Below are positions 1-32,707 of a stretch of DNA of 32,707 nucleotides, piece after piece. The notes beneath the pieces are model-generated. The model had not been told where the DNA came from and did no database searches. It saw only the letters and a program-made list of their open reading frames with translations. The stretch covers positions 1 to 32,707 of IMG/VR virus record IMGVR_UViG_3300025890_000070. One strand, written 5' to 3'. This DNA is from a virus. Position 1 is the stretch's first letter, and every line of letters starts with the position of its first letter. Both the position numbers and the translations under genes were made by a program.

Positions 1-737
1 AAGCTGATGTCTCCTGTGCCACCATCAATTAAAAGACGGTCAGTGGCTGTTCCTTCATCGTCGCTTAGTTTTTGAATTACAAAATTACCAGCATTTTGAC
101 GCAGACGATGGTTGCTGTCCGTAACTCCAGACTCCATAAAGTTAAGCATAGGTGCGGTGCTGACAAAGCGAACAGGAGTACCATCAACAGTAAGCCCATC
201 CGCCGTGACCGAACCCGTGACATCAATTCCTGTGGCGGTGGTGGTTAGTTTGGTTGAGTTGTCGTACCACAAAGACACTGCCGCGTCTGTAAACGCCTGA
301 ATCATTGTTTCTGTGTCTGCTGAGTTTTTCAATATAAAATCATCAGCAAGTATTTTGATGTTGCCAGTGCCTTGGTCACTAACATAACTATGCGAACCAT
401 CATGATAAATCTGTAGGTCGCTGCCAGCGCCGAAGATGGCTTTGGACGAATCAGGAAATTCCAAGCCGTTAGCAGTGATAGAGGCTTTTGTCGTTCCAGC
501 CTTTTGAATCAGCAGATCACCAGTTCCAGCCTGATTGATGATTGACTGCGTAGGGGTATGGACTAAAGTTAGATCCTGCGAATTACCTAACTGAATCTGC
601 TCATTATCGCCCAAACGGATCTGATCAACATTTACAGTATCTGCCTTAACGCGCACGTTTCCGCCTGATCTGACGACGATAAGATCATCTGTGGGCAGAA
701 GGCTGCCGCCGTCACTTAACTCACTGATTTTTGACAT
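1..737 (-). CDS. Tail fibre protein, N-terminal part (gene continues at 32707)
   Basis: This is the first 245 codons of a tail fibre. ATG is at 737, preceded by an AGGAG ribosome site about 7 bases upstream, and lies 22 bases after the stop of the J-like gene. The protein starts MSKISELSDGG and is rich in short beta-type repeats (LQIYHDGSHSYV, IDVTGSVTADG), the style of phage fibre shafts that bind the host surface. The frame is open to base 1. The codon made from 32707, 1 and 2 is TTT, and the frame on the other side is the one that ends at 31723, so the two parts together encode about 573 residues. The joined segment (GDIS-FSVLPHNTTT, then RDAEVDLGYSSG) resembles a repeat later in the same protein (HPCTTTGAPRDNAIDLGYSAG), which supports the join. 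Function as fibre: high confidence; receptor unknown. Confidence 0.85.
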   Translation of the reverse strand, partial: MSKISELSDGGSLLPTDDLIVVRSGGNVRVKADTVNVDQIRLGDNEQIQLGNSQDLTLVHTPTQSIINQAGTGDLLIQKAGTTKASITANGLEFPDSSKAIFGAGSDLQIYHDGSHSYVSDQGTGNIKILADDFILKNSADTETMIQAFTDAAVSLWYDNSTKLTTTATGIDVTGSVTADGLTVDGTPVRFVSTAPMLNFMESGVTDSNHRLRQNAGNFVIQKLSDDEGTATDRLLIDGGTGDIS

Positions 738-759
738 GGTAAACTCCTATTGTTCTATT

Positions 760-3700
760 TTACGGCAATTTCTTTAACTGTTCTATCTCAGCCTTCAAAT
801 CTTTGACTGCTTCGATCAAATAGCCAACGATGTCACCGTAAGCCACTGATAACATTCCGTCTTCGTTTTCTTTGACCAATTCAGGTGCTACTTCCTGCAA
901 CTCTTGAGCTATAACACCAGCGCCCTTTTCTCCTGCCTTAGTAAAACTGACACCACGCATGTCAAATACTTTGCTGCCATCGATTGTTTTGATGTCAGAC
1001 TTCAGTCGGATGTCAGAACCTTGGGTGACGGTTCCCGAAATAGTGATATTGCCATCTGCGAAGTAGTTTCCATTGGTATCAATCGTCGCTCCAGTAGAGC
1101 CATAGCCACCATTAAACTTGATGCCATTTCCAGCCGCTTCTATATCTAAACTGTCACCTGTTTTTGGAACGGTTATTCCATGATCAGGACTTCCGACATC
1201 TCCAGCGCCCGAACCTAGATCGTCCACTCCGTTGTAGAAATATATCCCGCCTAAAGGCTGAATTGAACCAGCATTGGTCGTCTCTCCTCTACCGGCTATA
1301 AAAATACCGCCGTATCTGTTGCCAGTAGGATTTTCTTCGTTGACAGCTATCGTCAGACTGCCACCGTCAATCAATGTGTTGTTGAACAATCCAGTGAAAT
1401 AAGTCTGTGGATTACCTTTTGCAACCGATGAAAGACCGTGGTCTGAATCGGTATAGGTCAATGCGTTGTTTATTGACAATCTTCTAGGGTTTGTCAGCGC
1501 AGGACTACCCGTTGCAGGGTATGGGCTATAAGTTCCGTCCGTTACCGCTACAACAATCCTGATAAAATACTCACCTTTAGGGAATCCGTAGACCGTGACC
1601 TGTTCAGTCATGTAATAGTCTTCGTCCGTAATCCCATAGGCATAGTCAGAATGACCAAGACCCGTGAAGTCTGCTGCTGCTTGCGATGCTGTCGCTAAAT
1701 CAGCGCGATAGTTACCACTTCCTAAGTCAGTGACTTTTACGTAGTAGTTACTATTTAACTGGCTAGAAGTGAATTTCTTGCTGGATAAAGCTGCTGAACC
1801 AAAGTTCTGCCAAGTGCTTGGGCTACCACCTACGTTTTCCGCATATTGAATCTGTAAAGACAGTTGCGACATGATCGCGTTCTGTGCATTCGTCTCACCA
1901 GATATAGTCCCAGAAGTTAAAGGCCCAGCATAAAACGAAGCGTACAACGTAAGATTCTGATCAAAGTCGTTCGCAAAGAATACATAATCAGTATTGCTTG
2001 TAAGATCTAAAACAGAACTTCTGACTGATACAGGAACCCTTGACGTTGAGTTATAGGATGGCTCGCCTCCTGTCGTAAAGCTAACTGCATTTGCCGCTAC
2101 GTTTAATTTATCGCCATCCCATGTCAAAGACTTGCCAGTAGAAGCATCGCCAATACTTAGTTTGTAATCGTCAGTGTCATATCCTAAGAAAAATCCTTTC
2201 CCAGTATTAAATGCTGTCGATGTGCCACCGTAAAAATTACCAGTAGTCCCAACACTAACCGCACCAGTAAATGACCCGCTAGTAGCGGTTATGGCACCAC
2301 TGATAGTCGCGCTAGTAGCTGTCAAAGCCCCTGCTGGCGTTACTCTAAACGGCGCATTGGCAAACGTATTATCCCCTAGAGAAACGCCGTCAGCAGTTGA
2401 CAGTGAAACCCTAGAAGTCCCATCACCAGCCGTCAGACTTGTTGCCCCTAGTGTAAATCCACCAATGGTTCCTGATGTAGAAGTGATGTTACCTCTGAAC
2501 GTCCCATCTCCAGCCTCAAACGTACCGTCTGTGGTCAGCTTCCAACCGGAAGATCCTGCTGAATAATCAGTCGATTGAAGCGTGTCTGCTATCTTGTCCA
2601 GCGTCACAGCATTGTCTGCGACCTGAGTCGTATCGACACCGCCATTTGCGATCACGAGATTAACGGCACTGCCTACGGTTTCGGTGGTAAACATGGTTCC
2701 ATTCAAGGATAGACGATCTGCCTTTATCGTCCCGCTGACGACTAATCCACCGTCAATCTGTACGTCTGTCCCCATGACAATCTTGGAAGCTGTGACCGTA
2801 AAAGGCTGAAGCGGTGTGTCGGCAGTTGATGCTGGATCGACTATAGAAAACTGATCAGCGACCACTGCAAATTCAGAAAACGGTGTTGATCCTGAAGTCG
2901 TAGACAATAAACCAAACCCAGTGATCCGATTGTTGTTGTCGATCTTGACTGAGTAGTTAGCCTCAACCCCATCGATTGAAGTTGCTTGTGTTGAAATTGA
3001 TGCCGTGTTTTCACCAACCGTTGTCGATAACGCAGACAGGCTTTGAGATGTTGAAGTAACAACACCGTCAATCACGCTAACTTCTGTTGTCAGCGAATCT
3101 AAGGCTGTTGCAGTTGCGTTAACGCCGTTTGTCGGATCGTTAACTGTAGATTCAAGCGCAGTGATTTGCCCTGCTTGAGTAACAATATCGTCTTCAGACA
3201 AAGTAGTTCTGACGGTAAGAGCTTGGATCGCACCAGATGATCCCGATACAAAATCAGTCAGCTCATTTAAATCTACTGTCCCAGATGTTTCCAAATCAAT
3301 GGGATCGTCGTTTTCATCTTCCGCCTTAGTCCTGAAAGTTAAGTCTTCAGTATAAGTCGCGTTTAAAGTCGTCACAGCAGCTGCGTTCGTTGTTATAGAA
3401 CCTTCTGCCGTTGTTACTCGCGTATCAAGCGCAGACAATCCCGAAGCATTAGCTGCAACACCTGTAGTCCCATCATTAACCGTTGTTTCAAGTGCTGTGA
3501 TGTCTGTCGAGTTGGTTGTAATAGATCCTTCGGCTGTTGTGACTCGTGTATCGAGTCCCGATATAGCCGTGGCGTTGGTTGTGATATCGCCTTCAGCAGC
3601 AGTGACATCTGTTTGCAGAGTAGTAATGTCTGAAGCATTAGTCGTAATTGACCCTTCAGCGCTAGTTACTCTAGTCGTCAGATTGGAAACACCTGTTGCA

Positions 3701-6252
3701 TTCGCCGCAACACCCGTTGAAGCATCGTTGACAGTCGTTTCTAGCGCAGTCACGTCTGACGTAATTGACGTTATAGAGTTACCCTGTGAAACCGTTGTCG
3801 CATCCAATACAGATATAGCACTGGCGTTACTTGTGACGTTCCCGTTGGTTGTCGCCAAAGACGTTTGAAGATTTGTGATTGCTGTTTGGTTAAGAGCAAT
3901 CTGACCATCACGAAAATCTATCCAATCACTGCCATCCCAGTAATAAGGTTCATTATTATTAGAACTGTCATACCACCGTGAAAACGTAGGTATAGGATCA
4001 GGTATTCCACCAACACCCGCCACAGGCTCAGTGCCTTGAATGTAGATATCAGACACGCCGGATGTTATATCTATGACAGCATCTTCAAGTGATGAAAGAT
4101 TCTGCGCGACTGTGTTGATTGAACTATTTAGAGTCTGATTAGAATCACTGACGTAAATCGCCACATCACCAAGGTTCTGAACGTCAACGTCTTGTCCCGT
4201 CTCTAAATCTAAGACTTCGCCAGCCTCTACCTCAACTTGAAGAATCTCTTGTGCAAGGATTGAGTTCTTAACATCTGTCTGTCCTAGAACCGTAGTCCCA
4301 TCTGTGTCATAGAAATCCGTTCCAACTGTAGCGCCGACTGTCGCATTGTCTTCAGGTGCATTCGTAGAACCAGAAACGTCTCCCCAATTAACCCGTCCAA
4401 CAGTAGCGAATACCGTTGTATTGGGATCAGCATTAGGCTCTAAGTTAGACTGTGCTTCTGCTGACGTGCCCTTAAATCTAACAGCGCGAACCCAGTAATA
4501 CCTCACGTCTGCTGGAGCTACTGAATCAGCCGCGTTTGACGCATCGTGTATGAACTGAGTCCCGTCAGTCTCACCGATTTTGACCGCAGAACTGAAGTTA
4601 CCATTCGGTGAAGCGTATACAAAGATTGTCTGATAGTCAGAAGGATTGGGTGGATTAACCCAGTTCAGTTCGTTGTTCTTTAACCCTGCTGTCACGCTCA
4701 AACCTGATGGGCTAGGAACGCCCCTGAAGCCGTCTGCAATGTCTCCTGTTGCAGATATGGTAGAGTAAGCACCAACCGCAGGATCAGCGTAAGACGTGCT
4801 AGAATCTTCTCTAAGCGTGAGATTGACACCGCCTTCATCTGAGAACGTCCAAGCCACGCACTCAAATACTTTATTTGTCCAGCTAAGCTCATCAACCGAT
4901 ACTTGTACCCGATCACCTACCGTGATTCGCATTGCGGATAGGTTCGCAGGGAAGTTAACAATCTTCTGTTGATCTGTAAGCTGAATTAACTTATTAGATA
5001 AACGTTGCGCCATAAAAGACGTGTTCGTCATGTTCAGCGCGATTTCTTTTTCTAGGACTTCGCCATTGTCTCTTGTTACCGCATCCGCAAGCTGTACCAG
5101 TGGAAATTCACTAGACTTATGATTCTGCGAAGGATCAATGAAAAGACCTTTAATCGTGTTAAATCGATCAGATCTTTCAAACGATGTCTTAACTGATATT
5201 GCGCCTGTCAGATCGTCTTCATTAAGCGTCTCAGTCGGAGCGTAATAAATGCCAGCCTTGATGACATACTTGCCATTGGAATAAACCAATGTTCCGTTCA
5301 TTGAACTTAGAATTTTAGAGATGTTTTTCTTGTGGCTATCTGTTGCAAAGATCACACCGTTACAAGTAAACCTAGATTCGGTGCCATTCGGAACGGTAAC
5401 AGAAACATCACAGCCGTCTGCCGCTGTTACTGCTGCGGCCCAATCAATCTTATCTGCCGTTATGCTCATCCCATAATCGGTATCTATGAGATAGTCAATA
5501 AGACAGTTAACTGGGTTGGTTTGATATTCAATATATGAAGCGTTTGTCGGGTTGTCGCCAGCATCATTCCCAGCGGCTACATCTAACCGTGGGTCATAAA
5601 CCTTCTTTCCTTTGACAATAGCTTTGACGTTTTGCGGTGAGTATTTATTCCAAGTCTCCGCAGAATCTTCGTTAAAGACCCACTTCATAGCCAAATACGC
5701 TAAACCGTCACCACGATGCGCTGATGTGTAATCAGTAAAAGCTGCAACCAGCAAGGGATCTGCTGTTTCTGTTGCAAGACCTAAATGCTTGTTAATCGTG
5801 GCATAACCACTGAAGATGCCAGATCCAACTGCCCCGCCATTAGCGTTTCCGCTGTTGATTGCGCTGTTAGATATAACTTGATTGTCAAAGTGAATGTCAG
5901 TAATCGCTTCGACTTCGTGCCCCGCTAAAGTAATGACTTGATAAAGGTCTTCGTTATTAGTGCCTTTTAATCCTATGTAGGAAATTGGCCCTGAGACTAA
6001 CGCTTCGCCATAAATAACTTTTTGTGCTTCTATGGTGCTTCGGACTGTCTGCTGACGTGAAGAATCTGTATCGACTTTGGGCAGATCGATTGCGAATAGC
6101 TTTTTAGCAGCAACAACCGATCCAGCAACTATCGCCGCGCCCAAAATAGCGACACCTTTAACGCCTAAAAAAGCAGCCGTTAAACCTGTGCCGACAAAGA
6201 CTTTACCTATAGCGAAAAAAGCTGCTACTACTGCTTGTGGCATAACTTCCAA
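760..6252 (-). CDS. J-like tail tip attachment protein with S74 chaperone domain
   Basis: This giant (about 1830 residues) tail-tip protein sits at the end of the tail operon where lambda J lies, and probably contacts the host and opens the injection channel. Order of parts: an N-terminal hydrophobic stretch (residues 5-50) that could span or contact membrane, a J/prophage-tail body to about 500, a fibronectin-III-like domain (about 510-605, NWVNPPNP then YYWVRAV), a coiled region with six exact-length 21-residue repeats (839-964), a beta-rich shaft, and a C-terminal peptidase S74 intramolecular chaperone from about 1745 (SDIRLKSDI, GVIAQELQEVAPELV). In S74 proteins the chaperone trimerises the fibre and is then cut off before the conserved Ser-Asp. 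The start is either TTG at 6252 or ATG at 6243; the second is equally plausible. It overlaps the preceding gene by 16-25 bases. Confidence 0.92.
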   Translation of the reverse strand: MEVMPQAVVAAFFAIGKVFVGTGLTAAFLGVKGVAILGAAIVAGSVVAAKKLFAIDLPKVDTDSSRQQTVRSTIEAQKVIYGEALVSGPISYIGLKGTNNEDLYQVITLAGHEVEAITDIHFDNQVISNSAINSGNANGGAVGSGIFSGYATINKHLGLATETADPLLVAAFTDYTSAHRGDGLAYLAMKWVFNEDSAETWNKYSPQNVKAIVKGKKVYDPRLDVAAGNDAGDNPTNASYIEYQTNPVNCLIDYLIDTDYGMSITADKIDWAAAVTAADGCDVSVTVPNGTESRFTCNGVIFATDSHKKNISKILSSMNGTLVYSNGKYVIKAGIYYAPTETLNEDDLTGAISVKTSFERSDRFNTIKGLFIDPSQNHKSSEFPLVQLADAVTRDNGEVLEKEIALNMTNTSFMAQRLSNKLIQLTDQQKIVNFPANLSAMRITVGDRVQVSVDELSWTNKVFECVAWTFSDEGGVNLTLREDSSTSYADPAVGAYSTISATGDIADGFRGVPSPSGLSVTAGLKNNELNWVNPPNPSDYQTIFVYASPNGNFSSAVKIGETDGTQFIHDASNAADSVAPADVRYYWVRAVRFKGTSAEAQSNLEPNADPNTTVFATVGRVNWGDVSGSTNAPEDNATVGATVGTDFYDTDGTTVLGQTDVKNSILAQEILQVEVEAGEVLDLETGQDVDVQNLGDVAIYVSDSNQTLNSSINTVAQNLSSLEDAVIDITSGVSDIYIQGTEPVAGVGGIPDPIPTFSRWYDSSNNNEPYYWDGSDWIDFRDGQIALNQTAITNLQTSLATTNGNVTSNASAISVLDATTVSQGNSITSITSDVTALETTVNDASTGVAANATGVSNLTTRVTSAEGSITTNASDITTLQTDVTAAEGDITTNATAISGLDTRVTTAEGSITTNSTDITALETTVNDGTTGVAANASGLSALDTRVTTAEGSITTNAAAVTTLNATYTEDLTFRTKAEDENDDPIDLETSGTVDLNELTDFVSGSSGAIQALTVRTTLSEDDIVTQAGQITALESTVNDPTNGVNATATALDSLTTEVSVIDGVVTSTSQSLSALSTTVGENTASISTQATSIDGVEANYSVKIDNNNRITGFGLLSTTSGSTPFSEFAVVADQFSIVDPASTADTPLQPFTVTASKIVMGTDVQIDGGLVVSGTIKADRLSLNGTMFTTETVGSAVNLVIANGGVDTTQVADNAVTLDKIADTLQSTDYSAGSSGWKLTTDGTFEAGDGTFRGNITSTSGTIGGFTLGATSLTAGDGTSRVSLSTADGVSLGDNTFANAPFRVTPAGALTATSATISGAITATSGSFTGAVSVGTTGNFYGGTSTAFNTGKGFFLGYDTDDYKLSIGDASTGKSLTWDGDKLNVAANAVSFTTGGEPSYNSTSRVPVSVRSSVLDLTSNTDYVFFANDFDQNLTLYASFYAGPLTSGTISGETNAQNAIMSQLSLQIQYAENVGGSPSTWQNFGSAALSSKKFTSSQLNSNYYVKVTDLGSGNYRADLATASQAAADFTGLGHSDYAYGITDEDYYMTEQVTVYGFPKGEYFIRIVVAVTDGTYSPYPATGSPALTNPRRLSINNALTYTDSDHGLSSVAKGNPQTYFTGLFNNTLIDGGSLTIAVNEENPTGNRYGGIFIAGRGETTNAGSIQPLGGIYFYNGVDDLGSGAGDVGSPDHGITVPKTGDSLDIEAAGNGIKFNGGYGSTGATIDTNGNYFADGNITISGTVTQGSDIRLKSDIKTIDGSKVFDMRGVSFTKAGEKGAGVIAQELQEVAPELVKENEDGMLSVAYGDIVGYLIEAVKDLKAEIEQLKKLP
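3361..3738 (-). repeat. Six tandem 63-bp (21-residue) coiled repeats in J-like gene
   Basis: Six consecutive units of exactly 21 codons encode variants of TRVTTAEGSITTNxxxIxxL. Units 1 and 5 of the run carry the TTVND..TGVAAN variant instead. The strict length and the hydrophobic spacing (V, I, I/L) suggest a segmented trimeric coiled stalk. Copies differ at many third positions, so the repeats are old or under protein-level selection. Confidence 0.85.
4641..4665. repeat. 25-bp dispersed repeat, copy A (inside J-like gene)
   Basis: The 25 bases match positions 25151-25175 at 24 of 25 sites (T/C difference at the tenth-to-twelfth base). Both copies are in the same orientation, and both are read in the same frame as NWVNPPNP. 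Here it belongs to the fibronectin-III-like domain. Confidence 0.85.
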
Positions 6253-6614
6253 CCCGAAATGATTAAATGTTCAGGAATCTTGGTGAATCCCTTTTTAACT
6301 AAGCAAACAACGTAATCGTCTAACTTGATTCCCATTGTCAAACCTTCTGGCAAGTCAACCAAAACAGGGCTCCCGTCTGGAAAATCTTCATCAGTTGGCT
6401 CACCTAAAACCGTTGAAGCTGTCTTGATTAAATCGCCGTTTGACTTGATTATTTCTTCTGCTTCGTCTTCTGAAGTATAGTTGAAATCAGTCAGATAATC
6501 CTTTCCAGTCAGCTCTTTGACGATGAATCCTGCGAACTGACAACAATCTGCGTCACCATAATCAAAACTACGCTTTTCCCATTTGTTCAAGGCTTGCATG
6601 ACGTGCAATTTCAT
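6228..6614 (-). CDS. NlpC/P60-like (DUF6950-type) tail peptidase
   Basis: This 128-residue protein sits just before the tip gene, the position of gene-transfer-agent gp14 and lambda K-type peptidases, which open peptidoglycan during DNA entry. The N-terminal half has the family signature FDYGDADCCQFAGF, with the candidate nucleophile Cys in DADCCQ around residue 23-24. The usual internal His is hard to place: the region GIKLDDYVVCLVKKGF aligns with the part where the family has the His strand, and none is there. It may therefore be a structural rather than an active member. It starts with ATG overlapping the stop of the previous gene (TAATG). Confidence 0.7.
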   Translation of the reverse strand: MKLHVMQALNKWEKRSFDYGDADCCQFAGFIVKELTGKDYLTDFNYTSEDEAEEIIKSNGDLIKTASTVLGEPTDEDFPDGSPVLVDLPEGLTMGIKLDDYVVCLVKKGFTKIPEHLIISGWKLCHKQ

Positions 6615-7240
6615 TATCTTGTGGTTTCAGTTGTCAATCTTGTTTGATCGTCTTCTATCGTTCCGTCTGTGCCTGAAGCCTTAGCGCCCCAGTTAATTTT
6701 GGCACCTTCTACTTTATGAATATGGCTGAAAAATAGATCAGTAGGTGATTTTTCTTGTTGAGCCGCATTCGTGTACATTAGATTTGCAGACTGATCAAAC
6801 CTTGAAAGTTCAGATTCAGCAATCAATTGGATAGCATCACCGCCATCTGCGCCAACTGACAAGTTCATTTGATCCATGAACCCTGCCCAGATCTGAGTAG
6901 GATCAGCGATCAATTGATCAGTTGAATCTAAGACACCCAAGTAAACCGTTACGGGGTGCATGAAATAGTCTTCGGTAAGTGCAGCACCTGAAATCGTAGC
7001 GTCTAAACCGCTTAAGGTGAGCGTAATGGCATACGGACTAACGTCTTGGCCTTCTTCGACCTGCGAGATAGAACCTAGATCGCCAACGCCTAGCCAGTCT
7101 TGTGAATCCCAAGTGTACGTTCCTAATGAGTTGTGAACGTAAACTGTACCAGACGGGAATTCTAGCTTGGCAAACGTAACAATTGAGACATGCGGCTGAG
7201 CAAGTGCAGTTGCTACTGCTGCGGGTAATCCACGGCTCAT
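6614..7240 (-). CDS. Distal tail protein, DUF2163-like
   Basis: This 208-residue protein begins MSRGLPAAVATALAQPHVS and runs through a beta-rich body (VYVHNSLGTYTW, ITLTLSGLDATI, DYFMHPVTVYLG, IWAGFMDQM, SRFDQSANLMYT). The order tape measure, this pair, NlpC/P60, tip protein matches gp12-gp15 of gene transfer agents, where the DUF2163 protein forms part of the distal tail hub. The ATG overlaps the previous stop as ATGA. The final third (PTDLFFSHIHKV...) is shorter than in full DUF2163 proteins. Assignment is by pattern and position. Confidence 0.7.
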   Translation of the reverse strand: MSRGLPAAVATALAQPHVSIVTFAKLEFPSGTVYVHNSLGTYTWDSQDWLGVGDLGSISQVEEGQDVSPYAITLTLSGLDATISGAALTEDYFMHPVTVYLGVLDSTDQLIADPTQIWAGFMDQMNLSVGADGGDAIQLIAESELSRFDQSANLMYTNAAQQEKSPTDLFFSHIHKVEGAKINWGAKASGTDGTIEDDQTRLTTETTR

Positions 7241-8010
7241 GCTAGAACATCCTCTACAGCCTCAACGGTAAAGTTTGAAATGATTCCCGCTTGCGTATCC
7301 CAAGACGTAGCATTTGACAACATAAACACGCCAAGGATCTGATTCTCTAAATAACTGATCGCGTCATTGTCGTCTGTGGGCTTGCGTATTGGCGGCGAAA
7401 TAGGAATGCCAGCTTTGGTGACTGTCCCTGTTCCTGAACCAAATCCTGTAGCTGTGAACGTGGTACCCACCGTATTATTAGCAGATCCTATTGTCGTGAA
7501 GTCTGAAGTTCCAACCGATTCAATGGTGTAGGACTGTCCGATCACGATCTCCCTAGCTGGCAAGGAATACAAAAACGTACCCGTCCCTGTCGTTGAAACG
7601 TCTGCCGTCACTATCGCCAACTGGTTATTAAAAGCTATGTAATCACCTGACTTGAAATAATCAGTCACACTTAAGTCAGCGTTATCAGCAATCAAGACAG
7701 GACCAGTTTGCCCCGCACCGTTTACTTGGATAGCATCATTAACTGCTGGGGAATTGCCCCTTCTTGTATACCCAAAGACAGGGATAAACATTCTGTGCTC
7801 CTGCCCGTTTAAGCTGGAAAGAAACCCCTGCATGATTGACCTATCATTGCCTGATAGATTGTTAAACTGCATTGTGGCTTTCCACAACGAACCCTTCCTA
7901 CCAACTGTCTGCACAGCGTTAGTCAACGGACTTTGGAACGTCCTTGTATTCGTTACCAGCTCAAAAGTAGTAGAGGATGGCGTTATGCTTGGGAATGTAT
8001 ACGTTGTCAT
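7237..8010 (-). CDS. Minor tail protein, probable distal tail component
   Basis: This 257-residue protein follows the tape measure, with ATG overlapping its stop (ATGA) and AGGAGG about 8 bases upstream. The N-terminal 75 residues (FELVTNTRTFQSPLTNAVQTV, then MQFNNLSGNDRSIMQGFL) resemble minor tail proteins that form the ring under the tube. A middle insert (about residues 140-200) holds YTIESVGTSDFTTIG and NNTVGTTFTATG, a short adhesin-like motif seen in many marine phage tail proteins. It may act as a surface-binding decoration on the baseplate. Role inferred from position and composition. Confidence 0.65.
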   Translation of the reverse strand: MTTYTFPSITPSSTTFELVTNTRTFQSPLTNAVQTVGRKGSLWKATMQFNNLSGNDRSIMQGFLSSLNGQEHRMFIPVFGYTRRGNSPAVNDAIQVNGAGQTGPVLIADNADLSVTDYFKSGDYIAFNNQLAIVTADVSTTGTGTFLYSLPAREIVIGQSYTIESVGTSDFTTIGSANNTVGTTFTATGFGSGTGTVTKAGIPISPPIRKPTDDNDAISYLENQILGVFMLSNATSWDTQAGIISNFTVEAVEDVLA

Positions 8011-9776
8011 ACAAAGCGCCTCCTACGCATCAAATCCTGTATTGTTGCGACTGTTTGCTGGCTTCCTTGCTGAACAGCAGTTCTGATCTTCATGTCTACG
8101 TCAGCTCCGCCTGTTGCGTCGATGTTGTTGATAATAGTAATACCGCCAGCCTGCCCTTTGGTATGATCTATCACAGATTCATTAGGATGAAGCATTGCAG
8201 GGAAACCACCCTTGCCATCCATACCGCCTGAACGTGAACCGCGACCAGTAAAACCACCGCCTTCAAATGATTGTGCGCGAATCTGTGCGACTTGACCAAG
8301 ACCAGCAGCGACTTGTGCGCCAGCCATGATGAATGATATTGGTGGTGGGTAACTTGAAAGAGCTAATGTTGCACCCTGATAAGTCTGCATGATCGCTTGG
8401 GCGATTTGAAACGCCTTGTTCAATGCGAAAAGTTTCTTGTTGTTTGCCGCTATGCCTGAAAACTGATTGTTCAATTCGCCTAAAACGTGAGAAGTCTGAG
8501 CCGTATTGCTCATCATCATAAACTTCTTCTTCTCTTCTTCACCCTTCATCTGCTGCTCTTGCATGAAGGTCATTTTTTTTGTCGCTTCATTTGCCGCTTC
8601 TGTCATCTGCTCTGTGATAACTTTTGCCGGTGAGTTCGCGGCGATTGATTCAGCCGCTTCCCTGTTCTTTGCCTTGACGTTTTCATAGAACTCATCGACC
8701 GCTTCGCTTGGTAATCCCTTGGTCAACAATTCTTTGATCTGATCGTTGGTGTCAAGTATGGTCTGACCAAGATCTGAGCTAAGTTTATCCAGAAACTTTG
8801 TGTCAATCTGTTCTTTTCCGACTATCGCAGCGAACCTATTGTATACCTCCGCGAATTCTTTGAAGGATGGGTTCAGCTTCTCGACGATGACCTGAGCGAT
8901 TTCAATAGTCGCCCTTTTAACTGACAAAAATCCAAGCCGAAGATTGTAAACAGTGTCAGCAACGAACCCGAATGCCTTAACGATAATATCTGCAACGCGC
9001 TGGCCTATGTCACCGAAACCTTCTGAGTCAAGCGCTGTTTGTCTAAAGGCATCAGCGACTTCCATCACCATTGGCGCGAAAGCCTGAGCAAGCTGATTCC
9101 CGAGGCCAGTGAAGACACCCTTGGCCCTAGTGACCGCATCGTTAGCAACTTCGATCTGGGCCGCGTCAACTCGGGACATAGTTATCCCAAGATGATCAGC
9201 TTCCTTCGCCATTGCTTGCAAGCCTTCAGAACCTCCTGAAAGGGTATTGACTAACGCCACACCTTCAGAATCGAATAACTTCATTGCCAGCCTTACTTTA
9301 TCCGACTGGCTTTTGACATTACCCATCTGATCAGCGATGACTTCCATCTGCTTATCTAGTGGCAACTTTTCAAGATTTTCTGCGTTAATTCCTAACTCGA
9401 TTAACGCATTTTTGGCTTCCCCAGTGCCATTGGCGGCTTCTGATACTCGACGGGTCAACCTTTGCATCGCCATATCTAACGTGTCAGAACCCACACCCGT
9501 CAATTCTGCTGCGTGTCTTAACCCTGTTAGGGCTTCAGTGGTTGTTCCGATCTTATCGGCTGTTTTAGCCAGAGAATCAATGCTTGCCATTGACGATTTT
9601 GTCATTGCTGCGGCTGCTGCTACTCCTGCCGTCCCGAATGCAATGCCAATTTTCGCAACTGTGGCTGCTGTTTTTGCTGCTGAATTACCAAGTGATCCCA
9701 AACCCTTCTTTGCAGAATTGAATGCAGCGGCTGTTTTATCTTTCGCTGTTATTGGTATTTGTACGTTACGCGCCAC
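8007..9776 (-). CDS. Tail tape measure protein
   Basis: This 589-residue protein is typical of tape measures: Ala/Lys-rich helical N-terminus (IPITAKDKTAAAFNSAKKGLG), a hydrophobic patch near residues 40-60 (GIAFGTAGVAAAAA), a conserved middle (TTEALTGLRHAAELTG, MQRLTRRVSEAANGTG, LFDSEGVALVNTL) and a Gly-rich end with GGFPAMLHPNESVIDH and a basic RRRRFV terminus. It sets tail length and travels with the DNA. At about 1.5 angstrom per residue the predicted tail is roughly 90 nm. It starts with GTG, 8 bases after GAGGTG, and overlaps the frameshifted chaperone extension by 11 bases. Confidence 0.93.
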   Translation of the reverse strand: MARNVQIPITAKDKTAAAFNSAKKGLGSLGNSAAKTAATVAKIGIAFGTAGVAAAAAMTKSSMASIDSLAKTADKIGTTTEALTGLRHAAELTGVGSDTLDMAMQRLTRRVSEAANGTGEAKNALIELGINAENLEKLPLDKQMEVIADQMGNVKSQSDKVRLAMKLFDSEGVALVNTLSGGSEGLQAMAKEADHLGITMSRVDAAQIEVANDAVTRAKGVFTGLGNQLAQAFAPMVMEVADAFRQTALDSEGFGDIGQRVADIIVKAFGFVADTVYNLRLGFLSVKRATIEIAQVIVEKLNPSFKEFAEVYNRFAAIVGKEQIDTKFLDKLSSDLGQTILDTNDQIKELLTKGLPSEAVDEFYENVKAKNREAAESIAANSPAKVITEQMTEAANEATKKMTFMQEQQMKGEEEKKKFMMMSNTAQTSHVLGELNNQFSGIAANNKKLFALNKAFQIAQAIMQTYQGATLALSSYPPPISFIMAGAQVAAGLGQVAQIRAQSFEGGGFTGRGSRSGGMDGKGGFPAMLHPNESVIDHTKGQAGGITIINNIDATGGADVDMKIRTAVQQGSQQTVATIQDLMRRRRFV

Positions 9777-10241
9777 GATTCTTCACCTCAAAGTATGCGA
9801 TCCAACCCTGAAACTCGATCACGCCCATCTCTAATACTTCTTCAACTGTCTTGTGAAGATGCTCCGCTAACTGATAGCAGAACAGTAGGGCATGATCGTT
9901 TATCAGTTTTTTTCCAGATCCTCATCCTTTGGTTGCATTTCTGCAATTTCACCAGCGACTCGAATCAGAACGTCAGGATCAACTGAACGAACTATTTCAA
10001 CCAGTTCTAGCTTTTTAAAACAAGCGTCACCGTTATCATCTACCAGATAATAGATCAGGGTCAAAGCTAAACCTTCATCCATCTTTTCAGATGTCAGCTT
10101 CTGCTGTATTTCCATCTTCTTCTTGACAGAAATCTGTGGGCGCACGAAATAACGCCCACCCCATTCAGGTATTTCAATCGGCTTAGGATCACTAGCCAAG
10201 ACTGATTTATAATGTTCTTGCGCCTTCTCCAGAATGCCCAT
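9766..10241 (-). CDS. Tail assembly chaperone, -1 frameshift fusion (G-T type)
   Basis: A -1 shift at 9906-9912 joins the 112-codon chaperone frame to a second open frame that runs to TAA at 9766-9768 and adds 46 residues (starting KLINDHALLFCYQLAEH, ending FEVKNRGA), about 158 in total. The extension contains the E-F-Q-G-W-I-A-Y-F pattern usual in T-domain products and otherwise lacks a start codon and ribosome site. Known family logic: G coats the tape measure and GT recruits tube subunits, with the ratio fixed by the shift frequency. The open second frame and ideal slippery site make this strong although no experiment is at hand. Confidence 0.88.
9903..10241 (-). CDS. Tail assembly chaperone, short (unshifted) product
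   Basis: The 112-residue product is made when the ribosome does not shift. It begins MGILEKAQEHYKSVLASDPK, has a basic middle (ISVKKKMEIQQKL) and an acidic end (QPKDEDLEKN), as in lambda gpG-like chaperones that bind the tape measure before tube assembly. Its ATG overlaps the stop of the second tube gene by one base (TAATG), so it is translationally coupled. It stops with TGA right after the slippery heptamer. Confidence 0.85.
   Translation of the reverse strand: MGILEKAQEHYKSVLASDPKPIEIPEWGGRYFVRPQISVKKKMEIQQKLTSEKMDEGLALTLIYYLVDDNGDACFKKLELVEIVRSVDPDVLIRVAGEIAEMQPKDEDLEKN
9906..9912 (-). promoter_or_regulatory. -1 ribosomal frameshift heptamer A AAA AAC
   Basis: On the coding strand the codons are GAA AAA AAC TGA, giving the X XXY YYZ heptamer A AAA AAC in the correct phase, with the zero-frame stop directly after it. 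The seven A run and adjacent stop favour slippage. I did not identify a strong downstream pseudoknot. Confidence 0.88.
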
Positions 10242-10624
10242 TATACAGTAGTCTTAGTAAGTGCGGTTTTACCTTGAAACGTGATCGACGCTTCAACCAT
10301 TCCGTCGAAAGACGCTGAAATGCTTATGCCCGTCACTATACAGCTTCCTGAGTAATAAGTATCACCGCCAGACGCGCCTTCAGGAAAAAATCCAATCGTC
10401 GGTTCAGAATTGATTGTGATGCCATTCTGACCGCTGTCTGTTTCATCCCAATAAACATCTGCCGAACCGGTGAAACTGGTTAGCGTTGGCTTATAAGTGC
10501 GAAAAGTCGAAGTCATAGTAGTATCTTCAACGGTATCGCCAGTCTCATCTACTGAAAAACTTCTAAGCTGCGCGACAGTCGTTCCTGCTACTTTTAAAAC
10601 CCCATCCTTACCTACATGCGGCAT
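10241..10624 (-). CDS. Tail tube protein paralogue 2
   Basis: This 127-residue protein is a clear paralogue of the gene just upstream: shared blocks are LRSFSxDETxDTVE, FTGSADVYWDE, FFPEG, IVTGxSxSASFDGMVEASIT and QG. This is the lambda gpV-like/major tail tube pattern. It has its own ribosome site (GGAGATAATC before ATG) and sits 12 bases after the first copy. Compared with copy 1 it lacks an insertion near residue 15 and the loop TMGLAAKV. It may be a second tube subunit, a tube-initiator or a terminal ring. Which copy is the main tube protein cannot be told from sequence. Confidence 0.85.
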   Translation of the reverse strand: MPHVGKDGVLKVAGTTVAQLRSFSVDETGDTVEDTTMTSTFRTYKPTLTSFTGSADVYWDETDSGQNGITINSEPTIGFFPEGASGGDTYYSGSCIVTGISISASFDGMVEASITFQGKTALTKTTV

Positions 10625-10636
10625 GATTATCTCCTG

Positions 10637-11059
10637 TTATGGTGTGGCAGTGTAGTCAGACAAAGCACCGCTACCCTGCAAAGTTATCGAAGCCTCTACC
10701 ATCCCATCAAACGATGCTGAACGACTAACGCCTGTGACGATGGCATCACCTTGATAGAAAGTATCTGCTGGAGCGGCTGTAGAATCGCCTTCTGGAAAAA
10801 ACTTGATTGTGACGCTTGATCCAACCGCCAAAGCTGTCTGTCCTGCATCGCTTTCATCCCAGTAGACATCAGCCGACCCTGTAAAAGCAGTGGTTGTTGG
10901 AAGAAAGACTTTAGCCGCTAAACCCATAGTTGTGTATTCAACGGTGTCTGCCGTTTCATCGATAGAAAAACTTCTAAGATTAGCAACAACGGTTCCGTCT
11001 TCTTGGCCACTTGTGCCGCCGACTTTGATGGTTCCGTCTCTGCCTGTATGCGTAGCCAT
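10637..11059 (-). CDS. Major tail tube protein (copy 1)
   Basis: This 140-residue beta-rich protein is placed between the tail terminator and the chaperone, the standard site of the tail tube gene. Motifs: HTGRDGTIKVGG, ANLRSFSIDETADTVEYTT, FTGSADVYWDESDAG, IKFFPEGDS, VTGVSRSASFDGMVEASITL. The ATG overlaps the stop of a 49-codon gene (TAATG). It is followed immediately by a diverged paralogue. Copy 1 has the usual position and is my pick for the main subunit. Confidence 0.87.
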   Translation of the reverse strand: MATHTGRDGTIKVGGTSGQEDGTVVANLRSFSIDETADTVEYTTMGLAAKVFLPTTTAFTGSADVYWDESDAGQTALAVGSSVTIKFFPEGDSTAAPADTFYQGDAIVTGVSRSASFDGMVEASITLQGSGALSDYTATP

Positions 11060-11208
11060 TATTCAGACTCCTTTTTTTCAATTTCTTTATCAGCTTTCTT
11101 TACTGATTTCTTTTCTTTAGCTGGCTTCCAACCTTTAGCCAGCTTTGATTCTACTTTAGACGGATGAAAATCAACCGTCAGCTTTCCATCTGGGCTTTTT
11201 AGTTCCAT
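11059..11208 (-). CDS. Small charged protein before tail tube gene
   Basis: This 49-residue protein fills an otherwise empty gap. ATG at 11208 has AGGAG about 7 bases upstream and the stop overlaps the tube-protein ATG. The sequence starts MELKSPDGKLTVDFHPSK, continues SKLAKGWKPA, and ends in a Lys/Glu-rich tail (about 20 residues). The first half looks folded and the tail looks disordered or helical. Small genes of this kind between terminator and tube occur in related phages without a known role; a tube-assembly helper is a guess. Confidence 0.75.
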   Translation of the reverse strand: MELKSPDGKLTVDFHPSKVESKLAKGWKPAKEKKSVKKADKEIEKKESE

Positions 11209-11217
11209 TTCTGGCTC

Positions 11218-11664
11218 CTATAAAGGTACGTCTGGACTGTCAACAGCAGTCCTATATTGTACTAGATAAGTCAAGGATACTACACCTATTGGTTGTTCGC
11301 CTTCACCGTTATAACTAATTTCTGTGCCTGACAAATAAGCAAACTTTGCCAGACCGTTTATCGTTCTGTCAGCGCCTAACGCTACTTCTACTTCTTTACA
11401 GATATCATCAACCACATCATCAAAATCTGTTGTTCCTTTCACATAACCTTCAACGACTACCGACAGTTCACGGTTAGTCACCAGTGACGGGCCCATGATG
11501 TCAGTTGCTGAATCTTCGCTTGTCGAATAAACCAGCAAAGCTGGCATGTTGCTATCAGATAAAGGATAGACCCTAGACTGAAAAACATTAGATCCCGTTG
11601 TAGCCAATCCTGTGACCGTTGTGGCTACTCGTTCCCTGATTTGCTGCCTAACGTGATCAGCCAT
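11218..11664 (-). CDS. Tail terminator protein (gpU-like)
   Basis: This 148-residue protein starts MADHVRQQIRERVATTVTGL, with the body LPALLVYSTSED-like (MPALLVYST), LSVVVEGYVKG, DDICKEVEVALG and VSLTYLVQYRTAVDSPDV. This N-terminal helix plus R-V-Y-P-L...LLVY and the conserved end VxLxYxVxYRT fit tail-terminator/minor tail U proteins, which cap the finished tube and bind the head. Position between head-completion and tube genes agrees. The start overlaps the previous stop (TAATG). Confidence 0.75.
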   Translation of the reverse strand: MADHVRQQIRERVATTVTGLATTGSNVFQSRVYPLSDSNMPALLVYSTSEDSATDIMGPSLVTNRELSVVVEGYVKGTTDFDDVVDDICKEVEVALGADRTINGLAKFAYLSGTEISYNGEGEQPIGVVSLTYLVQYRTAVDSPDVPL

Positions 11665-12008
11665 TATTGTTCTTCCAATACCAACGCGACCACGCCGGTA
11701 TGATCTGGCTGGACGCTGACCACCTTATAGTTGGTTGCGTTCTTAATTGTATTCCCGTCAAGATCAGTGATAGCTGCGAATGCTAAAGCATCACCGAAGA
11801 CTGCGTTTCGTAAATCCTTAGCCTTTCCATATACGACCGGCTGACTTGATTGAACGTCAACCGATTCACCTGAAACGGCAAAATATTCTTGGTCTAATAT
11901 GACCTTAACTGTCGATGCTGACCCGCCTGTAGGCGTAAAGGTACAAGACACGCCATGACCTAGCACGTCAAAGTATCCATCGAAGTCGGCATCGAACTCT
12001 AAACTCAT
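11664..12008 (-). CDS. Head-tail joining protein, gpFII-like
   Basis: This 114-residue beta-rich protein starts MSLEFDADFDGYFDVLGHGV and ends NYKVVSVQPDHTGVVALVLEEQ. The length, the phrase VYGKAKDLRNAVFGD in the middle and its place two genes after the capsid protein fit the lambda FII/phage-attachment family that forms the head-tail interface. The ATG overlaps the stop of the preceding small gene (ATGA). Family assignment is by position and general pattern, not by a diagnostic motif. Confidence 0.65.
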   Translation of the reverse strand: MSLEFDADFDGYFDVLGHGVSCTFTPTGGSASTVKVILDQEYFAVSGESVDVQSSQPVVYGKAKDLRNAVFGDALAFAAITDLDGNTIKNATNYKVVSVQPDHTGVVALVLEEQ

Positions 12009-12184
12009 CGCTTCGATACTTTCTCAACAGCCTTCTTCTTTAAAGGCTTTGCTTCTACTTTAAATTCAGCGGCATGACCAGAACTGATGAACTGTCGGGC
12101 TTCCGCTGATGAAACAATTACCACGTCACCCACCGATCTAGGAACACCGTGAACGTGACAAGGCATTTTGATAACTAATTCCAT
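12005..12184 (-). CDS. Small head-completion-region protein
   Basis: This 59-residue protein starts at ATG 12184, chosen because GGGAG stands 7 bases upstream. A longer frame would run back through the hairpin that follows the capsid gene. It begins MELVIKMPCHVHGVPRSVGD, continues VVIVSSAEARQFISSGHAAEF, and ends in a Lys-rich tail. The middle resembles short phage proteins of the lambda FI position that carry a predicted small beta/helix fold and a basic tail. Function unknown; role in DNA-packaging or head completion is suggested only by location. Confidence 0.72.
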   Translation of the reverse strand: MELVIKMPCHVHGVPRSVGDVVIVSSAEARQFISSGHAAEFKVEAKPLKKKAVEKVSKR

Positions 12185-12202
12185 AATAACTCCCAAAGAA
12201 TT

Positions 12203-12220
12203 GGGGGGCCGAAACCCCCC
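12203..12220 (-). terminator. GC hairpin after capsid gene (attenuator or partial terminator)
   Basis: On the coding strand six G, loop TTTCGG, six C form a very stable hairpin 8 bases after the capsid stop. The following bases are AATTCTTT, a weak T tract, so full termination is uncertain. Hairpins here in other phages protect or terminate the capsid mRNA so that it exceeds downstream messages; that is the likely role. Confidence 0.65.
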
Positions 12221-12227
12221 TTTCCTA

Positions 12228-14579
12228 TTAGCTTGCAACGATGTCTTTGATTACCGCGAAAGATTCGGGGTATCTCAGAGCAACATCTAAGTCTTGGAAG
12301 AACGCGAGTCGCGTACCGCCAGAAGTAGACAAGCTGCTTTGATCGACTACAACATCGACACCTGACCAGAAGCCAAGCATGATTTGGCTGAAGTCGCCGT
12401 AAAGCATTGCAGACAAGTTTGATCCGGTTCCTTTAGAAAGATCAGAAGGTACTAAAGTGCTTGAAGCTACGTTAGTTCCCAAGATAGTTCCGTTCGGATC
12501 CATGATGAAGTTGCCTTCAGCGCCACCAGACTGCTTGCTGACGGTTCTCAAAGCCGCAATGACCTTGGGGTTAGTCAAGAAAGCAGAACTGTTGATCATG
12601 GCATTGTCTTCTTCGACAGCCTTCATCAAATCAACTACTTTAGCGTAGGTGATCGCTGCACCGTTGGCTCCCATTGCTACAACATTGGTAGAACCATTTG
12701 CAATGATGCCAGAAGGTGCATTTGAAGCGCCGCCTTCGATAGCTACGTCATCGATCTTTCGTGCGAAAGTATTGATGATGTCGTTACGAAGAACCTGTTC
12801 AACAGACGGATCTGACTGCTGGATGAGCCTTCTAGACACATCGACATAAGCTGCCAGTGTCTTCGGGGACATTGTCACTTGTGCGAACGTGGCTGCGCCT
12901 TCGCTGGGTGCTGAACCTTCAGCAACGAATGCTGAATTAGTTACAGAAGCAGAAAGCTTAGGAATAGCAACATCGCCCTTGAGACCCTGCATTACGCGAG
13001 CACCCAAAGAAGTGATGGTCAATCGAGCATACAATGCTTCGATGAACTGATCAGCTAAATGGTCAGTGCCAACCAAGAACCCGCCGTCAGCGTTAGTGCC
13101 AGCAGTTTGATCACGTTGGCCCCAATTGATGTTAGCAGGAAGATAGAAGCCACGGGCTTCTTTGTTGGAACGATGTGCAATCTCGTCAGAAATTTCACGC
13201 TCGTAACCAGCTTCACGCCAATCACCAGATGAAGCAGCTTTGATAGCTCGAATCAAGCTATACTCACGCTGTTCACTTTTCGCTACGTCAACAACAGCAG
13301 CAGGAGTTTCTAATGGTCGATCATTTCGGACGGCTTCGAGAAGTTCGCCACGGAATTGTTCAACGCTTACACCACGCTCAATAGCTTTTTCTGCTAAATC
13401 GCGCTGATCATGATGCTTACCCAATGCAATGATTTCACCAACAGATGCTAATGCTTCTGCCTTGGCTGACTCACTGACTTGGCGTACATCGACTTGAGTT
13501 TCTTCAGTCATTGTTTCCACCTTATTAGTGTTTAGAGTTTTTTCTGCGGATCGTCCAACTCCGACAAATTTAGACGCATCAGCAGGAATTGAAACAATCG
13601 ATGCTTCCATCGGTGTCCAACTAGCCCTGTAATACTCCTTGCCTTCGTCGTCTTTGGCGCGAACCAACTTTTTAACGCTATACCCGACAGAAATATTCTG
13701 TTTAATACCGGATTTCACGTCTTCAAAAACCTCTTGAGCCAAGGCTGAATTACCAAATTCAACCAACGCAACGGTACGCCGCTGTGTCTCGTCAAGGTAA
13801 AATGATCGCACCACACCTATCTGCTCATCCATCTTATGGTTGTTCAGCAAGGGTGCGCGACCCGAAGCCATAAACTCCATGTCTATGTCTTCTTTCTTAT
13901 GACTTAAAACCTCTAAGCCAAAATCTCGTTCAACTGGGTTCTCGCTTGAAACCCCAATCCGAACAATTCTTTTTTCTTCATCAATTGATCCGCGTGAAAG
14001 ATCAATAGTCCTGTAGACGATTTCAGAAGGGTTTGTATTGCGCTCAATGTCTTGAGCCATCGCTTCATATTCTGCGTCTTCGGCCTGAACTTCTTCAACT
14101 TCTTCAACTTCTTCTTCAACTTCTTCTTCAACCATCTCAGCCTTAGCCAATTCGATTATGAATGAGTCTTCTGTTTCTTCTACGTTTACAACGTGCCTTT
14201 CCATATCTTTCACCTCGTCAGTGATGTCAATAATATCACTATTGTCAACTAAATCCGATGATCTATCATCATCTTTCATTTGCTCAACCAGTCTTTTTGA
14301 CCAGCTAAAACCAGCGTCACCACCCCAAAGCGCCCACGCAATCCTTCCGTTTGACGGATAGCCTTCTTCGCCTTGGTTAAATCCTTTGCCTTTCTTGTCT
14401 ACTTCATGACGCGCAAAGAATGAATACATCCTTTTCACTGTCGAATCTGACAAGTTTTTCCCGTTGACGATATCCCTAGCGCGAGCAATGCCGACCTCAG
14501 TACCGCCACGGCCAAACTCACGCCGCCAATCAAGACCGCGCTGGGCATCTTCCTTCATGCCTTTAGTCGGGGTTGGCAT
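12228..14579 (-). CDS. Prohead protease fused to HK97-type major capsid protein
   Basis: This fusion of about 783 residues has, in order (numbering from an upstream GTG at 14585): an N-terminal module (to about 105) with RRHEV-like FFARHEVDKKGKGFN and GRIAWALWGGDAG; a very acidic Glu/Val linker (150-170); an S78 prohead protease with His250 (LLNNHK), Ser299 (NISVGYSV) and Glu327 (MEASIVSIPA); a helical scaffold-like delta segment (360-440); and an HK97-fold capsid domain from about 440 (NADGGFLVGTDH, AFVAEGSAP, NTFARKIDDVAIEG, RLAFFQDLDVALRYPESFAVIKD). One chain therefore supplies protease, scaffold and shell. ATG at 14579 is favoured over the GTG because AAGGAAG lies about 7 bases upstream. 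It overlaps the portal gene by 17 bases. Confidence 0.92.
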   Translation of the reverse strand: MPTPTKGMKEDAQRGLDWRREFGRGGTEVGIARARDIVNGKNLSDSTVKRMYSFFARHEVDKKGKGFNQGEEGYPSNGRIAWALWGGDAGFSWSKRLVEQMKDDDRSSDLVDNSDIIDITDEVKDMERHVVNVEETEDSFIIELAKAEMVEEEVEEEVEEVEEVQAEDAEYEAMAQDIERNTNPSEIVYRTIDLSRGSIDEEKRIVRIGVSSENPVERDFGLEVLSHKKEDIDMEFMASGRAPLLNNHKMDEQIGVVRSFYLDETQRRTVALVEFGNSALAQEVFEDVKSGIKQNISVGYSVKKLVRAKDDEGKEYYRASWTPMEASIVSIPADASKFVGVGRSAEKTLNTNKVETMTEETQVDVRQVSESAKAEALASVGEIIALGKHHDQRDLAEKAIERGVSVEQFRGELLEAVRNDRPLETPAAVVDVAKSEQREYSLIRAIKAASSGDWREAGYEREISDEIAHRSNKEARGFYLPANINWGQRDQTAGTNADGGFLVGTDHLADQFIEALYARLTITSLGARVMQGLKGDVAIPKLSASVTNSAFVAEGSAPSEGAATFAQVTMSPKTLAAYVDVSRRLIQQSDPSVEQVLRNDIINTFARKIDDVAIEGGASNAPSGIIANGSTNVVAMGANGAAITYAKVVDLMKAVEEDNAMINSSAFLTNPKVIAALRTVSKQSGGAEGNFIMDPNGTILGTNVASSTLVPSDLSKGTGSNLSAMLYGDFSQIMLGFWSGVDVVVDQSSLSTSGGTRLAFFQDLDVALRYPESFAVIKDIVAS

Positions 14580-16038
14580 CGTCACTTCCTTGAATGTCTG
14601 CGTCTACCGGCATCTTCATTCCGAACGGCTGGAACGCTGTCTTCACACCATACTGTGACGCAAGTTTGTCTTCACGTTCATGCTGTTCAAATAGTTCTTC
14701 GACATCACGGCCATAATTAGATTCGATATCCTGATACGTCACAATGCCGTTCTGAAGTCCTGCAATGTTTGCCATCATTTCTTTCTGCGGATCAACCCAG
14801 CCCCAAGACCTTGGGATGTAGTTCACGCCATCAGCAAACTTGTCGTATTTCTGAATTGGAAGATTGATGCTTCTAGTCATGGCGTTTTTCAGCCAGCTTC
14901 TAAACACTGGCTCGATGAAGTGTTCGATCATGAATTTCTGAAGCACCCTGTACTGATCACGATCTTCTAAACTGCCAGCCCTTAGTGAAGAATAGTTCAC
15001 ACTGGATAAATCATTTGAAAGACTGTGATAGCTGATGTTCAGACCTGACGCAATGCTTCTCAGAATAGCCGTTGAAAAACTTTCAAAGGCTGTCGTTGGG
15101 TGTGCTGGGTCAAAGGCTTTAAAATCCATCCCTGCGGGTAGCTGCTCAAATGTCGCCGGTTCTGCTGACATGATGGGTGTATATTCGTCCTGCATATCAT
15201 CGCCAACGTAACCGTCACCGGCTGGGCTTGTGAAGAATCCCATCTTCGCACTTGATACCCTAGCAGCAGTGATTTCAGCTTCGTAATAGCCGTTCAACAT
15301 TTTGATATTGCCCATCACAGCAGAAACAAAAGGATAGCCCCGAGTCTGTTCTGGACGTTGACGGACGAAAGCATGAATGATTTCTTCTGCTGGTACACGA
15401 ATCGTTTCGTTGTTCTGGTTTAATCCTAAGTCGTTAGGATGATTCTTGTAAAGATGATACGCGATAGGCTTGCGCTTATCATCAATCTCGACCCCCATAA
15501 TGATTCTATTGCCATTGGTGTAGATTTCGTTCTTGGTTTCGTTAAGGTGATCGGCTTCTAAAAACTCGATCTTGTAACCAAACTCACTGACAGGATCTGT
15601 GATCTGACGAATTAAAACCTCACCGTCACGGGCTAACGCTTCAATGAACAACCTTTGACAGTCGATCAAAGACATCTGCCCATCAACGGTGCAGTTGCCC
15701 TTCTTGGCCCACTTGCGCCACGCCTGTTCGATAGTCGTATTAGCTACCGCGTCAAGGCTTCCATCAGAATCACGGGACTTAGCATTAACCCTGATGCCGT
15801 TATGACCGACCACGTTAGAATTGAGAAGATTAAGATATCTAGCGACGTAGGCATCGTTTCGGGACAACTCCCTGCTTCTATTTCTTAACGTGACAAGGGC
15901 TTGTTTTAATTCCTGATCAGCACTTGCTGAAGAACTAAAAAAGTCAGCGAATAGCCGACCACCTTGTGCGCCTTTAAACGATCTTTGAAGTTTAATTTGT
16001 TTGCGAACTTCTTTCTTCTTGAACGGATTCCAAGCCAT
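14563..16038 (-). CDS. Portal protein, lambda gpB family
   Basis: This 491-residue portal forms the dodecameric ring at the capsid vertex through which DNA enters and leaves. Recognised by SRELSRNDAYVARYLNLL, VVGHNGIRVNAKS, ALARDGEVLIRQI, EEIIHAFVRQRPEQTRGYP and the late block LRAGSLEDRDQYRVLQKFMIEH. It starts MAWNPFKKKEVRKQIKLQ and is followed by the capsid fusion with a short overlap. In lambda the neighbouring C gene gives the protease; here that role lies in the fused downstream gene, and it is of the unrelated S78 type, so portal and shell modules come from different lineages. Confidence 0.93.
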   Translation of the reverse strand: MAWNPFKKKEVRKQIKLQRSFKGAQGGRLFADFFSSSASADQELKQALVTLRNRSRELSRNDAYVARYLNLLNSNVVGHNGIRVNAKSRDSDGSLDAVANTTIEQAWRKWAKKGNCTVDGQMSLIDCQRLFIEALARDGEVLIRQITDPVSEFGYKIEFLEADHLNETKNEIYTNGNRIIMGVEIDDKRKPIAYHLYKNHPNDLGLNQNNETIRVPAEEIIHAFVRQRPEQTRGYPFVSAVMGNIKMLNGYYEAEITAARVSSAKMGFFTSPAGDGYVGDDMQDEYTPIMSAEPATFEQLPAGMDFKAFDPAHPTTAFESFSTAILRSIASGLNISYHSLSNDLSSVNYSSLRAGSLEDRDQYRVLQKFMIEHFIEPVFRSWLKNAMTRSINLPIQKYDKFADGVNYIPRSWGWVDPQKEMMANIAGLQNGIVTYQDIESNYGRDVEELFEQHEREDKLASQYGVKTAFQPFGMKMPVDADIQGSDDANPD

Positions 16039-16628
16039 CAGAATCTTACTCCGATTAGATTGCCGCTAGGCTTCTTGTTTCGTATTCGGGCCTTCTTGAT
16101 TTCTTCGTTGTATTCTGCGCGATAGCGATCCCGAACGGTGAATAATTCATCGACAGACATCCTTGAAAGACTTCTGCCAGCGATACTGAATGAACTTTGA
16201 TCTATTGTTGCCCTGTTTTCAATCACGGCCTGAACCGCGTCTAAGACTTTCTTGGCATGGGTTCTGAGATCAGCGTTGCTGTCTGCGTAATTAACAACCA
16301 GCGTAGAAATGCCGCTATCCACTGCGACACGTTCAGAATCAGAACTTCTTGTGATGTACGCATACCACTTATATTGGTGAGCGTTATAATTTGCCGTGGT
16401 AGATGAATCGACTTCAACAATATAGGCATCAGTCGTTTCTGTTGCCGTTATAGTGAACTTATGACTACCACCGCCGCCTGAGTCGCAGTGAAATTCATAC
16501 GTTAAAGCGTACGATGCTGTGGGATAGTCGGTGACTAGATCAGGTCTTTTCCAAACCCATCTGTCACCGACAACAAGGGTTTCAGGTTCTTGTTGCGGGT
16601 AATTCTCACGATCAAAAAGGTTTGCCAT
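16038..16628 (-). CDS. Head-tail connector, gpW-like C-terminus with N-terminal beta domain
   Basis: This 196-residue protein sits between large terminase and portal as lambda gpW does. The C-terminal 70 residues (HAKKVLDAVQAVIENRA, SIAGRSLSRMSVDELFTVRDRYR) are the gpW-type helical element that seals the portal exit. The first 120 residues form a beta-rich, Ig-like region (GDRWVWKRPDL, ASYALTYEFHCDSGG, YKWYAYITR), longer than lambda gpW (68 residues) and perhaps an added decoration domain. It ends with a basic tail KKPSGNLIGVRF. The start follows the terminase stop by one base. Confidence 0.78.
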   Translation of the reverse strand: MANLFDRENYPQQEPETLVVGDRWVWKRPDLVTDYPTASYALTYEFHCDSGGGGSHKFTITATETTDAYIVEVDSSTTANYNAHQYKWYAYITRSSDSERVAVDSGISTLVVNYADSNADLRTHAKKVLDAVQAVIENRATIDQSSFSIAGRSLSRMSVDELFTVRDRYRAEYNEEIKKARIRNKKPSGNLIGVRF

Positions 16629-16629
16629 T

Positions 16630-18474
16630 TTATCGCCATGCGTTGGTGTAGTTTTGTCTTGGCCTACGTTGAACTGGTCGCCTTCTTATCGGCTCATCTG
16701 GTTCAGGCTGCTCAACCTTCTTAGGTTCTGCTGATTTTGCCTGAATCCGTTCAGCAATGCTATTGACATTCGCATTGATTATACTATATGCGGCCCAACT
16801 GTACACCATCGTATCGAGTGCTTCATTCCTCGGACGAATTTGCTGAAAAACACGCTTCTTGTAACCTCTAACAAATTTGGTCACGATCTTCTCAGCCGTT
16901 AGCTGTCTGAAGTATTCATCGTTTAAGGTATCAGAAAAATGCACATAGCCAGCACCTTCTTCTTGAATTCTAAGCCTTGCAAAAATTAAGTCTTTAGCAG
17001 TATCTACGCCGACCGGAAACAATCGGCATTTCACCGTGTTATTCCTTGAAGGCTTGCCAGCAATCGGCCTGCCTTCACCGCCTACACCCTTTATCGCAAA
17101 CACTCTGCGCCCAAAGTTTCTATTGGCGTACTGGTAAACCGTGTTCGTAAAGTGACCGCCTGAGTCAATAGCCGTTGCCCTTACAGCAATTTCACGCCCA
17201 TCTTCGGTTTCAAATGTACGAGATATTTGTGAATCAAGCGCAGTCCAGAGCTGCGGAGTAGAAGGATCGCCATACATAATCTCATGACTAATTACCCATG
17301 ATTCTTCGTCCTTACCAATACCTAAAAAGCTGATCTCTAATCTGTCGTCTTGAACGTCTACGCCAGCGACGATCAGAATCACTTCTTCAGGTACTTTGTT
17401 AAAGTGTTCTTTTCTTTCTATTAGATTCAGCTCATCGACGCTTTCACCCGCGTCCTCCCAAACCTCACCCAAGTAGGTATTTGTCCAAACCTTTAGCTGT
17501 TCAGGGTTTTTCTTGACGGCTAGGAACTCGCGCACACCGTCAGCCAGTGGTGTCCAAGGTGAATACAATCCAGAAATCCTGAATCCTGCGATGCCTTTGA
17601 AGTCTTGACCAGCAGACCATCTGCCGTTTCTGATAGACCAACGTCTATCGGCATCAGACCAAAGCGTTCCGCATTCGTCGCAAAGGTATTGAGCCGTGTC
17701 AGGATCTTCGTCAGTCCACCTAACGCTTGCCCATTTTAATGTCTGCTCATGATCGCAATGCTTGCAAGGCACATAATATTCACGCTGATCAGAATCTTCA
17801 TAAGCGTTTTCAATCCTAGAAATTCCCTTGATTGTTGGCGTGGATACCATGATGATCTTTCGGTTCCAGAATGTAGACGTTCGCTTCTTCCCTAGATTAA
17901 CAGGATCACCTTCTGATCCTGCTGACGCTGGGAATCTATCAACCTCATCTGCAAGTAAAATCCTGATCGGTCTACTGGCTAATCCTGCTGGACTATTAGC
18001 ACCGACCAACGAAAGACTCCCTGACGGAAAGATCTTGTGAAGCGTTGTGTTGCCTGAATCCCTAGCCCTTGGATCTTTGACCTTACCCTGAAGACACGGC
18101 GTAGCTCGAAGCAGACCGTTAGCGATTCGGTCTTTACTAAACGCCTGAGCCATTGATTCAGTCGGCTGAAGCATAAGGATAGGACAAGGATCGTGATCGA
18201 TGTGAAACCCAATGATATTCAGAAGGGCTTCTGACTTACCTAATTGAGCGCCAGCCATGACAACGACTTCTTTTACTTTAGGGTCGGAACAAGCGTCCAT
18301 GATCCCGCGCTGGTATTCTGCGCGTGATGTATACCACTGGCCAGCTTCTGAACTTGATTGGCTGTCTAGCTTCCTGTTTGAATCAGCCCATGAGCTAACC
18401 GTGAACTTCGGCGGCGGCTTCAGTAGCTTCATCCCACTTAACAGGATTGCTTTCGCTTTCGACGGTGTTTCCAT
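16630..18474 (-). CDS. Terminase large subunit, GpA family
   Basis: This 614-residue packaging motor and nuclease has Walker A at 74-81 (AGAQLGKS), Walker B at 171-177 (RILLADE), coupling motif STPT near 211, a four-Cys zinc-like pair (C237xxC240, C265xxC268) and the nuclease aspartate at D373 (GVDVQDDRLE). These define the lambda GpA group, whose members usually cut at cos sites. The C-terminal tail is Pro/Arg-rich. ATG at 18474 gives an unusual 80-base overlap with the small subunit. An internal Met15 (MKLLKPPPKF, at 18432) would shorten the overlap and is a real alternative because neither has a good ribosome site. Confidence 0.95.
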   Translation of the reverse strand: METPSKAKAILLSGMKLLKPPPKFTVSSWADSNRKLDSQSSSEAGQWYTSRAEYQRGIMDACSDPKVKEVVVMAGAQLGKSEALLNIIGFHIDHDPCPILMLQPTESMAQAFSKDRIANGLLRATPCLQGKVKDPRARDSGNTTLHKIFPSGSLSLVGANSPAGLASRPIRILLADEVDRFPASAGSEGDPVNLGKKRTSTFWNRKIIMVSTPTIKGISRIENAYEDSDQREYYVPCKHCDHEQTLKWASVRWTDEDPDTAQYLCDECGTLWSDADRRWSIRNGRWSAGQDFKGIAGFRISGLYSPWTPLADGVREFLAVKKNPEQLKVWTNTYLGEVWEDAGESVDELNLIERKEHFNKVPEEVILIVAGVDVQDDRLEISFLGIGKDEESWVISHEIMYGDPSTPQLWTALDSQISRTFETEDGREIAVRATAIDSGGHFTNTVYQYANRNFGRRVFAIKGVGGEGRPIAGKPSRNNTVKCRLFPVGVDTAKDLIFARLRIQEEGAGYVHFSDTLNDEYFRQLTAEKIVTKFVRGYKKRVFQQIRPRNEALDTMVYSWAAYSIINANVNSIAERIQAKSAEPKKVEQPEPDEPIRRRPVQRRPRQNYTNAWR

Positions 18475-18934
18475 AGCTGGCTAACTCTAATAATGTTTCA
18501 TCTATAAATGATTCAAGAATGTCCATGATTACGTTTGTTTCTGTTTCGTCCCTAATCAATGGCGCTGCTTTTGAAGGGATAGATAAAATCTTTGACTTCA
18601 TATCGGAAAGAATCACTTCCCATTCCTTCGCCACATCTGCGGTGCCAACTAGAACATCATTAAGATGATCTAATTCTATTTGGGCTTTGTCTGCCTGTAT
18701 CCTTACTAACCTAGATTTCTCATTCTGATAATCTAATGGCTGGGCGGTATTGCCAACCATTCTTTCTTGTAAATATCGGATATAACCCTGAACTGCTGGC
18801 GCTAATTCATATCGGTTTCTTTCCGTCTTAGGAATGACACCTTCTTTAACTAACTGCTGAACTCTACGTTCCGTTAAAAGAAGCAGTTTAGAAATGGTGG
18901 TTACTGGATAAGTTGGGTTTCCTGCGTCACTCAT
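18395..18934 (-). CDS. Terminase small subunit, Nu1-like
   Basis: This 179-residue DNA-recognition subunit of the packaging motor has an N-terminal winged-HTH region (VTTISKLLLLTERRVQQLVKE) that resembles the Nu1/MerR-type domain, followed by a helical oligomerisation region with LVRIQADKAQIELDHLND, common to this family. It lies directly upstream of the large subunit and overlaps the stop of the methyltransferase gene by 8 bases. In Nu1 proteins this domain binds cos-flanking sites; here the best noncoding candidate is 20127-20254. Confidence 0.88.
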   Translation of the reverse strand: MSDAGNPTYPVTTISKLLLLTERRVQQLVKEGVIPKTERNRYELAPAVQGYIRYLQERMVGNTAQPLDYQNEKSRLVRIQADKAQIELDHLNDVLVGTADVAKEWEVILSDMKSKILSIPSKAAPLIRDETETNVIMDILESFIDETLLELASYGNTVESESNPVKWDEATEAAAEVHG

Positions 18935-20126
18935 CAGACACCTTCAGATCATTAAACTTTCTGCCGTCTTCGTGAATCGCTTCTTTGCCAGTGAAGTCTT
19001 GCCAGCGATTTATTATTACGTCACAGTATTTAGGATCTAGTTCCATCATAAAGCAGTTACGATGGTTTTTTTCGCAAGAAATTAAAGTTGATCCTGATCC
19101 TCCAAATGCATCGTAGACATTTTTTTTGTTCAATTGGTCTATCATCGCCATACCTATAAGCTCAACTGGCTTCATGGTGGGGTGCACTGTATTGCGCTGA
19201 CGCTTCATCTTCCAGATGTCACCCCGCAGGGTTTTATGGCCTCCAAAATCTCCGTAATACCAGATTATTTCGTGCTGTTTGAAATACTTATCTAAATGCT
19301 GTGCGGGATTCACCTTGTCCCATACAATCATAGCTTTGGGGGATCTGGCTATGCCTTCTAAAGCCTGACGAAAAAGGTGCGCGTATTGCCAAGAACAGCA
19401 AACATACATTGTCTCGCATCCCATGATTGAGTCTTGGAGAAACTGCACAAAATCATCGTCTGCCATTTTATCGTTAGCAATTTTATTGCGCTTGTCGCTT
19501 ACACCCTGATAATCGATGTTGTATGGGGGATCAGTGAACACCATGTCAGCCTTCTGCCCATCCATTAGATTATCGACTGCATCAATGCTAGTAGAGTCAC
19601 CACACATCAATCTGTGATTACCAAGTATCCAAACATCACCTTCAACCGTGACAGGATCTTCAGGCACTTCAGGAACATCGTCTTCATCTGTCAGTCCATC
19701 AATTTGTTCAGGAATTAACAGTTTGCTTAACTCATCATCATCGAAACCAGTTAGCGATAAATCAAATCCGTCTTCGTTTAATTGACCTAGCTCTAATCGT
19801 AAAAGCTCATCATCCCAGCCAGCATTCAGCGCCAGCTTGTTATCTGCAATGATATAAGCCTTTTTCTGAAAGTCGTTTAAATGGTCTAACCTGATGCAAG
19901 GCACTTCGGTTAAGCCAAGACGCATCGCCGCCTTCATTCTTCCGTGGCCAGCTATTATCATGTTGTCTTTATCAACCAAAACAGGATTGGTAAACCCGAA
20001 CTCTTTTATGCTTGCAGCTACCTGTGCGACTTGCTCATCGGAGTGTGATCGGCTGTTGTTTGCATATGGAACCAACCCTTCAATCGGAAGCATTTCAATT
20101 GCTGGTAATGATTTCTTCTTTGCCAT
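18927..20126 (-). CDS. ParB-like domain fused to DNA methyltransferase (beta class)
   Basis: This 399-residue fusion has a ParB/Srx-like domain at residues 5-135 with the motif GHGR (60-63), then a site-specific DNA methyltransferase with DPPY at 199-202 and the AdoMet loop FGGSGS at 341-346. DPPY before the FxGxG-type loop is the beta arrangement, which methylates exocyclic amino groups (N6-adenine or N4-cytosine). No cognate restriction enzyme is near, so it is an orphan enzyme that may protect phage DNA or mark packaging or replication. The ParB part can hydrolyse CTP in true ParB or act as nuclease in relatives; which applies here is not visible. It is placed directly before terminase, so it may act on DNA at the packaging site. 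Confidence 0.93.
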   Translation of the reverse strand: MAKKKSLPAIEMLPIEGLVPYANNSRSHSDEQVAQVAASIKEFGFTNPVLVDKDNMIIAGHGRMKAAMRLGLTEVPCIRLDHLNDFQKKAYIIADNKLALNAGWDDELLRLELGQLNEDGFDLSLTGFDDDELSKLLIPEQIDGLTDEDDVPEVPEDPVTVEGDVWILGNHRLMCGDSTSIDAVDNLMDGQKADMVFTDPPYNIDYQGVSDKRNKIANDKMADDDFVQFLQDSIMGCETMYVCCSWQYAHLFRQALEGIARSPKAMIVWDKVNPAQHLDKYFKQHEIIWYYGDFGGHKTLRGDIWKMKRQRNTVHPTMKPVELIGMAMIDQLNKKNVYDAFGGSGSTLISCEKNHRNCFMMELDPKYCDVIINRWQDFTGKEAIHEDGRKFNDLKVSDE

Positions 20127-20254
20127 GATTTCCCTGTGTCAACGAAACGAATGATTTATTTCTGTCGCTAGGCGAAAGCTGCGCTCGCGAATAACCCATG
20201 ACGGGAAGGGCCAGACAGTACCTTTGTAGGCCCCCCAGTGCCGATTTAACGCAT
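20127..20254 (-). other. Noncoding stretch upstream of packaging genes; candidate cos region
   Basis: About 128 bases with no gene, GC-rich and with inverted repeats. On the coding strand GGGCC pairs with GGCCC around an inner TAC-AAAG-GTA hairpin, and GCGAGCGC faces GCTTTCGC across one base. GpA/Nu1-type terminases cut at such structured sites just upstream of their own genes (in lambda, cos then nu1). Only the ParB-methyltransferase gene stands between. No cut site can be assigned from sequence alone. Confidence 0.4.
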
Positions 20255-20422
20255 TTATGGGCATTTGGGCTTCAGATCACGGAAGTCCGGCCAGTAGCCA
20301 CCACAGACGTTCTGTGTGTACTCCTGACTGATCTGCTCTTGATGTTCGAAGTCTTGGTTGCCTACGATGCCGATCAAAGCAATGATCGCGATGGTCAATA
20401 GAATCTTTTGCAGTCTGTTCAT
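20255..20422 (-). CDS. Small secreted or membrane-anchored Cys-containing protein
   Basis: This 55-residue protein starts at ATG 20422, picked because AAGGAG lies 6 bases upstream. A hydrophobic N-terminal segment (residues 5-20, KILLTIAIIALIGIVG) acts as signal or anchor, and a short exported part ends with YTQNVCGGYWPDFRDLKPKCP. The two cysteines may pair in the periplasm. Tiny proteins with this anchor-plus-Cys tail are frequent in phages; no function is known. It might interfere with the envelope or superinfection. Confidence 0.7.
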   Translation of the reverse strand: MNRLQKILLTIAIIALIGIVGNQDFEHQEQISQEYTQNVCGGYWPDFRDLKPKCP

Positions 20423-20479
20423 AATCTTCTCCTTGGTCATCATTATCATTGATTCCCTTATGCCAGTCAACTGTTCTAT

Positions 20480-21151
20480 TTATTTGGGATCATTGATAGC
20501 TTTGACCAAATGTTTAATGAATCTTTTTTCAAAGCCATGCTTGGATGAAAATACATAGGAATTAACTATCTTCTCAAAAGGAAACAACGGCTGATATTGC
20601 GCGTCCTTCTCATATGCTGCGACCATGCGGATCTTCTGCCCACCCTTCTTGGTCTTACGTCCATATCGTTCCCATATCCCTTCGCTGTACTTCTTAGCAC
20701 CCTTGGGACTACCTGAGAAGAACTTGGATTTGTCCTGCATCATCTCGTCCAAAGCGCCCTTCTTGAAGTTGCCGAAGGTATCAAGATATCTTTTAGAATG
20801 CTTGGTTGGGACTTTCAACGCTCGCTTTTTAGGCAACCTTGTCCCACCAAACACTTGGAACTTCATGTAGTCAGCTCGACTATCATCCCAATATACTGTA
20901 GCCGTTAGACTGCGTTTAGATGACTTATCGTAGAAGAAATTCTTCTGTGTGAATTTAGTTGCACCTTTGCCTGTTTTCTTATCAAACTTCTTAGCGGTTG
21001 CTCTTCCTAAAACACCTGTCTTTTTAGTTTTAGTCAGATCTTTCGCCAAATCGTTTAGCGTCTGACTGGTAGCAAACGGGATCTGTTTCTTCTGTGTTCT
21101 GCTTAGGCCTTTAGTGACTGCCTTGATGTTGTTGCGTAAATCAATCTTCAT
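20480..21151 (-). CDS. Tail-completion-like (gpZ-type) basic protein, out of place
   Basis: This protein of 223 residues starts at ATG 21151, chosen for GGAG seven bases upstream. It begins MKIDLRNNIKAVTKGLSRTQ, continues QIPFATSQTLNDLAKDL, and has a body with LTATVYWDDSRADYMKFQVFGG, RALKVPTKHSKRYLDTFGN and a strongly basic GRKTKKGGQK loop, then FPFEKIVNSYVFSSKHGFEKRF. This N-terminal helix and beta core recall minor tail/tail-completion Z-like proteins, which help attach tails. In lambda Z lies between FII and U; here it lies in the early/packaging border, far from the tail genes. Assignment moderate. Confidence 0.55.
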   Translation of the reverse strand: MKIDLRNNIKAVTKGLSRTQKKQIPFATSQTLNDLAKDLTKTKKTGVLGRATAKKFDKKTGKGATKFTQKNFFYDKSSKRSLTATVYWDDSRADYMKFQVFGGTRLPKKRALKVPTKHSKRYLDTFGNFKKGALDEMMQDKSKFFSGSPKGAKKYSEGIWERYGRKTKKGGQKIRMVAAYEKDAQYQPLFPFEKIVNSYVFSSKHGFEKRFIKHLVKAINDPK

Positions 21152-21398
21152 CTTCGATCTCCAGTATTTCATTGACGACATCATGAGCCGCCATGTACAG
21201 GCACCCAACCTGAGCCAGCAGATGCTGATGATCTAAAGACTTAATGCCTGATTCAAGAAGATCCCATTCCACATACTCGTCATCTTCACGCTGAACGACC
21301 ATCTCAATGTATGTGATCTTTCCCTGTTGGATTTCCTTCTGCAAATCCTGAATGAACTTTAAAAGTTCTGTCTGATGCAGTTGTGTAATGTCGGTCAT
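21141..21398 (-). CDS. Small acidic helical protein
   Basis: This 85-residue protein starts at an ATG preceded by AAGG. It has a Gln-rich helical N-terminus (LHQTELLKFIQDLQKEIQQG), a short strand (ITYIEMVVQREDDEYVEW) and a C-terminal helix that ends acidic (EILEIEDED). No family recognised. It overlaps both neighbours: the C-terminal frame of the membrane protein upstream (95 bases) and the start of the next gene (11 bases). Confidence 0.6.
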   Translation of the reverse strand: MTDITQLHQTELLKFIQDLQKEIQQGKITYIEMVVQREDDEYVEWDLLESGIKSLDHQHLLAQVGCLYMAAHDVVNEILEIEDED

Positions 21399-21534
21399 TG
21401 GCCTTATCTCTGAACGTGTTGGTCATCCATCCTATGAGGAATAATACCACGAAGAACGGGAACACCAAGACGGCAGTGATCGTGAACAGGATACAAGAGG
21501 CTTGATATAGGTAAGAGTTAAACATCTTCTTCAT
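21304..21534 (-). CDS. Small membrane protein
   Basis: Up to 76 residues, with a start at 21534 or Met4 at 21525. A long hydrophobic segment covers about residues 10-36 (SCILFTITAVLVFPFFVVLFL), followed by a basic tail (NTFRDKANDRHY). The tail overlaps the next gene by 95 bases, which is unusual for this compact genome; either the tail is tolerated or only the membrane part matters. Function unknown; membrane location is clear from composition. Confidence 0.5.
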   Translation of the reverse strand: MKKMFNSYLYQASCILFTITAVLVFPFFVVLFLIGWMTNTFRDKANDRHYTTASDRTFKVHSGFAEGNPTGKDHIH

Positions 21535-21673
21535 ACGTCCAGTCGCAAGCAGTGCATTCTTGTCTGGGATACATGCCCAACACTTCTACGGTTAATTCAC
21601 CGCATAAAGGGCATGTGGTTTCATTCCAAGGCGCATTAGGATCTGTCCATGCTCCAGCAGGGTAGTTGCTCAT
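21518..21673 (-). CDS. Small zinc-ribbon protein
   Basis: This 51-residue protein starts at ATG 21673 (ATGA overlap with the previous gene) and ends TAA at 21518. Two CxxC knuckles, CPLC at 21-24 and CTAC at 40-43, make a minimal zinc ribbon with an acidic end (YEEDV). It starts MSNYPAGAWTDPNAPWNETT. Such stand-alone ribbons in phages may bind nucleic acid or a host polymerase; nothing here decides. Confidence 0.75.
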   Translation of the reverse strand: MSNYPAGAWTDPNAPWNETTCPLCGELTVEVLGMYPRQECTACDWTYEEDV

Positions 21674-21822
21674 TGTTCCTCCGCTTGTAGCTTATCCAAC
21701 AGGCTTAAAACGTCAGGGATAACTTGCTTGTGGTATTCGTCCACATAGTCAGGGCCATAGTAGTCCATGACTTTAACCAGCGTCATCCACGCCAGCAACA
21801 TTTCTTTTTTAGTTGGTTGCAC
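21670..21822 (-). CDS. Small helical protein
   Basis: This 50-residue protein starts at GTG 21822, chosen because GGAG lies seven bases upstream; a longer TTG frame has no such signal. It begins with Val-Gln-Pro-Thr-Lys-Lys (initiator Met replaces Val), followed by MLLAWMTLVKVMDYYGPDYV and DVLSLLDKLQAEEQ. Mostly helical, no recognised family. It is coupled by overlap to the genes on both sides (14 and 4 bases). Confidence 0.65.
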   Translation of the reverse strand: MQPTKKEMLLAWMTLVKVMDYYGPDYVDEYHKQVIPDVLSLLDKLQAEEQ

Positions 21823-22027
21823 CTTTCTTCTCCAAGTCAGTGATGATGTTTTTTGCAGTTCGCCAGTTGATACCAAATCTATACTTTATCCTGTTGGTAT
21901 TCCAGCCCAAAGCAACACGTTTAGCGATCTCAGATTCTAGCTCTGCGCGTGTTGCACAATTCCCGCTCGTCAACGGCCTTCCCTTCTTCATGGGACGCGT
22001 TGATTGTGGATGTCTAACCCAGTTCAT
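21809..22027 (-). CDS. Small HTH-like DNA-binding protein
   Basis: This 72-residue protein starts MNWVRHPQSTRPMKKGRPLT and holds a helix-turn-helix-like stretch, AELESEIAKRVALGWNTNRI followed by KYRFGINWRTAKNII. The pattern (helix, Gly-turn, WRTAKNII recognition helix) resembles small phage regulators or transposase-like HTH units. The ATG overlaps the stop of the CHC2 gene. Target unknown. Confidence 0.65.
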   Translation of the reverse strand: MNWVRHPQSTRPMKKGRPLTSGNCATRAELESEIAKRVALGWNTNRIKYRFGINWRTAKNIITDLEKKGATN

Positions 22028-22404
22028 CAGCCCACCTGTAAAAGTTTAATTCTTTCTTTCGCCAATCGGTATCGCTTGAAATCGTTGTGCGTTATCCGAC
22101 TACCCTTGGCCTTTTCTTGTTCAAATATCTCAATGAAGTAAACGTCTTCCTTCGCTGCTTCTATGACCTTTTGGGGTATAGCCTGACGCTTAGAGTCTCG
22201 GAATAAAACACTCGACGGTAAGCCTAGCGCCTGAACGACTTCTTGACCGTTTGCCTGACAAGCGAAACAATGAATAAGCACTTTCCCGTCTTCTTCCTTC
22301 ATCGTCATGCTTGGGTTCGTGTCATTGTGAACGGGACAACACGCTACCCACCGTTCACCCCGTTTTGATACTTTTTCCAGTTTAGGAAGAATGTCTCTTA
22401 ACAC
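22027..22404 (-). CDS. CHC2 zinc-finger (primase zinc domain) protein
   Basis: This 125-residue protein carries the DnaG-type zinc site: C23-P-V-H26 and C46-F-A-C49, with GERWVACCPVHNDTNPSM and the beta strand KVLIHCFACQANG. In full primases this module reads the template before an RNA polymerase (TOPRIM) domain; here nothing follows but about 60 helical, charged residues. It lies directly after the helicase gene with a 23-base overlap. It may guide host primase or load the helicase, or be a primase remnant. Confidence 0.85.
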   Translation of the reverse strand: MLRDILPKLEKVSKRGERWVACCPVHNDTNPSMTMKEEDGKVLIHCFACQANGQEVVQALGLPSSVLFRDSKRQAIPQKVIEAAKEDVYFIEIFEQEKAKGSRITHNDFKRYRLAKERIKLLQVG

Positions 22405-23857
22405 CTTTGGCCCTTCTTATGTTGATGTGTGTGATGTGATCCTTTACTTCTGTTGAAACGTGGATCGTCGTTTGCGGATCTATCTTGTTGGGCCAGACAC
22501 CGAACTTCGACCTGTAGGCCCATGATGCCCATCCGTCCTTGTAGCCTTTCTGACGTGCGTAAAACTTGAACTCACCTAGCCACCGTGATTTTTCTTCTGC
22601 GCTGAAATTCCTGTTGGCCTTCTTCAGTTCTTTTAAGACCTGATCATCTGACTTCAGAATTTCTTTCGGTGGTCTTTGATACCCGCAGACACATCGTATC
22701 AAAAAATGCTGGAAACATTGTGGGCAAACTGACAGATCTGGCTCTTTCTTTTCTTTGGTCAGAATCCGCTCGTCGTATTTCTTCTCACCGTCATCCAAAG
22801 TATCGGGAACTATCGTCTCCGCGAATCCATGCTTTTGGACGTTACCTGAATGATCAAGATAAACGGCTTCTACCTTGTTGGGATGCGTTCGCATGATCCG
22901 ACCGGCCCTTTGGACGTAGGTGATCAAAGACTTAGTTGGGAAACAGTCGATCAGCGTCTGAACTTGGGGCGCGTCATATCCGGTATTTAACAATCGTGAA
23001 CATGAAAGAATCTGGAAGTCACCTTCATCATGTGACTCATACAGGCTCTGACGTTCGTCCTGCTCCATGTAGCCATCAATATGCTCTGCGGTGAATCCTT
23101 GTTCCCTAAACATCTCTACCAGCTTCTGACTGTGCTTGATCGACGGGCTGAAGGCTATGGTTTGACCCTTGCCGAATCGCTTAAAGTTTTCAATGATATC
23201 ACCAACCAGCTTTTCGTCAGACTCAATCGCTGATGCTAATGACTTAGGATCAAAGTCAGTTCCACCCGTACCGATTCGTTTCTTCTTCACACCCTTCAGG
23301 TTCGCGTGATGACCACCGTAGTATTTGACCGGACATAAATACCCCTGATCTAGCAATTGTTCTGGCGTGATAGGAACGATCAAATCAGAATAAAACTTTC
23401 CTAACCCTTTAGAATATGGCGTAGCACTAAGACCGATGAAGATCGACTTGCTGTAGTTGTCCATCAGCTCAGTGGTTGTCTGGTAATGGGTGTGGCACTC
23501 ATCAACAACTGCGACATGAAACAAGGGCTTGTAGCGCCTTCTAGCCAGCGTCTGGATCGATGCTATCTGAATCTGTGCATTCGGATTGGTTCGCCAGTGA
23601 TCGGACTGCATGACCCCGACCTTGATCCCTGCTCGATCAAATTCTTCTAGTGCTTGATCGACCAGCTTTACTCGGTCACAAATAAAGATGCCCATCTTGC
23701 CGTTCTTGGCTACGTTCTTCAGTATCTCAACTGCGACCCTAGTCTTTCCAAAGCTACAAGGCGCAGCTAAAACAGATCTGGTATTTCCTTTCCTGATCGA
23801 TTGTCTTAGCTGGTTCATCGCCTTGTCTTGATGCGGCCTTAACATCCTAAATCCCAT
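22382..23857 (-). CDS. SF2 DEAD/DEAH-type helicase
   Basis: This 491-residue ATPase has motif I APCSFGKT at 32-39, motif Ia LVDQALEEF near 65-73, motif II DECH at 119-122, motif III SATP at 144-147, and motif VI QRAGR at 316-320. A short Cys pair set (C378, C381, C389, C391) may bind zinc, and a C-terminal part (HFSAEEKSRWLGEF-like, NFSAEEKSRWLG) is typical for phage RadD/T-restriction-like helicases. In this phage it is the only helicase, so it likely unwinds DNA for replication or recombination with the zinc protein next to it. The start could also be Met5. Confidence 0.93.
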   Translation of the reverse strand: MGFRMLRPHQDKAMNQLRQSIRKGNTRSVLAAPCSFGKTRVAVEILKNVAKNGKMGIFICDRVKLVDQALEEFDRAGIKVGVMQSDHWRTNPNAQIQIASIQTLARRRYKPLFHVAVVDECHTHYQTTTELMDNYSKSIFIGLSATPYSKGLGKFYSDLIVPITPEQLLDQGYLCPVKYYGGHHANLKGVKKKRIGTGGTDFDPKSLASAIESDEKLVGDIIENFKRFGKGQTIAFSPSIKHSQKLVEMFREQGFTAEHIDGYMEQDERQSLYESHDEGDFQILSCSRLLNTGYDAPQVQTLIDCFPTKSLITYVQRAGRIMRTHPNKVEAVYLDHSGNVQKHGFAETIVPDTLDDGEKKYDERILTKEKKEPDLSVCPQCFQHFLIRCVCGYQRPPKEILKSDDQVLKELKKANRNFSAEEKSRWLGEFKFYARQKGYKDGWASWAYRSKFGVWPNKIDPQTTIHVSTEVKDHITHINIRRAKGVKRHSS

Positions 23858-24045
23858 CTTAGGATTTGTGTAGCGTGTTCTTCACCGATAGCATTCTTAA
23901 TGCCTTCGTCTAGGCACATGGCCCCGCCGGTTATGATGTAATTAACAACGAACTCTTTAATCAATTCGCCATCGCCCATGTCATCGATGTACGCTTTCAT
24001 GACTTCAGAATCTATTTCTAAGGTGCAATCTACTTTGACTTTCAT
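23839..24045 (-). CDS. Small conserved-looking protein of unknown function
   Basis: This 68-residue acidic protein starts at ATG 24045, three bases after GGGGAGAAG, a strong ribosome site. It begins MKVKVDCTLEIDSEVMKAYI, continues EFVVNYIITGGAMCLDEGIK and ends ATQILRWDLGC. One helical and one beta element are likely. It overlaps the helicase start by 19 bases. No family recognised. Confidence 0.75.
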   Translation of the reverse strand: MKVKVDCTLEIDSEVMKAYIDDMGDGELIKEFVVNYIITGGAMCLDEGIKNAIGEEHATQILRWDLGC

Positions 24046-24063
24046 CTTCTCCCCTTGGGCGGC

Positions 24064-24426
24064 TTACGCCGCCTCGCTTATGTTAAGAGTCTCAAAGCCG
24101 CATCCTGCTACTAGAAAGAACTCGCCGTTCATTTCCAAGATGTCACCGATAGACAAGCTGTGCATTCTTGAGTGCTTTTCTACCAGCTCAGGATTTTGCC
24201 AAAGGTTTGTGAGGTGATATACCTCGTCCAGATCATCGGAATCTACGGTGGCAACGTGAGCGTAAGCATGAAACCATTTTGCTGCATCGTAGCTGCCTTC
24301 TTCGACCTTCCAGCTACAACCCTTGTCGGCGTAAGCGGTGATCTTTTCTGAAGCCAACCAACCGTCTTTGTTTAAAAGAGCTTCGTCGGCTTGCGTTAGG
24401 TGAAACTGGTAAACTTTAACTGTCAT
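24064..24426 (-). CDS. Conserved hypothetical protein behind a strong promoter
   Basis: This 120-residue protein has GGAG seven bases before ATG and a good sigma-70 promoter just upstream. It starts MTVKVYQFHLTQADEALLNK; the end SLSIGDILEMNGEFFLVAGCGFE follows a pattern (S-x-G-D-x...G-F) seen in small proteins of plasmids and phages with a YodL-like or similar domain. WFHAYAHVATVDSDDLDEVYHLTN is a well-conserved-looking core. Function unknown; its own promoter suggests it is needed in quantity. Confidence 0.75.
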   Translation of the reverse strand: MTVKVYQFHLTQADEALLNKDGWLASEKITAYADKGCSWKVEEGSYDAAKWFHAYAHVATVDSDDLDEVYHLTNLWQNPELVEKHSRMHSLSIGDILEMNGEFFLVAGCGFETLNISEAA

Positions 24427-24459
24427 TGTGTTGCTCCGTTTGCGTTGTTGTTGATACCC

Positions 24460-24487
24460 ATTCTAATGATCACAACATCTAAGTCAA
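24460..24487 (-). promoter_or_regulatory. Sigma-70-like promoter for 24064-24426 and downstream genes
   Basis: On the coding strand TTGACT (24487-24482), a 16-base spacer, and TAGAAT (24465-24460) match the -35 and -10 consensus at 5 of 6 each. It lies in a 77-base noncoding gap, 34 bases before the ATG. The 12-mer TTTTGTTTACTT just upstream (24491-24502, plus strand) recurs in the early control region near 29.2 kb. Confidence 0.75.
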
Positions 24488-24503
24488 CACTTTTGTTTAC
24501 TTT

Positions 24504-24977
24504 TTATCGAGAAGATTTGGGGTCGGTCACGCAACGATTTTCGATCAGCTTAAATTTGTTTCTCGGAATGATGACAGACGGTTGAACTTCTAGGTCATCG
24601 CGTTGGTCTTTAGTCCTACCGAACGGAACCAAGGTCTTGTCTATCCCGTCTTCTTTTCCGATCTCAATAGCAACTAAAGCGTCATTGAACTGAACCACAA
24701 AAAAACTAACACCAAGGTCAAAATCCTCAGCGTAGCGTCTCAGCTTTGAATACTTCATAGCGCAAAATCTCAGATCAAGATAATGATCTTTGTCGTTGTA
24801 CCTTCTGCGAAATTCTATGAAGTGTTTTACTTGGTCGTTTTCGTACATTGCCCAATCAACACCCCAGACGGCATCAGGCAACTTGTGTATCTGTTTGCCT
24901 GTCTTCTTGGCTAAGAATCTTCTTGCGTTGTTCTCGATCTCCAACATTGCACTTGTCTCGAATTTTTGTCTGCCCAT
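24504..24977 (-). CDS. Probable PD-(D/E)XK-type nuclease
   Basis: This 157-residue protein has D41 (WGVDWAMYEND), then E55-F-R57 (HFIEFRRRYND), the D...ExK layout with Arg in place of Lys, and a following helix (YLDLRFCAMKYSKLRRY) plus strands (VSFFVVQFNDALVAIEI). This is a recurring phage protein shape with a restriction-endonuclease-like core; it could resolve junctions or process ends. The Lys-to-Arg change leaves activity uncertain. It starts MGRQKFETSAMLEIEN after AAGGAAA, 28 bases from the previous stop. Confidence 0.6.
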   Translation of the reverse strand: MGRQKFETSAMLEIENNARRFLAKKTGKQIHKLPDAVWGVDWAMYENDQVKHFIEFRRRYNDKDHYLDLRFCAMKYSKLRRYAEDFDLGVSFFVVQFNDALVAIEIGKEDGIDKTLVPFGRTKDQRDDLEVQPSVIIPRNKFKLIENRCVTDPKSSR

Positions 24978-25007
24978 TTGGTTTTCCTTATTTTAGGCAC
25001 ACATTGT

Positions 25008-25313
25008 TCAATGAGTTTTTCTTTGTGACATTAACTCAACATCTAAGTCAATTTTACAAGTTCTTATTTCCAGATCTAGCGCGTCGTGAAGCAACGCCAA
25101 GGAACCTACAGCTTTATGCAAATGTCCCCTCAAATTCCAGCTAGAGTTTAAAGGATTGGGCGGATTAACCCAGTTATGAAACGTTTGATTGTCTAGGCTT
25201 TGCAAATTTTCTCTCACGTCATCTAGGCTTTGCAAATTTTCTCTCACGTCATCTTGGAAATCCGTCAAAACGTTTATCTCAAGCTGTATTGACTCTATTG
25301 TTCTTGTTTTCAT
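25008..25313 (-). CDS. Small coiled protein assembled from internal repeats
   Basis: This 101-residue protein starts at ATG 25313 (AGGAG five bases upstream). The N-terminal half is helical with an exact 10-residue tandem duplication, DDVRENLQSL twice, then comes NWVNPPNP, copied nearly base for base from the tip gene, then helical C-terminal segments. Its last 45 bases include TTGACTTAGATGTTG, also found at the promoter near 24.48 kb. No family known. It looks like a young or rearranged gene, or a decoy; translation is likely given the ribosome site. Confidence 0.6.
   Translation of the reverse strand: MKTRTIESIQLEINVLTDFQDDVRENLQSLDDVRENLQSLDNQTFHNWVNPPNPLNSSWNLRGHLHKAVGSLALLHDALDLEIRTCKIDLDVELMSQRKTH
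25151..25175. repeat. 25-bp dispersed repeat, copy B
   Basis: Matches 4641-4665 at 24 of 25 bases, same orientation and same reading phase (NWVNPPNP) inside the small coiled gene. The copies are about 20.5 kb apart. Confidence 0.85.
25192..25251. repeat. Perfect 30-bp tandem duplication
   Basis: Two identical, adjacent 30-base units (25192-25221 and 25222-25251) inside the small coiled gene. Unit length is a multiple of three, so it duplicates DDVRENLQSL without breaking the frame. Perfect identity indicates a recent event. Each unit contains TTTGCAA, which appears twice more nearby (25354-25360, 25479-25485). Confidence 0.95.
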
Positions 25314-25712
25314 GCGCTCTCCTTTTATTTTTGGCACAGTTCAGCTTTTTCCCTTTGCAAGCCACAATCGTACAACTCGTTAGGTCGCTTAGATTTTGCG
25401 TGGCTACACCCTTCGGTGCGGTACTCATGTCCTTTCGGTTTCCTAGCTGGACGCAACGCCAGCCAACTCACTTGAGCCTTTGCAATTTAGGGACGTGAAT
25501 CGGGACAAGCCAAGTCCTACAATCTGCTCACGGATTACTGCTATTTGGATTGGACGCACAGTTGAGCGCCACTTTCCATCGGCAGGAAGCAGTTGAAGGT
25601 CATGAGACGTTATGAGAAAATTAGATCCGTGTCGGTTTGCGCTCGGTTCTAATGGACTCAACTCAAATCGGCCTTCAGGGACTGGTAATCCCGCCGACAC
25701 ATAAATACTACT
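25314..25712 (-). other. Long gap without confident gene; possible structured RNA or origin
   Basis: About 400 bases without a convincing gene. An open frame at 25443-25700 (85 codons, GTG start) has no ribosome site and a composition unlike the neighbours, so I do not call it. On the minus strand there are several hairpins: CACC-GAAG-GGTG, AGCCAC with GTGGCT enclosing about 34 bases, GCTGG..CCAGC, and a 7-base perfect arm GTGTCGG/CCGACAC enclosing a 72-base element at 25629-25700. The element lacks a T-loop and cloverleaf, so it is not a normal tRNA. TTTGCAA occurs twice here and twice in the adjoining gene. Confidence 0.5.
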
Positions 25713-25961
25713 TCAGATTGCCGTATCGATCAACCTGTTTAGATACCACTGGGCCTTCTTCAAGTCTTCTATCGGCGCACCCTTGTACTTGTGTCTGTGT
25801 AAATACTTGATGCAGTTACCCAGCAAGTAGGCCCCATACTCCTTCCCCAGCTGCTGCTTGATGTAATCAATACACTCAATGTCCCCAACGTTGTAATGTG
25901 GAGGCTCATCGACAGCTAACCACTTAACCTGATTCCATTCTTCTTTAGTTGCATCTGGCAT
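25713..25961 (-). CDS. DUF3310 family protein
   Basis: This 82-residue protein has a clear DUF3310 pattern: PPHYNVGDIECIDYIKQQLG, GAYLLGNCIKYLHRHKYKG and DLKKAQWYLNRLI. It is widespread in phage early regions and annotated as a nucleotide-kinase-like or SaV protein; the reaction is not established here. The ATG overlaps the previous stop by 17 bases. Confidence 0.9.
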   Translation of the reverse strand: MPDATKEEWNQVKWLAVDEPPHYNVGDIECIDYIKQQLGKEYGAYLLGNCIKYLHRHKYKGAPIEDLKKAQWYLNRLIDTAI

Positions 25962-26379
25962 TTTTCATGATTCTCCAAATTGAATATTTGCTCCAATTTT
26001 CTCCTCGTCGAGAAATTCCTTTATCATTCAATAAATTTGCTATGTCTTTTTGAGAATGTTTTTCACTTAATTGCACGATTTTTTTAATGATCTTTTGCTC
26101 ACCTACATGATCGATCAAAAACATACCTCTAAGTTTTTTCCCGTATGGGACATTTCCCCCACAATACATTCCCGCCGCCTTTCGTTCATCCATTGCTTTT
26201 TTAGTAAGAGCAGACGTTTTCAACAAATGCGGTGAATGAACTTTTGAATGACATGGCGCACAAAGATTAACCGTCTTAGTGCCTCCTAATGATCTAGGTA
26301 CAACGTGATGAGCGTGATCGGCTTGAACTCCGCATTCAAAGCACACCAATCCTTTTCTTTTCGACTTTAATTTTGGCAT
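25945..26379 (-). CDS. HNH nuclease with recombinase-like C-terminal region
   Basis: This 144-residue protein starts at Met 26379 (MPKLKSKRKGLVCFECG). A frame open to 26457 exists, but the extra residues look unrelated. Zinc/HNH part: C13xxC16, H22-x-H24-H25 (DHAHHVVPRSLGG), N38, C40xxC43 and H48. The rest (AAGMYCGGNVPYGKKLRG, DIANLLNDKGISRRGENW, SKYSIWRIMKNA) looks like the helical region that follows the catalytic domain of large serine recombinases, minus the catalytic domain. It is probably a DNA-binding module that targets the nuclease. It may be a free-standing homing endonuclease. It overlaps NinG by 44 bases. Confidence 0.8.
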   Translation of the reverse strand: MPKLKSKRKGLVCFECGVQADHAHHVVPRSLGGTKTVNLCAPCHSKVHSPHLLKTSALTKKAMDERKAAGMYCGGNVPYGKKLRGMFLIDHVGEQKIIKKIVQLSEKHSQKDIANLLNDKGISRRGENWSKYSIWRIMKNARCN

Positions 26380-26746
26380 TAAATTCAGCCAACATCTCAC
26401 GATAATCTTTGGCATATAGCTTAATCGGCCTAGATTGATTTGCAAGCATCCTATCAACGTGATCTTTTCCGAAATTCCTAATCATAAACATCGTATACAC
26501 TTGCGCTGCGGAGCCGTGTTTCATCCCGTACAGATTACAAGCAGGGCACTGGGGCCAAACATTGTCAGGATCTAATGAGTAAAAACTGGACTTACCTTTC
26601 GGCAGAAAATGCCCACCGTGAATTGTGGTGTAATGTCTAACGTCTCCGCACGTCACGCATTCACAAAAACCGTTGTCGTCTGCTTCCTCCAACCTTCGGA
26701 GTAATTGAAAAGCCGTTAGGCATTTAGATCTGAGCGTTGCGGGCAC
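26336..26746 (-). CDS. ninG: NinG-like recombination protein
   Basis: This 136-residue protein has the lambda NinG (Rap) pattern: C30-V-T-C33, HGGHFLPKG at 43-51, QCPACN at 66-71. These Cys/His residues probably bind zinc and belong to an HNH-related fold; lambda NinG cuts and resolves Red-pathway joint molecules. It starts at GTG 26746, overlapping NinB by 23 bases, as expected for an operon with NinB. Confidence 0.88.
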   Translation of the reverse strand: MPATLRSKCLTAFQLLRRLEEADDNGFCECVTCGDVRHYTTIHGGHFLPKGKSSFYSLDPDNVWPQCPACNLYGMKHGSAAQVYTMFMIRNFGKDHVDRMLANQSRPIKLYAKDYREMLAEFNAKIKVEKKRIGVL

Positions 26747-27161
26747 GTCTGAATTCCGAATCTTTAGGATTCGTCAATTGTACCCCATGATCAAGACCCC
26801 AGTGAAAAACCTGTTCCATAAAGAAGTGCATTTCACCCTTATCCAATGATGACGTTGACCTTAACTGATTTGGAATCGTAGTGCTTCCAACTACCACGTC
26901 TTCAGTCCCTAAGAATTCATTCTTCATTAACTGCTTCATCTGTTCCGGTGTGATCGGAACTTTCTTGGAAAAGTGACTCGACATCTCGCCGCACCACATA
27001 TGAAACAAAGCGTTCTGACTTAAAGTCCTAGCCGTGGAATATGCTTCCAGCTTCCAAGCAACTGGTCTTTCATAGTTCCAGTCTTCCAAAGACTTGCGAA
27101 AAAAAGCCAGAACGTCATCAATGTCCCTGCGGTTTTGTATTAACCAGAATTGTCCTTTCAT
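26724..27161 (-). CDS. ninB: NinB-like recombination protein
   Basis: This 145-residue protein starts at ATG 27161 (MKGQFWLIQNRRDI) with AAGG close upstream; an upstream ATG at 27179 is less likely. The family motif RTLSQNALFHMWCGEMSSHF and the closing region (PNQLRSTSSLDKGEMHFFMEQVFHW) match lambda NinB (Orf), which binds single-stranded DNA and helps load the annealase. It sits in the same operon as Erf, YqaJ and the SSB-like protein, giving a full recombination set. Confidence 0.88.
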   Translation of the reverse strand: MKGQFWLIQNRRDIDDVLAFFRKSLEDWNYERPVAWKLEAYSTARTLSQNALFHMWCGEMSSHFSKKVPITPEQMKQLMKNEFLGTEDVVVGSTTIPNQLRSTSSLDKGEMHFFMEQVFHWGLDHGVQLTNPKDSEFRRARNAQI

Positions 27162-27226
27162 CGCCTTATTGCATCCCATAAATCTTCAACAATAGCCTTG
27201 ATCTCATCCCATAATTTCTTAATCAT
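27158..27226 (-). CDS. 22-residue amphipathic leader peptide upstream of ninB
   Basis: ATG at 27226 has GGAG seven bases upstream; the frame MIKKLWDEIKAIVEDLWDAI plus RR stops with ATGA overlap at the ninB start. Hydrophobic residues recur every 3-4 positions, so a helix would be strongly amphipathic. It could be a coupling leader for ninB or a functional micro-peptide. Its small size limits confidence. Confidence 0.4.
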   Translation of the reverse strand: MIKKLWDEIKAIVEDLWDAIRR

Positions 27227-27431
27227 TGCTCAACTCCAAAAAATCAAATGGGTGAATCTTCAACTGATCGCAAATCTTACAGATCAAAGATAACTTTGCG
27301 TCTTCCCTGTACCTCCATTGTGATACCTGTTGTTTGGTAATACCAAGACGGGTAGCGAGTTCCGTAGAACTCACCCCCTTCTTGATCTGTGCGAGCCTCA
27401 AAGACTTCCCAAAGTTAAAACGGCAAGTCAT
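27219..27431 (-). CDS. Cro/CI-type HTH regulator
   Basis: This 70-residue single-domain repressor of the HTH_3 type has helix 2-turn-helix 3 in SSTELATRLGITKQQVSQWR, followed by LSLICKICDQLKIHPFDFLE. It is too short for a CI-like lytic switch domain, so it acts like Cro. It lies in the same operon it probably controls (no divergent gene), overlapping the SSB-like gene by 17 bases. Likely target: GTTTAC boxes near 29.2 kb. Confidence 0.85.
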   Translation of the reverse strand: MTCRFNFGKSLRLAQIKKGVSSTELATRLGITKQQVSQWRYREDAKLSLICKICDQLKIHPFDFLELSND

Positions 27432-27666
27432 CGTCTTCTACCGATGAAGGATTTGAAGAAACGTAAACGTCTTGGATCTTCCCAGTCATGACCGGCTGAT
27501 TGCCAGAAGCTCCCAATACAACGGTATCACGTTTCCATAACGCGATGTCTATTGTCTCACCTTCTTTGATGTCACGGTGAGCAACGACTTTACCAGATAG
27601 GATCGGTGCTGACCCTCCCTTGTCGTTCTTCCAAAGACTTACTTTCCCGCGATTGTCATATTCCAT
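27415..27666 (-). CDS. Small SSB-like protein with acidic DDDLPF tail
   Basis: This 83-residue protein has a beta-rich body (GKVSLWKNDKG, IDIALWKRDTVVLGASG, KIQDVYV) and the acidic end SVEDDDLPF, which is the canonical SSB C-terminal tip that recruits partner proteins. Length is about half of bacterial SSB. It lies between exonuclease and regulator, so it probably coats the tails made by YqaJ and hands them to Erf. GGGAG before ATG. The OB fold is inferred from context and tail. Confidence 0.75.
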   Translation of the reverse strand: MEYDNRGKVSLWKNDKGGSAPILSGKVVAHRDIKEGETIDIALWKRDTVVLGASGNQPVMTGKIQDVYVSSNPSSVEDDDLPF

Positions 27667-28278
27667 TTATATTCTCCCTATCAGAGCTAAGTTACTTTCT
27701 AAGTCTTCCAGCAATTTATCAACCGCCGCTGAAAGTGAAGCGATATACTTACCGTCCCTTTTGACGTTCATAATTAGATTTGGCAAATCAGGGTGATAAC
27801 TCATGAACCAGTAATCTGGTAGGCCCATTAGCCACATCGTCCCTTGGACTTGCGCGTAATACTCCGAAGGCATCTCACCGTTCTTGTGATAGTCGATCAA
27901 ATACTTAACGTGAGTTGTGTGCATCGGGCATTTAATTTCAAGTCCTGCATCTTCAGTCAACCGATCAGGGCTGCAACCAACAGTTTGATCATCGTTAGTT
28001 ACGAACCCGATCTCCCTGCAAACTAGATCTTCTTGAAAGCTGAACACATCAGCGGCTTCAGGCTCTAAGTCTCGCCCTCTTTTCATGTGGAACGTATCGA
28101 AGCCTTCAAACCTTTTACCAGACATCTTCTCAGCCAGCAGTTCGTGCATGTACCTCTCGCTTGACGCACTAGGCTTGCCCGTGGGGGTCAGAAGATCTTT
28201 AAACCGACTTGCAGACGGCACTCCAAGACGTAACGCAAACCATGCTTCAGAGCCTTGTTCGACGTTGTGGATCTTCAT
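27667..28278 (-). CDS. YqaJ-like recombination exonuclease
   Basis: This 203-residue protein starts at ATG 28278 (AGGTG six bases upstream; a GTG nine bases earlier is weaker). It has the lambda-exonuclease-like core: GSEAWFALRLGVPSASRF, E72/E74 in RGRDLEPEA, D105 (GCSPDRL) and E114-x-K116 (GLEIKCP), and YYAQVQGTMWLMG. It degrades one strand of duplex ends for single-strand annealing, the partner of the Erf gene two places upstream. The ATG overlaps the previous stop (ATGA). Confidence 0.93.
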   Translation of the reverse strand: MKIHNVEQGSEAWFALRLGVPSASRFKDLLTPTGKPSASSERYMHELLAEKMSGKRFEGFDTFHMKRGRDLEPEAADVFSFQEDLVCREIGFVTNDDQTVGCSPDRLTEDAGLEIKCPMHTTHVKYLIDYHKNGEMPSEYYAQVQGTMWLMGLPDYWFMSYHPDLPNLIMNVKRDGKYIASLSAAVDKLLEDLESNLALIGRI

Positions 28279-28607
28279 AGCGAACACCTAATCAAAAAAT
28301 TATGCTCAACCGATCCAGTAGGTGGATCAAAGTTAGCAACACAATCTAATAGATCTAAACCTTCTTCTCCATCAGTTATCAAAGGTTTTTTATGATCGTG
28401 TCGAAAGTCACGTTTACAAAGCAAAAGACCAAAATTTTTGAACCTTTTCTTCTTTGCACTAAAAATGATTGATTTATGGTTTTGATCAAGAATAGCTTGT
28501 TCATGATCTTTGTAAGTTACATCTGGCACGTTAGATCGAACAAATACATCAATGCACTGTATTTTTTTTCTTAACTGATCAGTGATATCAACATAAGTAG
28601 CCATCAT
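28275..28607 (-). CDS. Unknown protein between Erf and YqaJ
   Basis: This 110-residue protein starts MMATYVDITDQLRKKIQCID and ends SVEHNFLIRCSL. It has a short basic patch (SAKKKRFKNFG) and HDHKK near residue 70. No family motif seen. Coupled by overlap on both sides, so it is likely part of the recombination operon. Its codon use (more AT) differs somewhat from its neighbours, which may mark a later insertion. Confidence 0.7.
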   Translation of the reverse strand: MMATYVDITDQLRKKIQCIDVFVRSNVPDVTYKDHEQAILDQNHKSIIFSAKKKRFKNFGLLLCKRDFRHDHKKPLITDGEEGLDLLDCVANFDPPTGSVEHNFLIRCSL

Positions 28608-29182
28608 TTCTTAGCCTGTTTAGCTTTCTTCTGCTGAAGCTGTTTTTTAGCCCTTTGGTACTGATCCTCAGTCATGCTTTTAAGGTTCTCAACACCATAT
28701 ACTTTAAGAAATGCAGACTTACTCGATTGAGTCGCATCTAGCATTGCGTCAAGATGTGCGACCTTCTCATCACTGATGTCTTCGATGCCTAGATCCTGCG
28801 CGTCTGTATCTTCGTCAGCGCAGACTGCCCACATTGATTGAGCTTGATATCTTTTTAAATACGTTGCGATGCTTCCAAGGTCTTGGATAGGGTTTTTGCT
28901 TTGTGGCGGAAGCTCAACACTGGCAACTTGTTTTATCCATTGCCCGCTAGAATGGCTGATTTGACTTGTAACAGCCACGTTGCCGCTGTAAGCCTCAACC
29001 CCTTGGACGAACGATAAGCCGTTAGCAGCCGCCACTGGCCTTATACAGCCCAGAACAGACGTTAAATCAGCGTATTCATTCTTGAAGAAAGTGTTCTTCG
29101 TGTTTTTGCTTGGATTACGAATTTCAGACTGTGCTTTAGCAAGCGCCGCTGTTAGTTCGTTGATGCTTTCTGATTGTTCCAT
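28604..29182 (-). CDS. Erf-type single-strand annealing protein
   Basis: This 192-residue protein has the ERF family pattern: ELTAALAKAQSEIRNPSKNT, FFKNEYADLTSVLGCIRP, LGSIATYLKRYQAQSMWAV and EDTDAQD. It anneals complementary strands in phage recombination and circularisation. The C-terminal part is Gln/Lys-rich. It is the first gene of the early operon, after the control region at 29.2 kb, with GGAG seven to eight bases before ATG. Confidence 0.93.
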   Translation of the reverse strand: MEQSESINELTAALAKAQSEIRNPSKNTKNTFFKNEYADLTSVLGCIRPVAAANGLSFVQGVEAYSGNVAVTSQISHSSGQWIKQVASVELPPQSKNPIQDLGSIATYLKRYQAQSMWAVCADEDTDAQDLGIEDISDEKVAHLDAMLDATQSSKSAFLKVYGVENLKSMTEDQYQRAKKQLQQKKAKQAKK

Positions 29183-29202
29183 TGTCTTCTCCTTTGTTGA
29201 AA

Positions 29203-29219
29203 CGCTTACATCGTAAACG
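29203..29219. promoter_or_regulatory. Operator-like inverted repeat
   Basis: CGTTTAC-GAT-GTAAGCG on the minus strand has arms matching at 6 of 7 positions, just upstream of erf. GTTTAC is repeated in the same direction 21 bases further upstream, two helical turns away. This is a typical layout for a dimeric repressor such as the 70-residue Cro-like protein of the operon. Confidence 0.5.
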
Positions 29220-29238
29220 AATCATGTTAAGAAGTAAA
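29210..29238 (-). promoter_or_regulatory. Candidate early promoter for the recombination operon
   Basis: TTTACT at 29238-29233, spacer 17, TACGAT at 29215-29210 give 4 of 6 matches each. It would start transcription about 20 bases before the erf ribosome site. Both hexamers overlap GTTTAC boxes, so a bound regulator would block polymerase. The match is modest. Confidence 0.45.
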
Positions 29239-29280
29239 CAAAACGGACGATATGAATTAGAAGGGATTGTGGTAAAATGT

Positions 29281-29338
29281 AGTTTCTTCTCCCCCGCGCT
29301 CTCCAGCGCACTGGCCCACTTCGGTGGGCCTTTTATTT
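29281..29338 (+). ncRNA. Candidate plus-strand small RNA (two hairpins plus terminator)
   Basis: Plus-strand order: a pyrimidine-rich leader (TTTCTTCTCCCCC), hairpin GCGCT-CTCC-AGCGC, and hairpin GGCCCAC-TTCG-GTGGGCC followed by TTTTATTT. An extended -10 box TGGTAAAAT at 29270-29278 could start a transcript of about 55 bases. It is the only plus-strand element in the window. The leader is complementary to several phage ribosome sites of the type GGAGAAGA. A convergent terminator without a dedicated RNA is the alternative. Confidence 0.4.
29313..29338 (+). terminator. Intrinsic terminator, plus-strand orientation
   Basis: A perfect 7-bp stem GGCCCAC/GTGGGCC with a TTCG loop and TTTTATTT tract on the plus strand. 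It faces the M15 gene stop from the early side. On the minus strand the same stem has no T tract after it, so it would act poorly there. Confidence 0.75.
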
Positions 29339-29684
29339 AGTAAGTCCAGATAACTGGGGTAGTTTGACGCATATCCACATGAACGAAAGTCTTGGCTATA
29401 CCGACTCCGCTCATCCCAAGCTCAAGAGCTTTTGAAACAATAATAAAACGCTGAGCGCCGTTGCTAATAGCAATATCAGCAGCAAAGCCTGTTGTGTGCT
29501 GTCCTCCACCATTAGGTTTAGCAGCTTCGATAGAATGCTTCGGACTACGATACCCAGACGTAATTTTAAACGGGAAGCCGCACTCATGGCGTAGCACATC
29601 CAACGCTGTAACAAATTCTTCTTTAATTTCATTCTCACCAGTCTCCTGACAAGCAAATTCTTCTAACGTGAAATACTTAAACAT
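29337..29684 (-). CDS. M15-family peptidase, probable endolysin
   Basis: This 115-residue single-domain enzyme has metal ligands H63 and D70 (QHTTGFAAD) and H102 with D104 (FVHVD), the peptidase M15 (DD-carboxypeptidase/L-Ala-D-Glu type) set. ITSGYRSPKH at 41-50 completes the fold signature. It cuts peptidoglycan cross-links. It lies right after the holin (overlap TGATG), as in lysis cassettes. No signal peptide; release depends on the holin. The ATG is preferred to the upstream GTG. Confidence 0.92.
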   Translation of the reverse strand: MFKYFTLEEFACQETGENEIKEEFVTALDVLRHECGFPFKITSGYRSPKHSIEAAKPNGGGQHTTGFAADIAISNGAQRFIIVSKALELGMSGVGIAKTFVHVDMRQTTPVIWTY

Positions 29685-30082
29685 CACTTATCCCTGTGTA
29701 CCGAATTTTTCTTTTCGTAGGTTCTCATTGCCCCTAACCCGAGCATTCCCATGAGGACGGGCATCATGGTCTCCAAGGGGACTAGAGGTATAACTATGTC
29801 TATACCTAACAAGGCCAGCACAAAGTTGCTAAATGGGATAGTAATAAAGTTCCCAAACATGCCCAGAACGCACACCCAACCCACTGCGGGTCGCCAGCCG
29901 GACACGAACAGCGACTTGTGGGCCGCTTCGACCTGATTGATAGCCATCTGGCCTTTAGCAATTTCTTGCGCGTATTTCTGCGACATGGTTGCAATTTCAT
30001 GCGCCAAGGCGTTCTTCTGGTCTTTGTCCTCTATGAACTTGTCTAACAGTCCCGTGACTGGCCCGATCAGCTTGTCTATCAC
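29684..30082 (-). CDS. 3TM holin, gene-transfer-agent type
   Basis: This 132-residue protein begins with an amphipathic N-terminal coil (LTGLLDKF-like, then NALAHEIATMSQKYAQEI), AAHKSLFVSGWRPAVGWVCV with the diagnostic WRPAVGW motif, and two to three hydrophobic helices to LMGMLGLGAMRTYEK. That is the GTA_holin_3TM family, which forms membrane holes for endolysin release. It starts at GTG 30082, coupled to the gene upstream (ATGA-like). Confidence 0.9.
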   Translation of the reverse strand: MIDKLIGPVTGLLDKFIEDKDQKNALAHEIATMSQKYAQEIAKGQMAINQVEAAHKSLFVSGWRPAVGWVCVLGMFGNFITIPFSNFVLALLGIDIVIPLVPLETMMPVLMGMLGLGAMRTYEKKNSVHRDK

Positions 30083-30228
30083 TGCTTGGCCTTGCCGACA
30101 TTAAGTGCAAACATCTCCAACACCTTATAGATCTTGCCAATTATGGCATCGTCTTTTGGCGTAGGGGTTACTGCACAAATTGCACTACAAAACGCGACTA
30201 AGGTCGTTAATAGGTTCAGATATTCCAT
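30079..30228 (-). CDS. Small membrane-anchored protein upstream of holin
   Basis: This 49-residue protein starts at ATG 30228 (GGAG six bases upstream). Hydrophobic N-terminal helix (LNLLTTLVAFCSAICAVTP), then TPKDDAIIGKIYKVLEMFAL and NVGKAKQ. I recall this TPTPKDD...NVGKAK pattern beside similar holins in marine phages, so it is probably a holin partner or antiholin. It overlaps the preceding gene by 44 bases in another frame. Confidence 0.75.
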   Translation of the reverse strand: MEYLNLLTTLVAFCSAICAVTPTPKDDAIIGKIYKVLEMFALNVGKAKQ

Positions 30229-30370
30229 TTGATTCTCCGTCAATTTCGCAAGCCGTGATTATCTTGCCGTAAGTTAATCGTTCTGCCATCTTCTCACATG
30301 CTTCTAAGGTGTCAAACTCTATGCGATCAGGATTTATCCAAGTCCCGATCATAATAATTAAAATGTACAT
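30185..30370 (-). CDS. Small protein with signal-like N-terminus
   Basis: This 61-residue protein starts MYILIIMIGTWINPDRIEFDT after AAGGAAG. A short hydrophobic start, then two cysteines (EACEKM, TACEID) spaced for a disulfide suggest export. Its last 14 codons overlap the next gene. It could be a spanin-like or envelope protein; no lipobox is seen. Moderate confidence because of the overlap. Confidence 0.55.
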   Translation of the reverse strand: MYILIIMIGTWINPDRIEFDTLEACEKMAERLTYGKIITACEIDGESNGISEPINDLSRVL

Positions 30371-30525
30371 TACTTCCTTATCAATTCATTGATGGCTTTC
30401 CAAGCCTCTACCATTTTACTTTCTAAGACTTCAAGCCTGTTAAGAATCTTACCAATCGTTAAAACTAAGATGAATATCCCAGCGGCAATAGGCCAACCAC
30501 TGACGATAACTTCCCATTCTTCCAT
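30370..30525 (-). CDS. Small TM-plus-coil protein, lysis-cassette type
   Basis: This 51-residue protein starts at ATG 30525. One membrane segment (VIVSGWPIAAGIFILVLTIG) is followed by a coiled helix (ILNRLEVLESKMVEAWKAIN) and stop overlapping the next start (TAATG). The architecture recalls XhlA- or spanin-like small lysis proteins. Function inferred from layout only. Confidence 0.7.
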   Translation of the reverse strand: MEEWEVIVSGWPIAAGIFILVLTIGKILNRLEVLESKMVEAWKAINELIRK

Positions 30526-30534
30526 GATTTCTAC

Positions 30535-30990
30535 CTAAAAATTTGTGTAAAAATACAAAGCTGACATCAATATCCCGAGACAAGTAGCGCCCCACCCAAA
30601 AATGATACCAATTAACTTCATATTTTCGCGGAATTGCCTTCTTTGCATTCTAATCTTAGAGACTTCTTTTTCATGCGCTAACCTAGATTCTTCCATTCGT
30701 CGTTTAATGCTGGCATACAAGTCGCCTTGACCCTGCATCAGACAAATGTCTTGTAGTTGTCGATCAAAATTCTTTAGTTGGCGAGTTATAGACTCCATCT
30801 TCAGAGCCTCTTGATAACTCATCTTGCCAGCACCCTTCTTCTCAGCATCTTGGGCCTTTTCAGTAGCAGTCGCCCAGCGGCCAATTACCCCAGAAAGATC
30901 GCTTCCGTTACCCTTTGCTTCTTTTAAAGTTTGTATCGCAGCATTCACACTTTGAACTGCTGCAATCGCTGCTGAGATTTCTGCGAGCAT
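30535..30990 (-). CDS. Helical protein with C-terminal membrane anchor
   Basis: This 151-residue protein starts MLAEISAAIAAVQSVNAAIQ and continues with GNGSDLSGVIGRWATATEKA, a long coiled stretch (RQLKNFDRQLQDICLMQGQG, RMEESRLAHEKEVSKIRMQR) and a C-terminal membrane segment (LIGIIFGWGATCLGILMSAL). Proteins of this kind follow fibre genes in marine podo- and siphoviruses and have no proven role; a lysis or injection helper is possible. Confidence 0.75.
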   Translation of the reverse strand: MLAEISAAIAAVQSVNAAIQTLKEAKGNGSDLSGVIGRWATATEKAQDAEKKGAGKMSYQEALKMESITRQLKNFDRQLQDICLMQGQGDLYASIKRRMEESRLAHEKEVSKIRMQRRQFRENMKLIGIIFGWGATCLGILMSALYFYTNF

Positions 30991-31013
30991 AGAGCATCAT
31001 TTTAACCATTACT

Positions 31014-31217
31014 TTATTCGACTAATTCACCCGCTGGTTCTAAGTCTTCTTTGATTGAGTTTACGTAAGCCTGAAAGACTGTCTGCAATTCCTGCTGCTG
31101 AAGATTCATTGACCGGATCTGTGCGTTGATTTCCTGCATACGCGCAACCTTTGCCTGTACTTCTTCAGGCAAGTCATCAATTTCATACTCTAAATCATCA
31201 ATCCTTAACGTCCCCAT
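31014..31217 (-). CDS. Small coiled protein, DUF6447-like
   Basis: This 67-residue protein starts MGTLRIDDLEYEIDDLPEEV, followed by a long helix (QEINAQIRSMNLQQQELQTV) and a final EDLEPAGELVE. The beta start plus helix is as in small phage proteins of the DUF6447 type that accompany fibres. GAGGAAG before ATG. Overlaps the holin-like gene by 20 bases. Role unknown. Confidence 0.65.
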   Translation of the reverse strand: MGTLRIDDLEYEIDDLPEEVQAKVARMQEINAQIRSMNLQQQELQTVFQAYVNSIKEDLEPAGELVE

Positions 31218-31392
31218 CTTCCTCTCCCTTTTTAAAGATAGCTTGAATAGTTCGTGATTCCCAGATCCTAAGACCTAGCCAAATAATAGTTAGCGAGGCA
31301 GCAACATCAGGCAACCATCCAGCTATTGTAGCGATTCCACCAGTGACTGCAACGCCATCGAGGACTGTTTTGACCGCCTCCTCGTCTACCAC
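31198..31392 (-). CDS. Small holin-like membrane protein
   Basis: This 64-residue protein starts at GTG 31392, overlapping the previous stop. Acidic N-terminus (VDEEAVKTVLDG), hydrophobic helices at about 13-28 and 29-44 (GIATIAGWLPDVAASLTIIW) with a WLPDVAA turn, then RIWESRTIQAIF and a charged tail. Two helices and a charged tail are holin-like; a second holin or a pinholin/antiholin to the 3TM protein is possible. Confidence 0.65.
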   Translation of the reverse strand: MVDEEAVKTVLDGVAVTGGIATIAGWLPDVAASLTIIWLGLRIWESRTIQAIFKKGEEDGDVKD

Positions 31393-31709
31393 GGGACACC
31401 CGAGCCCTGCGTTGGGTTCTTCTGTGCTTCAATGTTAGCCGCCAGTGATGCTTCAATAGCGTCTTTGTCAACACCGTCAGCGAAGCACCATGACAGCGCC
31501 AGTTCCTCAGAAATGCTGTCGTAATCCACCCAGTCTGAGCTAGAAGGATCTGGTGTGAAGCCAGCAGTGCCGTAGTTAGAAGCACTATAGGTCACAGCGT
31601 CATCGCCTTCTCCTACGGTCTCTGATGCGTTAGCTCGCCAGTGACATACGACTACGCCACCGTCTGCAAGCGTTCTTTCCATTTGACTGATTTGCCATAC
31701 TGTTGTCAT
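31386..31709 (-). CDS. Small fibre-associated protein (DUF7936-like)
   Basis: This 107-residue protein begins MTTVWQISQMERTLADGGVV, continues VCHWRANASETVGEG, and ends QKNPTQGSGVPW. This start and PW end are what I recall for short proteins following fibre genes in marine phages (DUF7936). It is probably a fibre partner or assembly factor. AGGAG before ATG, 13 bases after the fibre stop. Confidence 0.7.
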   Translation of the reverse strand: MTTVWQISQMERTLADGGVVVCHWRANASETVGEGDDAVTYSASNYGTAGFTPDPSSSDWVDYDSISEELALSWCFADGVDKDAIEASLAANIEAQKNPTQGSGVPW

Positions 31710-31722
31710 GTTGTTTCTCCTA

Positions 31723-32707
31723 TTAAATTGCTGCGATGATGAAGGCTAAAAGTTCTGAATAACGCACACCCATGCGGCTACGTTCTTCACCAGTTTCTTC
31801 GTCTGTCCAAGTGCTGTTGATAAACATTGCGTAGTCACCAGCGTCTAAACCTTCAGCAGCGAAAACAGCCTGTAGGTCTTGTGCAATGATTCCAAAGTGT
31901 GTACGAGCTTCGTCACCTTTTTCAGCTACTGAAGATTTCCAGCGGAACTTGCGCAATAGACCTTTACAAACTACAGCGACACGTTGCTCTGCGTCAGAAA
32001 GCTCTTCAATGTCTTGCTTTTCGTTGCGGTCAGAAGTTTGGATAGTGCCGTTGGTGGCGTAGATGTCATCAAATCTTCCTGCTGAATAGCCCAAGTCGAT
32101 AGCATTATCACGCGGTGCGCCTGTTGTTGTGCATGGATGAACGATTGAGGCTGAAAACCTTAAACCTGAGTCTGTCGAATAGGGGCTGGAAATGTATAAA
32201 GAATCATTTATAGTACCAATACTACCTACGGCTGTAGTGCCTTTGTAAAAGTTTAATATGTTTCCATCGTCCGTAAGGTTTACTAAGGCTAGTGGAGAAG
32301 AAGAACGCTGTATTTGAACTTTACCTGCTGTACCGCCTTGAGCTAGTTCAACGCCTGCTGTGGTAAAACTAGATGACGACTTACCCACCAGCAAGTTCCC
32401 GCTGGCATCAAGGCGCATATCCTCACCGCCATCAGAGCCAAACCAACGATGGTAGCCACCAGTTTTGTAGCCTGTGTAGCCGTAGTGCGAGCCGCCTAGT
32501 AATTGATATGACTGGCTAGTGCTTAGATTTAATATGCCTCTGTTTGTAGCATCAGCAGTAATTGATAAACCAGTTGTAGTATCGGTTCTAACACCGCCTG
32601 ACAGGTAAAGGTCTTTGAAGCGCCTTTGTGTGCCGCCACTTGAATAGCCTAAATCAACCTCTGCATCTCTTGCTGCATTCGTAGTTGTGTTGTGAGGAAG
32701 AACAGAA
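31723..32707 (-). CDS. Tail fibre protein, C-terminal part with S74 chaperone
   Basis: This is the continuation (about 327 residues) of the fibre that begins at 737. Open frame from 32707 to TAA at 31723. Two similar blocks RDAEVDLGYSSG and RDNAIDLGYSAG are shaft repeats. The last 103 residues form a peptidase S74 chaperone: SDRNEKQDIEELSDAEQ, FRWKSS, THFGIIAQDLQAVF and YSELLAFIIAAI. The chaperone assists trimer folding and is usually removed by cutting before the Ser-Asp. An internal ATG at 32418 has no meaning if the sequence is circular. Confidence 0.85.
   Translation of the reverse strand, partial: SVLPHNTTTNAARDAEVDLGYSSGGTQRRFKDLYLSGGVRTDTTTGLSITADATNRGILNLSTSQSYQLLGGSHYGYTGYKTGGYHRWFGSDGGEDMRLDASGNLLVGKSSSSFTTAGVELAQGGTAGKVQIQRSSSPLALVNLTDDGNILNFYKGTTAVGSIGTINDSLYISSPYSTDSGLRFSASIVHPCTTTGAPRDNAIDLGYSAGRFDDIYATNGTIQTSDRNEKQDIEELSDAEQRVAVVCKGLLRKFRWKSSVAEKGDEARTHFGIIAQDLQAVFAAEGLDAGDYAMFINSTWTDEETGEERSRMGVRYSELLAFIIAAI

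Follow-up and report, generated by a model that had tools for sequence, protein, structure and literature searches.

A putative small RNA unit beside erf in uncultured phages that changes together with the ribosome sites of several phage genes

Introduction

The best-known phage antisense RNAs have one overlapping gene or host mRNAs as their targets. OOP, for example, runs from promoter to terminator as a short unit encoded opposite to the genes beside it. Among bacteria, CuckooRNAs and other anti-ribosome-site small RNAs can pair with ribosome sites through CU-rich seeds, which lie in loops or in single strands; the CuckooRNA motif is of the CCUCCUCCC type and is presented in hairpin loops.

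Several phage RNAs have been described that act by pairing. In phages P1 and P7, translation of ant is blocked by the C4 RNA, whose short exposed stretches pair around the ribosome site of that gene (PMC12197685). OOP RNA of lambda and sar RNA of P22 are short antisense RNAs that lower phage gene expression, and PreS of lambda and VpdS of VP882 are separate small phage RNAs that base pair in trans (PMC12197685). Here we describe a predicted small RNA unit in an uncultured phage and in its relatives, and compare it with these systems.

Results

Setting and parts of the RNA unit

The window, by which we mean the whole stretch of DNA analysed, is a 32.7-kb record of an uncultured phage with its recognisable genes on the minus strand. 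Its terminase (16630–18474) is 56–58% identical to those of the isolated Roseobacter phages CRP-406, 811, 821, 822, 823 and 831, which hints at a related host. The early module of these six phages is unlike that of the window, and a screen of CRP-406, 811, 821 and 831 for terminators with an upstream anti-ribosome-site returned none. Genome contigs scanned with the Erf alignment held no relative and so gave no host link. The region 18927–20126 encodes a single 399-aa protein with matches to ParB-like and DNA methyltransferase families along its length.

A gap of 154 bases separates erf from the endolysin gene (29337–29687). The erf transcript is predicted to start near 29203, from a putative promoter that stands back to back with the promoter of the RNA (Table 1). 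GTTTAC repeats on the minus strand (29210–29239), kept in much of the window's phage group (group A, below), overlap both the -35 and the -10 of this predicted promoter and may form an operator, for which the Cro-like HTH protein encoded at 27219–27431 is one candidate.

A sequence-only reading of the window had placed an extended -10, a pyrimidine leader, a 5-bp hairpin and a TTCG-loop terminator at 29270–29338, on an otherwise unused plus strand. Each of these parts was located there, and the surrounding genes are all on the minus strand. A 52-aa TTG frame on the plus strand (29182–29340) is mechanical. The transcript would start near 29282–29285, and leader bases 29285–29292 are the exact complement of GGAGAAGA. 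In the predicted fold of the window RNA the leader is unpaired and both hairpins are formed. The seed is likewise predicted to be unpaired in group A as a whole, to lie in a loop in group B and in a linker in group F; folding indicates that the group-C seed may self-fold if the RNA begins at GGA. Hairpin 1 was taken from single folds, as RNAalifold on a mixed A/B alignment missed it because the variable loop was misaligned. Covariation of the stems in relatives had been proposed as a check, and the changes in the stem of hairpin 1, read by eye, are indeed compensatory (GCGC/GCGC, GUGC/GCAC, GAGC/GCUC and GGGC/GCUC).

Pattern scans of the single window found promoter-like and terminator-like sites to be no commoner than in shuffles, so the RNA unit would not stand out from one window. 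It is the comparison of sequences, through conservation at 72 loci together with covariation in trans, that raises the unit above chance. Rfam gave no match to the RNA at the gathering threshold; at E<=10 the best was isrB, with 18.3 bits against a threshold of 35 and driven by the terminator.

Table 1. Coordinates in the window of the small RNA unit, its predicted target sites and the adjoining erf features
Feature	Position	Strand	Basis or predicted pairing energy with the leader
Ribosome site GGAGAAGATT (contains GGAGAAGA) of 55-aa gene 20255–20422	20423..20432	-	-12.8 kcal/mol
Ribosome site GGAGAAGAAAG (match GGAGAAGAAA) of 50-aa gene 21670–21822	21823..21833	-	-14.4 kcal/mol
Ribosome site GGGGAGAAG of 68-aa gene 23839–24045	24046..24054	-	-19.4 kcal/mol
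erf, single-strand annealing protein	28604..29182	-	PHROG 2324, E=1.7e-38
erf ribosome site GGAGAAGA	29185..29192	-	-12.7 kcal/mol
erf promoter, predicted, TTTACT-17-TACGAT	29210..29238	-	Read from the sequence as a putative promoter
Extended -10 of the small RNA promoter, TGG-TAAAAT, without a good -35	29270..29278	+	Sequence; TGN-TANNNT kept in nearly all groups
5' leader GTTTCTTCTCCCCC (as RNA GUUUCUUCUCCCCC), anti-ribosome-site seed	29282..29295	+	Core without variation in group A; covariation with the ribosome sites of erf and of other genes
Hairpin 1, GCGCU-CUCC-AGCGC, 5 bp	29296..29309	+	All single-sequence folds of groups A, B and F; compensatory stem changes
Terminator with UUCG loop, GGCCCAC-TTCG-GTGGGCC-TTTTATTT (RNA tail UUUUAUUU), GC-rich with U-rich tail	29313..29338	+	Sequence; among the best conserved parts of the unit
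Ribosome site GGGAGAGGAAG of HTH/DUF6447-like gene 31014–31217	31218..31228	-	-17.3 kcal/mol, with G-U

Conservation in relatives

Relatives were gathered by Erf searches of IMG/VR, with one further found via exonuclease. The promoter–seed–hairpin unit stands beside erf in 72 loci, window included, which belong to four phage groups (A, B, C and F); group A is that of the window. Nine loci of a more distant clade (L153–L161) have no RNA in the erf-side slot, and in eight of the nine (L154–L161) a plus-strand frame, 236 aa long in L154, begins in the slot upstream of erf. Exact patterns of the A and B versions were also counted throughout IMG/VR, the C pattern being too loose and left out; all 38 matching contigs were, by contig name, erf contigs already found.

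Nine leader bases, UCUUCUCCC (also given as TCTTCTCCC), are invariant in 20 distinct group-A sequences, with adjoining leader bases and hairpin 1 varying around them. The terminator is among the best conserved parts of the unit, and the group-A seed is equally invariant. An unconserved leader in front of a plain terminator had been named as the outcome that would tell against the small RNA; the opposite is seen. At 14 of the 21 group-B loci (L038, L041 and L126–L137) AACTT or a similar sequence, not a U run, follows the terminator stem, and these loci keep promoter, seed and stems. The seed copy has moved in group F, still lying between promoter and terminator.

The RNAs of group C (L043–L058, L148 and L201) carry an 11–12-nt C-rich loop inside the terminator hairpin, for example UAUCCUUCCCCU. 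GGGGAAG is a possible partner of this loop, and some group-C genomes show several gene starts with GGGGAAG; such starts occur in L201, G022, G023 and G024. Starts with GGGGAA occur in the RNA-less clade too, so this second pairing in group C is left tentative.

Covariation with ribosome sites

The RNA holds an exact copy, as the complement, of its own erf ribosome site in 68 of the 72 loci as scored by script (7–10 nt in 67, and 6 nt in L126). Three of the remaining four (L057, L201 and L151) need one G-U pair, and the last, L054, is a misread erf start. The erf site of group A is GGAGAAGA and its RNA reads UCUUCUCC; a subgroup with the erf site GGAGAAGAGA has UCUCUUCUCC in its RNA, a 10-nt match. 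Group B has the erf site GGAGGAAG and carries CUUCCUCC in a hairpin, and in group C an erf site of the form GGAGCAA(T/G/A) goes with an RNA that reads GGAUUGCUCC or GGACUUGCUCC. The site of group F is GGAGCAAG (GGAGCAA), and CUUGCUCC or CUUGCUCU lies between the two hairpins. Pairing of GGAG with 16S rRNA, at the anti-Shine-Dalgarno, cannot account for the group-specific bases after GGAG. That the RNA and the phage ribosome sites changed together between lineages is strong comparative evidence for real pairing, and supports the earlier proposal of a trans-acting RNA.

When the 51 gene starts in the window are ranked as partners of the leader, four small genes and erf take the first five places (-19.4 to -12.7 kcal/mol). 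The four complementary ribosome sites that had been listed before, those of the 68-aa, 50-aa and 55-aa genes and of erf, are all real matches; the fifth, GGGAGAGGAAG before the HTH gene, is new. The 68-aa gene precedes the helicase, whose start its end overlaps, and the 55-aa gene precedes the methyltransferase. Orthologs of the 55-aa gene in group C have GGAGCAA and one group-B ortholog of the 50-aa gene has GGAGGAAG; those of the HTH gene have exact GGAGAAG in A2/A3 and GGAGCAA in group C. The sequence-only reading had spoken of early translation, which calls for one amendment: erf is the one predicted target present in every RNA-bearing group, and the HTH gene, a conserved extra one, lies on the late-gene side, before the holin.

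Covariation was then scored with erf left out, each gene family counted once per group and the trimer after GGAG recorded, genes and starts being called by script. The trimer that matches the group's own RNA is the commonest of the 64 in all three groups: AAG in 17 of 53 families (A), GAA in 8 of 34 (B) and CAA in 6 of 33 (C). The 3 × 3 table of trimer against group (A, B, C) reads (17, 5, 1), (2, 8, 1), (1, 2, 6), and 31 of its 43 family entries match the RNA of their own group (permutation p = 5e-6). A coarser gene call points in the same direction (16/126, 5/68 and 5/86 families). Five non-erf families in all switch motif with the RNA, the 55-aa and HTH genes between A and C, and the 50-aa family together with a 162-aa and a 159-aa family between A and B. 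The RNA unit, its conservation and its concerted change with many ribosome sites are demonstrated at the level of sequence.

Alternative explanations

An RNA that regulates its neighbour erf only, other matches being by-products of a lineage-wide ribosome-site style, would fit with erf being the only target common to all groups and with several orthologs of group-A targets that do not switch. A duplex-energy swap without erf was significant for group A, where one seed gave 11% with its own sites against 2% with others (p = 3e-4), a level reached by none of 40 shuffles. For B or C it was not clearly significant, so that the case for several targets in these two groups depends on exact motifs in a small number of families. 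We nevertheless hold an action on erf only to be unlikely. The concordance described above was obtained with erf excluded, and four other genes of the window pair with the leader as well as erf or better. Moreover, many genes of RNA-bearing genomes carry other bases after GGAG, which speaks against a genome-wide style, and the RNA-less clade has no dominant trimer after GGAG (17 families, none above 2).

Pairing with ribosome sites is a general property of pyrimidine runs, and a well-conserved terminator would be expected of a plain transcription unit or antisense terminator whose leader matches merely because ribosome sites are purine-rich. This is a good deal less probable still, since the group-A seed is as invariant as the terminator, the seed varies from group to group in step with the ribosome sites, at positions that take no part in pairing with 16S rRNA, and group F preserves the match although the seed sits elsewhere in the RNA. 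Least probable of all, and in our view barely credible, is that the minus-strand copy functions as a ribosome site, or as a repeated element bound by protein, in which case the plus-strand reading would be incidental. The copy does have ribosome-site sense on the gene-bearing strand, and no clear minus-strand terminator separates endolysin and erf. Yet conservation of the extended -10 and of the terminator is on the plus strand, and the shifted copy of group F still lies between promoter and terminator. The ribosome-site version was rejected because the copy is not followed, in any of the contigs listed, by a start codon that opens a usable frame.

Discussion

We favour, with a probability of roughly 0.78, a non-coding, trans-acting antisense RNA of ~55 nt that would block 30S subunits on the mRNAs of erf and several small genes, a shared translational brake. 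A sigma-70 type promoter with an extended -10, adjoining the erf promoter and pointing away from it, would make the RNA, and the UUCG terminator would end it. Its exposed seed would be complementary to an extended form of the ribosome-binding site that erf and several small phage genes have in common, made up of the GGAG core and the lineage-specific bases after it. The seed would pair in trans with these extended sites in competition with 30S subunits, and the pairing probably limits translation of the matched genes. From the comparison we infer that the RNA is transcribed, that it pairs with these mRNAs inside the cell and that repression results, and we infer the timing as well. The erf and RNA promoters may share a regulator, as the GTTTAC repeats and the Cro-like HTH gene suggest, and an mRNA that reads through from endolysin into erf would contain the entire complement of the RNA and could later sequester it.

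We lean slightly towards a broader reading, in which the RNA and the phage ribosome sites evolve as a unit. Such a private ribosome-site code would have each lineage mark its co-controlled genes by its own bases after GGAG, and in group C a further class of site (GGGGAAG) might be the partner of the second, C-rich loop. With one phage RNA covarying with many of the phage's own mRNAs, a seed, its targets and natural compensatory changes are already laid out from comparison alone. This suggests that regulatory information can reside in the spacer bases that follow the GGAG core in phage ribosome sites. Such RNAs could also be sought in metagenomic phages with no need for transcripts, by matching the ribosome-site spacers peculiar to a lineage against short intergenic units. 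None of the open-licence papers searched describes a phage RNA that evolves in concert with several ribosome sites of its own phage.

The RNA resembles OOP in being a short promoter-to-terminator unit opposite neighbouring genes. OOP and sar, however, are cis-antisense RNAs with long perfect overlap, whereas the RNA described here uses a seed of 7–10 nt. Cis-antisense action of that type was rejected, as the RNA (29282–29338) does not overlap the erf transcript from its predicted start. PreS targets host genes, and VpdS targets phage and host mRNAs with Hfq; the evidence here points to the phage's own ribosome sites. With CuckooRNAs the RNA shares a CU-rich seed able to pair with ribosome sites, but those are bacterial and have their own consensus, whereas this seed is lineage-specific and tied to phage genes. 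The CuckooRNA motif itself is absent, the window RNA having UCUUCUCCCC in the leader and the group-B loop reading UUCCUCC. As in anti-ribosome-site small RNAs generally, the seed is complementary to sites encoded elsewhere and covaries with them. The putative transcription unit itself keeps its extended -10 and terminator, the U run being lost in 14/21 group-B loci.

The closest likeness is to C4, since here too a phage ribosome site finds its complement in short stretches of a phage RNA. The target of C4 is the antirepressor gene ant, and its role lies in immunity, whereas the RNA here is predicted to act on erf and several small genes, and no antirepressor is among its annotated neighbours. 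It moreover forms a divergent unit of its own, and it co-varies with its sites from lineage to lineage. Our analysis suggests that the RNA most likely works in the manner of C4 without being a member of that family, having another arrangement and other putative targets, several genes among them.
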